64,000 bases of DNA from Puniceicoccus vermicola (GTDB taxonomy: Bacteria; Verrucomicrobiota; Verrucomicrobiia; Opitutales; Puniceicoccaceae): contig NZ_JACHVA010000118.1 of assembly GCF_014230055.1 (NCBI RefSeq), positions 1-64,000 on the forward strand. Direction: 5' to 3'. Numbering within the stretch: position 1 is the first letter of the stretch; the number at the start of each line of letters is the position of its first letter. A program made the position numbers and the translations under genes. Under the pieces are notes generated by a model. That model saw only the letters and a program-made list of their open reading frames with translations, made no database searches and had not been told where the DNA came from. Of this stretch, positions 1 through 64,000 are shown piece after piece.

Positions 1-173
1 AGCCCTGCGGATGGCCGTTGCCGCCGGGCGCGGGGTGCCGTTATGTTTTGGAGCATCGGAATCCGATGCGGAAGCTAACCCTCGGGCAAAGCGACAAAGG
101 AGCGCGCAAGGGCGAAGCCCTGGAGGGAACATTGCCGCGACACCGGGGAGTCTCCGAATCGAAGACAACGGAG

Positions 174-388
174 CCCCCCGAATCACCCCCTGCCTTCCCC
201 GGCCCGGCCCCACTTCCGTCCGCAACTCGCACAACCCCACTTTATGTCAAAACCCGCCCCTTCCGAACGAAGCCTGCGAGTTCCAGGAAGGATAATGGCG
301 GGATTGGACATAAAGTTGTTGTGCGAAAGACGCGGACCCTCCCCAATCCAAAGGGCCGGACGGGGAAGGCAGGGGGTGATTCGGGGGG
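174..388. repeat. Large imperfect palindrome (about 215 bp)
   Basis: The outer arms 174-201 and 361-388 are a perfect 28-bp inverted repeat. Nested inside are further matching arms: 228-235 with 318-325 (8 bp), 239-258 with 297-316 (20 bp, two mismatches) and 259-264 with 286-291. The whole interval can therefore fold into one long hairpin. A separate small hairpin lies at 53-69 (7-bp arms, 3-nt loop). The structure resembles a non-autonomous palindromic insertion or an intergenic repeat element. The base composition is much richer in G and C than the AT-rich gene 3' of it. Bases 1-173 hold no gene I can support. Confidence 0.8.
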
Positions 389-923
389 CGGTCGAAACGC
401 GCCGATTCGTATCCGTTGGCCGGGGACGCGGGAGTTCTCGGAGTGTGAGGGGAGGGATTTGTCGAAGATCAAGACTTGACGTGTTTCTGGTATCCCCTCC
501 GTCTGGACGCCCCGAATCGCTAAACCTGCCAACCCATCGGGGGAAATAATGGCAAAAACTGCTTCTTCCAGCACCTACACATCTACCATCCTCAAGTCTG
601 ATGACCCAATATGGTTCTAACCCTGTAAAAGCACCTACTGCAATAGATCTTGGATGAGAAAATACGATTGAAATCGCTCCAAGAAAACCACGCCTTTCAA
701 AAAAAACTACATCCGAATCCCGAATGAATACACTGCAAAAGGGTATCCACGACTTAATCAAATAGCCATTTCCCTTATCGAAGATCCTACACACCCAAAA
801 ATATCGACCAAGGTACACGGAAAACATAAAAGCTATCACTATCAGCCATACAAAAATTTCTAGTCTGAAAATCATAAAATCTATCTTTCTGATCTCATCA
901 ATGACCTTACAAAAGAAAATCAA
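183..923 (-). CDS. Putative small membrane protein downstream of RHS gene, 3' end fused to palindromic repeat
   Basis: I do not recognise the family. The first ~130 residues look like a real protein: a membrane segment at about residues 20-45, then a hydrophobic/aromatic stretch with a GLEPYWVIRLEDG motif. The last ~100 residues are low-complexity, rich in Arg, Pro and Gly, and are encoded by the palindrome at 174-388 and its flank. The native C-terminus was therefore probably replaced by an inserted repeat. The frame can start at TTG 923 (11 nt after the RHS stop) or ATG 875; neither has a good ribosome site. Its position right after an RHS gene makes an immunity or accessory role possible, but that is inference from position only. 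Confidence 0.4.
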   Translation of the reverse strand: MIFFCKVIDEIRKIDFMIFRLEIFVWLIVIAFMFSVYLGRYFWVCRIFDKGNGYLIKSWIPFCSVFIRDSDVVFFERRGFLGAISIVFSHPRSIAVGAFTGLEPYWVIRLEDGRCVGAGRSSFCHYFPRWVGRFSDSGRPDGGDTRNTSSLDLRQIPPLTLRELPRPRPTDTNRRVSTAPRITPCLPRPALWIGEGPRLSHNNFMSNPAIILPGTRRLRSEGAGFDIKWGCASCGRKWGRAGEGRG

Positions 924-934
924 CCTACGATGTC

Positions 935-3900
935 TCAGTCACCGGTAGAATACACTTCTTCACTAGTATAATTATGGATATTCGCTCCCGCCGCCCAAAC
1001 GCTGGGCATGAAAATACCGCCGGAAACACTGCGAATGCTACCATCATCACTTCTCCCGAACTCGAAAGAACCACTAAATGCACCGTAACCGACATTGCCT
1101 GAAGATATATTGTTAATGGTTTTAAACTCTCCCACTGACCGAGAATTCGAGATAAATGGACCGTCTAGCCCCGCGCCCGAATACGCTCCAAAATGAGCAT
1201 CATTCTTATCTCCGACAACTCCCGGCATTCCAAGGTTTCCGCCGCCAGTGACAACTATATTTAGCCCGTCTTTCCCGAACATACCAACATACACTGTGAT
1301 ATCTCCGCTTGCCATCGGGGCGGGAGCAACTATGAGTGGAGATAATCCCGTTTCGACAGTAAAAGCTATTCCGGTCGAATGATAAAGAAACGGGCTCATA
1401 TCGTTCATTTGAAAAGGACTCCCGGTAAAATTATCCCGAACACCCGACATTTCACCGGTTATATCATTGACCTCATCCGGGCGAAACCTGGCCATCCCCG
1501 TAGAAGAGGAAACTATATCTCGATACTCCGCTGGAACCCCGTTCCACTTCTTATCTTCCACACGTCGAGCAGAATCATCAAGCACATCTTTTGCTGAGTG
1601 AAAAACTGTTCCGTCGTCATGCTGATACTCGACTCCGTCTTCAGTTTCCTTGCGGGAGTAGTAGTGACCATTTACGTCATGGCCAACAAGATTTCCCTCA
1701 TCGTCATAGCGATGTTGGACACTTAACCCCAGCGGATCGAAGAACGTCCACGGATTCTGAACGACGTAAGTATAAACATTTGGGCCGTCGATAAATCCAA
1801 GCGGATCGCGCGTGATAAAGGTGCCGGTATCCAAATCGCGGTAGCGGAAGCCTTCGTTGAGAAGACCCGTCGGATCTTCGTCTTTGGTATTGGCCTGTTG
1901 CGGATCGGGGTTGGTGCCCCACTCTTCCGAAGTCGGGGTGTCGCCGTGTTTGCCGAAGGCTTCGTAGGCAGCCTGGTAAGTCAAAGAACCGGAGGCGTCG
2001 GTGGCCGCGACCACGTCCCCTCGCGAGTTGTAGTGTTTGAAGGAAGGCGTGCCGGAACGTAAGCTGTAAAGGAGTCCACCAATCCCCCCACCGTAGTCGG
2101 AACCGCGGATATACTCGACATCGGGAGTCGCGCTGACGACGTCGATATGCTCCTGGACAGAAAGGCCGTGCGAGAAGGAGACGATGTGCAACTCCCGGCC
2201 TGTGATCGCACTTTCGTCGCGAACGACGCGGCGAGTGCGGTGGTCGTATTCATAATTGTAAGTTCCGGTGTCGCTATCTCCAGTCTGGTAAACGAGAGAA
2301 AGAAGGCGGTTCTCGTAGTCATAATGGTAAGTATCGATATTTCCGCCTTCAGTCCTAGTTCTACGGTTGCCGTTGGCATCGTAGGTATACGTCACCTCGC
2401 TCTGATCCGGCAGAATCGTGCGGACAAGCTGATTGCTGTTGCCTCCGCTGACGGCAGACCCGTCGCCGTATTCATACGTGGTCACCTCTTCAGGGTCGGA
2501 CCCTTCCGTAAGACCCTTGCGTATGCGGTTGTTGGCGTCGTCGTAATCGTAGTCGGTGAGGGTGGTGATCCCACCGGAGAGAATCGTTTCCGTGTCGAGG
2601 CGATAGGTGTGATCGTAAGCATTGCGCACCTCGCGGTAGGTAAGCTGACCGCCCGGATAGGCCTCCTGGATTTCGCAGAGGTTCCCCACTCCGTCGTGAG
2701 CGTAGGTGTAGGAGGAGAAAGGATCCGTCGCCCCCGGGGCCGTCTTGGTCGAGGTTTTCTTGCGACCGAGAAGGTCGTAGACGCTCTCGACGGTGACTCC
2801 GTTCGCAAGTTCCTTGCGGGTGACGTTGCCGTCTTCGTCGTAAAAATATTCGGTCGCGCGACCGCCTTCAGTCATCGTCTTGAGGCGGTTCAGATCGTCG
2901 TAGGTGGAAATGATCTGACGGCTAGTGAGTCCGTAAGTGACCTCCAAGGTATTCCCCGCTTTATCGTACTTGTAACCGTGGGTCACTCCAGCCGAGGTTT
3001 CCTCCGTGACACGATTCAGGAAGTCGAATTCATTCACGACTTCACGGTGCGTGGCCGGGTCATACGGGTAGGAAATCGAGAGGATGTTGCCGTTATTATC
3101 GTATTCGTAATGACGATTATCGACGGAACGACCGACGTTCGAAACGTCTTCTAGACGATGAAGATCATCGTAGAAATAGTTGGTGACCTGCCCCTTCTCG
3201 TCGGTCCGAGAGGTCATGACGACCTCGTCGAAGTTCACCGTCTTCGTTCTCTGCAGCTCCGAGCCGAAATCCCAGATGGTCCGTGTGTTACGCCCCATGC
3301 CGTCGTAGCGGAAGGCGGTGAGAGCGCCCTCGCCGTCTTCGACGAGAATGCGGTTGCCCGCGTCGTCGTAGAGGTAGGAGACCACGATATCCCCAGGGGA
3401 GGGCGCACCCTCCGTGGTCGAGGGGTCGCCGTCGTCCGGGTTGGTCGCGGAGGCGGTCATCCGGTTCAGGGCATCGTAGAAATTTACGGTTCGGCTTCCG
3501 TTCGAGTCTGTGACGCGGACTGGGTTTCCATTCCCGTCATACTCGGTCTCGGTCTGCAGCACTTCTGAGGAAACGGTTCCCGTATCGGAATTAAAGACGG
3601 GCACAGCCGAGGTCGTGGCGAGATAGGGGCGATTGGCGTGATCGTAATCCGTCGTAGTCACCAACCCCAGCGGATCCTGCTTCAGGATAACGTTCCCCAC
3701 CCCGTCGTAGGAAAATACGGTAACGGGGTTCTTGGATAGGCCGTCCTTGTCGAGAAAAGCCGGTGCCGTCTCGCTGATTTTGCGATTGCGGGCATCATGA
3801 TTGTAGATCCAAACCTTGCCGCGCGGGTTGATGCTCTGATGAACATTGCCGGCATCGTCGTAGATCGTTTCCGTCATGGGTGAGGTAGCCGCCGAGACGA

Positions 3901-6900
3901 GGCCGGTGTCGGGGTCGGGCTGCCACACTTTGACCGGTCGGCCCGCCGCATCGTAGTCGCTCTCGGTGCGTGCGCCCCGCGGATCGATGGTCCTCCAGAC
4001 GAGGCCGGTGCTGGAGTAAAGAGTTTCGGTCACGATTTGATCGGCACTGCCGACGGCATCGCGAGATTCGACCACCCTGCCCAAACCGTCGCGGAACGAT
4101 TTTGAAACCTTGCCGATCGGATCCGTGATCGTGATTACCAGCGCTTCTTTCCCATTCAGAATGTTTCCGTATTCGGTTGTCGTCTCCGCAAATTGGCCGG
4201 GCTCGTATTCAATGCGATTCTCCACCTCACGATAGTCCGCATCGTAGAAGAAATCGCTGGTGAGAGTCCAAGTTCCCGAGATTCCCTGCACTGCGTCATG
4301 CTGGATGATTTGCGTGGGTTTGAAACCCTCGGAGTCGAAGGCACTGACACCCGGATTACGCTCCGTTTGGTAGAGATATTCGGTATGAGTCTTATCCGCA
4401 TCCGAGTAGACCGAACTCCCAGACTCTACGCCATCCTCATCGGCGTCGCCGAGAGAGAAGTTGGAATAAGTGTGGCGCACCCGTTGGATTGCGTCGTAAA
4501 AATGCCGGGTGATGACATCCCGCGGGTCCTTCGTGCTCGTAAGAGAGTTGACCTGATTGTAGGTGAACTCGGTGACGAGGTCTTGGGCGGTTGCGGTGCC
4601 GCGGTTACCGATTTCCAAAATCTGCGGCTCTGAGATTGACGGAAGCGTTGGCAATCCTGAATCGTCCATGTCGCGAATCGTTTTCACGCGGCGGGACAAT
4701 TCGTCGTATTCATGAAAAGTGTAACGACCCTCTTCGTCGACCTCACAGACGAGATTGCCTCTGGGGTCGTAAAGGCGACGCACCGATGTGACCTGAATAC
4801 CGTTTGAGGTGCCCGCAGCCGGAAAATCGGTGCGGATCAAGCGATTTAGAGAATCGTAATAGAAGTTGGTCGTATAGCTCCGGGAATCTTCGACACTTTC
4901 CCGGTTGTTATTCTGGTCGTAAGTGTACTCGGTGGAAAGATCCAACCCACCTGGATCGACAATCTTCAGGAGAACTCTTCCGTATTCGTCGGGAACAAAT
5001 TGGGTCACCAAATCCTCTTCCCAGGCCTTCCCGCTCCGGTTGGCAAAAGCCTCGGTTGCCTGGAAGGTCATGAAACCCGGAAAGGCAGGATTATCATAGG
5101 TGTAGCTTTCCCGGAGAAGAGGATTTGACTGACGGCCGGTAACGGTCTTATCGATCCGGCGCCCCAATGAATCAACCGTCCACTCCGTTGTTGTTCCGAA
5201 GACATCAACCACCTGCGACATCACTCGGTAATTTCCGTATTGATAGGTCTCGACACGACCCAACGCATCGGTCTTGCGAGTGGGGTCCGCCCAAGTCGTC
5301 ATAAATGTCGGTTCCGATTCGAGCACCGGCACAATATGCTCGGGATCCAGCGCGTCCTCATAATCCCAAGTCGTGGTGTTCCCCGAAAAATCCGTCATGC
5401 TTCTCAGACTCAGACCGGAGGGCAGGTCGAAGACAAAAGACTCGGTCCCCAGCTCATCCGGATGGGTAATCGTCATCTCAGTGTAATAGACCATCCATTC
5501 GAGCGAGACCGCACTGCCGACCGAATCGTCGTCGACAACTTCCCCGTGAACTCCCTCGAAAGCGTAGGTGGTTTCGTTATCGAGAACATCGGTGACGACT
5601 GTGCCCGAAGTGGCTTCGAACTCGCGACCAAACTTAACCAGTGTATCCTCAGTTTTCGAGAAAGTGCTTGTGCCAATTCCACCCGGGAGAACCACCGAAG
5701 AAACGTGGCGGGGAAGACCGTATTGCTTCTTGTAAGAGCCGGATCCGCTGCCCCCCTGTGTCGGCCCGGAATTCAGGATAGCCGCTGCTGCATCGTAGAT
5801 GTCGGCCGGCATTGCCGTGCGCGGAATCAGAATCCCTGTTATCCCTCCACCACCGGAATAATATTCCTTCGTGCGGTCAAAATCGTAATTGAAGGTATAG
5901 GTATTCGCGTTTTTGTCGGTTACCGTCTTCAGGTTGGCATGGTAGTGCCAAGTCGTACGCGAATCTGTATACTCCCGGTCAGAGGCGACTTCATAGGTAT
6001 ACGAGCGAGAGGTCCCATCTGGGAAGTGAACTTCATCAAGTGTCGGATATTCATAGGAGAGAGAGTCACTATCAACCGGATCACTCGTTGAACCGGAAAT
6101 CGAATTCGTCAGGGTATAATCAAATGAAATGACATTTCCCCGGGGGTCAGCGATCGATTCAACTCGGCGAGCATCCTCACTTCGGTTGATATGAATATCC
6201 TGAAAATCACCGGAAGAATCTGTCCGATCCAAAATCCGAATTCTTTCTGGGATCAATGAGACTCCGGAAGTGCCGTAGTCATACTTAATCTGGTTTTCAT
6301 AACGGTCTTTGGCCACATCAAGACGCCAGTAAGTGTGCCGGCGAACCTTATAGCTACCTCCGACTCGGTCCGTCGTATACATAAACCATGCATCCGACTT
6401 CAGGTATCTCACCTCCGTGCCAAATTTCTTGATCAGGGTGAATTCCTCGCCATCTTCGGAAATTTTGAGTTGGTTCAAGTAGGTTTTCCGATCGACCCGG
6501 GAAGACGGCCAAGGAAAGAATGTCTCCATGTCTGGGGTTCCGAAACGCTGGGAACGTCCGTTTTCATCGATGACATTGACCGTGGTGGGGTCGTCGGTGT
6601 TGTCCCCGAGGACCTCAACCACTTCCACGTAGGCACAGAGATTCGAGTTCCACCCCACCCCAAAGGGGAGCGTCAATTGTTCATGAGGACGCAATCCGGA
6701 ACGGTTCGACCAACTGGTCTCACGAGAAGATGCGTTAACCTGTAAGACAAAGTCACTGGCACCGACAGGCACATAGACTAAAGAGGTATCGTGATGGAGA
6801 GAGAGATCGAACGCATCCACATAGGTTTCTTCTTCGGCGGAATCTGACTCGTCCTCCTCCTCAGGTTTTTCGTCGGAGAGCGGGCGGCCATTCAGTGCAA

Positions 6901-9900
6901 CCTTACGGTAGCGAGGGCCAACCGCGTCTCCCCCGGAATAACTTTCGGAATAGCCGATCCCACCAATCGGAACCAAGTAGGCTTTCGATTGGGACCAGCC
7001 AAAGCTGTCGTCGACCGTTCCCAAAAGACCGTCCATATCGACAAGGACAAACCCGGTAGGATCAACAGTTGCGGTGTAATCGTAATCCGGCTCATCGGCA
7101 TTGGTTCCTTCATGGTGTAGAGAAACCTCGTAATATCGGTCGCTGCGAAGGTTTAGATCGTAATCCGAAACGATTCCAAACCCATCGCTAGTAGCATGGA
7201 ACTCTCCGATCTGAAGCCGCCACCGTTCCGAATGAGACCCCGAATGATCTCCGATTTCTCCTTCGATCGAGTATCGAGATGGACTCGCACCATAGCCGCC
7301 TCCGAGATCACCAATCGGTTCGGCATTGGCATCATCTAGATCCGGGCCGTAAAAATCTGAAGGGACGAACGGTTTTTCGCTATAGTCCCGTGGATTCGAT
7401 CCCAGACCCATTTCTATTCCATCAGAGACTCCATCCCCGTCGGTATCCCAAAGATCCGGATTGGTGCCATAATTGGACTCCTCAAAGTCCGACAATCCAT
7501 CTCCATCGAAATCGAGATGGATATTATTCTCGGGAACCAGTGGATCCAAATGAGCGCTATAATGTTCGAATCCATCGGGAAGGAGATCTCCGTCTGTATC
7601 GAAGTAATAGGGATCGGTGCCGATGGAAATTTCCAAGAGATCAATTAATCCGTCGTCGTCGGAATCCAGATATTCATTCAGATCGCCGGAGCCATGTACT
7701 GGCGAACTATTTGGATCCCTCGGGTCCGTCCCCGCTTGGTATTCCTCGCCATTCGAGAATCCATCGTTGTCGAAATCTCCGTTCCGACCTTTCGCGGTGT
7801 TGACGACCTTATCGTTATAGAAATCGAATCCGTTCTGATAGGCCCAAATTGCGGAAGGATTATCGGAAAATACATCAGATTGATCAAACGTGAAGGGAGA
7901 CGTAATCCAACCAGCCCCTTCGACCTGACCGTTCGCACCACCGCTCCTGTAAAGCGTAGAGACGGCGTTGTGAGGAGAGAACAGGGACAATTTCCCGTCG
8001 TATACGGTGTACCAGCTCACACTGTAGTCTGGAGAGATCTTATCGTCAGAAACGACCCATCCTCGACCGGCATCTACCTGGTGATTGGGGATAAGTGATT
8101 CCGTTCTATAAGTGTAAGTGGTTGCGCCCACATAAGCTGGACCATAATATATCGTCTGCGAGGGGACAAAATAGTCCGGCTCCATCCTATTTACTCCAGT
8201 AATCCACCCCTTTCCGACTCGTTCTCCCCCCGAAGGAGAGTTAGAGAAAATAAGTTCGGTCGGTGAATCCAGTGGAGACGAATAAATATCCCGTGAAGGA
8301 ATACTTAGATCAGCATGAATCGTATTCGTTCCTGTCACCCAGCCCTTGCCAACGGGCCAGAAGGGAAATTCCTGAGTTGTGAAAATAAAGACCTCATCGT
8401 GTGGAGCGCTCGATCCGAGAGCACTGTAATAGAGCTCTTGTGAGGCTACAGAATAATCAGGGACAAATTCTGACTCTGAAACAGCCCATCCGCGGCCAAC
8501 GGGTTTTCGTGGAATTGATACTTCGATCAGTCTACCGAACCTATATCCGCCGCCTGGCTTAACTCCGTAGTAAACATCGTAAGAAGTCCCAGCCGGAGGA
8601 TCTACATTTACAGGACTTGTGATGGGGCCGGAGGCAAGTGGCCGACTACCGGGGTTGTTCGGATCGGTATTATAGACAACTAGCTCCATCCGATCGTTAA
8701 ATCCATCGCTATCGGAATCTTTGAGAAGAGGGTTGGTCCCGAATAGATCCACTTCGCTTCCGTCGAACAAACCATCACCGTCCGAATCCATAATGAGAGT
8801 CTGTGTTCCTACTTCGATTTCCCGTCCATCCGACAATCCATCATTGTCAGAATCGATATCCGTTGGATTCGTTCCATTTTGGAATTCGAGCAAATTACTG
8901 AGACCATCTCCATCTTTGTCCAAATCCCCATCGTCTACGCCTACATTTAGACCATGGAATATCTCCCATTCATCGGGCATTCCATCGGGTTCGGAATCAG
9001 ACGTCGAGGTTGGGTCTGTCCCGTACTCATATTCAAGCCGGTTTGAGAGGGAATCCCCATCGTAATCATCTTCACCATTCTGAGAAAGGTCCCCGAAATG
9101 GAGAATTTCCCAAGAATCTCCCATGCCATCAAAGTCACGTTCGGCAGAAGGAAAGATCGCAATGCCATCAATCCAGGAATTTTCTTCGGAAGTCTCAATA
9201 AGACGGAGTTTTTTGAACTCAGCCGCTGGAGATGCAAATGCAACATCCTCAACTAAAACCGCCTCGTTCAGCCAAATTGAATACGTTTCTCCGGAATAAT
9301 CCATTTCCATCGAGACCTTTTGCCATTTTTCGAAATCGATTGCCCCATGAGTTGATGGCGTCCAATTCTCTGTGCTGCCGTCATAATACGTTAAAATTCC
9401 GTCTTGATTGAAAAAGAAAGCCGAAGTCGTGTCGGAAGTGATCTCAGGACCATTCCCTGATATTCCTTGAGGCTTGAGGACCATTCGAACGGTAACAATA
9501 TTCTCGAATGGAGCCATAAAGTGATTCTCCGCGACAACTGTTCCCTCTGCGGATCCCGCGAGCCCTAGACTTTGAGCACCTTCAAACGCCTCTTGCCTTC
9601 CTGGCACAGCGGTCCCAGTCCCAAGAGGAAGTACCCATTGATTCTGACCATCAAGGTTCGTTCCGTTTGGATACCTCTCAAAACCGTCAAAATAGGGAAG
9701 AACCGAGGCTTCCGGAGAGTTAGGATCCAGTTCTAAGCGATACTCTTCAACCGCAATCCAATGATCACCATCACTATCAAGATCCGCATCCGACGGATCA
9801 TCCGGATCCAGTCCAAATTGCCGTTCCCACATGGAATCCATCCCGTCTCCGTCATCATCTAAGCCTAGCGGCTCCTCCGTCGAAATCGAAACGGCATCGA

Positions 9901-11365
9901 TACCAATCTCGGAACCAGCAACCCCCGTTGCCTTAAACCGACTCAAGTATGGACTGTTCCAAGCGAATCCGTATTCGGAAGCAACTCTCACGTCGTCAAC
10001 CCAGAGAGACCAACTCTGAGAACCATAGTCGAGACGGACCGTTATCCTTCTCCAAGAATCGGGATCGGCTTCCGATCCAACGGAGTGATAGACACCTCCG
10101 CCATCACCTTGCCCATCCAGAGCAAGGAATCGGCCATCTTCTCGCTGATAAAAGACGCCCGCACTACCCTTACTAATTTCTGGAACCTCACCGTCCGGGA
10201 ACCACCCGAGCCTACCATTAAAATCGAGCCAAATGACGGACTCGCCTGAACCCGCGAAGTATTGAACTACACCGTCTGCATCATCGAAATTCTCAATTTG
10301 TAGACTTTTAAGCCCCTCTGGTGCGACTTCTTGGTCCGTTACCAAAAGCGAAGCTCCTCCTAAAGGCGTGTTGAAAGAGGTGAAAGGAACGAAACCTATG
10401 ACATCGGACTCAAAGTTTTCAGAAAAAGGTAATGACGCAAGACCATCCCGGTCGGCAACTAAGGGATCGGTTCCTTCGGCAATTTCAATGCCATCGGGAA
10501 TGCCGTCACCATCAGTGTCCGAAGACCCTGCCGAAAGCCCATTGAGATACTCTTCGATATTGGAAAGAGCGTCAAAATCCGGGTCATCATCGCGATCATC
10601 GATACTGGTCGAGAGCCCGTGAGAAGATTCGTAGTCATCATCGATTCCGTCTTGATCTTCGTCCTCGAACAGTGGGTTGACCCCGCCCGCATAAAAGTAA
10701 TCGAAGAAAATATCTTTATCCAAATCTCCCCGCAGTTGGAAGGAGCTGAGGCTCGTTGCCGATAAATCGAGGAAAGTCAGGTCAGCGAGAACGAGGGAAT
10801 TGTTCAAATACAAATCCCAAAGCCCAGCTGCATAATCGAGGCGGTAGGTAAAACGAATCCATTGATCAGCAGTTCCTTCAGTCGCGGAAACATCCCAACC
10901 TGTTTCAAGCCACTCTGCATCGCCCAAACCAGCACCATTAGCAGCCCAGACTTCTCCGACAACCCCATCCGATTCCCCTACCACTGCAGTCATCGCTACA
11001 GATCCGGGATTGGCAAAAGCCGGGAGACTTGCGGTCGGAGTAAATACTGGCTTGAGAAAAAAGTCGACGAACTGGATCGACGAAACGGCGGCTCCATTAA
11101 AAGATAGATCGAGAACTGCACCGGTTTGTCCCGGCAAGAGTAGAACGGATTGCGAACCAGAGAAGGAATCCAGCGTGGTGACCGACGCCGTTCCAGTTAC
11201 AATGAACGGCAAGGGGAGGTCATCGACGAAATAGCCTTCCACCTCTTCAAAATCGACCTCATAGGGCAAGGATACTTGCGCATAAGAAGGGATGCTCGAT
11301 AGAACAGCGAAACAAAAAAAAGCTCCGCCGAGGCGGAGAATATTTTCAACTGTTGAAACCTTCAT
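935..11365 (-). CDS. Giant secreted RHS/YD-repeat protein with thrombospondin type 3-like calcium repeats
   Basis: The product is about 3,476 residues from ATG 11365, which has a GGAG ribosome site 6 nt upstream; upstream in-frame starts lack one. A Sec signal peptide ends near SYAQ. Next come three concanavalin/LamG-like domains, separated by Asp-rich DxDxDG calcium repeats like thrombospondin type 3 (to about residue 910). A block of five GxGW repeats (about 920-1165) and more calcium repeats follow. A long YD-repeat/RHS shell spans roughly residues 1530-3210 and closes with the RHS core motif ending in DPLGL (near 1720-1735). A variable C-terminal domain of about 260 residues then follows; it is Gly-rich and unrecognised. 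RHS proteins often encapsulate and deliver such C-terminal effectors, but polymorphic surface adhesion roles are also known. A toxin function is not demonstrated here. Confidence 0.9.
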   Translation of the reverse strand: MKVSTVENILRLGGAFFCFAVLSSIPSYAQVSLPYEVDFEEVEGYFVDDLPLPFIVTGTASVTTLDSFSGSQSVLLLPGQTGAVLDLSFNGAAVSSIQFVDFFLKPVFTPTASLPAFANPGSVAMTAVVGESDGVVGEVWAANGAGLGDAEWLETGWDVSATEGTADQWIRFTYRLDYAAGLWDLYLNNSLVLADLTFLDLSATSLSSFQLRGDLDKDIFFDYFYAGGVNPLFEDEDQDGIDDDYESSHGLSTSIDDRDDDPDFDALSNIEEYLNGLSAGSSDTDGDGIPDGIEIAEGTDPLVADRDGLASLPFSENFESDVIGFVPFTSFNTPLGGASLLVTDQEVAPEGLKSLQIENFDDADGVVQYFAGSGESVIWLDFNGRLGWFPDGEVPEISKGSAGVFYQREDGRFLALDGQGDGGGVYHSVGSEADPDSWRRITVRLDYGSQSWSLWVDDVRVASEYGFAWNSPYLSRFKATGVAGSEIGIDAVSISTEEPLGLDDDGDGMDSMWERQFGLDPDDPSDADLDSDGDHWIAVEEYRLELDPNSPEASVLPYFDGFERYPNGTNLDGQNQWVLPLGTGTAVPGRQEAFEGAQSLGLAGSAEGTVVAENHFMAPFENIVTVRMVLKPQGISGNGPEITSDTTSAFFFNQDGILTYYDGSTENWTPSTHGAIDFEKWQKVSMEMDYSGETYSIWLNEAVLVEDVAFASPAAEFKKLRLIETSEENSWIDGIAIFPSAERDFDGMGDSWEILHFGDLSQNGEDDYDGDSLSNRLEYEYGTDPTSTSDSEPDGMPDEWEIFHGLNVGVDDGDLDKDGDGLSNLLEFQNGTNPTDIDSDNDGLSDGREIEVGTQTLIMDSDGDGLFDGSEVDLFGTNPLLKDSDSDGFNDRMELVVYNTDPNNPGSRPLASGPITSPVNVDPPAGTSYDVYYGVKPGGGYRFGRLIEVSIPRKPVGRGWAVSESEFVPDYSVASQELYYSALGSSAPHDEVFIFTTQEFPFWPVGKGWVTGTNTIHADLSIPSRDIYSSPLDSPTELIFSNSPSGGERVGKGWITGVNRMEPDYFVPSQTIYYGPAYVGATTYTYRTESLIPNHQVDAGRGWVVSDDKISPDYSVSWYTVYDGKLSLFSPHNAVSTLYRSGGANGQVEGAGWITSPFTFDQSDVFSDNPSAIWAYQNGFDFYNDKVVNTAKGRNGDFDNDGFSNGEEYQAGTDPRDPNSSPVHGSGDLNEYLDSDDDGLIDLLEISIGTDPYYFDTDGDLLPDGFEHYSAHLDPLVPENNIHLDFDGDGLSDFEESNYGTNPDLWDTDGDGVSDGIEMGLGSNPRDYSEKPFVPSDFYGPDLDDANAEPIGDLGGGYGASPSRYSIEGEIGDHSGSHSERWRLQIGEFHATSDGFGIVSDYDLNLRSDRYYEVSLHHEGTNADEPDYDYTATVDPTGFVLVDMDGLLGTVDDSFGWSQSKAYLVPIGGIGYSESYSGGDAVGPRYRKVALNGRPLSDEKPEEEDESDSAEEETYVDAFDLSLHHDTSLVYVPVGASDFVLQVNASSRETSWSNRSGLRPHEQLTLPFGVGWNSNLCAYVEVVEVLGDNTDDPTTVNVIDENGRSQRFGTPDMETFFPWPSSRVDRKTYLNQLKISEDGEEFTLIKKFGTEVRYLKSDAWFMYTTDRVGGSYKVRRHTYWRLDVAKDRYENQIKYDYGTSGVSLIPERIRILDRTDSSGDFQDIHINRSEDARRVESIADPRGNVISFDYTLTNSISGSTSDPVDSDSLSYEYPTLDEVHFPDGTSRSYTYEVASDREYTDSRTTWHYHANLKTVTDKNANTYTFNYDFDRTKEYYSGGGGITGILIPRTAMPADIYDAAAAILNSGPTQGGSGSGSYKKQYGLPRHVSSVVLPGGIGTSTFSKTEDTLVKFGREFEATSGTVVTDVLDNETTYAFEGVHGEVVDDDSVGSAVSLEWMVYYTEMTITHPDELGTESFVFDLPSGLSLRSMTDFSGNTTTWDYEDALDPEHIVPVLESEPTFMTTWADPTRKTDALGRVETYQYGNYRVMSQVVDVFGTTTEWTVDSLGRRIDKTVTGRQSNPLLRESYTYDNPAFPGFMTFQATEAFANRSGKAWEEDLVTQFVPDEYGRVLLKIVDPGGLDLSTEYTYDQNNNRESVEDSRSYTTNFYYDSLNRLIRTDFPAAGTSNGIQVTSVRRLYDPRGNLVCEVDEEGRYTFHEYDELSRRVKTIRDMDDSGLPTLPSISEPQILEIGNRGTATAQDLVTEFTYNQVNSLTSTKDPRDVITRHFYDAIQRVRHTYSNFSLGDADEDGVESGSSVYSDADKTHTEYLYQTERNPGVSAFDSEGFKPTQIIQHDAVQGISGTWTLTSDFFYDADYREVENRIEYEPGQFAETTTEYGNILNGKEALVITITDPIGKVSKSFRDGLGRVVESRDAVGSADQIVTETLYSSTGLVWRTIDPRGARTESDYDAAGRPVKVWQPDPDTGLVSAATSPMTETIYDDAGNVHQSINPRGKVWIYNHDARNRKISETAPAFLDKDGLSKNPVTVFSYDGVGNVILKQDPLGLVTTTDYDHANRPYLATTSAVPVFNSDTGTVSSEVLQTETEYDGNGNPVRVTDSNGSRTVNFYDALNRMTASATNPDDGDPSTTEGAPSPGDIVVSYLYDDAGNRILVEDGEGALTAFRYDGMGRNTRTIWDFGSELQRTKTVNFDEVVMTSRTDEKGQVTNYFYDDLHRLEDVSNVGRSVDNRHYEYDNNGNILSISYPYDPATHREVVNEFDFLNRVTEETSAGVTHGYKYDKAGNTLEVTYGLTSRQIISTYDDLNRLKTMTEGGRATEYFYDEDGNVTRKELANGVTVESVYDLLGRKKTSTKTAPGATDPFSSYTYAHDGVGNLCEIQEAYPGGQLTYREVRNAYDHTYRLDTETILSGGITTLTDYDYDDANNRIRKGLTEGSDPEEVTTYEYGDGSAVSGGNSNQLVRTILPDQSEVTYTYDANGNRRTRTEGGNIDTYHYDYENRLLSLVYQTGDSDTGTYNYEYDHRTRRVVRDESAITGRELHIVSFSHGLSVQEHIDVVSATPDVEYIRGSDYGGGIGGLLYSLRSGTPSFKHYNSRGDVVAATDASGSLTYQAAYEAFGKHGDTPTSEEWGTNPDPQQANTKDEDPTGLLNEGFRYRDLDTGTFITRDPLGFIDGPNVYTYVVQNPWTFFDPLGLSVQHRYDDEGNLVGHDVNGHYYSRKETEDGVEYQHDDGTVFHSAKDVLDDSARRVEDKKWNGVPAEYRDIVSSSTGMARFRPDEVNDITGEMSGVRDNFTGSPFQMNDMSPFLYHSTGIAFTVETGLSPLIVAPAPMASGDITVYVGMFGKDGLNIVVTGGGNLGMPGVVGDKNDAHFGAYSGAGLDGPFISNSRSVGEFKTINNISSGNVGYGAFSGSFEFGRSDDGSIRSVSGGIFMPSVWAAGANIHNYTSEEVYSTGD

Positions 11366-11382
11366 GGATTGTCTCCAAAGGT

Positions 11383-11586
11383 TCATTTTTTCCAGAAGAA
11401 GAGTGTTTGCAGGATCGAAGATCGAGCCGCTTCCGGCATTTGCTTCCAAGACAGAAAGAGCGAGGAGATCACAACGAATGATCCAATTCCGGATATCTCA
11501 ATAACCGTGCCAGCTGCGGTCTCACCGGCAGAGGCAATCAAAGGAGCAGAGAATAACAGAAAAATCAGGCGAGATGTCGCTTTCAT
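11383..11586 (-). CDS. Small secreted or membrane protein upstream of the RHS gene
   Basis: This is a 67-aa product from ATG 11586. It has a good signal peptide (Lys/Arg start, hydrophobic core, cut after IASA), then a second hydrophobic stretch (SGIGSFVVISSLFLSW) and a short aromatic/basic tail. It ends 17 nt before the RHS ATG, and its 3' end carries the RHS ribosome site, so the two are probably co-transcribed. The family is unknown to me. There is no clear Shine-Dalgarno sequence before its own start, so the call is moderate. Confidence 0.5.
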   Translation of the reverse strand: MKATSRLIFLLFSAPLIASAGETAAGTVIEISGIGSFVVISSLFLSWKQMPEAARSSILQTLFFWKK

Positions 11587-11937
11587 CAGCAGTATAAGGG
11601 GAGGCCAAATGTTTAATTAGAGGAAATTATTCTCACCGTTTTGATCGATAAGAGAATTGAAAAGGAATCAAGAAAACTAGTCTGAAATCTGTCAATAGTT
11701 ATACAGAGCATCGAAGAAGAATATCTCGCAATTGGGTAAATCCCCCACACCCCATACTCGAACTCCAAAAATATCAGCCTAACCTCACGCGATCTTCTTT
11801 TGCAGGTGAAGTTCGACGATTTTGCGTCCGGCCTACGAAATCTATAGTCCGGCCACGGGACGAAAAATCTGCGCCCAATTTTTCTCAAGTAGGTGACAGA
11901 ACAATGTGACTTCCATTGCTTCAATCAATAAATCAAT
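11587..11937. other. Intergenic region, probable promoter for the RHS transcript
   Basis: These 351 bases are AT-rich at the RHS end. I see no convincing gene. A 103-codon minus-strand frame exists, but its product has a random-looking composition with no domain or signal. The region would hold the promoter of the RHS operon and the terminator of the upstream cluster; I could not assign either precisely. Confidence 0.4.
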
Positions 11938-12324
11938 TCAATCACCAAACTGTGAATACCGCTCTTCCTTCAACCGAGTGTATTCATCCCACATTGCCCC
12001 TCCGTAGTCCTCCAGGTATTCCGCCGGAATCCCCGGAAACTCATAGCGTTCTTTTTTAAGGACTGAAAGAAACTCCTCCTTCGAATAGTTGAGATGCGGG
12101 CCGAACTCCTCGCACTCCCAAAATAAAGCTTTTCCGCGAAGCCTTCCGCCTTCAATCACTTCCTCTTTGGTCATGGGAGGCTCTTGGTCGCCGGAAACGG
12201 CAAGGACGAAGGCAATTCCAGAACCAACCAATAAAACCAGAAGCAACCCTAGCTGAATAAAAAATCGCCGACGCCACTTCTGAATTTCGATGGGATCAGC
12301 GGATATGGAGTTCGAAGTACTCAT
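11938..12324 (-). CDS. Membrane-anchored hypothetical protein (128 aa)
   Basis: It starts at ATG 12324, only 3 nt after the stop of the preceding gene, so it is in the same transcript. There is a short polar N-terminus, one transmembrane helix at about residues 20-45, and a soluble acidic C-terminal domain of ~80 residues rich in Glu, Tyr and Trp. The family is not recognised. Its context, downstream of a HEAT-like membrane protein and a DUF1573 protein, suggests an envelope function, but this is inference only. Confidence 0.7.
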   Translation of the reverse strand: MSTSNSISADPIEIQKWRRRFFIQLGLLLVLLVGSGIAFVLAVSGDQEPPMTKEEVIEGGRLRGKALFWECEEFGPHLNYSKEEFLSVLKKERYEFPGIPAEYLEDYGGAMWDEYTRLKEERYSQFGD

Positions 12325-12327
12325 GGT

Positions 12328-13251
12328 TCAATTCATTCCTTGCGAAGCCAAATATTCAATTAGACTCAAGCGAATCAATTCCTGATCCGGATCCTCATAG
12401 GATTCTGATCGTAGCCACAAAATTGTATCTGCGGTTCCCGTTCGTTGAATCTGTCGGGCCGCCTCCTGGCGAACCGCTGGAAATTTGGATCCGAGCCAAT
12501 CACGGTAATCCCTCCATCCGGCACTTGGATGGATCAAGTCGAACACTTTCAAGTATTGCAGATCGAGAGCGGCGGCTCGGGGGGAAGCTACGTAATGATT
12601 CTGAATGTCCTCCGCCGAAAAGGTTCGCAAGGCGACATCACTCCTCCCGCGACGTTGGAGAACGCCCCACCCTTCCACAACCACCGGAAGTAACCCGGGT
12701 TCCTCAGATGCGGTCGAGAGGGCATTCGAGAATGATACAAACCCTGTTTTCGAAAGACCCTCCGAACGGTTTAGAATCAGTTTGACGAGAAGAACCAAAG
12801 CGCTCCTTCTTTCCGCGCTCGATAATTGCTCGTCTTGGACCGTCCGAGACCATTCTTGTAAGAGGACTGGCGCAACTTCCGGCACCATTCCGAATCGATT
12901 GAAAACTATCTCGCGTGCCCGCAGTCGAGCGAGCGGGGATGGTGATTCGACAATGGATTCCTGGATAGCTTGAAGGGTTTCGTCGAAGTTCGCAGACCAT
13001 ATCTCGGAAGAAACGGCAGGGTGCCTTGAGAGGATACCCAGCCAATCAGTATTCTTGTCAGAATTTCCGGCCAGAAGATCTACCCGAACCGACTCACTGG
13101 CATCCTCCAGGGCTTCAACACTATGTTCTTCTTGGCGAGTCTGAATTGGGACAGGTCGAGATCGCCTCTCCTTTCCAAGGATTCTCCAACCGAGAAAGGC
13201 CACCAACAACACGTTGATTCCACAGATTGTCCAAACCAGCCATCGATTCAT
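12328..13251 (-). CDS. Membrane-anchored helical-repeat (HEAT-like) protein
   Basis: The product is 307 aa from ATG 13251. An upstream in-frame TTG at 13326 would overlap the preceding gene and adds no plausible sequence. There is one N-terminal transmembrane helix (about residues 5-25) and a linker, then alpha-helical repeats with Arg/Leu/Ala-rich helices, for example near PSPLARLRAREIVFNRFG and FPAVRQEAARQIQRTG. The latter resembles a HEAT repeat. It follows the DUF1573 gene and is likely part of its operon. No enzymatic motif is visible; it is probably a protein-interaction scaffold facing the periplasm. Confidence 0.65.
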   Translation of the reverse strand: MNRWLVWTICGINVLLVAFLGWRILGKERRSRPVPIQTRQEEHSVEALEDASESVRVDLLAGNSDKNTDWLGILSRHPAVSSEIWSANFDETLQAIQESIVESPSPLARLRAREIVFNRFGMVPEVAPVLLQEWSRTVQDEQLSSAERRSALVLLVKLILNRSEGLSKTGFVSFSNALSTASEEPGLLPVVVEGWGVLQRRGRSDVALRTFSAEDIQNHYVASPRAAALDLQYLKVFDLIHPSAGWRDYRDWLGSKFPAVRQEAARQIQRTGTADTILWLRSESYEDPDQELIRLSLIEYLASQGMN

Positions 13252-13322
13252 CGGCGTTGGGAAAAAGGAAAGTTGCTCGAAATGGCAATCGAAAAGGATG
13301 CGTTCGCAGAGCAAACGCCTTC

Positions 13323-13994
13323 TCAACGAACGATCAAAAAGACCTTCGACTCGCCCACGACATTTTCCTCCTCATCGAGAAACTCGACCGTAATCGACGA
13401 CTTCATTCGCCTCGCATTCGCTTTTGGCTGAAGCAAGAGAACGTCAACACCCACCTCATCTTCCTCGGATCTCGAGACCTCGAACGGCAGTTCCTTATCC
13501 GGCTCAGCAATACGCCACGAAAACCCCGGCTGAGACTCGATCCGCACCGGTTTCGCCTCAAAATCTTCTCCAACACGCCAGAGAATCATCCGCGGTTGAA
13601 CCGAGCCCGCCTGCGGGACGTCTGTGCGAAACGAAAGGCTGGTTCGAGATTCTGTCTCTTCACCGACCACGCGGGTGCGCACCTGAAGCACCTTTCGCTG
13701 GGGCCCGGTACGATCGCCAATGGTGAAAATGGCACTCAATGTTCCTTCTTCTTCAGGCTCGTATATTTTTTTCGTGAGTTCCGGCACGGTGCAGCCACAA
13801 CTGGAAGTAACCGCAACGATCTCTACCGCTTCGGACCCTAAGTTCTGAAAACGAAACTCGGCGGTCAGCTTCTCCGCCCCGACCGGACATTCCAAGACCA
13901 GTGATTTCGACTCCCACTCCAACTCCCCATCAGCGTGGACAGAGCAAACCAGGCGAAAGGACAAAAGGCTGAGGAAAGTCAATTTTCGGAGCAT
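13323..13994 (-). CDS. DUF1573 domain exported protein
   Basis: This 223-aa product starts at ATG 13994. It has a signal peptide (LLSFRLVCSVHADG) and then a beta-rich domain with the DUF1573 hallmark: NLGSEAVEIVAVTSSCGCT, then a PELTKK segment. The two cysteines of the SCGC motif are present. A second beta-sandwich half follows (residues ~110-220). DUF1573 is an ASH/immunoglobulin-like periplasmic domain of unknown biochemical role, frequent in Bacteroidetes and Verrucomicrobia. Its neighbours here, a MauE-like protein and a rhodanese, hint at a thiol or sulfur-linked envelope function; this is inference. Confidence 0.85.
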   Translation of the reverse strand: MLRKLTFLSLLSFRLVCSVHADGELEWESKSLVLECPVGAEKLTAEFRFQNLGSEAVEIVAVTSSCGCTVPELTKKIYEPEEEGTLSAIFTIGDRTGPQRKVLQVRTRVVGEETESRTSLSFRTDVPQAGSVQPRMILWRVGEDFEAKPVRIESQPGFSWRIAEPDKELPFEVSRSEEDEVGVDVLLLQPKANARRMKSSITVEFLDEEENVVGESKVFLIVR

Positions 13995-14085
13995 ACTCGG
14001 TAGAGGTAATGGAGGGGAATGACGCGAATGTCACTAGTTTAAGGGTTTTAGCGGGGAAATTTTGATATTCACGACTTTTGAAGAG

Positions 14086-14215
14086 GAACCCCTCCACCGT
14101 CTGGCGACGGTCCCCCTCCCCTGTAGCAGGGGAGGAGTCTTTCTGTAATTTCCTGACTCCCCTCCTACGAGTAGGAGAGGGGGGACCCCCGACTATGTCG
14201 GGGGTGGGGAGGTTC
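14086..14215. repeat. Multi-hairpin intergenic palindrome (cloverleaf-like)
   Basis: The ends 14086-14093 and 14208-14215 pair (gaacc-ctcc with ggaggttc, one bulge). Inside are four separate stem-loops: 14097-14110 (CCGTC/GACGG), 14115-14135 (CCTCCCCT/AGGGGAGG), 14162-14177 (CTCCTAC/GTAGGAG) and 14186-14204 (CCCCCGAC/GTCGGGGG). This is the architecture of a non-autonomous repeat rather than a terminator; there is no T-run. It separates the MauE-like gene from the DUF1573 gene. Confidence 0.8.
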
Positions 14216-14273
14216 CCATTCCATACAACCTCTTAACTAGTGCCATTCGGGAATGACGCTGGCAATTAGATTT

Positions 14274-14708
14274 TCACCTGTCCTCCTCACGAGAAAACCC
14301 AGAATGAGCAATCTTCCAGAGCCATGCGGCCAGCAGCGCCAACACGAGATCGCGAATCAAGAGAAATGGATAATTGGCCGAACCCTCGCTCACCTTCCCG
14401 AAACAACCACAAGTGAGATCGATTCCCCGAACCCAAGCGACCCCAATCAAAACCGTAAATGCCACCAAAAGAAGCGTCGAAGCGGCAGCAGCGACAAGCC
14501 GATAGCGCGGGATCCAGAGGGCTACGGCGAGAATGACCTCCAAAGCAGGAATCCAATAGGTCGCTACACCAGCGGGAAGACCGGACAGCACTCGAAACGA
14601 AAGGACGGCCGAGAGGAAGTCGTTCGGATCCAGGAGCTTAACGATTCCTGCGTAGGCCAGAACGCCGGAAAGAAGAACTCGGCAGAAATATTCGCCAAAT
14701 CTCTTCAC
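14274..14708 (-). CDS. MauE/DoxX-like integral membrane protein
   Basis: This 144-aa protein has four predicted transmembrane helices. It carries the family pattern GVLAYAGIVKLLDPNDF, then WIPALEVILAVALWI, then DLTCGCFG before the last helices. The CGC-FG motif is typical of MauE-like proteins, which are linked to disulfide or redox chemistry of periplasmic proteins. I chose GTG 14708 because it overlaps the upstream stop as GTGA and has an AGGAGG site 6 nt upstream. A longer GTG start at 14738 would lie deep inside the rhodanese gene. Its coupling to the rhodanese and nearby DUF1573 gene suggests one thiol-related envelope module. Confidence 0.8.
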   Translation of the reverse strand: MKRFGEYFCRVLLSGVLAYAGIVKLLDPNDFLSAVLSFRVLSGLPAGVATYWIPALEVILAVALWIPRYRLVAAAASTLLLVAFTVLIGVAWVRGIDLTCGCFGKVSEGSANYPFLLIRDLVLALLAAWLWKIAHSGFSREEDR

Positions 14709-15103
14709 CAATCCTCCTGTTCTTTCAAAACGCTCCACCCGCCTCGTAGGAAGAAAATCTTTTCGATCAGCAATTCCTTACGCAACCTTTCAGCGACCGC
14801 TTGACTCGAGCCGCAGGCTTGATCGTCGCAATAAACTACGACCCGCCTACCCGGTTCCCAAACCTCGACAAATTGTTCCAGACCGTCTTCCCACGCATCC
14901 TCATTTAGATGAACCGCATCCTCAACATGGTCGCTTTCGTAATCGTTCGCGGATCGAGCGTCGAGCCAGAGAATCTCGGAAAACCCGGGGCTTGACCGCA
15001 ATTCCGAGAGTGTCACTTGGTAAGGGTCACTCGACAGAGGTTGAAGAAAATACCCAACTCCAGCGACCAGACCGGAGATCAACAAAAGCTCCAGAAACCT
15101 CAT
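14705..15103 (-). CDS. Membrane-anchored rhodanese-like protein
   Basis: The product is 132 aa from ATG 15103; an in-frame GTG at 15127 is the alternative. One N-terminal transmembrane helix (about residues 3-20) tethers a single rhodanese domain. The features seen are WLDARSANDYESDHVEDAVHL, the family's entry motif, and the active loop YCDDQACGSS with the candidate catalytic Cys. Rhodanese domains transfer sulfane sulfur or bind it. Its stop overlaps the MauE-like start by 4 nt, so the two are translationally coupled. Confidence 0.85.
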   Translation of the reverse strand: MRFLELLLISGLVAGVGYFLQPLSSDPYQVTLSELRSSPGFSEILWLDARSANDYESDHVEDAVHLNEDAWEDGLEQFVEVWEPGRRVVVYCDDQACGSSQAVAERLRKELLIEKIFFLRGGWSVLKEQEDW

Positions 15104-15526
15104 GAGACTCTTTGTTCCTCCGATCACTCGCTAGCTCCAAGATGCTTTATCTTCATCGATTTTTTCTTCCGCCAAAGTCATGAGAGAAAACACATGACCG
15201 CTGAAACGGCGTCTCAAGATTCAATAGGCCTCCGACTCATCGCATAATCCTAGACTTGCTGCTCCGCCACCCACAAGACCGAACTACTTCGAGGATGATT
15301 AAGGGAAGGTTTTGGAGGTCAGAAATTCATCTGGATTTCGACGAAACTGCCGAAGCGCTATGTCCATGCCGTAGATCCAATTGGCTCACACTGGAAAATA
15401 GCAGAGTAAAGTACCCGCTCAGCTTTAGCTGCGCGGCCTTGCTGGACGGAGAGGCTACTGAGAAACCTAAGCGAAAACGACGCGGGATGGGGGCAGCTGA
15501 AGCTACTCCCCTACTTTGGCGAAATC
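15104..15526. other. Intergenic region between ccoO and rhodanese operon
   Basis: This is 423 bases with no gene I can support. A plus-strand frame at 15256-15537 and one at 15017-15247 overlap real genes and give products with no recognisable features. The stretch must contain the rhodanese-operon promoter and the 3' end of the respiratory operon. I could not find a clean terminator. Confidence 0.4.
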
Positions 15527-16177
15527 TTACTCGGTGAACTTCGCTTCGGGCAGCTCGTAGTTCACCTTGAGACTCAGGAGGTAGGCGACGAGGGTCTTGG
15601 CGTCTTCAGTTGGGACGACTTCGTAGCCGGGGCCGGGTGCGTATCCGGTGTCCTCGGATACGGGGATGGCGTCTGGAGACGGCTTTCCGTCGATCTTGCG
15701 CACTTCGTATAGGTAGGCGAAAGGAGGCATGATGGACCCAGGAGAGGTGATCTGCGGATTGTAAAGGTGCTGGTGATGCCAAGTGGCTGTCAATCCGCGT
15801 CCGCCGACGTCGGCTAGATCCGGACCGGTACGCATCGTTCCGAGAAGGACGCGGTCTTGGAGGATATAATCCCGGGGGACGGTCTGTCTTGGGCCCCAAC
15901 CGCGCTCAAAGTCGGCCCCGAAGCCTTGTGGTCGGACCTGCTGGGAGTGGCAATACATGCAGCCTTCGCGGATGTATACCCGCTTACCCTGTTCGGCAAT
16001 CCCCGAGGGGGTCCGTGGATACAGGGTTTCACCCGGAGTGGGAACACCTTCTTCGTTCTCGGTCGCCGTGGTCGGCGTCAATCCGCCGTACTGGATCTGC
16101 GAGGAAAGGATCAATCCGGACCAGGAAAAGGCCACGGTGAAAAAGATGCCCAGGAAAAGGAGTGGAAGATTCTTCAT
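15527..16177 (-). CDS. ccoO: Cytochrome c oxidase cbb3-type, subunit II (monoheme cytochrome)
   Basis: This 216-aa product has one N-terminal transmembrane helix and a periplasmic cytochrome c domain. The haem site [11 protein letters not shown] and the following [16 protein letters not shown] and [10 protein letters not shown] blocks are diagnostic of CcoO/FixO. A downstream Met in the HLYNP...GSIMPPF segment is the likely axial ligand. It carries electrons to the CcoN catalytic subunit. It is the last gene of the ACIII-cbb3 operon, 19 nt after ccoN. No ccoP or ccoQ follows. Confidence 0.95.
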
Positions 16178-16196
16178 CGGATCGTCTTCTTCAATT

Positions 16197-17678
16197 TTAG
16201 GCGGTCGCCTTTTTGGCGAAGGTTACCTTCGGCTCAGCTACTTTCGGCCCGAGAAGAATCCAGGCAACGTTGATCGCAAAAGCGCAATGCCCAATCGTCA
16301 TGAGGATACCAGCGACGGACCGGGACATAAGCCAGGGAACCATGTATTGAACAATTTCCAGGAAGGGAATTTCCGGGTTGTTCATCATCATCCCCTGCAT
16401 CCAGCCTCCGATCGAGAGTCCGACAATGTAGATTCCGACACCGAGTCCGCAGGTCCAAAAGTGAATGCGGATCAACGTCGCAGACGGCCATTCCCGTTGA
16501 ATGAGGCGTGGAACCATAAAGTAAATGGAACCAAACATCACCATGGTGAAGAACGCGTACGCACCGTGGTGGGCGTGGGCAACGGTGAAGTGCGTAAAGT
16601 GGGTGACGACGTTGACTTCCGGAATGGCCATCATTGAGCCAAGAAGACTGACGGCGGTGTAGGAAACCGCCCCGAAGACAATAAACCGTAAGGTCGGACT
16701 GTTCCAGACCTGCCGAAAACATCCCGTCACCGTCATATGGTGATTCACCGCGACGACGACCACCGGAATGACCATTCCGATACTACCGACGATCCCGGCC
16801 GTCTGGAGCCAAAGGGGAATCGGGCCACCGATCAGGTGGTGAACCCCTGCCCAGTTGTAGAACAAGGCGAGTGACCAGAACCCGAGAATCGAAAGGTAAT
16901 AGCTGTGGATCGGACGGCCCAGAATTTTGGGGATCAAGTAGTAAACCGCGCCCAAACCCACGGGAGTATACCAGAGACCCAGAACGTTATGGGCGAACCA
17001 CCAATTGGTGATCGCTTGCACGGTTCCACGGGCCGGAGCAAAAAAGATGAGCATCTGCGCCACGGTGTAGATCCACGGAAACCAGAAGAGCGCCCCGAGA
17101 ATGTACCACTGGGAGACGTAGACGTGCTCCCCCTTCCGATGATGAAAGGCAAGAATACCCCAGACCCCGATCAACGCGTATGACAGGGCAAGAACCGGAG
17201 TAATGTAAGTTGGGATTTCCAACCACTCAACCGACGTCATGTCGCCAAAGAGGATGCCTCGGACGCCGATCAAGACACCGATGTTCCACATAGCTCCGGC
17301 AATGATCAGGAGACCACCGTGACGGACGGGAGCCCGGCAGAGGCGTGCCATGATCCAGAGACCCACCGCAAACACGGCATTGTTGGCCCAACCGTAGGTC
17401 ATGGCGTTCAGGTGGGCAGAACGAACACGGCCGAAGGTCAACTCCGGGATCGAGGCGAGGAAATCGGGATTGTGGAGTTTAAAGGAAGCCGCAAACCCCA
17501 GAAGGGATCCGATCAAAAGCCAGGCGACTCCACAGCAGACGAAAAATACGCCGCCGACTTTCATCGACGAGTCAATTACACTGAGGGCGACCCGCTCATC
17601 CGCCGAACGATTGCCGTAAATGCCCTTGGTTTCGGCAGCCGGCTTAGGAGGCTCAATGGTGACAGATTCGGTTGACAT
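16197..17678 (-). CDS. ccoN: Cytochrome c oxidase cbb3-type, catalytic subunit I
   Basis: A 493-aa polytopic haem-copper oxidase subunit with about 12 transmembrane helices. Haem and copper ligands are visible: [11 protein letters not shown] (low-spin haem His), [10 protein letters not shown] (CuB His), [12 protein letters not shown] (CuB His pair) and [13 protein letters not shown] (haem b3 and b His). The absence of the classical Tyr/His pair of aa3 enzymes fits the cbb3 class. It reduces O2 to water with electrons from CcoO. It lies 9 nt after the small ccoS-like gene, inside the ACIII operon, so ACIII and this oxidase probably work as one chain. Confidence 0.95.
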
Positions 17679-17687
17679 TCAAATGGA

Positions 17688-17909
17688 CTATTTTTTTGGC
17701 GATTTTTTCGCCGAGGCTTTCTTGCCGGGAAAGGAGTCAATGACCTCCCCTTCCGGCTCTTCTTCTGTAAAAATGGATTTCGCGCTATTCTCGAAGTTGT
17801 CCAGCTGACCGTTCTTCGCCGCCCAAAAAAGGGCATACACCGCCGAGGCAAAAAGCGCGGCGGCGAGAACCAAGACGGCAATAATCAGCAGGTTGTTCCA
17901 CTCGAGCAT
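17688..17909 (-). CDS. ccoS: CcoS-like cbb3 oxidase maturation protein
   Basis: This is a 73-aa product with one transmembrane helix (LLIIAVLVLAAALFASAVYALFW region). Right after the helix comes the CcoS-type segment AAKNGQLDNFENSAKSIF, followed by an acidic then Lys/Ser-rich tail. CcoS helps insert cofactors into the cbb3 catalytic subunit. Its position directly before ccoN supports the call. The basic C-terminal tail (KKASAKKSPKK) is longer than I would expect for a minimal CcoS. Confidence 0.75.
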   Translation of the reverse strand: MLEWNNLLIIAVLVLAAALFASAVYALFWAAKNGQLDNFENSAKSIFTEEEPEGEVIDSFPGKKASAKKSPKK

Positions 17910-17910
17910 A

Positions 17911-18225
17911 CTATTCGGATTCCTTCTCGGAGGAAGATGTCCGGTACTGCTCGACCGTCAATCTCATAGCCTCCTCGACTGGGATCCGGTAGATCCCCTC
18001 ATTCGGATTCACCACTCCGTAGGAGTCGATGACCTCCGCACTGGCATTGCGAATCTCTTGGAGGTTCTGCAGGCGAGTCTCGGCCAGGACCTCGGAGATG
18101 GGCTCCGGCCGGTACGGTAGATAGGCCAGCCAGAGAATTAAGAGGAAGAGGAGGATGAACCCCACCCCGCCGATGACGGACAGGGTACGATTTCCCCAGG
18201 AAGTTTCGATTTCAGAATCACTCAT
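17911..18225 (-). CDS. Small single-span membrane protein of the ACIII operon
   Basis: The product is 104 aa from ATG 18225 (the frame extends upstream but overlaps actF). It has one transmembrane helix (residues ~18-40), then a soluble domain with a segment YGVVNPNEGIYRIPVEEAM. That IRIP-type motif (GIxRIPIxxAM) recurs in small proteins encoded next to quinol-oxidising and cytochrome-oxidase genes, so a structural or assembly role in ACIII or the oxidase is likely. Its start overlaps the actF 3' end by 8 nt and its stop is 1 nt from ccoS. Confidence 0.75.
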   Translation of the reverse strand: MSDSEIETSWGNRTLSVIGGVGFILLFLLILWLAYLPYRPEPISEVLAETRLQNLQEIRNASAEVIDSYGVVNPNEGIYRIPVEEAMRLTVEQYRTSSSEKESE

Positions 18226-19516
18226 GGCAGTGAATAGACTCGTCGATCCGCGGGTCGCGCAGCGGAATTGGACTGTTTTCGGAGAGGCTCTTGCGATAGG
18301 CCCAGAGGACAATTCCACCGAGGCCGACGATCATGGACAGATCCCAGAAGGTGATCGAGAACTGACGCACTTCGTAATTCAGGATGTTGTCAGCCGGGGC
18401 AATCTTCGTAGGCAAGATGTTGAAGTAGAGGTCTACCAAGTGGAAAACCAAAATCCAACTCGCCACAAAGAGGATTAGCTTCACCTTCACCTTGGTCTTG
18501 TAGAAGAGAAGGAAAAGGAATGGCAGGAGGAAGTGGCAGAAGATCAGGCAGAGGCCGATCCACCACCAGGAGTTGGTCGCTCCGTCCGCGTTCACGTGAC
18601 GAATCTTGTACCAGAAGGTTTCTTCCGGAATATTCGCTTGGTAGATTAGGAAATACTGCGAGAAGCTGATGTAGGCCCAGAAGACGGTAAACGCCAGCGC
18701 CATGCACCCGAGGAGGTAGTTGTGGGATTCGTTATGAATGCCCTTCAGATCTCCCCGACTCGACTGGAAAAAGAGAATGATGAGGAGGACGGCGATCGCG
18801 GAGCGCATGCATCCGGCGAAGAACCAAACCCCATACATGGTCGAGAACCAGTGGTACTCCAAGCTCATGAACCAGTTGATCGCACCGAAGGTAGCGGACA
18901 AGGCGCAGACGAAGATCCCGGCCGCGGCCAGTTTCCGCATTGCGTGAACATGACGCGCATCACCGTCACGATCCAACCCAAAGGAGTGCTTCCGCATCAT
19001 CGAAGCGAAAAAGAGGAACGCTCCAAAGAAGATGAAGGCCTGCAGGGTAAACGAGAACCGGTTCAAGAAAGCCGACTTCGACTCATAGAGAACGTCTTGC
19101 GCCACCGTGTGCCCGGAAGGAAGCATGTGGTCAGGGTTCATCCACTTCCAGAGGATGCCGGGGTCTGAATAGAACCAGGTAATCATCAGGAGCGGGAGGA
19201 AGATAATCGCGACCCATTTAAGCCCCCCTAAAAGGTGCTCCAACTGCCGACGGGCAATGACGGACCAACCTGCATCAAAAAGATGAAAAAGCAGGACCAT
19301 GAAGAGCGACCCGAGAAGGATCGAAAGCCAGAAAGCCACGCCGATCAGCCAGCTCAACACTGGGCGGGCGTCGTGATTGACGAGACCGAGAATCAACCCG
19401 ATCAAGGCGAGGCCCATTCCGGCCAACCCGATTACCAGGAAGACCATCTGAAGCGGCCACTTGCTGCCCTCTCCGGCCATCGTGCCGGAATATGTCTTGG
19501 TGGTTGCCTCACTCAT
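18218..19516 (-). CDS. actF: Alternative complex III subunit ActF (quinol:cytochrome c oxidoreductase membrane subunit)
   Basis: A 432-aa polytopic protein with about 10 transmembrane helices. It resembles the NrfD/PsrC-like ActF family: FHLFDAGWSVIARRQLEHL and TFGAINWFMSLEYHWFSTMYG are family-like segments. With ActC it forms the membrane part that binds quinol. The start overlaps the actE stop as ATGA. Three conserved-looking His residues in the FHLFDAGW and SLEYHWF segments are candidates for function. Confidence 0.9.
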   Translation of the reverse strand: MSEATTKTYSGTMAGEGSKWPLQMVFLVIGLAGMGLALIGLILGLVNHDARPVLSWLIGVAFWLSILLGSLFMVLLFHLFDAGWSVIARRQLEHLLGGLKWVAIIFLPLLMITWFYSDPGILWKWMNPDHMLPSGHTVAQDVLYESKSAFLNRFSFTLQAFIFFGAFLFFASMMRKHSFGLDRDGDARHVHAMRKLAAAGIFVCALSATFGAINWFMSLEYHWFSTMYGVWFFAGCMRSAIAVLLIILFFQSSRGDLKGIHNESHNYLLGCMALAFTVFWAYISFSQYFLIYQANIPEETFWYKIRHVNADGATNSWWWIGLCLIFCHFLLPFLFLLFYKTKVKVKLILFVASWILVFHLVDLYFNILPTKIAPADNILNYEVRQFSITFWDLSMIVGLGGIVLWAYRKSLSENSPIPLRDPRIDESIHCHE

Positions 19517-20166
19517 AGTCCCAACTCCTTTCTTTTGTCAGCAGGAACATCTTCGATTGAGGCGCTCTGAGAGAGCTGCAGTGCACGAACATAAAGAATA
19601 ATGGCCCAACGTTCTTCGGGCGTTATTTTCTCACCGTAGCCAAACATGGTATTTTTCCCGTTGGTGATGGTGTTAAAAATCTGGCCCGCAGGCATTTCGT
19701 GATAATTCTGCTGCAGGAGGTTGGCCGGAATCACCCCGTATTTCGAAGTGATGCCCTTGCCGTTTCCAACAGCACCGTGGCAGACCTTGCAGAAAATATC
19801 ATATTTCTGACGTCCCAGTTCCATCGTCGCATTATCGACGTCGATCGGAAACTCAGTGGCCCAAGATCCATCCTCGTTCTTCCCTTCGTAGAAAACGGTC
19901 GAGTCGGAAAAGTCTTCAGCGAAATCGGCGCTGAAGGTCTCTTTGACCTCCCAGCCCTGGCCGCGAATCACGGCACCCGCTGGCTTCGGACGGTCGTTCA
20001 TGCGATCTTGGAAATAATGGTTGGTCGCCTGCGGCTTGTACCGCGGCTGATTATCCATGTCCGGAAAAATCATCCAAGGAGTCTTTTCACTCTTATCCCC
20101 ACGGAATCCGAGGATGGCGACGACCGCGATGACAACGGCGATATAAATGGCGAAAAAGTAACGCAT
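19513..20166 (-). CDS. actE: Alternative complex III subunit ActE (monoheme cytochrome c)
   Basis: This 217-aa protein has an N-terminal transmembrane anchor (not a lipobox), a linker with MDNQPRYKPQATNHYFQDR, and one haem c site CKVCHGAVGNGKG. The downstream MPAGQIFNTITNGKNTM region supplies Met ligands. A good ribosome site (GGAGG, about 9 nt upstream of ATG) is present. It takes electrons from ActA/ActB and is the natural donor to the oxidase or to a soluble cytochrome. Confidence 0.92.
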   Translation of the reverse strand: MRYFFAIYIAVVIAVVAILGFRGDKSEKTPWMIFPDMDNQPRYKPQATNHYFQDRMNDRPKPAGAVIRGQGWEVKETFSADFAEDFSDSTVFYEGKNEDGSWATEFPIDVDNATMELGRQKYDIFCKVCHGAVGNGKGITSKYGVIPANLLQQNYHEMPAGQIFNTITNGKNTMFGYGEKITPEERWAIILYVRALQLSQSASIEDVPADKRKELGL

Positions 20167-20171
20167 CGTGA

Positions 20172-20716
20172 TCAGTCCTCCGCCTTAATGATGTTGATGT
20201 CCTCGCCACCGGCTTCTGTCAGGACCGATCGCACCTTCTCTTCATCGAAGGTGGGATCCGTCGACTCGATGACGATCATAAAACTGTCGTCGGAGGTTTT
20301 CAAAAACGGTTCGTAGTCGAAAAGCGGGTGGTGATGCCGCGGAAGACGGTTCAGAATAAACATGCCCCCGAGGGTTCCGAAGGCCGCGAGCAAAATGGTC
20401 AATTCGTAAAAGATCGGAAACGGGAAGACCGGACTGAAGTACGGTTTTCCGCCCACGATCAGTGGGTAATTGAAATTCATGTAGGAGACGATCGAGAGCC
20501 CCGTAAGAAATCCAGTCATCCCCCCGAGGAAGGTGAAAATAGGCACCTTCGAGCGCTTTAGGCCCATGGCGTGGTGGATGCCGTGGATCGGGAAAGGTGT
20601 GTAAGAATCCCAGCGGGTATAACCGGCATCCCTCACCTTTTCACAGGCGTGGTAAACATCGGGTGCGGTCCGGAAGGTCGCCGCGATGCCAAAGATGTTT
20701 TTATCTTTAACGGACA

Positions 20717-20717
<1 letters not shown>
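20172..20717 (-). CDS. actD: Alternative complex III subunit ActD (DUF3341)
   Basis: This is a 181-aa protein with two central transmembrane helices and the DUF3341 pattern: [38 protein letters not shown] near the N-terminus (positions ~10-50). It begins at ATG 20717, which shares one base with the actC stop (TGATG). An upstream TTG at 20720 is the alternative. ActD is a structural membrane-associated subunit of ACIII. Confidence 0.92.
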
Positions 20718-22171
<1,454 letters not shown>

Positions 22172-22199
22172 GTCGGGTCAAATACTCTTCCGTTGATTG

Positions 22200-25100
22200 T
22201 CAATGGGCGGATGATTCTCCGTGATTGGAGTGTTCAGATTTTCCTGAGGTTGGCTCTGCGTGTTCCGCGCCATGGCCGTGCTCGTCTACGTGGCTGTCAT
22301 GGCCATGTCCTTCCCCGTGCTCGCCGTGTCCGGAACCATGCCCGAAACGCTCTTCGTAATTTTGACGTCCGAAGGGCTGGTCGTAGCGATACTTCTTCGG
22401 CATCGAAGGGTTCGGATTGCGAAGCTTCGCCAGATAGGTGGTCCGAGGACGGGTGTTCAAGTAGCCCAAGACGGAATAGTCGCGCGGAGATTGCTTCCAC
22501 TTGTAGACTTCGGATTCCGTATCGGTGATGTCGCCGAAGGAGATGGCGTCGGCGGCACAAACCTGCTGGCAAGCCACTTTGATGGTGCCATCGGGAACCT
22601 TGATATCGGCAGAGTCTTTGGCTTTGACCTTTTGGTTGATCTTGGCCGATTCAATCCGCTGCACGCAGTAGGTGCACTTCTCCATGACGCCACGCATACG
22701 CACGGTCACGTCGGGATTCTTCTGCATCTTGATCGGTTTTGCCGGCCCAGAGGGTCCAAGAGGCCCTTCGTAGAAATGTCCGTCGGAACGTTTATTCCAA
22801 TCGAAGAAGTTAAAGCGGCGCACCTTATACGGGCAATTGTTCGCGCAATAACGGGTTCCCACGCAACGGTTGTAGGCCATCACGTTCAAGCCCTGTTCAT
22901 CGTGAACCGTGGCGTTGACCGGGCAAACCGTCTCACAGGGAGCCAGTTCACAGTGGTTACAAGCCATGCCCTGGAATGCGACTTGGACTTCTTCCGGTAT
23001 CCCGGATTCATCCTTCTCCTGAGAGGCAAAGTAGCGGTCGAGGCGAATCCAGTGCATCTCGCGCCCGCGGAGGACCTGGTCCTTACCGACGATCGGGATG
23101 TTGTTTTCACTCTGACAGGCGACGACGCACGAGTTACACCCTGTGCAAAGGTTCAAGTCGATCGCCATTCCCCATTGCTGCGGAGCGGTGAACTCCGGAG
23201 TCTTGTAGAGGGATCCCCCCTTGGGAATCTCGGTCACCTTTTGCTGGAGAGGCATGTCCTTCGCATTCCCGTAGATGGGAGGCGAGTGCGATTCCATCCC
23301 CATTTTGGAAACGAAGTCCGGAGATTCGGCAAATTCTTCAACGGTGCCTTCCCGCATGAGCGCGCGGCCTTCCATCGACCAGTGCTCTTGGGTGTTTGCC
23401 AGCGGATAGACTTCGTCCGTAACTTGGAGGCTCGCTCCAGTCGTCGACCAGCGATTGGTCGAAGGCATCGCCGGATAGGCGTTAAAACCAACGCCCTGCC
23501 CTACGGGACCGCTGATGTCACGGCCGAAACCAACCGGAACAACGACCGTATAGTTCGCCAGACCGGGAAGAACGTGGATCGGTCCACGTAGTTCGGTGCC
23601 ATTGACGGAAAGGACTCCCACCAAGGCCTGCTCCTTGCCCCGCTTAAACTGAGCGGTATTGCGCTGAAGCTGACCGGTCTCGGTCATCACGTTCGGGTCT
23701 TGAAAAATTTCCAGTCCGCTCTCTTCCTGCAGCTCCTTGGCCAATCGAGGGCTGATGAGGATCGCATTGTCCCAAGTCAGCTTGGTCATTGAGTCCGGAC
23801 ACTCCATCATCCAGCCGTTGTTGGCGTAACGACCGTCGAGAGTGTGACTGCTCGGGGTGAAGAGAACTTCGAGGTTCTTCGCGGAAACGACGCCGGGTGC
23901 TGGAGCCGGATTCGCGTTTAGGGCTGCGATGACTCCGCCGCCCGCCACAGATGGCTTGATCTCATCATAGCCGCTCTCGGGAAGAACTCCTACCGCCAAG
24001 AAGGTGGCAAAGCCCGCGCCCCCGTTGCCGGAGCGTTTGGCATAGGTCGCCTGCACGATGGCATAAGGGTCGGTCTCGGTCTTCCCACAAAGGCTGGCGA
24101 GAATTTCGATTTCGCTGAAGGAGTCCATCAGCGGTTCGATCATCGGCTGAACCGGAACGAGGGTGCCATCCCGCGTTTCCCCGTCGCTCCAAGTCTCGAG
24201 ATAATGAGGGACGAGAAGGTGGGTTCCGGTCGAGGCCGAGGTCTCATCGTTCCAGTAACCGAAACGAACGACTTCACCCGCCTGCTGCTGCACCAACGGC
24301 CAATTGAGGTCGGCCGGGGCATTATAGACGGGATTTCCGCCGAGGATGAAAAGAGTATCAACCTTACCGGCCTTCAGTTCCTTCGCCAGATCCTGGATGG
24401 AAACGGCTTGGGACGCAGGAAGTTTCAGCAAGCGCTGCGTATTTCCTGGAGCGCCGAGCAACTCATTAATGAAGAAGGCGATCCACTGTACCCGCTCCTC
24501 CGCTCCCGGAGAAACGACCAAGACCGATTCGCCCTGGTGATCATAAAGATCTTTGGCGCAAGCGTTCACCCAATCGAGCGGAACCGAATCGTCGACTGGC
24601 ATCCCTCGAACGAGGCCTGCGATGTCTCCATTCCCTTCGGCTCCCAAACTCAGAAGTTCCTGAGCCAAGGCGATGAGGAAAGCTTCATGCTGTGAAGCGG
24701 AAAGACGGAGACGGTGGTCGGCGGCGGCACCGCTCAGGCTAAAGTCACCTTCGACCACATAGAGGCGGTTCATCTGGTCGGCCTTCTTCGGATCGTCAAC
24801 CTTGCGAGCTCGGCTGAAGGATCGGGTGGCCTCCGTGGAACCTGGATCCGTTCCCATGAAGTCGCTTCCTACGGACAGCACGCGACTGGCTTTCGAGTAA
24901 TCGTTGATCACCCGGACCGGCTCCCCCCAATAGGTTTCGGAGGCACGATCAGCGGCAGAATAGTCGAGCGGCTCATACTCAGACCAAATGGCCTTCGGGA
25001 ATTTTTTCTTCAGGTCCGCAACAAGGGCACGACGGCTGGGCGAAGTGCTATGCTCGGCCAAGAAGGCAAATCCCGCTCCTTGAGTGCTGGCCATTTGACC

Positions 25101-25631
25101 CGACCAGTTTGCCAGCAAATCCTTCACGGCGGCACGGTCGAGGCTCTTGGGCCCGCGGACATTCCGCTTGGCGCGGGATGGATCGTAGAGATCCAGAACA
25201 CTGGCCTGCGTAAAGCTGTCGGTCGCTCCCCCGCCTGCGAGGTAGCTCGGGTTCCCTTCAATCTTGGTCGGACGGGCCTGGTGCGTCTCGACCACGACCG
25301 GTACGTTTTCCCAAGGTGTTGGGTGGGATGAAGAGTAGAACTGAGGCACGCCCGGAATGATGTTTTCCGGCTGCTGCACGTAGGGAAGGATCTCGTGCTT
25401 CGGACGACGGCACCCCGTCAATCCGACTCCCGCCAACCCGAAGGAGGCGGCCATGATCTTCATGAAATGGCGACGATTGAATCCCTGCAGCTCCGAAGCC
25501 CCTTGAGGGAATTCCCGTTCGGCCCATTCCTGAAATGCCGGAGTGTCCGCGAGATCATCGAGGCTCTTCCAGTAGCGAGAACCAGTCTTGCCCTCCAGGG
25601 CGTTGAATTCGTTATCCATCTCCTCCTTCAT
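22200..25631 (-). CDS. actB: Alternative complex III subunit ActB (molybdopterin-like plus iron-sulfur domain)
   Basis: The product is about 1,143 aa. A short N-terminal domain precedes a Tat-like RRHFMK motif near residue 55, followed by a lipobox-like LTGC. A molybdopterin-oxidoreductase-like domain (~120-760) lacks an obvious cofactor Cys. The C-terminal ferredoxin-like half has the cluster motifs CTGCNSCVVAC, CNHCELAPCETVC, CVGTRYCANNC and CTYCVQRI with a later Cys. The C-terminus is a His-rich tail (about 45 residues with ~14 His). The start at ATG 25631 overlaps the actA stop as ATGA; ATG 25619 is an alternative. The subunit relays electrons within ACIII. Confidence 0.93.
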   Translation of the reverse strand: MKEEMDNEFNALEGKTGSRYWKSLDDLADTPAFQEWAEREFPQGASELQGFNRRHFMKIMAASFGLAGVGLTGCRRPKHEILPYVQQPENIIPGVPQFYSSSHPTPWENVPVVVETHQARPTKIEGNPSYLAGGGATDSFTQASVLDLYDPSRAKRNVRGPKSLDRAAVKDLLANWSGQMASTQGAGFAFLAEHSTSPSRRALVADLKKKFPKAIWSEYEPLDYSAADRASETYWGEPVRVINDYSKASRVLSVGSDFMGTDPGSTEATRSFSRARKVDDPKKADQMNRLYVVEGDFSLSGAAADHRLRLSASQHEAFLIALAQELLSLGAEGNGDIAGLVRGMPVDDSVPLDWVNACAKDLYDHQGESVLVVSPGAEERVQWIAFFINELLGAPGNTQRLLKLPASQAVSIQDLAKELKAGKVDTLFILGGNPVYNAPADLNWPLVQQQAGEVVRFGYWNDETSASTGTHLLVPHYLETWSDGETRDGTLVPVQPMIEPLMDSFSEIEILASLCGKTETDPYAIVQATYAKRSGNGGAGFATFLAVGVLPESGYDEIKPSVAGGGVIAALNANPAPAPGVVSAKNLEVLFTPSSHTLDGRYANNGWMMECPDSMTKLTWDNAILISPRLAKELQEESGLEIFQDPNVMTETGQLQRNTAQFKRGKEQALVGVLSVNGTELRGPIHVLPGLANYTVVVPVGFGRDISGPVGQGVGFNAYPAMPSTNRWSTTGASLQVTDEVYPLANTQEHWSMEGRALMREGTVEEFAESPDFVSKMGMESHSPPIYGNAKDMPLQQKVTEIPKGGSLYKTPEFTAPQQWGMAIDLNLCTGCNSCVVACQSENNIPIVGKDQVLRGREMHWIRLDRYFASQEKDESGIPEEVQVAFQGMACNHCELAPCETVCPVNATVHDEQGLNVMAYNRCVGTRYCANNCPYKVRRFNFFDWNKRSDGHFYEGPLGPSGPAKPIKMQKNPDVTVRMRGVMEKCTYCVQRIESAKINQKVKAKDSADIKVPDGTIKVACQQVCAADAISFGDITDTESEVYKWKQSPRDYSVLGYLNTRPRTTYLAKLRNPNPSMPKKYRYDQPFGRQNYEERFGHGSGHGEHGEGHGHDSHVDEHGHGAEHAEPTSGKSEHSNHGESSAH

Positions 25632-26281
25632 CGGTGGCAACCAGAGCAGGACTCCGGTGGGTTGACTTTCCAGTGCTGAACGAGCTCCTCACCCATTTCC
25701 AGCTGAGCCTTTTCCGACTCGGGCTTCCAGGTGAGGTCGTAAACTTTGTCCAAGGGGCGAATGTGCTTCTCCGGATTGCGGTGACAATCCAAGCAGAAGG
25801 CCATCGAAAGTGGCTTGGCGTGGTATACCGTTTCCATTTCGTTGACCTGTCCGTGACACTCCACGCAGCTGACTCCGCGATTCACGTGCACGGAGTGGTT
25901 GAAAAATACGTAATCCGGAGTCTTGTGAACGCGAACCCAGGGGATCGGCTCACCGTTCGCATAACTATCACGCACGGGCTGCAATGCCGGAGAATCCGTC
26001 TGCACCATGCTGTGGCAGGCCATGCAGGTGTTCGTCGCCGGCACGTTCGAGTGCTCGGAGCGATCGACAAAAGTGTGGCAGTAACGGCAATCCATCCCCA
26101 ATTGGGAGACGTGAATGTCGTGGCTGAATGCCACCGGCTGCACCGGCTCGTATCCAACCCGCGCCCACTTCGGCGTCATGTAATAGTAGATACCAGAGAT
26201 GATCCCACCGACCACTAGCAATAGGCAGCCAATGATTCGGAGTGGGGCTCGGTTTATCCAGGAGGGGAAGACGTTAGCCAT
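25628..26281 (-). CDS. actA: Alternative complex III subunit ActA (pentahaem cytochrome c)
   Basis: A 217-aa protein with one N-terminal transmembrane helix and five haem c sites: CRYCH, CMACH, CVECH, CLDCH and CSGCH. That is the count expected for ActA. Spare His residues (FSHDIH, FNHSVHVNRG) can serve as distal ligands. It passes electrons from the ActB iron-sulfur chain toward ActE and the oxidase. It lies 6 nt downstream of a small secreted-peptide gene and starts the actABCDEF run. Confidence 0.95.
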   Translation of the reverse strand: MANVFPSWINRAPLRIIGCLLLVVGGIISGIYYYMTPKWARVGYEPVQPVAFSHDIHVSQLGMDCRYCHTFVDRSEHSNVPATNTCMACHSMVQTDSPALQPVRDSYANGEPIPWVRVHKTPDYVFFNHSVHVNRGVSCVECHGQVNEMETVYHAKPLSMAFCLDCHRNPEKHIRPLDKVYDLTWKPESEKAQLEMGEELVQHWKVNPPESCSGCHR

Positions 26282-26287
26282 GAGATT

Positions 26288-26464
26288 CTACTGGAAATCC
26301 CCTTCCGGGCGCTGGACCTGGCGTGGTGCCGGGCGAAAGTGAGCGTTGGTGGCAGGATTCGACACCGAACCGTTCTCCGGCCGTGCCGAAGCCCCGGTAC
26401 GGGTGAAGAGCAAGACTGCGCCTATGCCGGCTGCCAAGCGTCCTAAAAAGGATGACCGTTTCAA
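26288..26464 (-). CDS. 58-aa secreted small protein leading the ACIII operon
   Basis: A 59-codon frame from TTG 26464 to TAG 26288 gives a 58-aa product. It has a positive N-terminus (KRSSFLGR), a hydrophobic core (LAAGIGAVLLF), a likely cleavage after TGASA, and a polar, Pro/Arg/Asn-rich tail ending GDFQ. It ends 6 nt before actA. The coherent signal peptide, matched frame and tight spacing argue for a real gene rather than leader noise. The start is TTG and the ribosome site is weak, so it may be under-predicted by gene finders. Confidence 0.55.
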   Translation of the reverse strand: MKRSSFLGRLAAGIGAVLLFTRTGASARPENGSVSNPATNAHFRPAPRQVQRPEGDFQ

Positions 26465-26731
26465 TTCTCGGAGATCTCAGGTTGATAAATAAAAGTGCGA
26501 AAGCCCTCCTCAGGAATGATGGAGGGCATAAAGGAAACTACTAAAAAACGTTAGAGGCCCGTTTTCTCCCCAAGCAACCCTTTTGTTCAAAGATCTTTGA
26601 AAAAACTTGCTACTGAGATTCAGTCTTATTAATAAAGAGGCTGCGAGAAATCGGAGAAGGCTTTTCACGGGTCTGGAAGCTAGCAAGTCGGATGCCATCC
26701 GACAACCTCTCAAAAAAGATTAGTATTTCTG
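26465..26731. promoter_or_regulatory. Promoter region of the ACIII-cbb3 operon with two hairpins
   Basis: This 267-nt gap separates the respiratory operon from imuB. It has a stem-loop at 26503-26527 (GCCCTCC/GGAGGGC, 11-nt loop) about 40 nt upstream of the small peptide start. A near-perfect palindrome lies at 26687-26703 (GTCGGAT/ATCCGAC, 3-nt loop). AT-rich sequence around 26580-26640 is a plausible promoter. A weak minus-strand frame at 26510-26713 has no convincing features. No specific factor can be named. Confidence 0.45.
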
Positions 26732-26737
26732 CTAATC
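26712..26737 (-). terminator. Rho-independent terminator of imuB
   Basis: On the minus strand the end of imuB folds as GATTAG, 8-nt loop, CTAATC, followed by six T residues (plus-strand A-run 26712-26717). The upstream arm overlaps the imuB stop codon. The stem is only 6 bp and AT-rich, so termination may be partial. Confidence 0.55.
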
Positions 26738-28189
26738 ATACACCCCCTCCCAGCGCCATTTTCCGCTGGGAACACGAACCAATCGACAGAAGAACTGGCT
26801 ACCCCACTCGACATCCCACTCCTCCTGCGACCATCGGTAGCGAGGATCCCACCAATCTCCGGAGATGCGCCACGGGCCCCGTACGGCCTGGATGCGATGA
26901 GACGAGCGCTTCCAGATACAACGCACCGGCCTCCCCTCCTCACACCAGACCTCAATGGGCCGCGGAGGACGGAAGCGTCGCAAGGCGGGCCCGAGGTTCT
27001 TCCCGTACGTCATGGCTCCCTCTTCAACCTGGATTCGGGTCGAGGCGGGCACCAGCTCGCAGGCGTCGGGATGATGGGTGGGCTCGCGGACGGGGACTCC
27101 TACCTTTTCCTCGCCGAGAAAGCCCTGAATCCTTCCCACCGTTTCTTGAAACTGAAAGGGGCTCTTCGCCGAAATCTCGAAAAAGTCCCGCTGCTCGGGG
27201 AGTGGATCGCCCGGTTCAGCCTCGAGACCGATGAGCTGGAGTGCCGCCTCTGTCCGCACCCCCGAGAGATACGCCTCGATCATGGCAAAGAGCGGGGTCA
27301 CGCGTGCCGTGGCTTCCGGGAGCGCAAAGCCATGGCCTCCTTCAACCTTGGCCTCCGTGCGCCAGAAAAGCTCCAAAGAGCGGGCGATCTTTCCTGCAGC
27401 CAGGAGCGAGGAACAAACCTCTTCCAACAAGCGACGAATGATGAACAGAGCCTGATCGAGGGTCTCGACCCGATGCTCCAACTCCATCTCCCGCCGAAAG
27501 ACAGGGGGCTCCTCAATGACGGTCAGCAGCCGGGCACGGCGTCCTTTCATCCGCTCCCAGAGGAGAACCCCTTCAGGCCCGAGACGGCTGGCAACAGCCC
27601 CTTTGGCAAAGCGGACGAACTCGAGAAGACAGGTCAACCCCCACTCCCGCAAGCGCCTGAGAATCTCTGCCGGCAATGGAATCTCGTGAAGCCCCATCCC
27701 CCCGAAAAGCCCTTCATCCGTCACCGCATGGGAAAGATGTGACCTCCCGTAAGACGCCCACTGGGCTCGCTCCGGAGTGTCCGAAATGCCCACCCGGATC
27801 GCGATCCCGGCCCGATCTGCCCGGTCCGCAATCTGCCCGGCCATCTCCTCAAGATTCTTCACCCCGCGCAGATCGACTGTAACCTCTCCGGCGGCAGTCG
27901 CCTCAACTCGAGGAGAGACCCCGAAACCGAGAGCAATCAGCCATCCCATCGCCGACTCTTCCGCCGACGGGTTCTTCTCCAAGACGGCCAGATGCGAACA
28001 CCGCGCCAGAGCCCGCGCCGTGGACATCCCCGGGGCGACTCCTTGCTTCCGTGCCTCATCGTCGACACAGGCCAACACGGACGTTCGATCCTCTCGCACT
28101 GCCACAGCGCAAGGAGATGGCGAATCCTCCTCCTGACGCCAAAGAGCAGCCTCCAGAGGAAAATTGGGAATTCGGATAACCGCAAACAC
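26732..28189 (-). CDS. imuB: ImuB-like inactive Y-family polymerase of the SOS mutasome
   Basis: This 485-aa protein has the Y-family fold: an N-terminal palm-like part (FAVIRIPNFPLEAAL), a PGMSTARALARC segment, AIRVGISDTPERAQWASY, then a helix-hairpin-helix-like region and a C-terminal domain with SRIQ/VREPTHHPDA-type blocks. In active polymerases an Asp stands in the first strand; here it is Arg/Ile, so the metal-binding triad is absent, as is typical of ImuB. ImuB acts as a scaffold joining the mutasome to the beta clamp. It lies 15 nt after imuA. The usual third member (dnaE2) is not adjacent. Confidence 0.85.
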   Translation of the reverse strand: MFAVIRIPNFPLEAALWRQEEDSPSPCAVAVREDRTSVLACVDDEARKQGVAPGMSTARALARCSHLAVLEKNPSAEESAMGWLIALGFGVSPRVEATAAGEVTVDLRGVKNLEEMAGQIADRADRAGIAIRVGISDTPERAQWASYGRSHLSHAVTDEGLFGGMGLHEIPLPAEILRRLREWGLTCLLEFVRFAKGAVASRLGPEGVLLWERMKGRRARLLTVIEEPPVFRREMELEHRVETLDQALFIIRRLLEEVCSSLLAAGKIARSLELFWRTEAKVEGGHGFALPEATARVTPLFAMIEAYLSGVRTEAALQLIGLEAEPGDPLPEQRDFFEISAKSPFQFQETVGRIQGFLGEEKVGVPVREPTHHPDACELVPASTRIQVEEGAMTYGKNLGPALRRFRPPRPIEVWCEEGRPVRCIWKRSSHRIQAVRGPWRISGDWWDPRYRWSQEEWDVEWGSQFFCRLVRVPSGKWRWEGVYD

Positions 28190-28204
28190 CTCACCGCGTC
28201 TCCC

Positions 28205-28924
28205 TCATCCTGCCTTCTCGGATCCGATCTCCCTGCCCATCGCCGAAACGAATGGCCCTCCATCAGCAGGACCGGCGTCCTGAGTCGCAGCTTGTCCATC
28301 GGCGGAAACGAGTGAAATTCCGCCCCTCAAATCCTCTCGGGACGCATTGAAGCAGTCGGGAAAAGCCCAATCTGCAGAGAGGTGCCAACGCTGAGTCGCT
28401 GCCGGAACCACCATTGGCGGCGTCCAAAGGATCAGACTGGCCCCCTTCCGCTGCGCCAGGCGTTGCAATCGGTACCAGCGATTCAACGGCACCCTCTTCC
28501 ACTCTTCTGCCGACAAGAGGACTCCATCCAGGCAGACAAAGGGGAAATTCTCGTCTCGCAAGACAGTATCCGCAACGCGAATCGCCTCTGACAGGCCGCC
28601 CCCGCGCGTCCACAACAGGTGCGGGTAGGAGCGATCAAACGCCGTCACTGGGTCGAGGCAGTTGCAGGGATCCACCCAAACCATGCGCAGACGGCGGCGC
28701 TGTGTCTCCTCCACCAATTCCAGAAGCACCTCCAAGCTTCCCGAAGTCCTTCGAGGTCGAGTCGTCACCTGCGTTAACCCCGGAGTCTCGATGCAACCCC
28801 GAATCCAGGAAGAGAGGTCCTCGCCCGTCTCCTCCGAGCCTCTCCGTGTTGACGAAAAAGCCGAGGGAAACCGAGCCCTCACTTCGGTGCAGATTTGGTC
28901 AAAGGAACGAGAAGAGAGGCTCAT
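28205..28924 (-). CDS. imuA: ImuA-like protein (RecA-related SOS mutagenesis protein)
   Basis: A 239-aa protein that begins MSLSSRSFDQICTEV. It has a degenerate RecA-like middle (LRMVWVDPCNCLDPVTAF, PFVCLDGVLLSAEEW) and a Walker-type motif that is not well kept. Its position directly upstream of an ImuB-like gene is the main reason for the call; on sequence alone ImuA-like proteins are very diverged. The C-terminal ~40 residues are Gly/Ala-rich and poorly conserved-looking. It is probably under SOS control (see the palindrome at 28930). Confidence 0.75.
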   Translation of the reverse strand: MSLSSRSFDQICTEVRARFPSAFSSTRRGSEETGEDLSSWIRGCIETPGLTQVTTRPRRTSGSLEVLLELVEETQRRRLRMVWVDPCNCLDPVTAFDRSYPHLLWTRGGGLSEAIRVADTVLRDENFPFVCLDGVLLSAEEWKRVPLNRWYRLQRLAQRKGASLILWTPPMVVPAATQRWHLSADWAFPDCFNASREDLRGGISLVSADGQAATQDAGPADGGPFVSAMGREIGSEKAG

Positions 28925-28929
28925 GATTT

Positions 28930-28951
28930 ATAGTGATATTTTGTTCACTAT
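28930..28951. promoter_or_regulatory. Operator-like palindrome at the imuA start
   Basis: The arms ATAGTGA and TCACTAT (7 bp each, 8-nt spacer TATTTTGT) form a perfect dyad 6 nt upstream of the imuA ATG. The spacer contains TGTTC. On the minus strand a TTGCCT and a TATCAC spaced about 16 nt overlap it, so the site could block a promoter, as LexA does. The operator call is inference. The remaining intergenic bases to 29211 show no other feature. Confidence 0.55.
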
Positions 28952-29211
28952 TTCAGGCAAGCGAGAAATGAAACCTAACTCTATTTTGATTCACCGAAAC
29001 ACTCGCTCCGGAATCGACATGTCACAACTTTTCCTAATGCTGTACTTTACGACGCCCCTCCGCTACTCCAGATCCCATTCACCCTTATTCCTCGTTGATC
29101 AGGATGATGCATCGATCATTGCCTGAGATTCCCCCCACGAAAAATTACCCATGCCTCCCAACCCCTTATTCACTCGTTGTTTTCCGCAACGACCTGCCCC
29201 TTGCCGCCATC

Positions 29212-30105
29212 ATGGATTTTGACGTTATCATCATTGGAGGCAGTTTCGCTGGATTGAGCGCCGCCTTGTACATCGCCCGCGCTCGTCGATCAGTCTGCAT
29301 CGTCGATAAGGGCTCACCCCGCAACCGCTTTGCAGACCACTCCCATGGCCTCCTCGGAATGGATGGGGTCGACCCACAGACCATTCTCACCCGAGCTCGT
29401 AAACAGCTTACCTCCTACCCTTCGGTTCATTTCATCGACAAACGCGCAGTGGAGGCAAAAGCGATCCCCGACGGTTTCTCGGTAAAATTATCCACCGAGC
29501 GCACGTTCAAATCCTCCCGACTCATTCTTGCCTACGGCCTCTCCGACCAGCTCCCGACCATACCCGGCCTTCAAGAGCGCTGGGGCAAGACGGTCCTCCA
29601 CTGCCCTTACTGCCACGGGTATGAGTTCAGCGACCGTCATTTGGGCGTCCTCTATCTATCCTCGATCTCCATTCTCCAAGCCATTGTCGTCTCGGACTGG
29701 GGTCCCACCACCCTCTACCTCAATGGAGAATCCCAGCCAGAGGAGGAGTCCCTGGCACAATTGCACGAACGCGGGATCGAGATCGAACCCGCTCCCGTCA
29801 CCGCTCTTCAGGGAGAAGGAGAATCGCTGGCCTATTTGGAACTAGAAGATGGACGCCACTCTCCCGTAGACGCCCTCTACATCGCACCGGCAACCCGCCA
29901 GAATAGCGATCTGGCCCAACAGCTCGGCTGCGAATTCGAGGAAGGTCCGTTCGGGGAATTCATTAAGACCAACGAAGAGCGCATGACCACCGTCCCCGGA
30001 GTTTTTGCCGCCGGAGACATTGCCCGGCCGAAACAAAATGCCACTTGGGCGACCGCAGATGGCGTCACCGTCGGAGTCGCCGCTCACCACTCCTTTCTTT
30101 TCTAG
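29212..30105 (+). CDS. Thioredoxin-reductase-like FAD/NAD(P)-disulfide oxidoreductase
   Basis: The product is 297 aa from ATG 29212, starting MDFDVIIIGG; the frame extends upstream without plausible sequence. An FAD dinucleotide motif (IIIGGSFAGLSAALYIARA) is at the N-terminus. The redox motif HCPYCHGYEF sits near residue 140, and a second FAD motif (GVFAAGDIARP) is near the C-terminus. The pair of Cys is a classical CxxC reductase centre. The NADPH-binding GxGxxA motif is weak (LGVLYLSSISILQA), so it may belong to the ferredoxin-type or atypical reductases. It is divergent from imuA. Confidence 0.9.
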   Translation: MDFDVIIIGGSFAGLSAALYIARARRSVCIVDKGSPRNRFADHSHGLLGMDGVDPQTILTRARKQLTSYPSVHFIDKRAVEAKAIPDGFSVKLSTERTFKSSRLILAYGLSDQLPTIPGLQERWGKTVLHCPYCHGYEFSDRHLGVLYLSSISILQAIVVSDWGPTTLYLNGESQPEEESLAQLHERGIEIEPAPVTALQGEGESLAYLELEDGRHSPVDALYIAPATRQNSDLAQQLGCEFEEGPFGEFIKTNEERMTTVPGVFAAGDIARPKQNATWATADGVTVGVAAHHSFLF

Positions 30106-30135
30106 GCTCTGGCGAGGCCTTTTCCGAGCGGGAAA

Positions 30136-30163
30136 CACAGGCTGGCAGCCTGTGCTACTTTTT
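30136..30163 (+). terminator. Hairpin with T-run downstream of the reductase gene
   Basis: CACAGGC and GCCTGTG (7 bp, loop TGGCA) followed by GCTACTTTTT looks like a terminator for the reductase gene. The sequence also fits a short intergenic palindromic repeat; the two readings are not exclusive. Confidence 0.6.
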
Positions 30164-30334
30164 ATGCCTCACTCATTCAAAAACTTCGAAATAATAGGAG
30201 CTCCTCGTGCTGGAAATCCGGTGCTCTAAACCTTCCGTATAGAACTCTCCCGCTCGGCATCTCTCAACTGCCTCGATGCTGCATCCATACTCCCGCTGAG
30301 AGCATCTCGCATCTTTTTCAAAAAAAGGACCGCC

Positions 30335-31561
30335 CTACAACCCGATCGAATTCCCGACTTGGAAAATTGACGTGACCACCGCCAAGGCGACCATGGTCAC
30401 AAAGAGAAAGGCTCCCCCGATCGCCGCTCCAGAGACAATGATCGTCAGATTGCGGAGTCGATTGCTCAACGACTCGCGGTATTCTTCCCGCAGGGTCTCA
30501 AACCCGGAAGAGAGTTCTCCGGTCTCCTCGCCCACCTTCAAGAGGTCGGAGGCCGTCGGATTGAGCAGGCCGTGCTGTTGCAAGGAGACGGCCACCGAGG
30601 CACCCTCATTCACGAGGTTACGCACTTCTTCAAAACGCCTGCGTAGCTCCAGATTCCGGATTGCCTGTCGGGTCAGCGAAAAAGCCTGCGATGCGTGGAT
30701 TCCGCTCCCGAGCAGCAAGGAAAGAATACTGCAGAGACGGTAAACTTCCGAATCACGAACAATCGCTCCCACGATCGGAACCTTCAGCAAGAATCGGTCA
30801 TACTTGAACCGCCCCTCGGGCGTCCGGCGCACGACCAAAGAAATCAAAAAGGCAATCAATACCGTGACCGCCAGGATGGGAGCTGCCAGCAGGAGGACAT
30901 TGGAGGCCCCAATCAAAAAGGCCGCAAAGGGAGAAAGCCCCGAACCCAATCCTTCGACAGTGGATTGGACCCGCGGCATCAAAAAGAATAAAAGAAACGC
31001 CGCCACGGCCAGCGCCATGCCGAACAAAAATGTCGGATACAGCAGACTCCCGATGAGCTTTCGTCGCACGTCGCGGCTCTCGTCCCGCTGAGCCAACAAC
31101 TCCTCGAGGATTGGTGGAAGGTTTCCGGTCTGCTCGCCGATCTCGATGACCGTATTCATGGTATCACGACTCCGGCCCGGGGCCGCATCCTTGAGAGCCT
31201 GGCCCAAGGTAGATCCATCACTCAACCTCGCCCACACCGCTGCCGCGAGGCTTTGCAATCGCGGAGAAGTCGCGCGGTCTCGCAGGTTGCGCACAGCATC
31301 TCCGATGGCCATTCCCCCTTTCACCAGACCCAAGAGCATTTTCAGGAAGGCATCCACCTGCACATCCCCTGGGGGTGCCACTTTCTTGCCGGATTTCTCC
31401 TTCTGAGTCGTTCGCTTTTTCGAAACCGCTTCCTGAATACTCGTCGGACGCAGCCCCATGCCCCGTAGCCTTCGAGTGGCCTGTACTCGGTCCGAGGCCT
31501 CGACCTCTCCACGGGTTGACTGGCCGGAAGCGTCTCGCGCCGTATAGCTAAACTTTGCCAT
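30335..31561 (-). CDS. gspF: Type II secretion inner-membrane protein GspF
   Basis: A 408-aa protein with the GspF/PilC layout. A cytoplasmic N-terminus (FSYTARDASGQ) contains a T2SSF repeat (~residues 65-190, VIEIGEQTGNLPPILEEL). Two central helices follow (SLLYPTFLFGMALAVAAFLLFFLMP), then a second T2SSF repeat (LLKVGEETGELSSGFETL) and a final helix. It links the ATPase to the pseudopilus machinery. It is last in the gsp operon, 12 nt after gspE. Confidence 0.95.
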   Translation of the reverse strand: MAKFSYTARDASGQSTRGEVEASDRVQATRRLRGMGLRPTSIQEAVSKKRTTQKEKSGKKVAPPGDVQVDAFLKMLLGLVKGGMAIGDAVRNLRDRATSPRLQSLAAAVWARLSDGSTLGQALKDAAPGRSRDTMNTVIEIGEQTGNLPPILEELLAQRDESRDVRRKLIGSLLYPTFLFGMALAVAAFLLFFLMPRVQSTVEGLGSGLSPFAAFLIGASNVLLLAAPILAVTVLIAFLISLVVRRTPEGRFKYDRFLLKVPIVGAIVRDSEVYRLCSILSLLLGSGIHASQAFSLTRQAIRNLELRRRFEEVRNLVNEGASVAVSLQQHGLLNPTASDLLKVGEETGELSSGFETLREEYRESLSNRLRNLTIIVSGAAIGGAFLFVTMVALAVVTSIFQVGNSIGL

Positions 31562-31573
31562 CGATGCGGATGA

Positions 31574-33289
31574 CTAAGAGTCCTCTTCCATTGTGCGAAC
31601 GTGCCGCAGCGCTTCTTCAGGAGATGAAATTCCTGACAACATCAGATCCCAAGCGCTTTGTTGCAGCGTCTTCATGCCATCACCCACCGCCGCCTCGCGG
31701 ATTTTCTTGGAAGACGCTCGCTCAAGGACCAAATCATGCGCAGCTCTCTGGACCTGCAGCATTTCAAAAACTCCAACACGACCGCGATAACCCAGGCCAC
31801 GACACCATTCGCAACCCACCGGATAGGTGAGCTCTAAGTTCTCGGCATCAAATCCCTCAAGGGACAAGTCGAGCATGCGCCGCATCGCCAGAGCTCTTTC
31901 CGAAGGCACCGGACGCTTCTCCGAGCAGTGCGAACAGAGTCGCCGAACCAAGCGCTGAGCGATAACGAGCTCGACACTCGAAGCGATCAGGAAGGGCTCG
32001 ATCTCCATGTCGATTAGCCGGGTAAGTGCCCCGGGGGCATCATTGGTGTGAAGCGTAGAAAGCACGAGGTGCCCGGTCAGAGAAGCACGAATCGCGATCT
32101 CCGCCGTGTCGCGGTCCCGAATTTCCCCGACCATAATGATATCCGGATCCTGCCGCAAGATATGCCGTAGCGAGCGCGCAAAGGTCAGCCCTAGGTCCTC
32201 GCGGATCTGAGTCTGATTGACGCCGGGCACTTCATATTCAACGGGATCCTCCACCGTCATGATCCGCTTGCTCGGCGAGTGAATCATGCGGATGAATGCA
32301 TTTAGCGAGGTCGATTTCCCCGACCCCGTGGGACCCGTCACCAAAATGATCCCGTTGGGGCGCCTCAAGACTTCCCCGACGATATTCTTCTCAAACTCCC
32401 GGAGGCCGAGATCATCGACGCTCATGGCCTGACTCTTCTGGTTCAGCAAACGCAAGCTGACGCTTTCCCCGTAAAGTGTGGGGAAGGTTGAGATACGAAT
32501 ATCAATCTCATCCTTGCCGAAATGGAATCCGATCCGGCCATCCTGAGGGCGACGCCTCTCAGAAATATTCAGGTGGGCCATGATCTTGATTCGAGAAATG
32601 ATCGCGGCCTGAAAGCTTTGCAGATTTTCCGGGACCGCCACTTTGGTCAGCTCGCCATCGATCCGATAGCGAATCGCCAGCTTTTCCCGATGAGGTTCAA
32701 AATGAATATCCGTGGCGCGGCTCTCCAACGCCTGTCGGATCACCTCATTCACGAAGCGGATCACCGCGGCGTCTTCGTCTTCAACCTCCTCTTCGTCCTC
32801 CAGAGAGGTCAAAGACTGCTGGCCTTCAAGGCTTGCCGAACCGACTCCATATCGTTCCGTGATGCGCTCACTCACCTTGTCGAGTGTGCTCATTTTGACC
32901 GTGGGCCAGCGTCCGCTCAGAGTGCGGATCCAGCGTTTCTCCAACGGGCTCAACGGCCACACCACCATCGTCTCGAGGGAAAATCCTTCCTCAGAGTCCT
33001 CATCCTGTTTCACCGGAAGGAACTGCAGCGAGTGCAGAAGCTTGCTCGGCACGGCGACAAGAGCGTCCTCGTCGACGACGAAGTCCTCCACGAAAGGGAG
33101 ATTGGCGACCGCCGCAACCCGGCGTGAAGTCTCATTCTCTGAAATTCCCAGTCTTTCCGAAAGGTATCGAATCTTCCCCAATCGGTCACAGCCAAACCAT
33201 TCTTCGTCGGACTCGATTCCCAGGGCCTTCAACAACCCCTCCTCGGAAACGACACCTTCCGAGACGACTTCTGGTTCGGATCCGCTCAT
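31574..33289 (-). CDS. gspE: Type II secretion ATPase GspE
   Basis: The product is 571 aa. The N-terminal domain has a divergent N1/N2 region. The core has a Walker A motif (GPTGSGKST), an Asp box (DRTAE-like stretch near ISTFPT), Walker B (DPDIIMVGEIRD) and a His box (LSTLHTND). A tetra-Cys zinc motif is visible as CSHC then CEWC (residues ~455-515). It hydrolyses ATP to drive pseudopilus assembly. It overlaps the gspC-like gene by 4 nt. Confidence 0.95.
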   Translation of the reverse strand: MSGSEPEVVSEGVVSEEGLLKALGIESDEEWFGCDRLGKIRYLSERLGISENETSRRVAAVANLPFVEDFVVDEDALVAVPSKLLHSLQFLPVKQDEDSEEGFSLETMVVWPLSPLEKRWIRTLSGRWPTVKMSTLDKVSERITERYGVGSASLEGQQSLTSLEDEEEVEDEDAAVIRFVNEVIRQALESRATDIHFEPHREKLAIRYRIDGELTKVAVPENLQSFQAAIISRIKIMAHLNISERRRPQDGRIGFHFGKDEIDIRISTFPTLYGESVSLRLLNQKSQAMSVDDLGLREFEKNIVGEVLRRPNGIILVTGPTGSGKSTSLNAFIRMIHSPSKRIMTVEDPVEYEVPGVNQTQIREDLGLTFARSLRHILRQDPDIIMVGEIRDRDTAEIAIRASLTGHLVLSTLHTNDAPGALTRLIDMEIEPFLIASSVELVIAQRLVRRLCSHCSEKRPVPSERALAMRRMLDLSLEGFDAENLELTYPVGCEWCRGLGYRGRVGVFEMLQVQRAAHDLVLERASSKKIREAAVGDGMKTLQQSAWDLMLSGISSPEEALRHVRTMEEDS

Positions 33290-33810
33290 TTCTGGGGAAC
33301 GATTACCCGACGGCGAACGGGAATCTTTACCGAACTATTGCCATCGTCCTGCGGTTTAGGCGCAGCCGAGGAAGAAGTCGGAAAGCCTCCCCTTCCCGGC
33401 GGTGGAGGGATCACAGCCGGAATTTCACCGGTAACGGTCGGAGCCTTCAAAGGGATGGTTTCTCGACGTCCACCGGTCTCGACGACTGCCTCCCGACGGA
33501 CCAGATGAAATTGAATAAATTTCACATCTTCGATCGACTCGCCCGGAGCCAACCATGTCCCCCGCTTCTCTCCTCGGCGGCGTAGCGAAACCGTCACTTC
33601 CCCATCCTTGGCAACAACGCCAATCAATTCAAAGCGACTCGCAGCCGCAGCGACCGGAGCTCTCGATGTTTGCTCACGCGGTGGTTCAGACTTGCGATAA
33701 CCGTGCGGTAAGAAGGGAGAACGCTCTACCAAGCTTTCAATGGAGTCCGTCTCCGCCCACAGCGAGACTCCCACCAGAAGAAGGCAACTGGCTGACAGCA
33801 GCCTCCTCAT
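33286..33810 (-). CDS. GspC-like periplasmic T2SS protein
   Basis: This 174-aa protein has a signal peptide (LLVGVSLWAETD), a linker rich in Pro/Arg/Ala, and one HR-like beta domain (FELIGVVAKDGEVTVSLRRR, WLAPGESIEDVKF). That segment matches the homology region of GspC/PulC, which contacts the secretin. A Pro-rich C-terminal tail (PPPPGRGGF, then VRRRVIVPQK) replaces the usual PDZ domain. The call rests on this domain and its place between gspD and gspE. It overlaps both neighbours by 4 nt. Confidence 0.65.
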   Translation of the reverse strand: MRRLLSASCLLLVGVSLWAETDSIESLVERSPFLPHGYRKSEPPREQTSRAPVAAAASRFELIGVVAKDGEVTVSLRRRGEKRGTWLAPGESIEDVKFIQFHLVRREAVVETGGRRETIPLKAPTVTGEIPAVIPPPPGRGGFPTSSSAAPKPQDDGNSSVKIPVRRRVIVPQK

Positions 33811-35894
33811 TCCTCTGGCCCCTCTCCCGTCTCGTTCTCGATCTGCTTGTCGATCGGCTCCACCGCATCGACGTCGGGGTTGATGCGCGGGATCTTCATC
33901 GAATCGAACTCTCCCTTCTCAAGGTAGTTCTTCACCGACTCCTTCTCATCCAAATTTTCGAGCATACGAATGGCATCCCGATTGGCCTCCGAAGGTGCGA
34001 GCATAACGTTCGGCTTAATAAAGATCAGCAGTTCGCGCGTGCGAACCTGAGCCGTCCGGCGAGTGAAGAGCCAGTCCCCCAGAATGGGCAGATTTCCCAG
34101 GACCGCCAATTTGTTCTTGGCCAGAGTTCGCTGCCGCTCCTGCAATCCTCCGAGGACGATAATTTCCTGATCTTTCACACTGACAAAAGACTCTGCCTCT
34201 CGGGTACCAATGATCGGCTGACCGTTGAGATCCGGGTTGTCCGAATCGGAAATGATCGAAACAATGTTCTCCACCGTCTGGAGAATTTCCATCTGGATGA
34301 CCCCGGTCTCGGCGATCAGGGGCTTCACCGTCAATTCAATCCCGATGTCCTTAAACTCCACATTACTGCGAGTCGCACTGGAATCATTACTAATGACCGA
34401 GCCCGTTACGATCGGCCGGGTTTCCGCGACGATGATATGAGCCTCACGATTGTGAGTCGTCATCACCGTCGGTGCCGAGAGGACGGTGACATCCCCATTC
34501 CCGCGGGCTACGTTGAATACGGTCTGCATTGAGAAATCGGGCAGAGTCAACGCAGTCACAGCCAACCCACCAATGTTGAGTGGGATCTGACCGCCATCAC
34601 CGTTGTTGGCCAAGCTAAGAGTATTCTCTCCGTTGGTATTGTACTGGATCCCGAAAGCATCAATGCCCCGCACTTGGTCCTCATCCAGGGTCACTTCAAC
34701 GATCACGACCTCGATGCGGACCTGAGCGAGGAGGATATCGATCTGATCGATCAATTTCCCAATCTGCTCGATGTCACTATCCGTCCCGTATACGATCACG
34801 GCATTACTGCGTTCGTCGAAAACCAAGCTCGCAAATTGGCTGAACTGCATTCGCCCGGCGTTCTTCGCAACCGCGGCGGTGGCCAAAGCCGCTGCCTCCG
34901 GAGTCGTCCGCGATGTCTCAACGGTCGTCTGCCCTTGGGCGTTGGGAGCCGAGCCCAAAGGACCCTCGTTGCGAGATCCCTCTCGGTCGACGGTAACCTC
35001 GTCGTCTTCTTTCTCCCGCTGGTTCGAAACCAGCTGTTCAATCACTGTTGCGATCTCCTCCGCAATCGCGTGACGGATGTAGAAAACCTTGCTTGAGGTC
35101 AGTGGCTTAACATCCACATCGAACTCTCCGATGAGCTTCTCGATCATCTCCATACTATCCGGATGGGCGACGACGACCAACTGGTTCGACCGCTCGACCG
35201 AGGTGATGACGGTATTGCCGGAGAAATACCGGGACAGCGGTCCACTGGCAAAAGACTCCAGACTCTGCTGAAGATCCGCAGCAGGCATATTTCGGATCTG
35301 GAAGAAACGCACCTCTTCCTTCGAAGCCTGCTTCTTATCGATCTGGTCGAGGATCGTTTCGATCCTCTGCAAATTCGTCAGCGAATCCGTCACCAAAAGC
35401 CAGTTGGATTTCTGAAGCGACAAGAGCCCCCCCCCTCCCAGGATCGGCTGGATTGCGGTTGTGGCTTCTTCGGCGGTGAGAAAATCCAGTTTAAAGATTT
35501 TCGCATACACGGCCTCCGTCGGCTCCCGATCAAGCGTGGATCCGACAATCAAGGTCGGGGCCTCGCTCATGATCGAAGCACTGGGGACCGCCTTCAAAAA
35601 CTTCTCCGAGAGCTCAACCAGCGAGATGCCGTTGAGACTCAACAGACTCTCCAAGGCGACGATTTTCTCCTCCTCGGTCAGAGGCTGATTCGGGAGAAAG
35701 GTGATCTGGATCGCGGGGATCGACTGAGGGCGCAAAATGGATCGGCCTGTCAGACTCTCCAATTCCTGGAAAACGGTATCGATGTCTGCATCGACGAAGA
35801 GAAACGGATCCGGCTGCTGAGCGCGGAGGGCTACGGGGCCGATCAATATCAGCCCCATCAAAGAGAGAAATAGGATTTTGCAGAAACGATTCAT
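33807..35894 (-). CDS. gspD: Type II secretion secretin GspD
   Basis: A 695-aa outer-membrane secretin. The signal peptide ends near RAQQ. Several N domains precede the secretin domain (~430-640), which includes VEVTLDEDQVRGIDAFG, ALTLPDFSMQ and VSVKDQEIIVLGGLQERQR. The C-terminal tail (residues ~645-695) is acidic and rich in Glu and Asp. It forms the multimeric channel through the outer membrane. It sits between gspM and the gspC-like gene with 4-nt overlaps at both ends. Confidence 0.95.
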   Translation of the reverse strand: MNRFCKILFLSLMGLILIGPVALRAQQPDPFLFVDADIDTVFQELESLTGRSILRPQSIPAIQITFLPNQPLTEEEKIVALESLLSLNGISLVELSEKFLKAVPSASIMSEAPTLIVGSTLDREPTEAVYAKIFKLDFLTAEEATTAIQPILGGGGLLSLQKSNWLLVTDSLTNLQRIETILDQIDKKQASKEEVRFFQIRNMPAADLQQSLESFASGPLSRYFSGNTVITSVERSNQLVVVAHPDSMEMIEKLIGEFDVDVKPLTSSKVFYIRHAIAEEIATVIEQLVSNQREKEDDEVTVDREGSRNEGPLGSAPNAQGQTTVETSRTTPEAAALATAAVAKNAGRMQFSQFASLVFDERSNAVIVYGTDSDIEQIGKLIDQIDILLAQVRIEVVIVEVTLDEDQVRGIDAFGIQYNTNGENTLSLANNGDGGQIPLNIGGLAVTALTLPDFSMQTVFNVARGNGDVTVLSAPTVMTTHNREAHIIVAETRPIVTGSVISNDSSATRSNVEFKDIGIELTVKPLIAETGVIQMEILQTVENIVSIISDSDNPDLNGQPIIGTREAESFVSVKDQEIIVLGGLQERQRTLAKNKLAVLGNLPILGDWLFTRRTAQVRTRELLIFIKPNVMLAPSEANRDAIRMLENLDEKESVKNYLEKGEFDSMKIPRINPDVDAVEPIDKQIENETGEGPEE

Positions 35895-36445
35895 GGAGCG
35901 GAGGCTAAACCGGTTGGCCCGGTATTAAATTCAAAGCCATCAAGGCGCAGGGAGACGTCAAGACGCTCCGGCGATCTCTCGTTAACGGAAAGCAGCATCG
36001 AGTCGATCGAAACGGGAATGCCGTCATTTTCCAAGCGTCGAATAAAGTCAATCAGCGGAACAATTGCCACATTGTCGAAGTAGAGCTCGAGCCGATGAAC
36101 CGAAACCATCTCTCCGCTCATCGTTTCCACCGGATCCATATCGGGGCGGAGTCCGACACCCCGTGAAAACTGGTCTACCGCCTCTACGAAAGAAGAAGCC
36201 GTCAGGGTGCGCTGGGCCTCCATCCTCTCCAAGCGGGAAGCGATTTCCTCCTCAACTGAATCCTCGCGCGAAAGGACGGTCTTCTGAAACTCCAATTCTG
36301 CGGAAGCCCGCTGGTTTCGCTCCATGAGCGCGCGATAGCCGGACAACATCGAAGACGCCCAGAAGATTCCCACTCCCAGAAGAAGAACCACCGCGATCAA
36401 ACGCTCGCGCAGGCTCAATCGAAAAAACCGTTCCCGGATATTCAT
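35891..36445 (-). CDS. gspM: GspM-like T2SS inner-membrane protein
   Basis: The product is 184 aa. It has a positively charged N-terminus (RERFFRLSLRERLI), one transmembrane helix (~residues 16-36), a coiled-coil stretch and a small ferredoxin-like C-terminal domain (LELYFDNVAIVPLIDFIRRLE). Length, topology and place between gspL and gspD support GspM; sequence identity to known GspM is low, as is usual. It would dimerise with GspL. Confidence 0.8.
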   Translation of the reverse strand: MNIRERFFRLSLRERLIAVVLLLGVGIFWASSMLSGYRALMERNQRASAELEFQKTVLSREDSVEEEIASRLERMEAQRTLTASSFVEAVDQFSRGVGLRPDMDPVETMSGEMVSVHRLELYFDNVAIVPLIDFIRRLENDGIPVSIDSMLLSVNERSPERLDVSLRLDGFEFNTGPTGLASAP

Positions 36446-37557
36446 CCCTGAGCTCCCCCCTGATTCGGTACGCGGACCGACAGCTCAAACTCTACCCTTC
36501 CATCGCGAGTACGCGGTGGCGGGGCGTCGGTCAAGGAGAAGCGCTCGTCGCTCTTCAACCGCTCAACAAATTCATTCAGCACCCGGACATTGGTTACGCG
36601 ACCTTCGACCCGAAAGGTGTCCGGCTCATCGAACGTCACATCCAGAAATTGAATTCCATCCGGCCGCACCAGATTCAAATCTCCCAGTCGCTCGAAGACC
36701 GACACCCGCGACTCGCCCAAATCATTCAGCCGCGCGGCGAGATCGGCTCTCTCCTCAACCGAACGGACCCGCGGGGCCAATTGACGTTGGGTCGATTCCT
36801 TCCCGTCGACCCAGTAATCAAGCCCCCAGAGCAGACCTTGACCCACGATCAAGAAGAGAATGAAGGCCGCAGCGATCCGGGCCCCGACCCAAATGCGTTC
36901 AGCCGACTTCTTGTCCGTCCTGAATTTCTGGATCTCTTCGGTCGGGCGCAGGTCTGCTTTCCACAGCGATTCATCCGCCACCGACCACGAACGTTCCTCC
37001 CCGTCCGGATACAAAACCACCGCCACAAATCGATCCCGGGAATCTGCCGAAACTTTCTGAATCGAAACCTTCGTCAACGAATCAATGCCCAAAAATTTCC
37101 GCCCCAAAAATTCAAAGGAAGACTCCACTTCTGAGCGAAATTCAGGACTGTCGGGTGCGCTTTGTAGGCCGATAACTTCCGACGGGATGACTCCTCCCGT
37201 CTCAAAGAAAAGCAGACAACCGCCCTCTAACGTTTCGAGATACTCGATTGTTCCGTTTTTCCGGCTCCATCCCAAAAGCGGAAAAAACTCCGGCAAGAGG
37301 AACTCGTCCCCTCCGCATTCGGGAAGCACCGATCGATCGCACCCCCATACTGCCACGCGTCCCGCCACATCCGAGTAGACACCAATCGCCACCTGTTCCC
37401 CGGGAAACGGGAGCTCTTCCTCAAATGCCAGGACCGCGGCTTCCTCCGCCTCATTGGGCAGGATCCCTTCCACTGGCTCGAAGGATTGAAAGACGAAATG
37501 ACGACTCGCCGCCAAGACGACGCGTCCTCCTTCTCCTTTCTTTCCTTTCTCGTTCAT
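36442..37557 (-). CDS. gspL: GspL-like T2SS assembly platform protein
   Basis: The product is 371 aa from ATG 37557, which lies 10 nt after the gspK stop; earlier in-frame Met codons overlap gspK. The cytoplasmic part (about 1-230) is a degenerate actin-like fold. A single transmembrane helix is near residue 240 (IAAAFILFLIVGQGLLWGLDY), then a periplasmic coil and a ferredoxin-like domain (VRPDGIQFLDVTF, FRVEGRVTNV). GspL connects the GspE ATPase to GspM. Its C-terminus ends in the same 4-nt overlap pattern with gspM. Confidence 0.8.
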   Translation of the reverse strand: MNEKGKKGEGGRVVLAASRHFVFQSFEPVEGILPNEAEEAAVLAFEEELPFPGEQVAIGVYSDVAGRVAVWGCDRSVLPECGGDEFLLPEFFPLLGWSRKNGTIEYLETLEGGCLLFFETGGVIPSEVIGLQSAPDSPEFRSEVESSFEFLGRKFLGIDSLTKVSIQKVSADSRDRFVAVVLYPDGEERSWSVADESLWKADLRPTEEIQKFRTDKKSAERIWVGARIAAAFILFLIVGQGLLWGLDYWVDGKESTQRQLAPRVRSVEERADLAARLNDLGESRVSVFERLGDLNLVRPDGIQFLDVTFDEPDTFRVEGRVTNVRVLNEFVERLKSDERFSLTDAPPPRTRDGRVEFELSVRVPNQGGAQG

Positions 37558-37567
37558 GTCAGGAAAG

Positions 37568-38620
37568 TTACCCTTCTTTTTTCTCATCATCAAGAACCAA
37601 GGACAGCCCTTCCCGCACATCGATGAGTTTCCAATTCCCCCAGGCAGCTTCACCCTCTTCCGAGTTCACGGGTTCAGGACGCTGACCTTCTTGTTCTTCA
37701 CCTTCGGAATCCTTCGCGATCCAGGCTTCCTTCCAAACATAGCGTTCGCCCACGAGGAGACTTGCGCGAATTCGAAGAACCTGACTTTCCGACGAGAAAA
37801 GTTCACCCATCTCTCCGTCCTCGCCTCCCGGCAATTCGGTCAAAACCCGATCATTTTCGGTTCCCTCTTCATTATCGATACCATCCCGCTCATCGAGCCA
37901 GCTCGGGTAAGAAATGACATCGGCATCGTGCAACCATTCCACCATTTCCCGATCTACCGAATTGATGTTGGCTGGAGAATCGTGATCGAGACTGAAACGC
38001 GAGGAAAACTCCTCTGCCCAAGGCAAAAGCGCACCTTGCCCGTCGAAGGCCGCTTCCCCCCACTCCGGAATCGACCAAATCTCATTCCAGGACTTTGGCA
38101 TTCGATTCGGCACCCAGGGATCACGACCGCGTCCCAGATTCGAGTTCTCCCGACCTTGGTAACGCTCGTCATCATCCTCATCCATCCAATCGAGAAGCAA
38201 ATCCCGCAATTCCGAGGCTTCCCCCTTCGAGAAACCCGATTCCTCTAAAAGATCCAGTAGTTGATCCTCCCCGAGAAGAGATAAACCGGGACGATTCGAT
38301 TCATCAAAGATCTGCACCTCAATCCCGTCCAATTCCGTCGGCCAGCCGCTCAGAAGTTCAGCAGGCCGCCCCCAGCCCTCGGAAGGATCGTGCAACCCTT
38401 CCGCAATCTCCTCAAACGCATGGAGCGAAGCCATGCCCGCTTCAATCGCGCTTGAAAGCCTCAATCCAACTCCCGACCGGGACTCCCCACCCCGGGTCTC
38501 TGCAAGCAGGGATCGCTCAAGAGCATAACTCGCCAAGAGTGAAACCACCATCCCCATCGCCGCCAGAACCCCGAGTACCACCAGCAAAACTCCGCCTTGG
38601 CGAAAATTCATTCTTACCAT
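37568..38620 (-). CDS. gspK: GspK-like minor pseudopilin / T2SS protein
   Basis: This 350-aa protein has a GspK-type N-terminus (RQGGVLLVVLGVLAAMGMVV, an N-terminal helix without the Glu5 of most pilins). The large C-terminal domain holds LDLLEESGFSKGEASELRDLLLDWMDEDDD and a later NINSVDREMVEWL segment. These are the GspK insertion features. GspK caps the pseudopilus tip with GspI and GspJ. Start ATG 38620 overlaps the gspJ stop; ATG 38611 is the alternative. Confidence 0.85.
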   Translation of the reverse strand: MVRMNFRQGGVLLVVLGVLAAMGMVVSLLASYALERSLLAETRGGESRSGVGLRLSSAIEAGMASLHAFEEIAEGLHDPSEGWGRPAELLSGWPTELDGIEVQIFDESNRPGLSLLGEDQLLDLLEESGFSKGEASELRDLLLDWMDEDDDERYQGRENSNLGRGRDPWVPNRMPKSWNEIWSIPEWGEAAFDGQGALLPWAEEFSSRFSLDHDSPANINSVDREMVEWLHDADVISYPSWLDERDGIDNEEGTENDRVLTELPGGEDGEMGELFSSESQVLRIRASLLVGERYVWKEAWIAKDSEGEEQEGQRPEPVNSEEGEAAWGNWKLIDVREGLSLVLDDEKKEG

Positions 38621-39216
38621 AGCGCCAGATCTCCCTCAGCATTTCCTAATTTGATCCATCGGATCGTCTCGTCTGGAAAATGAACCAGCAAGTACCGAGG
38701 CACCTCAACTTCCTGAACTCCTCTAGCTTCCAATCGCTCAACATCCTCCCAACGCTCCCGATCTTCATCCCAGTTCCAATACTCAAGCTCGACTCCCTCA
38801 GAGAACAGGGCGAGGCCATCGTCAATACGGGGGCGATCCTCCTGATCTCCGACCACCGGCACCAGACGGATTGCATCCCGGTCGGTCACCAAAGCAAATT
38901 TCTCAGTGGACCACTCCTCCGAAAGAGCCCGGGTCAATGGACTGTTCTCAATGGAAAAGGTTAGCCACATCTCCCCTCGATCTCCGGGTAGATTCCTGAC
39001 TTCAAGCCCCTCTTCGTCTGAAGTCTCGAGATAAGTGCGGAGGAACGAAAAGAGACGAAAATCCTCATCAGCCCGAAGATCGCCCGCTCGGGCCTTTTCC
39101 CACGCTCCCACGATGCCAAGTAGTAGATTCAAAGCCGCAGCAAAGATCGCAGCCGACAATGCCAAAGCAATCAGCACCTCGACCAAGGTGAATCCATTGC
39201 GCCCGCTCCCTCTCAT
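38614..39216 (-). CDS. gspJ: GspJ-like minor pseudopilin
   Basis: A 200-aa prepilin-like protein. A short leader precedes the type IV cleavage motif (RNGFTLVEVLIALALS), with Glu5 and a long hydrophobic N-terminal helix (to residue ~35). A beta-rich globular domain with LTFSIENSPLTRALSEEW follows. It belongs to the GspI-J-K tip complex. It overlaps gspI by 4 nt and gspK by 7 nt. A separate prepilin peptidase is needed and is not in the window. Confidence 0.85.
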   Translation of the reverse strand: MRGSGRNGFTLVEVLIALALSAAIFAAALNLLLGIVGAWEKARAGDLRADEDFRLFSFLRTYLETSDEEGLEVRNLPGDRGEMWLTFSIENSPLTRALSEEWSTEKFALVTDRDAIRLVPVVGDQEDRPRIDDGLALFSEGVELEYWNWDEDRERWEDVERLEARGVQEVEVPRYLLVHFPDETIRWIKLGNAEGDLALW

Positions 39217-39674
39217 CGATTTACCTCATCCAGACGCTTCTGAATCTCGCGCCTCGCATCATCCATCAACGGTCCCCGATCCACCGAAACGGACCAGTCA
39301 GGCCGAAAGAGAAAGAGCCTCTCTTTCGATTCCCGATCCCCCGCCTCAATCTCCAACTCAACCATAAAGAGATCGGGGATCTCCGTCTCATCGAGATTCG
39401 CGCTCCAACGAACCCTATCGCCATTCGGCAGATTCATCCGGTCCCCTTCCTCAAGTTCCTCCCGACTCTCTGCCAGTAGAACCTGATCCCGGGCAACACT
39501 CCAGCCGATCGGAGGCTGCCGGACCTCTCGCGCTCGCCCCAACAAGTTCAGCGAAGAACGAACAGCCCCCCCGACAGCAACAGCAGCGACCGTCAAAAGA
39601 GCCAGCGCCAATAGCACCTCGGGTAGCGTAAATCCCCGGCCGTTACGCCGCAAAACTAACTCAGGGCACTGCAT
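39213..39674 (-). CDS. gspI: GspI-like minor pseudopilin
   Basis: A 153-aa prepilin with a short leader, cleavage motif GRGFTLPEVLLALALL (Glu5 present), a hydrophobic helix, and a short globular domain (RPDWSVSVDRG). It is the first gene of this gsp operon by position. Length and order before gspJ and gspK argue for GspI, but a GspH assignment is possible. The gspG and gspH genes expected upstream are absent here; a transposase gene lies there. Confidence 0.75.
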   Translation of the reverse strand: MQCPELVLRRNGRGFTLPEVLLALALLTVAAVAVGGAVRSSLNLLGRAREVRQPPIGWSVARDQVLLAESREELEEGDRMNLPNGDRVRWSANLDETEIPDLFMVELEIEAGDRESKERLFLFRPDWSVSVDRGPLMDDARREIQKRLDEVNR

Positions 39675-39812
39675 AGAACATCTACGCGGATTGAATGCCA
39701 GTCGAACAAGAGGATCAACAAAGATTATCGGCCACAGCCCTCGTCAAACTGCAATCCGATCTACTGCCAAAAGAATGAGGAAGTTAAACTCACAAGCCCT
39801 CCCCCCAAAAAC

Positions 39813-40769
39813 CTACTGAAACAACCGTTTCCGCAAGCCAGTCCCCACAGCCAGCCCCTTCCAGTCGCTCCCTCGCAGAGAATGAGGCCTTCGATTTCGC
39901 TTCCCGTCCGGTTCGTCTTCCAAGGTCTTTCTCACAAATTCCTCTGATCCCAGCACCATCCCGTCCGAGAAATACCGCACCCGGCACCGCAAAACCACAG
40001 ACAAGGGCAACTTCCCTTTCTCCTCTTGCAAAACCCGCACCGCCTCCTCGTGAGAAATAGACGCTTTCCCTTCTTTCTCACCACCGCCAGCCCCATACAA
40101 AGTCTGCCGATACCCCGCCAGGTCCTTATCCACCACAGAGAGCCCAGCCCGAGCCAATCGGCCACCTCCAAGAGCCTCCGCATACCCACAAAACCGATAA
40201 TCCTTAGGATCCGAAACCAACCCCGCCCGAACCGCGTTCAAGTCAATATAGGCCGCCACCGTCCGTAGCGCCCAACGATCCCCTTCGACCAAAACACTCT
40301 TAAAACGAGCCGACCAAAGCGGCCCAAACCGATCCCGTGAGCGATTGAACCAAAGCGTAAAACGGAGCTTCAGAGTCCGCATAAACTCCGAAACATCATG
40401 CATCCGGCGGGTCAGCTCCTTCCGCAACTCCCTCCCATCAAGAAAGTCATCCTTCAAATGCCCCTCCAAAACCTCCGCAGGCATTGGATTCCAGGGAGTA
40501 GGCTTAGGATACAGCTTCCGATACCGCCGAACCAACTCCGCATCCGAAACCTCCGTCCCTGCTGGCGGCACCTCCACCAAAATATGGAAATGGTTCTTCA
40601 TGACCGCATAAGTAACCACCCGAACCCCAGAAAAATCAGCCACCTGCCAAATCATCTTCCGCAAAACCTCCCTCTCCCGGTCACCAAAGAGAGCCTCCCC
40701 ATTCACTGTCCGACTCATCAGATGATGATACGCCAATTGGTCCGATTCCTTATGTCTTCTCCTACCCAT
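39813..40769 (-). mobile_element. REP-associated tyrosine transposase (RAYT, IS200/Y1 family)
   Basis: A 318-aa product with the Y1 transposase core: an early YHHLMSRTVNG segment, the HxH metal motif in VMKNHFHILVEVP (residues ~57-69), and a later VAAYIDLNAVRAGLVSDPKDYRFCGY block with the candidate catalytic Tyr. RAYTs nick DNA at palindromic REP repeats and normally stand alone as housekeeping single-copy genes. I see no IS200-style terminal repeats at its ends. It sits 138 nt upstream of gspI. The palindromes seen elsewhere in the window are candidate substrates, but none is adjacent. Confidence 0.9.
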
Positions 40770-40845
40770 AATACCGATATAACTTTTGGATTCAAATATC
40801 CGTTAATTTTTTAGAACTGTTATATAATAACATCCTACAATAAGG

Positions 40846-40861
40846 TTTGCCAAGTGGCAAA
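40846..40861. promoter_or_regulatory. TTTGCCA/TGGCAAA palindrome
   Basis: A 16-bp palindrome with perfect 7-bp arms and a 2-nt centre lies just beyond the stop of the coiled-coil gene and 77 nt upstream of the RAYT start. A second, AT-rich dyad (TGTTAT/ATAACA) lies at 40818-40832. Either could be an operator for the transposase or a weak terminator; no T-run follows. Confidence 0.35.
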
Positions 40862-40874
40862 TCGCCTATTCGTA

Positions 40875-41225
40875 TCAACTCAGTTTCGATTCCGCTACGG
40901 CGATCTTCTTCTCCATCTCGTCAAACCGCTCGAGCGTCGACGTTTGGAAAGATTTTAGATCATCCAGAGATTTTGGGCGGAAATCCGTGATTGATTTTGA
41001 GATGCCGGCCATCTCCTCTCCGAGTTCTTCTGCTTCCTTGCGGGCTTCGTGTTCGACATCGTCATGACGCATCATCGATTCACTTTTCACCCGCCCCAAT
41101 CGGTTCGCGAGAAGAGCGCGACGGGTGTGTAACTCGCCAATGAGGAAGACTTTTTTTTCGAAGAGTTCCTGCTGGGATTCCTTTTCTTTCAGGTTTTCCT
41201 GCAGCTCTTTGACTTCCTCATCCAT
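40875..41225 (-). CDS. Coiled-coil hypothetical protein (116 aa)
   Basis: The sequence is almost entirely charged heptad-like helix (VKELQENLKEKESQQELFEKKV, then KEAEELGEEMAGISKSI), with no signal or transmembrane segment. It begins 16 nt after the RodZ-like gene and is probably co-transcribed. A cytoplasmic scaffold or partner of the RodZ-like protein is plausible from context only. Confidence 0.7.
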   Translation of the reverse strand: MDEEVKELQENLKEKESQQELFEKKVFLIGELHTRRALLANRLGRVKSESMMRHDDVEHEARKEAEELGEEMAGISKSITDFRPKSLDDLKSFQTSTLERFDEMEKKIAVAESKLS

Positions 41226-41241
41226 CGACGATTTTCCTTAA

Positions 41242-42156
41242 CTATTGGATTCGAATTTTGCCGGTTCCCGAACGGGTTGGTGCGAAGGTTTCTCCTCCGC
41301 GTTCAACTTCCAGAAATTCTCCTTGGGTGTAGAGAATAATCACCTCCCCATCGGCCGAAACGGTGCGGCTTTGGCCGGCATTTAGAGGAAATTGGCCTAA
41401 CACTTTTTGGGTCTCGGCATCTTTCACCTGCACATAGGTCGTGCCGTCGGTTGCGCGAAGGGTGATCTCTGATTGGGCGGCGGAAGGCGCGGCTGGATCG
41501 GCTCCTACGATTTGTGCCGAGTTTGAGTCATTTGCCAAATCGGGATTTATTGGCGTTTCTTCGCCTCCGGAGAGAATGAGTTTAGCCAGGGCAATCAAGA
41601 GAACCACGGCAACAGTCACCGAACCGACGATTGCGGCTACCTTCATGTAAAAGGTACGGTCCAGGGGTTCGCCGGACTCTTCAAAGTCATCATACTCCGG
41701 CTCAACTTCACTGCTGTTGGAGCGGAGGTTCGGCATCTTAATCCGAGGCATGCCCCAGCGTTGCTTTTCTTCCACCGGACCATCTTCGACGACGGCGGCC
41801 CCACCCTCTCCCTCTGCGGAAGGTGTCTGTTGGCGACGGCGGCGGGAGGCCAAATCCATTTGGCCGAGAGAGGCGCGGACGTCATTCTTCGTCTGAATCG
41901 CCTGCTTACGGTTCAGGCGGGCCTGAATTTCGGAAGCGTACCAAGCGGGGTCCTCGCCCAGATAGCGGGCGTAGATCTTTACGAAGCCGCGTTGATAGAT
42001 CGGAGGGAGTGGAATATCAAAGTCGTCGCCTTCAAATTGGGACAGATATTCCATCCGAATTTTCGTTGCTTCTGAAGCCTCACGCAGGGAGACACCTTTT
42101 TTCTTTCGTGCCTCTTCAAGCTGACTGCCCAATGTATCCATCCCGTTTGTCGCCAT
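41242..42156 (-). CDS. RodZ-like membrane protein with HTH and DUF4115
   Basis: The product is 304 aa from ATG 42156; ATG 42141 is possible, and upstream codons add nothing. The N-terminal HTH (residues ~5-65) has the RodZ pattern GSQLEEARKKKGVSLREASEATKIR and FVKIYARYLGEDP. A linker with basic/acidic stretches leads to one transmembrane helix (~170-190, VAAIVGSVTVAVVLLIALAKL). A periplasmic DUF4115 domain follows (residues ~225-300, LRATDGTTYVQVKDAETQ). RodZ links the cytoskeleton to rod-shape synthesis; transcriptional roles also occur. Confidence 0.85.
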   Translation of the reverse strand: MATNGMDTLGSQLEEARKKKGVSLREASEATKIRMEYLSQFEGDDFDIPLPPIYQRGFVKIYARYLGEDPAWYASEIQARLNRKQAIQTKNDVRASLGQMDLASRRRRQQTPSAEGEGGAAVVEDGPVEEKQRWGMPRIKMPNLRSNSSEVEPEYDDFEESGEPLDRTFYMKVAAIVGSVTVAVVLLIALAKLILSGGEETPINPDLANDSNSAQIVGADPAAPSAAQSEITLRATDGTTYVQVKDAETQKVLGQFPLNAGQSRTVSADGEVIILYTQGEFLEVERGGETFAPTRSGTGKIRIQ

Positions 42157-42225
42157 GTTGGAAAAGTAGATTGAGAGGGGTCGGTGCCCTGCGCAAAACA
42201 AAAGTGAGAAGTTTCGGAAATCGTT

Positions 42226-44361
42226 TTACAGAAAGAGGATAAAGCCCCAACCCAGCGCTGATGCCACCACAGTGAGACCGAGCAGCACCCAAAGCCAGGT
42301 CCGCGCCGCAGCTCCGCCGACCAATTCGATGGTCGCCCCCGGAGGAAGGGTGGCCCGTCGGGTCAGCAACTTCCCGAGGCGGAAGCTAATCAAGGTTTTC
42401 CCGTTAACCGCCCACCCGGCCGCGTCCAGCAATGGACCGAGGGTCCTCTTTCGCAGACGCATCCAGGCAATGAACATGGAGGGAAGGGAAACGAGAAGGA
42501 TTAATCCGACGAAAACGAGGGGCAGCTCCCAATAGCGCAGTTCTCCCAAAGTTGAGAAGAGCGAGGCCAATCCTGCTCCGACGGCACCGAGAGCGATCCC
42601 TCCTGCTGCCAGCATGGCGGCGATTCCACCGATCTGCCCCATCTGAGGGGGCCCTTTCGGCTTGGCACTCACCTGAGTCACTCCGGTTTGCATTTTTTCC
42701 TGCATCGCCTTGTCGCGGGAGGTCGCCCATTTCTCGACCTGTTCGCTGATGAACCGACCGATTCGCACATAGGGCAAGAAGAAGGCCTCGTGAATGCTGA
42801 TGGGGTTCTCTACGATTTTCACGACGGTCGAATCCCAGAGCTTTCCTTTTTTATCGAGAAAGACTCCATTACGGCCGACGAGGAGGTTCGAAGAGTCGCC
42901 AGCGGAAAAAACCGCGGCGATGTAAAATTTATTCGGGGAGTCTTTTCGGCGGCATTCGCAATATGCGAGAAAGGCCCGTGCCAAACCTCCCAGCGGTGCA
43001 TGCTTGTTCGGATCTTCGATTTTCAGGCATAGTCGACATTCCCGTCCGTCGAGGTAAAGGACTCCCGCCTGAAATATAGCCTCCTCATTCTCTTCGTAGA
43101 AGTCATCGAAGTTCACGAAGTTGCGTAGGACTCGGATCAGGTCACGATTCATCCGGGCCAGTTTCTCCACCTCCGTGACAGCCTTCATTCGTTCGGCCAA
43201 CGCCGCCTCTTCGGCAAGAATTTCCTGAAATCTGGATTCCTGATCCGATTCAATGAGGCTCCGAATCCGGTCGACTCCCAGAACCTCAACCGCCGCAGGA
43301 GGCTTGGATTCGTGCCAACTCCGGTAGCGGGAGAATGCCTCTTTCACCCCACTCCACTCCTTTGCCGTGAGCGTGTCGCCAATCTCGAGCGGCAGCGGCC
43401 CCAAGACCTTGGACTGCAATTGGCTCATCCGAGCGGCCCATTCGGGGTTGATTCCCGACTGCAGCGGAAGCTCTTGAAGCGGACCCACTTTCGCAAGCGG
43501 CAGGTCGACAATTTCCGCGCGTGAGATGGAGAAGTCCTCTTTAGCGACAGCCTCGAAGAGCGATGCCTCACGATTGAGAGCATCCAACGCCCGATCATCG
43601 AAACTGGCCAATCGACAGCGGGCAAAATAGTCGTCGATCTTTTTCTCTACCGCGACCAAGGCCTGAAATGCTGGCGGAGTCTCGGAGCCCAATGGAAAGA
43701 CCTCGCCCTCCTCTGCCGAGCTCTTCTCCCCTTGAGTCCACCATTCGTTATAACTTCTGAGCTCGGCGAAAAATTCCTTCACCCGGGTCGAATCAATTCC
43801 CGGTTGGCCACTGAGGTCGGGCACCGAACCCTTCACTTTGATAATGTCATCAAAGGTTTGGCCCAAATCTTCGTCCCCAACCGCATCGCGGGCAATGATA
43901 CCATCCCCATTGAACCTCGACTGGCCAAATATCGCGCGCGTGTTCGCGGCTTCCCCGACGGAAATGTCCACCGGATTCGGATCATTGGTGTTCTCCAGAA
44001 TTTGGCGGGCCGAGATGGTGATCGCTTTCCCCTCCGGCGTTTCCGAAGAAATCGCATCAATCGGAAGATCGCCACCATTGAAAAGAGCACTGGGATCCCC
44101 CATCCGATGCAGAGTCCACTCGACCGCGGTAATTACCTCCTCCAGGCGAACGCGTCCATCTCCATCCGCATCAATGAGTGCGAGAGTATTTCGATCGATC
44201 TCCAGCCCATCCACCGGACAACTCAAGGCCACCCATAACTTTGGATCCAATTCCCTGAGATGCCTCAAATCGTCAGGTGACTCCAGCTGGACTTGAAATG
44301 TCTTCCCCACCTTGCGGAACTTCCACAGATGAGGCTTGGCGGTATCGTTCGAGTGGTCCAT
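42226..44361 (-). CDS. Large EF-hand membrane protein of unknown function
   Basis: A 711-aa product from ATG 44361. An EF-hand-like loop is visible near residue 60 (LIDADGDGRVRLEEVITAVEW). A long alpha-helical, charged middle (~150-480) follows, then a domain with AGDSSNLLVGRNGVFLDKKG and PYVRIGRFISEQVEKW. The C-terminus has several transmembrane helices (~560-640 and the last ~25 residues). No catalytic motif is seen. It is divergent from the pseudouridine synthase gene, sharing a 56-nt promoter region. The family is not recognised by name. Confidence 0.75.
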   Translation of the reverse strand: MDHSNDTAKPHLWKFRKVGKTFQVQLESPDDLRHLRELDPKLWVALSCPVDGLEIDRNTLALIDADGDGRVRLEEVITAVEWTLHRMGDPSALFNGGDLPIDAISSETPEGKAITISARQILENTNDPNPVDISVGEAANTRAIFGQSRFNGDGIIARDAVGDEDLGQTFDDIIKVKGSVPDLSGQPGIDSTRVKEFFAELRSYNEWWTQGEKSSAEEGEVFPLGSETPPAFQALVAVEKKIDDYFARCRLASFDDRALDALNREASLFEAVAKEDFSISRAEIVDLPLAKVGPLQELPLQSGINPEWAARMSQLQSKVLGPLPLEIGDTLTAKEWSGVKEAFSRYRSWHESKPPAAVEVLGVDRIRSLIESDQESRFQEILAEEAALAERMKAVTEVEKLARMNRDLIRVLRNFVNFDDFYEENEEAIFQAGVLYLDGRECRLCLKIEDPNKHAPLGGLARAFLAYCECRRKDSPNKFYIAAVFSAGDSSNLLVGRNGVFLDKKGKLWDSTVVKIVENPISIHEAFFLPYVRIGRFISEQVEKWATSRDKAMQEKMQTGVTQVSAKPKGPPQMGQIGGIAAMLAAGGIALGAVGAGLASLFSTLGELRYWELPLVFVGLILLVSLPSMFIAWMRLRKRTLGPLLDAAGWAVNGKTLISFRLGKLLTRRATLPPGATIELVGGAAARTWLWVLLGLTVVASALGWGFILFL

Positions 44362-44417
44362 GGATTTACTATGATGCAAAACCCTTGCCTGATAAAAGCC
44401 TCAAAACAGATCAAGCG

Positions 44418-45197
44418 ATGAGTAACCCCATCATCCCCGATCCCCGCGCCGTCCAAGTCGACGCTCCCGAGATTGCGGAAAGCGAATTTATCGAATCCAT
44501 CCTCTTCGAAAATGATCGGGTCCTCGCTGTCGACAAGCCCGGTTGGCTCGTCTGCCACCCCTCGAAAAAGGGACCCGGGTCGAGCCTCGTTGGCGCTGCC
44601 AAACGGTACCTCAATCTCGAAAAGCTCCACCTTGTCAGCAGACTCGACCGTGAAACAAGCGGCATCGTGGTTTTTGCCAAAGACCGGGGAGCCGCCCGCA
44701 CGATTCAGATGGGCGTCGAGGCTCGCAAGGTTACGAAGAGTTATTTCGCGGTCCTTCACGGAGAGCTAGCCGAATCGCAAGTCATCGAGAACCGCATCGT
44801 CCCGGACAAGACGAGTGAAGTCCGGGTCAAGATGCGCGCCCTGCCGACCGAGCGCGATCCGAAGATCCGCACCCACTTCCATCCGTTACGCACCTTCAAC
44901 GGCCAAACTCTCTGCAAAGTCGTCACCGACGGGGGACGCAAGCACCAGATTCGCGTACATGCCCAGCACATGGGCCATCCCCTCGTCGGCGAGAAGCTGT
45001 ACGGATCCGACGAGACTCTGTACCTGGAATTCTGCCGGGAGGGCTGGACCGAGCGCTTAACCCACGCTCTTTCTTTCCATCGACAAGCCCTGCACTGCGG
45101 AGATTGGTCAATGGAGAATAACCTCGAACTTCCTGCCCTCGTCGCCTCTTTGCCCTCTGATATGGCCCAGCTGGTCGGAGAGAAACCCTCTTCATAG
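44418..45197 (+). CDS. RluA-family pseudouridine synthase
   Basis: The product is 259 aa from ATG 44418; the frame extends upstream into the divergent promoter. The signature motif HLVSRLDRETSGIVVFAKD holds the catalytic Asp. The KSYFAVLHGEL, GRKHQIRVHAQHMGHPLVGEKLYG and ALSFHRQALH blocks complete the family fold. No S4 domain is visible at the N-terminus, so it is closer to the RluA/TruC type than to RluC/D. It isomerises uridine in rRNA or tRNA; the target is unknown. Confidence 0.9.
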   Translation: MSNPIIPDPRAVQVDAPEIAESEFIESILFENDRVLAVDKPGWLVCHPSKKGPGSSLVGAAKRYLNLEKLHLVSRLDRETSGIVVFAKDRGAARTIQMGVEARKVTKSYFAVLHGELAESQVIENRIVPDKTSEVRVKMRALPTERDPKIRTHFHPLRTFNGQTLCKVVTDGGRKHQIRVHAQHMGHPLVGEKLYGSDETLYLEFCREGWTERLTHALSFHRQALHCGDWSMENNLELPALVASLPSDMAQLVGEKPSS

Positions 45198-45209
45198 ACG
45201 AAGAGGGTT
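45184..45209 (+). terminator. Stem-loop at the pseudouridine synthase stop codon
   Basis: AACCCTCTTC and GAAGAGGGTT form a perfect 10-bp stem with a 6-nt loop spanning the stop codon. No T-run follows, so it may be a processing or protection element rather than a terminator. Confidence 0.45.
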
Positions 45210-45730
45210 CAACCGTAGGACAGGCAGAAGTCAGGGACAGATTCTCCCGCCACTCAGGAAACTGGCGCAGTGTGGAAGCGCCACCTTCTGGGAGGTCGCC
45301 CTTGTGCACATTCTTCTTCGGGTTGGCTCCTTGCCGTCAGCCCGGACTGGGGTCGAACCACTCCAGGCTTCGGCGGATTTCGCAAGCGAAGCCCCTCCTT
45401 CTCCTGTGGGCCGATGGTGCGGTTTGTCCGAGCAGATAGACCCCGAAATCGAAACGCGGAGGGAATAGCCTTGGTCAGAGACATCCCATTTGGGTTGTGC
45501 GCGGACAAGGCTGAAGCCATGCCCCACTGGAATCTGAGCACGGTCTCAACCTTTCCCCATCCGGCCTTTGCCTGGCCTCACCTTGTCGAAATCGCTATCG
45601 CGCTTCCGCTCCAGGGAGAGCTAGCAGCATCCACACGGGAGGACAGCCGCTCTCATGAAATTTAGGCGATCAATGATTTGCGAAAAAGGAAATGCTGGAA
45701 AAGTCCGGAAAGTGCGCCGGACTCTTTTCC
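45198..45730. other. 533-nt intergenic spacer with several hairpins
   Basis: No supported gene. Hairpins seen: 45263-45283 (TGGCGC/GCGCCA) and 45366-45393 (GGCTTCG...CGAAGCC with nested GCG/CGC). Open frames on both strands here give low-complexity, basic products with no domain, which fits an intergenic repeat cluster. It separates convergent genes. Confidence 0.5.
45702..45723 (-). terminator. Probable terminator of serS
   Basis: On the minus strand AGTCCGG, 8-nt loop, CCGGACT is followed by TTTCC, 8 nt after the serS stop. The plus strand is also T-rich after the stem, so it could act in both directions between convergent genes. Confidence 0.6.
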
Positions 45731-47005
45731 TTAGACCGGCAGCTTCAAGACATCCGACCCGAAACGGCTGGCGAGGAACTCGGGCAGTCGCACCGACGAT
45801 TCCCCGTCGAAACCATTTTCCAAAAGAGCGGCGAGGACGCGGGGGATCGCCAAGGAGGAACCGTTCAAAGTATGAACGAACTCTGGCTTGGCTCCTTCTT
45901 CACGACGGAAACGAATATTGGCCCGGCGAGCTTGGAAGTCGGTGAAATTACTGCAACTCGAGACCTCGAGCCAACGCTTTTGCCCAGCTGCAAAGACCTC
46001 CAAATCGAATTGGCGGAAGTGCGGGAAGCCCATGTCTCCACTGCAGATTTCCAACACTCGGTACGGAAGGTCGAGAGCTTGGAGAATGGCCTCCGCGTCG
46101 CCGAGCAACTCGAGATGAGCGGCCTCACTGTCCTCGGGTTTCTCCCATCGCACGATCTCGACCTTGTCGAACTGGTGAAGACGGTTGAGCCCGCGGACGT
46201 CAGCGCCCCAGCTTCCCGCCTCCCGGCGAAAACAAGGGGTGTAAGCCGAATGCTTAAGGGGAAGATCGGCCGAACCGATAATCTCGTTGCGATAGAAATT
46301 CGTGACCGGAACCTCTGCCGTCGGGATGAGGTAGAGCTCCTCTTCGCGGCAGGAATACATCTGTCCCTCTTTATCCGGCAGCTGCCCCGTTGCCCGGGCA
46401 CTGTCGGCATTGACCACCAAGGGAGCGGCAATTTCGGAATACCCGCGGGATGCATTGTGATCCAGGAAAGCGCCGATCAACACCCGAACAAACCGAGCCA
46501 GATCGCCCCGATAGAACGGAAAACCCGCTCCGGAAACTTTGGTCCCGCGCTCGAAATCTAGGAGTTTGTCGATCCCTGGAAGGTCAAAGTGAGCCTTCGC
46601 CGTGGCATAGGAATCGAGATCATGAGCACTCCGCCGGATTTCGACGTTGTCCGCGTCTCCCCGACCATCGGGAGATTCATCCGACGGCGCATTCGGGAGC
46701 TTCATAAAAGCATTCTTAAAGGCTTCGTCCGCTTCCTTGGCCGAGGCTTCGAGAGACTTGGTCTCGGCGGAGAGCTTTTTCATCTCTCCGACTTTCGCCA
46801 TAAATTCTTCGGAGCCCTTTTTCAAGGCCGCCATTTCCTTGTTGGCAGCATTCTGATTCGCCCGTGCCGCTTCGGCATCGGTTACCGCCCGGCGTCTCGA
46901 TTCGTCGAGGCGCAGCACCTCATCAAGGTCCGCAGAAAATTTCTTACGGCCCAGGCGTCCACGAAACCACTCGGGGTTTTCTCTCAGCTTTTGAATGTCG
47001 AGCAT
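45731..47005 (-). CDS. serS: Seryl-tRNA synthetase
   Basis: A 424-aa class II synthetase. The N-terminal coiled-coil arm (residues ~30-100) binds tRNA-Ser. Class II motif 2 is TPCFRREAGSWGADVRGLNRLHQFDKVE-like (positions ~262-290) and motif 3 is near NGSSLAIPRVLAALLE. It charges tRNA-Ser and, through SelA, tRNA-Sec. Length and start MLDIQKLRENPE are canonical. Confidence 0.98.
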   Translation of the reverse strand: MLDIQKLRENPEWFRGRLGRKKFSADLDEVLRLDESRRRAVTDAEAARANQNAANKEMAALKKGSEEFMAKVGEMKKLSAETKSLEASAKEADEAFKNAFMKLPNAPSDESPDGRGDADNVEIRRSAHDLDSYATAKAHFDLPGIDKLLDFERGTKVSGAGFPFYRGDLARFVRVLIGAFLDHNASRGYSEIAAPLVVNADSARATGQLPDKEGQMYSCREEELYLIPTAEVPVTNFYRNEIIGSADLPLKHSAYTPCFRREAGSWGADVRGLNRLHQFDKVEIVRWEKPEDSEAAHLELLGDAEAILQALDLPYRVLEICSGDMGFPHFRQFDLEVFAAGQKRWLEVSSCSNFTDFQARRANIRFRREEGAKPEFVHTLNGSSLAIPRVLAALLENGFDGESSVRLPEFLASRFGSDVLKLPV

Positions 47006-47191
47006 CCCTCAATCTCTAGCAGCCGAACCGCCTTGGGCAACCGGTATTTTCAGGAATTGTCGGTGGGGACTCGGATCAACGGGAAATTGCCCCACCTTGA
47101 CGGCGCATTCGGGTTGGTGAGGAGCTTGATCGGCGATCACACCTCCGCCTACCCGAGTCTCCGTTATCTCGCTTCGGCCCAAGTACCCGCG

Positions 47192-48112
47192 CTACTGAGA
47201 TTCTTGGACATCGGAGATTCCTTTCTCCAACAGATGTTCGCGGGTAGCCGGTTCCAGGTGAACGAGGGCTCGAATCACCTCCGGATGGGTGCGAAGAATT
47301 TCATCTTTCACCTCTTTGGCAATTTGATGCCCTTCCTCGACCGAAATATGGGGGTCCACCTGCAGATGGAGATCGATCTCATAAAAATCCCCGATCTTCC
47401 GGGCCCGAAAATCGTGATAAGCTCGCGCCCCTTCAATCGGAAGAATGTGCTCACGAAGATCTTCGACGATCTCTCGCTTCGGGGCCGCATCGAGAAGATC
47501 ATTTCCGGCACGGGCACAGATCCGGAAGGCTTCGCGGATCAACCACACGCCGAGAACCAAGGAAAGAAGCGGATCGAGAAAAGACCAGCCAGGGCCACCG
47601 ATCCAAATACCGACCAGTGCCACACAAACCGCCAATGAGGAAAAACTGTCCGTTCGATGATGCCAGGCATTGGCCATCAAGAGGTCGGACTGCATCTTGA
47701 CCGCGACCGCACGGGTCCACCAATACATACATTCCTTGGCGAGGAGAGAAAAGCCCGCGACCCAAACTGCACCGCTTCCCGGGGTGGTCCACTCATCCCT
47801 CTGAAAATCCATCACCGCCGCGATCACCAGTCCCACGGAAAGGGCAAAAAGGAGGATTCCGATAAAGAGCTGGGCGAAACTCGCAAATTTGTGGTGACCG
47901 TAAGGATGATTTTCATCCTCGGGGATCCCGGCTACGGCCAGACCAAAAAAAACAGCCAGATCGGATACGAGATCCGTCAGGCTGTGTAATCCATCCGCCA
48001 GCAAGGCACTCGAGTGGAACCAGAGTCCAGCTCCGAGCTTGGCACTACCGAGTACGAGGTTCAGCGCGAAGCTGACCGCCGTGACCCGATACCCTTGCTT
48101 GTCCTCGCGCAT
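47192..48112 (-). CDS. Cation diffusion facilitator (CDF) family metal transporter
   Basis: A 306-aa protein with six transmembrane helices and the CDF metal-site signatures DGLHSLTDLVSD and HHRTDSFSSLAV (HxxxD type, as in zinc transporters). A cytoplasmic C-terminal domain follows (DLLDAAPKREIVEDLREH). The middle loop is His-poor (DENHPYGHHKF). It probably exports Zn(II) or a similar divalent ion. It stands alone between serS and rpsP, and the 186-nt gap to serS shows no other gene. Confidence 0.92.
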   Translation of the reverse strand: MREDKQGYRVTAVSFALNLVLGSAKLGAGLWFHSSALLADGLHSLTDLVSDLAVFFGLAVAGIPEDENHPYGHHKFASFAQLFIGILLFALSVGLVIAAVMDFQRDEWTTPGSGAVWVAGFSLLAKECMYWWTRAVAVKMQSDLLMANAWHHRTDSFSSLAVCVALVGIWIGGPGWSFLDPLLSLVLGVWLIREAFRICARAGNDLLDAAPKREIVEDLREHILPIEGARAYHDFRARKIGDFYEIDLHLQVDPHISVEEGHQIAKEVKDEILRTHPEVIRALVHLEPATREHLLEKGISDVQESQ

Positions 48113-48205
48113 GACTAATCACCAGACAAGGTGACAACCGCAGCGTGAGGTGGCGACTTGATTTCGAGAAGTACCCGGAAATAGTCCGGACACCTCCCGA
48201 CTCAA

Positions 48206-48508
48206 TTAGCTCTCTTGGGCAGGAGCTTCCTCGCCAGCAGGAGCTGCAGCAGCTTCGGGAGCCGCTTTGCGAGCGCGACGAATCAAGCTGCGAACCGTGT
48301 CGGTTGGCTTGGCGCCGTGTTCCTGCCAGTAGTCGACTCGATCGAGATCGAGCTTCCACTGCTTTTCCTCAGTCTTGTTTTGAGGGTCGTAGGTGCCGAG
48401 CAATTCAACATACCGGCCGTCACGACGGGCGGTGTTCTCTGCAACGACTACCCGATAGAACGGGTTGTGACGGTTGCCGTGTCTTTGGAGTCTGATCTTA
48501 AGAGCCAT
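48206..48508 (-). CDS. rpsP: 30S ribosomal protein S16
   Basis: A 100-aa protein starting MALKIRLQRHGNRHNPFYRVVVAE, the exact S16 opening, with LLGTYDPQNK following. The C-terminal ~20 residues are an Ala/Glu/Pro-rich extension (AAPEAAAAPAGEEAPAQES). The rimM-trmD-rplS genes that usually follow are absent downstream here. Confidence 0.98.
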   Translation of the reverse strand: MALKIRLQRHGNRHNPFYRVVVAENTARRDGRYVELLGTYDPQNKTEEKQWKLDLDRVDYWQEHGAKPTDTVRSLIRRARKAAPEAAAAPAGEEAPAQES

Positions 48509-48618
48509 TTCTTGAAAAAAGAGTGGAGAAAGTCGAAAACCTTAAAAACTGTCAAGGCTTATCAGAGAAATGAAAAGAATCGCTCGACAGGAGCCATCAT
48601 TCTCTATGGATAAAGTCC

Positions 48619-49719
48619 ATGCTACAAGCTGGAATCGTCGGTCTCCCCAATGTGGGAAAAAGCACACTGTTCAACGCCCTGACGCGCACGCGGAAGGCGG
48701 AGGCTCAGAACTACCCGTTCTGCACCATTGAGCCCAACGTAGGGGTGGTCAACGTTCCGGACGAACGTCTCGAGCCTCTGGCCAAGCTTGAGAACAGCCA
48801 GAAGATCATCCCTGCCGCCATTGAGATGGTCGATATCGCCGGACTCGTCGCCGGGGCCAGCAAAGGAGAAGGCCTTGGAAATCAATTCCTCGCCAACATT
48901 CGCGAGGTCGACGCGATCGTACAGGTGGTTCGCTGTTTTGAAGACGCCGACGTCGTCCACAATATGGGCGAAATCGATCCGGTGCGCGACATTGAGGTCA
49001 TTGAAACCGAGCTCGTACTCGCCGACCTGCAAAGCCTTTCGAGTCAAGAGGTCAAGGTTCAGAAGAAAGCCCGCGGCGGCGACAAGGAAGCGGCCAAGCA
49101 ACTGGCCCTCATCCAGCGCCTCACCCCCCATCTCAACGAGGGCCATGCCGCCTTTACCCTCCCCCTTGAAGAAGGCGAAGACGAGATTCTCCCTCGCCTG
49201 AACCTCCTCTCGGCCATTCCGGTTCTCTACGCCTGCAATGTCTCCGACACCGACCTGGCGGACCCGGATTCCCTGGAAACCGTCCAAGCCGTGCGCAAGC
49301 ATGCCAAGGATCGCGGCGACGCCGGCGTCTGCGTCATCAGTGCCCAAACCGAGTCCGAATTGATCGATTTTTCTCCCGAGGAAGCTAAGGAGTATTTATC
49401 CGAACTCGGCGTCTCCGACTCCGGAGTCAGTGGACTCATCCAAAACACCTACAACCTCCTCGGCCTAGCATCCTACCTGACCGCTGGCCCTCAGGAAGTT
49501 CGCGCGTGGACCTACAGGGTCGGGATGAAAGCCCCACAGTGCGCAGGTGTCATCCACACCGATTTTGAGAAAGGCTTCATCAAGGCCGAGGTCGTTTCCT
49601 TCAATGACCTGATCTCTGCCGGCAGCATCCAAGCCGCCCGGGATGCCGGACGCTACCGCCTCGAGGGAAAAGAGTATCTGGTCGAGGACGGCGACGTCGT
49701 TCACTTCCGCTTCGCCTAG
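48619..49719 (+). CDS. ychF: Ribosome-binding GTPase/ATPase YchF
   Basis: A 366-aa Obg-family P-loop protein. The Walker A motif is [15 protein letters not shown], then [13 protein letters not shown] (YchF switch region), a [20 protein letters not shown] block, and a C-terminal TGS/ubiquitin-like domain ([26 protein letters not shown]). The NKxD-type motif is not plain, in line with ATP use in this family. It is translationally independent; its ATG is 110 nt after the divergent rpsP start. Confidence 0.97.
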
Positions 49720-50068
49720 GATAGACCCGGGCTCTGCGGACTCCCGAGCCAGAGACCTCCATGTCTCTCCGGGAAGGTCGTAAAGGGAATGATTTGGTCT
49801 GCGGCCTGATCCATCGAGATCAGGTCGCCAGATCTCCCCGTGCTCGAGCAGGAGGTTGGTGTACCGTGGCCATCCGATGCCAGTTACTGCGGATCCTCGA
49901 AATCTATGAAAAGATTCCCCGGAGTGACCGAGCATGCTTCGATCCGGTGGCAATTGCTCCGGCCAAAACACACATCATCTTGATTAAAGCATTTTCTGGG
50001 CCTTTTTAACAACAATCTTCCAGAACCGCTTGCAGTCGGGAATCTAATCGGTTAGCAAGGATCATACC
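49720..50068. other. Intergenic region before rpoN with hairpins
   Basis: This is 349 nt with no supported gene. Dyads include GGCTC/GAGCC near 49733-49747, GAGAC/GTCTC near 49753-49768 and CCTGATC/GATCAGG near 49788-49807. Frames here give no coherent product. It should hold the rpoN promoter and leader. Confidence 0.4.
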
Positions 50069-51517
50069 GTGCCCGAACAAGGATTCCAGCAATTACAGAA
50101 GCAGACCCAGTCCCTGGTTCTCGCTCCGCAGCTACGTCAGTCGCTGAAGATTCTTCAGGCACCGGCGATGGAACTGCGTTCCTCGATTCTGGAAGAATTG
50201 CAGATTAATCCTACTCTGGAGGAGCTCCCAATGGAGGGAGTCAGCCTGGACGACACGGGCGAGGCCCCGGATTCCAACGAAAGTGAACCCGACGGGGAGA
50301 TGGACTTTGAAAAAGAGGACTACGAGCTCCTCAACCGGATGGACGAAGACTGGCGCGACGACATCGGCAGCGATTACGCAGTCCGGACTCCGAGCTCCGA
50401 CGAGGAAGAGCGCCGCAAGCACTTCTTCGATTCCTTTGTCGGAGAAGTCTCTCTGCAAGAGCATCTCCTTTCTCAGGCCGATCTTTCCGAAATGGATGCC
50501 TTGGACCGGAAATCCTTGGAATACTTGATCGGCAGCCTCGATCGTGAAGGATTCCTCAATGAGGACGTCGAGAACATCGCCCTCCTCGGAGACCTACCGC
50601 TGAACAAGGTCAAGAAGGCCCGCGAACTCCTCCTGACCTTCGATCCGGTCGGGATCGGTGCCGTTGATCGCCAGGAATGCCTCCTCGTGCAGCTGGAACT
50701 TTCCGGCAAAGAAAAGAGTCTTGCCGCCCGCATTCTGCGGGAGGAATACGCCCTTCTCCTCCGTCGCCGCATCCCCGAGCTTGCCCGCAAATTCGGAGTC
50801 GACGCAGACACCATTCATCGCGCTCTCGGAGAGATTGCCAACCTCGACCCCGCTCCCGGCCGCCGCTTTGCGGAGGATAACAACCGGGTCATCGTACCAG
50901 ACGTAAAGATTTTTAAGGACGAAGAGGAGGAGTGGCACATCATCCTCAACAACGACTACATCCCTCGACTCCGGATCAGCCGGGTCTACAAGGATCTCAT
51001 CGCCCAAGGCAAACTCCCCCGCAAGGAGAAGGAATACCTGCGTGAGAAAATCCGCTCCGGGCGATTCCTGATGAACTCAATCGAGCAACGGCAACAGACC
51101 GTCGAACGCATCGCTTGGCAACTCCTCGAACTGCAAAAACCTTTCTTTGAGGACGGCGTTTCCAAACTGCGACCGCTGACCATGAATCAAGTCGCCGAAA
51201 TCATTGGCGTCCACGAGACCACCGTTTCGCGGGCTATCGCCAATAAATACATCGATACGCCCCATGGGATATTCGAACTCAAGTATTTCTTCACCGCCGG
51301 CTATCTGACCGAGGACGGGCAATCTGTCTCCAACCGGAGTATCAAGGATACCATTCAGCAAATTGTGGAAGGAGAAGACTCTGCCAAACCTTATAGCGAC
51401 CAGGCGATCGTCGAGATCCTAAAGGAAAAGGGATTCAAGATTGCGCGCCGCACCGTCGCTAAATACCGGGACGAACTCGGGATCCTCCCGACCAACCTTC
51501 GCCGCGCCTACCAGTGA
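50069..51517 (+). CDS. rpoN: RNA polymerase sigma-54 factor
   Basis: The product is 482 aa from GTG 50069, with an AAGGA site 7 nt upstream. A Gln-rich region I (QQLQKQTQSLVLAPQLRQSLKILQ) and an acidic region II are followed by the core-binding domain. A HTH (MNQVAEIIGVHETTVSRAIANKYI) lies near residue 380, and the RpoN box is ARRTVAKYRDELGI. All diagnostic regions are present. Its end overlaps the next gene as GTGA. Confidence 0.97.
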   Translation: MPEQGFQQLQKQTQSLVLAPQLRQSLKILQAPAMELRSSILEELQINPTLEELPMEGVSLDDTGEAPDSNESEPDGEMDFEKEDYELLNRMDEDWRDDIGSDYAVRTPSSDEEERRKHFFDSFVGEVSLQEHLLSQADLSEMDALDRKSLEYLIGSLDREGFLNEDVENIALLGDLPLNKVKKARELLLTFDPVGIGAVDRQECLLVQLELSGKEKSLAARILREEYALLLRRRIPELARKFGVDADTIHRALGEIANLDPAPGRRFAEDNNRVIVPDVKIFKDEEEEWHIILNNDYIPRLRISRVYKDLIAQGKLPRKEKEYLREKIRSGRFLMNSIEQRQQTVERIAWQLLELQKPFFEDGVSKLRPLTMNQVAEIIGVHETTVSRAIANKYIDTPHGIFELKYFFTAGYLTEDGQSVSNRSIKDTIQQIVEGEDSAKPYSDQAIVEILKEKGFKIARRTVAKYRDELGILPTNLRRAYQ

Positions 51518-52185
51518 ACCCGGGAGACGGAGATTCGCTTCGCCTCGTCGTCAACGCCGAAGGCCGCCGTGTCGATGCGGCGATTCTTCAGGGGCGAGAA
51601 TGGATCGACTCCGAAACGGTCGAAGGCAATTCCGTCGAAAATCTCGCGCCAGCCCTTCGCGCAATTCTGGCCCGCACAAAGACCAAGCCCGCAGACCTCC
51701 ACACCTGGATTTACAGCGGCGGCCCTGGATCCCTGCTGGGGCTACGCTCCTTGGCGATGCTTCTGGCCACCTGGGAAATTTCGAATCACGCGAATTCAAT
51801 TTCCAAATACCGTTATTCCGGGCTCGTCTGGACGGCCAGGGAGATCCAGCGAACGATTACGGATCAACCCTTTCTCCTCATCAGCCCCTGGCGAACCAAC
51901 GCCTGGAACGTTCTTCGGGTGGAGAACCATCCAGCGACCGAATCCGCCCTCGAAGTGGTCGAAGGCGATCCCGCCGCTGACATCGATCTCCCGGCATATG
52001 TCCTCGGAGAACGACTCCGCGCGATCCCTCCGGCTGGCAGCCAGACCCTATCCCTTCCCAAGATTGAGACACTCGCACATCACATCGGTGAACCGGGCTT
52101 TCTTGTCGAGACGAACACAATCGAACCCCTGCAATCCGGCACCACTGAATACAAAAAGTGGACCCCCACTCTCCCCGCCCAATGA
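51514..52185 (+). CDS. tsaB: TsaB/YeaZ-like protein
   Basis: A 223-aa protein, GTG start overlapping the rpoN stop by 4 nt. It has an actin/ASKHA-like fold with the SGGPGSLLGLRS motif, matching the TsaB GPGSFTGLR loop. TsaB is the scaffold partner of TsaD in t6A tRNA modification. Sequence support is limited to that motif and the length; divergence elsewhere is high, so this is a probable rather than certain assignment. Confidence 0.65.
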   Translation: MNPGDGDSLRLVVNAEGRRVDAAILQGREWIDSETVEGNSVENLAPALRAILARTKTKPADLHTWIYSGGPGSLLGLRSLAMLLATWEISNHANSISKYRYSGLVWTAREIQRTITDQPFLLISPWRTNAWNVLRVENHPATESALEVVEGDPAADIDLPAYVLGERLRAIPPAGSQTLSLPKIETLAHHIGEPGFLVETNTIEPLQSGTTEYKKWTPTLPAQ

Positions 52186-53321
52186 GCTACAGCAACCAGC
52201 ATCGGTGCTGGGTTGAAATCGACCTCGGTGCCCTCGAACGAAATCTCGGCCGCATTCGCGACAACCTACCGCAAGGCGTCCGCTACGTCGCCGTCGTCAA
52301 GGCCGACGCCTACGGCCACGGCGTCCACCAGACAGCCTCCCGGCTCATGCAGGCTAATGCAGACGCATTTGCCGTCGCCAATGTAGAGGAAGGCGCCCGC
52401 CTCCTCGAAATCGCCCGGGGCTGGCCGATCCTCGTCCTCGGACCGGTTCTTCCCGAGGAGGAAAATGCGCTGATCCAGCTCGGCCTCGTCGCCACCGTCT
52501 CCTCCTGCGAGGAAGCCATCCGGTTCAGCGAATCCGCCGGCAACCTCGGCCAAACGCTCGACGTCCACGTCAAAATCGATACTGGCATGGGTCGACTCGG
52601 AGTCTGGCATGAGGAAGCCACTCGCGTCTTTCAAACAATCGCTTCGTCTGAAAATCTTCGCCTTCGGGGAATTTACACCCACTACTCCGATGCCGTCGAG
52701 TCTCCCGAATTTACTCGCGAGCAAAGAGCACGGTTTGTGCAGGCGGTACGGGCGGCCGGACTCGAAGACAGGAACGACCTCCTCATCCACGCCGACAATA
52801 GCGCGGGCACCGAAGCGTTCGACCGCAACAACCCCTTCAACGCCGTCCGCGTCGGATTGTTGCAATTCGGAGTCACCCAATACCCGTCCTCTGTTTTTCA
52901 CTCGGTTTCCATTGAACCCGTATTCCGGTTTTTTACCCGAGTCGGCCTAATCAAGTCTCTCCCGGCCGGAACTCCGGTCAGTTATGGGCGGACCTATGTC
53001 ACCAAGGAACGCATACGGACCGCCATCTTAACGGCGGGATACGGGGACGGGATCCCAACCGCGGCGAGCAATCGCGGCGAAGTCCTGATCCGCGGTCAAC
53101 GCTGTCCGATTCTCGGCCGCGTGACGATGGACCAGACCGTCGTCGACGTCACGAAAGTTGAAAACCTCGAAGTCGGGGAAAAGGCGGTGATCATCGGCCG
53201 ATCGGAATCGTCCGAAATCACGGTCAGCGAGTTTAGTCGATGGACCGACTCGATTCCTTGGGAGGTTTTCTGCAGCGTGACCAAGCGCGTGCCCCGTCTT
53301 TATTCGACGGCTCGCAAATAA
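52182..53321 (+). CDS. alr: Alanine racemase
   Basis: The product is 379 aa from ATG 52182, ATGA overlap with the preceding gene. The PLP Lys is in VAVVKADAYGHG (residue ~37). The catalytic Tyr lies in the C-terminal barrel block VSYGRTYV. The DQTVVDVT and WEVFCSV blocks are also family features. It makes D-Ala for peptidoglycan. It ends at a small open frame of 28 codons. Confidence 0.97.
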   Translation: MSYSNQHRCWVEIDLGALERNLGRIRDNLPQGVRYVAVVKADAYGHGVHQTASRLMQANADAFAVANVEEGARLLEIARGWPILVLGPVLPEEENALIQLGLVATVSSCEEAIRFSESAGNLGQTLDVHVKIDTGMGRLGVWHEEATRVFQTIASSENLRLRGIYTHYSDAVESPEFTREQRARFVQAVRAAGLEDRNDLLIHADNSAGTEAFDRNNPFNAVRVGLLQFGVTQYPSSVFHSVSIEPVFRFFTRVGLIKSLPAGTPVSYGRTYVTKERIRTAILTAGYGDGIPTAASNRGEVLIRGQRCPILGRVTMDQTVVDVTKVENLEVGEKAVIIGRSESSEITVSEFSRWTDSIPWEVFCSVTKRVPRLYSTARK

Positions 53322-53336
53322 CCCTGGATTAACCCG

Positions 53337-53423
53337 ATGCTTTCGACGACTCCCAGGGATCGGCTCGCCTTGATCGGCCTCGCCCTTCTTTTGGGAGTTA
53401 TCCTTCTGATCAACTTGCTGTAG
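53337..53423 (+). CDS. Tiny single-span peptide (28 aa) after alr
   Basis: A short frame from ATG 53337 to TAG 53423 gives a charged start (STTPRDRL) followed by one hydrophobic helix (LIGLALLLGVILLINLL). It has no ribosome site and no known family. The regular transmembrane composition makes it worth recording; it may be noise. Confidence 0.25.
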   Translation: MLSTTPRDRLALIGLALLLGVILLINLL

Positions 53424-53458
53424 CCCGGTGAGAGACCCTCTTCGCCTCTTTCCTGAAC

Positions 53459-53674
53459 CTACATATCCGAACCGGAAATCGATTCGTCCATTTCCTTGGC
53501 CTCGTAAGAATTCAACTGGCCAGCGGCTTCAAAGTCATTGACCTGTTGCTCCTCATTCTTGCTCAGACCGGAGATACTCGAATCATAATCATCCGATTCC
53601 ATATTATCCTGAAACTGCACGCAACCGACGAGACCGAACAGGAACGCCAAACCAAGAGCCGAAACTATCTTCAT
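53459..53674 (-). CDS. Small lipoprotein (71 aa)
   Basis: A signal peptide with a clear lipobox (FLFGLVGC, lipidated Cys) and a polar, Asp/Ser/Glu-rich tail (YDSSISGLSKNEEQQ). The start MKIVSALG at 53674 is well placed. It has no family I recognise and lies between alr and a divergent DoxX-like gene. Confidence 0.75.
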   Translation of the reverse strand: MKIVSALGLAFLFGLVGCVQFQDNMESDDYDSSISGLSKNEEQQVNDFEAAGQLNSYEAKEMDESISGSDM

Positions 53675-53844
53675 GATGAAGGAGAATGACGATCCCGCGA
53701 ATTAGGACAACTCGTATTTTGACCCTACTCCCGTCCACTGAGACGAACTGCCCCAGTAGCGCGAGCTCCCATGTCTCGACCTCCACACACCCAAAATCCA
53801 CCGATCTCCTATCCCAGAGAAGATGCCGCTCTTTCTGCCGCACA

Positions 53845-54321
53845 ATGAAGCTTGCCCGATCCTCCGGTCCGCCGGATGATTTCAAAATCATGCTCGAAAC
53901 TGCTGCAAAACACTACTCAGCGGGAATTTGGATTGTGAGCTACGTTTTCCAACTGTTAGCCGCCATCATTCTCCTGCAAACCCTCTACTTCAAATTCACC
54001 GGAGCCCCAGAGAGTGTTTACATTTTCACAAAACTGGATGCGGAACCCTGGGGACGCTATCTTTCGGGGACCATGGAACTCTTTGCGGGAATCATGATCC
54101 TGATTCCCAGAACCGTGATCTATGGAGCAATCCTCTCACTCGGAGTAATCTCCGGAGCCCTGGTCGCACACCTAACCGTCCTCGGCATCGTCCTGACCAT
54201 CGACGGTCAATCGGACCACGGCTCACTTTTCGCCCTCGCCGTCACCGTTTTTGTTTCTTCACTCGTGGTCATCTTCCTCCATCGAAAGGAAATTCCGATC
54301 CTCGGGAAGAAGTTTCGCTAA
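53845..54321 (+). CDS. DoxX-like membrane protein
   Basis: The product is 158 aa from ATG 53845 (MKLARSSG) or 143 aa from ATG 53890. It has four transmembrane helices with a DoxX-type pattern: LQTLYFKFTGAPES, then GTMELFAGIMILIPRTVIYGAILSLGVISGALVAHLTVLG. The upstream extension to 53686 is Arg/Thr/Ser-rich and non-coding-looking. DoxX proteins act in terminal-oxidase or thiosulfate pathways, but most are uncharacterised. Confidence 0.8.
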   Translation: MKLARSSGPPDDFKIMLETAAKHYSAGIWIVSYVFQLLAAIILLQTLYFKFTGAPESVYIFTKLDAEPWGRYLSGTMELFAGIMILIPRTVIYGAILSLGVISGALVAHLTVLGIVLTIDGQSDHGSLFALAVTVFVSSLVVIFLHRKEIPILGKKFR

Positions 54322-54348
54322 AGATTCAAGGACGGCAAAAATGCCGAA

Positions 54349-55719
54349 TCAAAGATTTCCAAACTGATCCAAGAACTGACTAATTTCCTCACTCTCGGAC
54401 GGATCGAAATACATTGCCGTGGAAAAAGCTCTCTGGGCGTCTAAGATATTTCCCATCCGGTAGTAGGCGCAGCCTAATCCCCTGTGAGCCTTTGCATAAT
54501 CGGGACGATAGTTGATCGAAGCCTGGTAGTCTGCTACTGCTTTCTCATATTCTCCAATATAGTAGTAACAATCCGCACGTTTTCGCGTCGTTACCCTCAA
54601 CCCATTTTTAAGATCAATTGCCCGCGAATAAGCATCAATGGCTTCTCGGTAATTTCCAAATCCGTAGTGGTTTATCCTTCCGATGAGAGTGGAAATATCT
54701 TCATTGTCCGGATTCAATTCGAAAGCTCGCTCAGCCAATTCAAGCGCCTTTCGGTCTCGATTCGTTTTGTATAGGTATAGACTGTACCGGTAGAGATTCT
54801 GAGATCTCGGATCTTGTTCTGCGGCCATCTTCGCCCACTCTAACGCCTCAGATTGCATTCCCTGCAGCCAATACAATTCTGCCTGAAGTCTCATAGCTAA
54901 GGCCGAATCCGGGTATTCCTTCCGGTATTCTTCGATGATTTGTTGGCAACGCTTTCCTTTTTCGGAGTTTGGATCTTCTACCTCTTCCTCAAAATCAGCT
55001 TCATACCAAGCGCTTTCAATTTGGCCAAATCGAGGGTCGAGACCTGCATACTCTTGGATAAAACTGAAAACCTCCCAAGAAGAACCAAGCCATCTGGGAT
55101 AAAGTGCATAGGCCTTCTTTGCATAGGGTGAAAAATACAAGGGATCAATCGATACAGCTCGATCGAACCAGAGATCCACTCCTTCTCTGTCGGATAAGCC
55201 CATCGAAACTGTGATCATCTCCGAACAGGCAACATAATCCGTCGGATCAATCTTGTAGGCCATCAACAAGCGATCCTTTGCTTTTTGCAAATAGGTTTCA
55301 AACCCATCCCATCCATCATCGGTAACTTGGCTAGCCCAACTGCCACCGCGAAAACGCCACGCCTCTTTTGTTGCCCACTCCCCGTAGAGAGTATAGGGAA
55401 TTGAGGTCTTTGGGTTTGCCGCAATCCAATGCTCTAAAAGTGCTCCCATTTCTCTACGACTGGCCAAGGTAAACACAAATAAATCATAGGCTGAAAAACC
55501 ATCTCGCGTATTCAGCCTCTCCTCTTTGTAGGGAGAAATGATGGCTTGAACCTCTTCGTATTCTTTCTCTCGCATTAATGAGAGAATCCCATCAGTCATC
55601 TCCTGAATCTCAAAAACCGTGATAGGATTCGGTTCGGCAGAACTACCTTCTGCACAGGCAACGAGTAGAGATACAATCGAGGCAACCGCCGCAAATGAGA
55701 GGAGTAGGTAACGATTCAT
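54349..55719 (-). CDS. TPR-repeat lipoprotein
   Basis: The product is 456 aa from ATG 55719 with a lipobox (SLLVAC). Earlier in-frame codons overlap the divergent upstream region. The N-terminal half (~35-230) has a helical domain with HWIAANPKTSIPYTLYGEWATKEAWRFRGG. The C-terminal half is a series of TPR helices (NLYRYSLYLYKTNRDRKALELAERAFELNPDN; GLGCAYYRMGNILDAQRAF). It is likely a surface or periplasmic scaffold protein. Codon use is AT-richer than its neighbours, with many TA-rich codons. Confidence 0.85.
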   Translation of the reverse strand: MNRYLLLSFAAVASIVSLLVACAEGSSAEPNPITVFEIQEMTDGILSLMREKEYEEVQAIISPYKEERLNTRDGFSAYDLFVFTLASRREMGALLEHWIAANPKTSIPYTLYGEWATKEAWRFRGGSWASQVTDDGWDGFETYLQKAKDRLLMAYKIDPTDYVACSEMITVSMGLSDREGVDLWFDRAVSIDPLYFSPYAKKAYALYPRWLGSSWEVFSFIQEYAGLDPRFGQIESAWYEADFEEEVEDPNSEKGKRCQQIIEEYRKEYPDSALAMRLQAELYWLQGMQSEALEWAKMAAEQDPRSQNLYRYSLYLYKTNRDRKALELAERAFELNPDNEDISTLIGRINHYGFGNYREAIDAYSRAIDLKNGLRVTTRKRADCYYYIGEYEKAVADYQASINYRPDYAKAHRGLGCAYYRMGNILDAQRAFSTAMYFDPSESEEISQFLDQFGNL

Positions 55720-55876
55720 TCGATAGCTTTCTATTATTAGAGCAAAGCTAGGACAAGAGAATTTAATTTCGAACTCCGATTGATCCATTTGAATTTGCGA
55801 TAGATATCTTGCTGGAGTTTTCCTCTTGCTGCTTCCCTTATCCTCCTGTGAAACCATTCATCTGCTTACGACTTAA

Positions 55877-57487
55877 ATGGTTAAGATTAAAGAGAGCCCG
55901 GGACTCCGCTCCTCCGTCATTTGCGCTCGGCGTGTGATTCAGCCGAAGGATATCTGCGTTCTCGCCGGAACTTATCTGATCCGCTACGGCATACGCACCC
56001 TTCTGCCGGCACTTGCACTAACCTTAACGATGATCGTTGGGAACAAGGCCCTCGGAGGCGGCAAGAGTGCGTTGCCCTTCACCCCGATGCTTGTAGCCTT
56101 TCTGCTGGTCGCGATCGGATTTGCTCTCAAATTCTTCCCCATCTTCTTTTCCAAGAAAAGGCTAACCACCGCCGAAGCCCGGGGATTCGACCAGCTGGAG
56201 CTCTACCGCAAAGAACGGCTCCCGGTCTTACTCGATTCTCTGGAAGAGCGCGTCTTTCGGCACGAATCCGCCTTAATTCACGATCCCGAAGCCCGGGATA
56301 TCGAGGAAAGGGCCATTCAGGAACGTCAGAACGAGATCACCTCACACCTCGACGATTTGTCCCCCGAAACCCTTCATTGGCTCGGGGCCACCCAAGGATC
56401 GGACCTCGTCGACGGACTCGTCAGGCAACACCCATTGAGCAACGGAGTCGAGGCCTCCCGATCCGGTTTCCTCATTACTGCCCACTCCGGACTCGCGGCC
56501 CCGCTTTCGGAAACCGCTACCCGTGCGGTGACCGGTTACGACTTCTCCCTTCTGCTCGACTATCTCGACGGAGCTCCCTTCCACACCTCGGACACGAAGA
56601 TCGACGAACAGTTTCAAGGTCATCCGGTCCTCAGGGAGGCGCTGAAGGATGTAAAAAGCGGGAAGCGGTCTCTCCCCCGTTACCTGCGTCCCTCCCGATT
56701 CACCCGCCACTCAGACATCCTGTTTCACATCACCAATCTTTTCGATGCCATGGAAGAGAAACTCTGGCGGGCGGGAATTTGTCGGGAGGTCATGGTTCAA
56801 TCCGGACGCTCGTTTTTAGAGGTCGATGCCGCATTTCCCGACGCCCTGATTACCGCTTCCAGCTTTCTGCGCCCCGGAGACGCGGACAACGACTATCACC
56901 GCCAATTCCCTGAACTTCCGGAATCTCTCCGCAGCCAGGGCCAACAAGTTCTCCAACGGGTCCTCGGAAAGGATCAGGACGATGCCCTCGCCATGATCGA
57001 CCGGATGAAGATGCATCCTCTCATCCGCGCATTCGCATTACGGCTGTCCTACGACCCCGAATACGTTGCCGAAATCATCCGCCCGGGGTTCATCGACGAC
57101 ATCGAATCCATCCTCGATGGACAGGAGGCTCCGGCAAGATTCGTCCGGTACCGCGATGAAGTTAAGGCAGATATGACGGAGTTGGAGTCATTCGCAGCCC
57201 CAGCACAGCGGTCACGAGAAGAGATCCGAACCCTTCGAACCGCCTGGCACCTCAACCTCAACCAATTCCGTGAGCGGCGGGAGCAAGCCATCGATGAAAT
57301 TCTCGGCACTCAAAAGGCCATCTCCCAGAAACTCTATTACGTGCGCCTCCATCACGCTCTCACCCTCCTGGACCGGGAAGAGTACCGCCACATTGTCCAG
57401 GCGATTGCTTTCAATGGAGATGTCCCCACGCCCCCCCTCAAAGTCACGTCACCCGAACCGATCAAACCCACGACCATTAAGTCATGA
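55877..57487 (+). CDS. Conserved-looking membrane protein of unknown function (536 aa)
   Basis: Two transmembrane helices lie near the N-terminus (about 38-55 and 68-90, TLLPALALTLTMIVG and MLVAFLLVAIGFALKF). A long, charged, mostly helical cytoplasmic or periplasmic region follows. It has a SDLVDGLVRQHPLSNGVEAS segment and a Pro-rich C-terminus. No catalytic motif. It shares an ATGA stop/start overlap with the next lipoprotein gene, so the two are coupled. The family is not recognised. Confidence 0.75.
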   Translation: MVKIKESPGLRSSVICARRVIQPKDICVLAGTYLIRYGIRTLLPALALTLTMIVGNKALGGGKSALPFTPMLVAFLLVAIGFALKFFPIFFSKKRLTTAEARGFDQLELYRKERLPVLLDSLEERVFRHESALIHDPEARDIEERAIQERQNEITSHLDDLSPETLHWLGATQGSDLVDGLVRQHPLSNGVEASRSGFLITAHSGLAAPLSETATRAVTGYDFSLLLDYLDGAPFHTSDTKIDEQFQGHPVLREALKDVKSGKRSLPRYLRPSRFTRHSDILFHITNLFDAMEEKLWRAGICREVMVQSGRSFLEVDAAFPDALITASSFLRPGDADNDYHRQFPELPESLRSQGQQVLQRVLGKDQDDALAMIDRMKMHPLIRAFALRLSYDPEYVAEIIRPGFIDDIESILDGQEAPARFVRYRDEVKADMTELESFAAPAQRSREEIRTLRTAWHLNLNQFRERREQAIDEILGTQKAISQKLYYVRLHHALTLLDREEYRHIVQAIAFNGDVPTPPLKVTSPEPIKPTTIKS

Positions 57488-57879
57488 AAACCTATACCCT
57501 CCTCTCCTTCCTCGCAATAACCGTAATTCTCTCCGGCTGCAGTACGATCCAATCCCCATCCCTTACGGGCGAATGGGAGCAGAAGAAGGACGGAAAGACC
57601 CAAGCTGATTTGGTATTTGGTCCTGGAGATACCTTTCATGCCAACCTCGCTGCCGCCGACGGCGTCGAAGTGAAGGGAATCACCCATATCGAAGGATCCG
57701 AAATCATCTTCATCAACGAGAGCGGAACGGACGCCACATCCTCCAACCCTGCCCCCGGCACCTACATGTACTCCATCAAAGGAGATACCCTCGTCTTTGG
57801 CAAAATCGAAGACCCCCTCGTTCGCCGAACCAAGTTCCTCTCCCAGCCTTGGACGCGCGTCGATCCAGAGCAAAAGTAA
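57484..57879 (+). CDS. Small lipoprotein (131 aa)
   Basis: A lipobox signal (VILSGC) precedes a beta-rich globular domain with GEWEQKKDGKTQADLVFGPGDTFHA and TYMYSIKGDTLVFGKI. This alternating pattern is reminiscent of lipocalin-like or META-like domains, but I cannot assign a family. It overlaps the preceding gene by 4 nt. Confidence 0.8.
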   Translation: MKTYTLLSFLAITVILSGCSTIQSPSLTGEWEQKKDGKTQADLVFGPGDTFHANLAAADGVEVKGITHIEGSEIIFINESGTDATSSNPAPGTYMYSIKGDTLVFGKIEDPLVRRTKFLSQPWTRVDPEQK

Positions 57880-57949
57880 TTCCGAAAGGTTTCGGCGTCG
57901 AAACCGGGTAAAGTCTCTAACGGGAGCCTTTGGACTCCCCGCTAAATCT

Positions 57950-57976
57950 CACGACTAAAGTCATGCGAGAACGGAA
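57950..57976 (+). repeat. 27-nt dispersed repeat, copy 1
   Basis: A near-identical copy (26 of 27 nt) lies at 61929-61955 in the same orientation. The core GACTAAAGTC is itself a palindrome. A hairpin (GGGAG/CTCCC) precedes it at about 57921-57940, as at the second copy. It looks like a REP-type intergenic repeat, and the two copies bracket the exosortase module. Confidence 0.8.
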
Positions 57977-58047
57977 ATGGTGCCCAACTGACAAAATTGG
58001 TTAGTGCTACCGGGTTCTGCGATCACCCAGTTCAGTCGATCCTCTAA

Positions 58048-58316
58048 TACCGAATTTAGTAAGGTTTGACTGTTATGGTGCAGCGCAGAATCGAAGCAGC
58101 GCAAGGCGCAGGGATCGGGTTCGTATCGAGATACGCTCCAATCCCTGCAACGCCGCGACCTTCGATTCTGGTCGCATCCCCTTGGGACGGGCGGGAAATG
58201 AGTCTGAGCGAGGCGGCCCAATTGGAGGCGGGTCTGCGACCCGTGCCATTTGGGCTAACGCTGCTCAGGCTCATTTCCCATCCCGCCATAACTGTCAAAA
58301 CTTCCTAAATTCGGTA
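58048..58316. mobile_element. Miniature inverted-repeat element with internal hairpins (269 bp)
   Basis: Terminal inverted repeats of about 33 bp (58048-58080 and 58284-58316; about 85-90% match) begin TACCGAATTTA. They are flanked by a 3-nt direct repeat TAA on each side (58045-58047, 58317-58319), as expected for an insertion. Inside are two further long hairpins: 58086-58170 (arms CAGAATCGAAG/CTTCGATTCTG) and 58193-58279 (16 of 17 pairs). Because of the symmetry, both strands carry similar frames starting MTVM; they are not genes. The element lacks a transposase and is therefore non-autonomous. Confidence 0.85.
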
Positions 58317-58386
58317 TAAGTCCTTTTTATCTTCGTTTCCATCAATTCTCCATAAAACCTCCACATTCGCCTGCTAGGATGGAACG

Positions 58387-58947
58387 ATGAAAAGATCCTT
58401 CGCGGCGAATCGGAAACTGATTGCTCTCCTCTGCTTGGTGAGCGCCTTGGCTTTGAGTCGGGGATCATTCCCCTTATTGACCGATTTTTTCATCTTCCCC
58501 GTAGGATACCTCGCCTCTTGGACAGTCGGAACGGTCCCCGAGCTCGTCTCCGGGGGCGTCCAGTTCACTAGCACCGGGACCCAATTTCTGGTGAGCCAGG
58601 CCTGTAGCGGAATCGTATTCTTCGGACTATTGGTCGCCATGGCGGCTCTGGTTGCGCCCACCCCGAGAAGATTGATCCAGATTCTACCCTATATTTACCT
58701 CTATGCCGTCGCCAGCAACGTCGCGCGGATCGTGTTCTGGACCTTGATTCTTCCACCCCTCGAAGCTTTCTTCAATCCCCGTTACCTGACACCAGGACAC
58801 GAACTTGCGGGGGCGATCGTCTACCTCCCTGCGGCGATTCTCGCCCAATTCCTTCTGAGTCGGCACTTTGAGCGAAAACGCCCTGAAAAACCGGAAGCGA
58901 CCGAAGTTCTCTCAGATTCAACCTCTCTACCCGACTCCCTATCATGA
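58387..58947 (+). CDS. Exosortase-like membrane protease/transpeptidase
   Basis: A 186-aa protein with about five transmembrane helices. It carries the exosortase catalytic pattern: Cys73 in QACSGIVFF, Arg114 in ASNVARIVF and His138 in GHELAGAIVYLP. A charged tail of ~25 residues follows. The size and place directly upstream (4-nt overlap) of one PEP-bearing protein match the single-substrate exosortase K type. It should cleave or transfer the C-terminal sorting signal of that partner in the inner membrane. The assignment to the K subfamily is inference. Confidence 0.8.
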   Translation: MKRSFAANRKLIALLCLVSALALSRGSFPLLTDFFIFPVGYLASWTVGTVPELVSGGVQFTSTGTQFLVSQACSGIVFFGLLVAMAALVAPTPRRLIQILPYIYLYAVASNVARIVFWTLILPPLEAFFNPRYLTPGHELAGAIVYLPAAILAQFLLSRHFERKRPEKPEATEVLSDSTSLPDSLS

Positions 58948-61745
58948 GCTCCTCCAAAAACCTCCCAAACTTCTTGGAACGTCCCTGGCTCGCAGGGGTC
59001 TGGTGGACAATAGCGCAGATCGTACAACTTCTTCTAAACCTGCGGGACTATGGACTCATCGCCGACGAGCTGGCTGGGAAGGAGCAGACGTATTGGGTCA
59101 TCGTCTTGACGATAAATGGAGTCTCCATTCTGACTGGGATCGCGATTTGGGCCCTCGCACGCCATCCGCGCACAGAACTCGCATCCAGTCTTCTCTGCAT
59201 TCTCCTTCCAACGGCCTACATTCTCTATGGATCGATTGGGGCCGAAGGAGCCATTCCGGACAACGTTGACACTTGGATTCTCCATCCCGGCAATCTGGTC
59301 TTCAATCTTTGGGCCTGCCAGGTTCTCGCCAGTCTCCTGGGCTTTGCCAAAATTTGTTGCCGCATCACCCAGTCAGGAGGATTCTCGACCCTTCTATCTG
59401 GCACTCTTTTGGTCGTCGCTCCAGTTAGCGTCCTTTGGCTTCTTGTTCAAATTCTCTCCGACCTTTTCGAGAGTACAGACATCCTTTTCACCCTCTTTGT
59501 CTCTGTGGTGGCGGTAATTACGGTGGTCCTCGCCTTCGGCGTTTTCCTCGTCGCCTTCTCCCTGATGCGCGCAGTTTTCAACGAACAAAACCGGCCAAAG
59601 TCCATCGCTCTGACCCTGTTGATCTCGCTGGTGATGCCGATTGCAGGACTGGTCCTCAACCGCACAATTCCCTTTCCTCAGGACTACCAAAATCCAACCG
59701 TATATTGGCTTACGCTAATCAATGCGATGATCCTCGCCATCCCTGTATTGAATAGACCATGGCAAAAAAAGATCCAGCTCTGGGCCACGGCCGCTGTTCT
59801 TCCCTTTTCCCTCTACTTCTTCTGCGCCTTTCTACCATTCTATCCCCTTTCGGCCTTGGCGATGATCGTAGTCGGATCCGGATTCCTCATCCTGACTCCT
59901 GTCCTGCTTTCCATTCTCCACCTCGGGAAGATCGTTTCCCTTTCACGCGTCCTCCCCACCCGCCGAAATGTTGCCACTCTCATCATCCTGGGCGTTGCGG
60001 TACTTCCTTCGATCTTCTTGTTGGGGATGCTGCGGGACCGGGCCGCGATTCTGGAAGCGCTAGACTACTCGCTCTCTCCTGATCCAGCCTCACTAGAGAC
60101 CCCGCCCAGTCCGAAGCAGGTCGAGAGGGTAATCCGGGCGGTGAAACGACAAAGCCGCGGTATCCAATATCCTATTCTATCGCCTCTCTACCGAGCGATC
60201 GTCCTCCAGGGAATGACGCTCCCCGACTCCTCTTTGACTCAACTCGAGACCACCTTCGGACTGGCAGAAACCGAGGATCACGATTTTCGGGCCGGATTCT
60301 GGGGGATGCGCGAAAGAGGGCCAAACTTACAGAGAAGGATGCGCCCTGCATCCGTTCTCGCAGAGATGGCAGATGCTGAACTTTCCTCATCTTCCCCAAG
60401 CCATGCAACTCTCTCCATGGAGGTTATCAATCAGTCCAGAGATTCACGCACTGGCTTTCGTCAGGACTTTAAGATTCCTCCCGGAGTGTGGGTAGCCGGA
60501 GCCGAGCTACTGATCGGCGACTCGTGGAAACCTGCGGACATCCGCGAAAGGCGCAGTGCGGAATGGATCTACCGAACGATAGCCTCCGAACGCATTCGCG
60601 ACCCTCTTCTCGTCACTCTCGATCGCCCAGGGCAAGTAGAAATCGAAGTATTCCCCGTTGACCGAGGATCCCCACGCCAACTGCGCATCAATTTGCGCAG
60701 CGCCGCAAATCTTCCAATAACCCTCGGAATGAAAGATACCCTTTTGGAGACTCATATGGAGCAGGACTCGATCCTCCAACTAGGTTCCAATCTCCTCATC
60801 CCCGCCAACCTATACCTCCCTCAACACACCCTGCGTCCGGTGTACAACCTGTTCCTGGACCGATCCACCGCCGCTGCCGACATCGGGGCATTTCAAAATG
60901 AACTGATCACCACATTAAAAAGGATCCCGATTGACGCATCCCTGCGGTGGTGGATCATCCGCGACGGAATCCACCAGCTGCCCGACTTACCTCAGAAAAA
61001 CACGCCTGCATTGCTCGCAGAAACCGATCTTAGCGAACTCATTCGACCGCAATCTGGAGGCCGCAGCAAAGGCCACGTGCAATTGGCAATTATCCACCAA
61101 TGGCGCCAAGCTCTTCAGAACGGTAAAGTCCCCGAAAGCTATCCGGTCATCGTTCCCATTGGCTGGCCGAGCTACTATACCGAGTTCACGCGAATTACCC
61201 AGTTCGTGGATCCTTACCTCGGCGCGACGCCGCAATGGATTCTCGACCAGAAAGAAGAAATTCCCGCCGCCGACAAAAAAGTTTCGATCTTCCGACGTAA
61301 GGATCAAACGGGCGTTGTTCCTGCCGAGCTAAAGAACGACACCGCCCGGTGGGCTTTCTTGTTCGAGACCAGTGGAACTCCAGAAATACTCAACACGGAT
61401 CGCCAATTCGAAGAGATTTCCACCAGTCTCCTCCAAATAACACGAGTTCCCGATCCTGCCTTGCGAGCCTACCTCACCGAGGCCTATTCCCGATACAACC
61501 CGGCCCTCCACGAGGACGTTCGAGAAAACCTGATTAGCCTCTCCAAGAAATTCTCGGTCCTCCTTCCCGAGACCGCCCTCATTGCCTTGGAAAACTCCGC
61601 CCAGGAAGAATTTCTGAAACGGTTGGAGAAGATCGGCCAAGATGGACACTCCGGTCTATCCTTCTCCGAAACTCCCGAACCGACCACCTTACCTGTAATC
61701 GGCTTCACCATCTGGATGCTGGTGCGAAGACACCGAAAAGAATGA
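58944..61745 (+). CDS. Polytopic MSEP/PEP-CTERM-like protein with VIT-like domain
   Basis: A 933-aa protein. Residues ~15-370 hold about 10 transmembrane helices. A region at ~490-587 resembles a VIT domain: FKIPPGVWVAGAELLIGDSW, then RRSAEWIYRTIASERIRDPLLV, then VEIEVFPVDRGSPRQLRI. The C-terminus is a sorting signal: TPEPTTLP (PEP at residues 911-913), a short hydrophobic segment, then RRHRKE. Together with the coupled exosortase gene this is the layout of the MSEP-CTERM family, a dedicated substrate of XrtK. The exact MSEP motif is replaced by SETPEP. Function after sorting is unknown. Confidence 0.8.
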   Translation: MSSSKNLPNFLERPWLAGVWWTIAQIVQLLLNLRDYGLIADELAGKEQTYWVIVLTINGVSILTGIAIWALARHPRTELASSLLCILLPTAYILYGSIGAEGAIPDNVDTWILHPGNLVFNLWACQVLASLLGFAKICCRITQSGGFSTLLSGTLLVVAPVSVLWLLVQILSDLFESTDILFTLFVSVVAVITVVLAFGVFLVAFSLMRAVFNEQNRPKSIALTLLISLVMPIAGLVLNRTIPFPQDYQNPTVYWLTLINAMILAIPVLNRPWQKKIQLWATAAVLPFSLYFFCAFLPFYPLSALAMIVVGSGFLILTPVLLSILHLGKIVSLSRVLPTRRNVATLIILGVAVLPSIFLLGMLRDRAAILEALDYSLSPDPASLETPPSPKQVERVIRAVKRQSRGIQYPILSPLYRAIVLQGMTLPDSSLTQLETTFGLAETEDHDFRAGFWGMRERGPNLQRRMRPASVLAEMADAELSSSSPSHATLSMEVINQSRDSRTGFRQDFKIPPGVWVAGAELLIGDSWKPADIRERRSAEWIYRTIASERIRDPLLVTLDRPGQVEIEVFPVDRGSPRQLRINLRSAANLPITLGMKDTLLETHMEQDSILQLGSNLLIPANLYLPQHTLRPVYNLFLDRSTAAADIGAFQNELITTLKRIPIDASLRWWIIRDGIHQLPDLPQKNTPALLAETDLSELIRPQSGGRSKGHVQLAIIHQWRQALQNGKVPESYPVIVPIGWPSYYTEFTRITQFVDPYLGATPQWILDQKEEIPAADKKVSIFRRKDQTGVVPAELKNDTARWAFLFETSGTPEILNTDRQFEEISTSLLQITRVPDPALRAYLTEAYSRYNPALHEDVRENLISLSKKFSVLLPETALIALENSAQEEFLKRLEKIGQDGHSGLSFSETPEPTTLPVIGFTIWMLVRRHRKE

Positions 61746-62158
61746 ACGGAGGATGCTCCTCGACTGCAAGGGTCTCGTGAAAAACGCTCCCGATTGACTT
61801 TCCCGGTATGAGCTCGTCGAAAGCAGTCATTCGACCGAAATGGCCCAATGCATTCAAACAGCGATAGGTTTAGCGGAGCGGACAAGGTCTCCGAATGTCG
61901 CGCCGGGACATCTCCTCTGCAAGAATCGCACGACTAAAGTCATGCGAGAGCGGAAGAGCTCTCCTGAAAAGCAACTGCCTAATTGCCGCAGTTGCTGCTA
62001 CCTGCCAGACGATCCTAGACGAGATCCATCAGTGCTTGTGCATCAAAAGAAAAGGATCCCTCATAGTCCTGATTCCCTGTGAAGAAGGATTGCGATCTCA
62101 AGGGATCCTTGCCTCACTGAATGTAGAGCAACCCGCAAATGCCCCTACACCCTGCCCC
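61746..62158. other. Intergenic region with REP copy 2
   Basis: This 413-nt stretch holds no gene I can support. It contains the second copy of the 27-nt repeat (61929-61955) and a hairpin CGGAG/CTCCG at about 61874-61893, in the arrangement seen near 57921-57976. The rest is unremarkable. It should hold the promoter for the VWA gene. Confidence 0.6.
61929..61955 (+). repeat. 27-nt dispersed repeat, copy 2
   Basis: It matches 57950-57976 at 26 of 27 positions, same orientation. It lies after the exosortase substrate gene, so the two copies form direct repeats around that ~4-kb module. Confidence 0.8.
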
Positions 62159-64000
62159 ATGAAAACAATTCTGTCCCTTCTGCTCCTGCTATCATTTCCC
62201 TTTTCGCTACTACGGTCCGAAGACCAATCACAGGAGTCCCATAGTTCCACTGTGACGAGCGAGCGAAGGTCTGCGACCCTTTCCGACGAACAGGTTCAGA
62301 CATTATTGGAGAATACAGTCCTCACTAAGGTTGAATTTTCTGGTGTCCCGATAGAGACCGCCCTGCGATCACTTCAGAAGATGATCAACCAGGAACTGGC
62401 GAGCGGATTATCTATCCCAATCATCTGCTCGAGCGCTGGCCCCAATAAAAAGGTAAATTTCTCGGTGCGAAATCTAGCTGTGATTCGCCTTCTCGATATT
62501 ATCTCACAACAAACAGGTTACTCTTGGGAAATTATTCAAGGAGTAATCGAGTTCCAGCCGACAGCTCAGACAGGAGGATTATCCAATCAATCTCCTTCAT
62601 CTGAAAACATGACTCTCGGAGCATCGATGGACGATCCTTTCGCCGCTCCAGCTGGCTCTCGGACATACTATCGATTTCATAATGCGACTCAGCCACCTCC
62701 GCCACCACCCACCGCAGCGTCAATCCCTGGAGGCTATCGTCAGGACTTTAATACCGAGAGCTACGATCAAATTGTGGAGAACTCGTTTCGCTCACCGCGT
62801 GTGGCCCCTTTGTCCACTTTTTCCATTGATGTCGACACCGCGAGCTACTCGAACCTCCGGCGCATGATTCTTCAGGATCAGACGCCTCCCGCAGACGCAA
62901 TTCGGATTGAGGAGTTGATCAACTATTTTCCCTACGACTATCCAGAACCTCAGGCGATCACCGATATCCCGGAAAAGATCACTCCCGATAATTTGCCTGA
63001 ATTCCTGGAGCACCCAGTAGCCATCGAAACCGAGGTCGGTCCAGCACCGTGGAATCTGGAGAATCGTCTTCTGCGCATCGCCCTGAAAGGGTTTGAGATT
63101 GATTGGGACCAACGTCCGCCAGCCAACCTTGTCTTTCTCCTCGATGTCTCGGGATCCATGAGCGCTCAGAACAAACTACCTTTGGTGAAAGAGTCGCTAC
63201 AGCTTCTCGTCAATCGACTCAACGAGAATGACCGCGTAGCCGTCGTCGTCTACGCCGGAGCCAGCGGACTCATTCTTCCTTCGACCACCGCCAACAACAC
63301 CAAGACGATTCTTCACGCACTCGACAACCTTCAAGCTGGAGGCTCCACGAACGCGGGCGCTGGAATCGACCTAGCCTATCAGATTGCACAGGAAAACTTC
63401 ATCGAAGATGGGGTCAACCGGGTGATCCTTTGCACCGACGGAGATTTCAATATCGGGACCACCGACAAAGGCAGTCTCGTCGAGAAAGCCGAAGGCTATG
63501 CCGATGAAGACATCTATCTCACGATTCTGGGTTTTGGCATGGGCAACTACAAAGACGATATGCTCGAAGCCCTGACCAATGCAGCCGACGGAAACTACGC
63601 CTATATTGATGGTCCTCAGGAAGCGAGGCGTCTGTTTCTCCAAGCCGCCAGCGGCAGCATGATCACAATCGCGAAAGACGTGAAGATTCAAGTCGAGTTC
63701 AACCCCGCGGTCGTCAAAGCGTATCGCCTCATCGGCTACGAAAATCGTCTCCTTAATGCCGAAGACTTTAATGACGACACAAAAGATGCTGGTGAACTTG
63801 GTACAGGGCAGACGGTCACGGCTCTCTACGAGATCGCCCTTCCGAGCGCCGACATCAAATTGCCCGAAGTCGATGACCTCAAGTATCAGACGTCTACAGC
63901 AACCGAAGATACGATGGGCTCCGAAAACTGGACCGGACAAGAAGTCGCCACGGTAAAACTCCGCTATAAATGGCCCAAGGAGGACAATAGTAATCGAATG
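62159..64000 (+). CDS. YfbK-like von Willebrand A domain exported protein (partial)
   Basis: The coding sequence runs off the window (614 codons seen). A signal peptide ([14 protein letters not shown]) is followed by a small domain (residues ~58-138) with [18 protein letters not shown] and [15 protein letters not shown], like the secretin/TonB short N-terminal (STN) domain. A Pro-rich linker leads to the VWA N-terminal motif [16 protein letters not shown] and a VWA domain with MIDAS DVSGS near residue 329. Typical YfbK proteins lack an STN-like domain, so the fusion is uncommon. It probably binds a partner in the envelope. It is not lipidated. Confidence 0.85.

Follow-up and report, generated by a model that had tools for sequence, protein, structure and literature searches.

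A small exosortase gene and the overlapping gene of a 933-residue membrane protein were identified in the window, i.e., the whole 64,000-nucleotide stretch of Puniceicoccus vermicola DNA that was analyzed. The two genes very probably constitute a dedicated sorting unit, in which the adjacent exosortase processes the C-terminal tail of the 933-residue protein. This is supported by the co-inheritance of the two genes, the invariant site residues of the enzyme, the predicted topology of the substrate and a tail type that matches the exosortase present.

The Gene Pair

The pair comprises the following features:

58387..58947, + strand: small exosortase-family protein of 186 aa that lacks the N-terminal helices found in classical exosortases (TIGR04178, predicted model, tree)
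58603..58605, + strand: codon of Cys73, the presumed nucleophile, at the outer end of a helix (invariance in 19 homologues, position in the predicted model)
58726..58728, + strand: codon of Arg114, accompanied by invariant Asn111 (invariance in 19 homologues)
58798..58800, + strand: codon of His138, accompanied by invariant Gly142 (invariance in 19 homologues)
58944..58947, + strand: ATGA stop/start overlap of both genes (sequence)
58944..61745, + strand: polytopic protein of the MSEP-CTERM family, 933 aa (TIGR04286, predicted model)
58983..60032, + strand: 11 predicted transmembrane helices, residues about 14-363 (hydropathy and positive-inside charges in 22 homologues, helices in the model)
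60363..60758, + strand: VIT-like beta-sandwich, residues about 474-605 (PF08487, inter-alpha-inhibitor heavy chain fold)
60828..61280, + strand: vWA-like domain with a metal site that is not intact, residues about 629-779 (VIA-align, alignment columns)
61566..61622, + strand: conserved pre-tail segment TALIALENSAQ, family consensus TSYIVVENSAQWKML (alignment)
61671..61745, + strand: C-terminal sorting tail consisting of PEP, a short hydrophobic stretch and RRHRKE (TIGR02595, PF07589, invariance of Pro913)

Both open reading frames and their ATGA overlap were found at these positions, as described in an earlier note on this DNA. Relatives mostly carry the same 4-base overlap or longer ones. The pair was found again in divergent genomes, with identities of 18-47% for the substrate and 17-39% for the enzyme, and its arrangement is therefore not due to chance. 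Since the flanking genes differ between the window and congener G131, a wider operon was dropped and the unit was limited to the two genes.

The Enzyme

The 186-residue protein scored 37.3 bits with the exosortase/archaeosortase signature TIGR04178 (cut-off 23) and 20.8 bits with the XrtK model TIGR04287, for which the cut-off is 55. Cys73, Asn111, Arg114, His138, and Gly142 were invariant in an alignment of 19 homologues that share 17-39% identity with the window enzyme. The description of a small exosortase-like protein with Cys, Arg, and His in place is thereby borne out. The predicted structure had a pLDDT of 90.4. Comparison of this model with solved structures gave no match below an E-value of 0.4, which says nothing against membership of the family.

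A tree was built from 19 exosortases encoded next to MSEP proteins and from 32 further exosortases, which mostly belong to the same set of genomes. The window enzyme and the 18 other MSEP-adjacent enzymes formed one clade with a support of 100/98. The enzyme of G117 lies inside this clade on a long branch and scored 102.8 bits with the XrtK model; among the PVC relatives searched it was the only one to pass the XrtK cut-off, and its partner has the literal MSEP tail. As common descent with XrtK is supported while the model cut-off is not reached, we refer to the window enzyme as XrtK-like and not as XrtK. These results suggest that the NCBI XrtK model misses most of the XrtK clade in Verrucomicrobiota and their relatives. 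The parallel to XrtK/MSEP-CTERM that had been drawn for the pair consequently holds for the substrate, which passes its model (see below), and for the enzyme by the tree, but not by the XrtK cut-off.

The Substrate and Its Tail

The 933-residue protein scored 243.7 bits (E = 3.4e-72) with the MSEP-CTERM equivalog TIGR04286, for which the cut-off is 150, and was the one full match to this model in the window genome. Membership of the MSEP-CTERM family was defined by model score and not by the literal motif. The predicted structure had a pLDDT of 76.3 and a pTM of 0.77. Hydropathy averaged over 22 homologues revealed 11 N-terminal helices and a weak tail helix, so that the protein is polytopic as proposed before, with one helix more in the N-terminal part than the "about ten" given then, and the tail helix in addition. 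The loop charges of the same homologues alternate as for a cytoplasmic N-terminus. With 11 helices, such a topology would place the VIT- and vWA-like domains and the PEP motif outside, and by this prediction they should be on the periplasmic side.

The VIT model PF08487 scored 20.0 bits on the window substrate, i.e., below the gathering threshold of 26.5, while 20 of the 22 members of the substrate family matched it at an E-value of 0.1 or better. Among solved structures, inter-alpha-inhibitor heavy chain 1 matched the predicted fold best, with a Foldseek E-value of 5.6e-7 and a VIA-align Z of 8.5 (rmsd 8.6, 354 residues). The VIT-like domain noticed in the window is therefore a feature of the family. 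Residues 629-779 aligned to a vWA domain (VIA-align Z 9.0, rmsd 3.7, 142 residues). Of the metal site (MIDAS: DxSxS, Thr, Asp) Asp639 and Ser641 are kept, whereas the Thr and the second Asp are absent across the family, and the first metal-site strand is a gap in four of 22 relatives. Ahead of the tail, nearly all of the 22 relatives carry the segment with the consensus TSYIVVENSAQWKML. It resembles the segment that follows the vWA domain in the other VIT-vWA protein of the genome. No signal peptide was found in the substrate, which contradicts the rule that PEP-CTERM-type proteins always start with one (PMC3237569).

The C-terminus reads SETPEP-TTLPVIGFTIWMLV-RRHRKE, and the PEP motif, the hydrophobic stretch and the basic tail reported earlier are all present. 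With approximately 14 residues, the hydrophobic stretch is rather short to cross the whole membrane. When the window genome was searched in six frames, the tail matched the PEP_CTERM model at E = 0.008. TIGR02595 gave 20.2 bits on the tail alone and 13.9 bits on the whole protein (cut-off 16), and PF07589 gave 13.7 bits on the tail (cut-off 20.7). Pro913, the last proline of the motif, was invariant in 22 homologues. One further locus, L034, ends in another frame, where its tail reads TPEPELVLMVLAACLMAWGHRRSRS, and was excluded from the alignment.

The PEP spelling in place of MSEP had been singled out as a point to examine and it is real: the window reads Glu-Thr-Pro-Glu-Pro, with no literal Met-Ser-Glu-Pro. 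At the 65 of 80 named loci that have an adjacent enzyme, the tails were M[ST]EP (38), PAP (14), PEP (5), SEP (3), other (3), or cut off (2), and none was of the P[LIV]D type. By these counts, Bacteroidota and G117 spell the motif MSEP, and the PVC relatives spell it PEP or PAP. Judged by the aligned motifs, the PEP spelling is not an anomaly, and MSEP is one spelling of a motif that is constant only in its last proline.

Distribution of the Pair

The window genome (5.2 Mb in 143 contigs, 96% complete) contained four exosortase-family matches, namely the enzyme of the pair and three others, and 61 PEP_CTERM matches over the cut-off, among which the window tail was the 30th. The earlier note had expected a single PEP-CTERM protein to support dedicated pairing. 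With 61 matches over the cut-off and four exosortases, this proof of pairing was dropped and the dedication of the enzyme has to be argued otherwise.

When named genomes were scanned with one protein as the query, no relative was detected; an alignment-based search found 118. Of 80 named MSEP loci, which come from several phyla, 65 had a short exosortase gene directly upstream, and so did most loci of the phylum. Among 288 sampled genomes of the phylum, 22 had an MSEP protein over the cut-off and two more had fragments. A profile of the 19 MSEP-adjacent exosortases matched in 21 of the 288 genomes with at least 116 bits, all of them MSEP genomes, and the next match had 50 bits. Since 19 of these 21 genomes had supplied the profile, the gap between 116 and 50 bits is partly built in, and the tree described above was made for this reason. 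Pairwise distances of enzyme and substrate were correlated (r = 0.79, Mantel p = 1e-4), as shared species descent alone could also bring about.

In G117 and G145 the adjacent enzyme was the sole exosortase found, and no PEP_CTERM matches were seen in these two genomes. In congener G210, PEP-CTERM matches numbered 58 and exosortase matches four, the latter all in long reading frames (312-523 aa), while neither an MSEP protein nor an enzyme of the 19-enzyme clade was found. Two loci that seemed to have no enzyme were dropped as such: the MSEP locus of G205 sits at a contig end, and at L161 in G165 the enzyme is located about 2 kb upstream of the MSEP gene. Altogether, the exclusive clade, the two isolated pairs and the joint absence from a PEP-CTERM-rich congener support the dedicated pairing put forward earlier.

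Tails of MSEP Proteins Without an Adjacent Exosortase

Where MSEP proteins lack an adjacent exosortase, the tail fits the exosortase resident in the genome, an observation that is new here and suggestive. In Hymenobacter, seven loci without an adjacent enzyme had PID-CTERM tails of 23.5-41 bits, five of them over the cut-off of 26. XrtX was found over its cut-off of 170 in six of the seven genomes (178-257 bits), and the seventh, a MAG, yielded no exosortase. The PID-tailed Hymenobacter have H. amundsenii as their nearest branch in the tree; it has XrtK only (104.6 bits, cut-off 55), and this enzyme adjoins an MSEP-tailed orthologue.

In a PVC group, G162 (the contig of Lentisphaerae bacterium GWF2_57_35) and L150 had no adjacent enzyme and carried canonical PEP tails, with 27.5 bits for PF07589, i.e., over gathering, in G162 and 22 bits for TIGR02595 in L150. 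The resident enzymes were of the EpsH/XrtA type. For G177, the sister of G162 in the tree, the tail was VPDSG-like, with a PF18205 score of 17.8 that stays below the cut-off; the genome also encodes an XrtC-like enzyme (236 bits, cut-off 300) and proteins of the VPDSG-CTERM type. The losses in Hymenobacter and in this PVC group (G162, L150, G177) were independent of each other. The match between tail and enzyme is suggestive because it is consistent and not by its number: the tree shows two losses, which led to three kinds of tail, and two events are too few for a phylogenetic test.

Proposed Mechanism and Alternatives

According to the predicted topology, the 933-residue protein would be inserted by its 11 helices; its VIT- and vWA-like domains would then lie in the periplasm together with the PEP motif, and the last helix would be the sorting tail. 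The adjacent exosortase, with its Cys-Arg-His site predicted to face the periplasm, would recognize this tail, cut near the proline and take off the last helix; both the cleavage and the position of the cut are what we infer from the observations above. The new C-terminus would then probably be passed to an acceptor, either a lipid or a glycan, a speculative step that is based on the analogy to archaeosortases and sortases. Processing may in this way free the end of the periplasmic domain or tether it elsewhere. As its 11 helices would keep it anchored, the protein would not be released by processing.

The window tail could also be a substrate of another exosortase, because the tail alone is over the TIGR02595 cut-off and three other exosortases are present in the genome. 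The MSEP-type protein might then be one more substrate of the general exosortase or exosortases, with the adjacent enzyme being redundant or accessory. The rank of the tail in the middle of the 61 genomic matches agrees with this, as does the fact that PEP-type MSEP tails occur where a genome has 10 or more PEP-CTERM matches (Mann-Whitney p = 0.0003, uncorrected for descent). However, when descent was considered on the tree, the latter came down to four independent pairs (p = 0.125), and a dependence of tail type on how many PEP-CTERM proteins a genome has was dropped. We consider such a role unlikely, since the small enzyme is the sole exosortase found in G117 and G145, its clade is confined to MSEP genomes and congener G210 keeps a PEP-CTERM set without either gene.

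It is somewhat less probable still that a second cut releases a periplasmic fragment, with the exosortase step as preparation for a soluble VIT/vWA domain instead of a membrane-held one. Linkers of low confidence do flank the domains in the model (residues 444-470 and 910-920), but nearly all relatives retain the 11-helix part. Least probable is that the tail is no more than a twelfth helix and that the small exosortase-like protein acts as a structural partner with no protease activity. This would agree with the missing signal peptide, which runs against the PEP-CTERM rule (PMC3237569), and with the lack of a solved structure matching the exosortase model. It is at odds with the invariance of Cys, Arg, and His in 19 homologues as divergent as 17-39% identity to the window enzyme, and with a tail class that switches with the exosortase present, which a mere helix would not do. 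Processing of the tail by the adjacent, dedicated exosortase is thus preferred over all three alternatives.

Relation to Known Systems

The pair is most similar to XrtK/MSEP-CTERM (TIGR04287/TIGR04286), in which a small exosortase adjoins a polytopic substrate of about 900-1000 aa. The window substrate passes TIGR04286 and the window enzyme groups with the model-passing XrtK of G117; the differences are the score of the enzyme (20.8 against a cut-off of 55) and the TPEP of the tail. The XrtN system (TIGR04476/TIGR04477) also combines an exosortase with a VIT protein, by model name. It was dropped, since the enzyme scored 28.7 bits (cut-off 200) and the VIT region 39.4 bits (cut-off 250), i.e., far under the cut-offs and a weak local similarity. 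XrtX/PID-CTERM (NF046081/NF046080) was not found in the window genome and is relevant only as an outcome of the tail switch in Hymenobacter, where MSEP orthologues have PID-CTERM tails and XrtX is the exosortase found.

A second pair in the same genome (G000:C23, L129:2703-6052) combines a PEP-tailed VIT-vWA protein of the marine sortase-target type (TIGR03788) with an XrtQ-like exosortase encoded by an overlapping gene, and adjoins PgaA-like and PgaC-like genes for polysaccharide synthesis. This arrangement was present in both congeners too. It shares VIT and vWA domains, PEP tail and overlapping exosortase gene with the window pair, but has a signal-peptide-like N-terminus in place of the 11 helices, an intact MIDAS and a long exosortase. 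TIGR03788 proteins carry LPXTG, GlyGly-CTERM or PEP-CTERM tails beside cognate enzymes (PMC3237569), and the MSEP family looks like a polytopic counterpart of this theme of VIT-vWA protein, tail and cognate enzyme.

Inter-alpha-inhibitor heavy chain 1 (PDB 6fpy/6fpz), the best solved fold for the periplasmic part, belongs to proteins whose C-terminal pro-domain is lost when an ester bond forms between the new C-terminus and a polysaccharide (PMC7170535). The parallel is an analogy only, as heavy chain 1 is eukaryotic and secreted, has a working MIDAS and uses another transfer chemistry. A general mode of surface assembly can be imagined, in which an inter-alpha-inhibitor-like periplasmic domain is carried on 11 helices and its new C-terminus is put onto a glycan or lipid by a dedicated exosortase, thereby tying the membrane to an envelope polymer. 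The body would be kept and the tail (MSEP, PAP, PEP, VPDSG, PID) swapped for the exosortase that the cell has. We hold this broader proposal to be doubtful, if conceivable.

Significance

In the literature searched, which did not include the 2012 exosortase survey, we found no paper that names MSEP-CTERM or exosortase K/XrtK or that joins an exosortase with a VIT domain. The pair is of a known kind, with a divergent enzyme and the PEP spelling, and this kind is apparently unstudied. The exchange of tails across relatives may be the part that is new to the specialist.

How exosortases act on their substrates, and why some of them serve one protein, can be asked most simply in a two-gene pair, which can even be the sole exosortase system found in a genome. 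The tail changes represent a natural swap experiment, in which orthologues bear the tail type of the resident exosortase. Since the tail type follows the resident exosortase, the specificity between enzyme and tail is directly testable.

Repeats Around the Gene Pair

The pair formed by the exosortase-family gene and the MSEP-CTERM family gene is flanked by two identical copies of a 19-bp sequence, CGACTAAAGTCATGCGAGA, located at 57952-57970 and 61931-61949 of the window. Both copies share one orientation, and they are the only ones within the window, where none would be expected by chance. Just upstream of the exosortase gene, at 58050-58325, we found a 276-bp element with inverted repeats at its ends. 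Approximately 20 full-length copies (83-90% identity) were counted across the genome, and the element is MITE-like.

Other Exosortase Genes and VIT-Like Proteins

A second VIT-domain/exosortase pair was identified on contig C23 of the same genome:

L129:2703-8999, VIT-vWA PEP-CTERM protein, XrtQ-like exosortase, PgaA-like TPR protein and PgaC-like glycosyltransferase

The VIT-vWA protein, the exosortase and the TPR protein of this arrangement are also carried by both congeners (G131 and G210). Each of the three congener genomes encodes one exosortase-family protein, roughly 300 aa long, in which AECNGFGLL replaces the ACSG motif (L002 on G000:C53, L089 in G131 and L090 in G210). The L002 protein was not over the cut-off for any NCBIfam subfamily.

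In three relatives (G229, G093, and G023), the search of phylum genomes for MSEP-CTERM proteins also revealed very long open frames, roughly 3000 aa in length, that have VIT-like matches. In Hymenobacter sp. BT559 (G288), a single frame (L221:1231-2301) was found to encode XrtX (178.5 bits) fused with the XrtX-associated membrane protein domain (65.9 bits).
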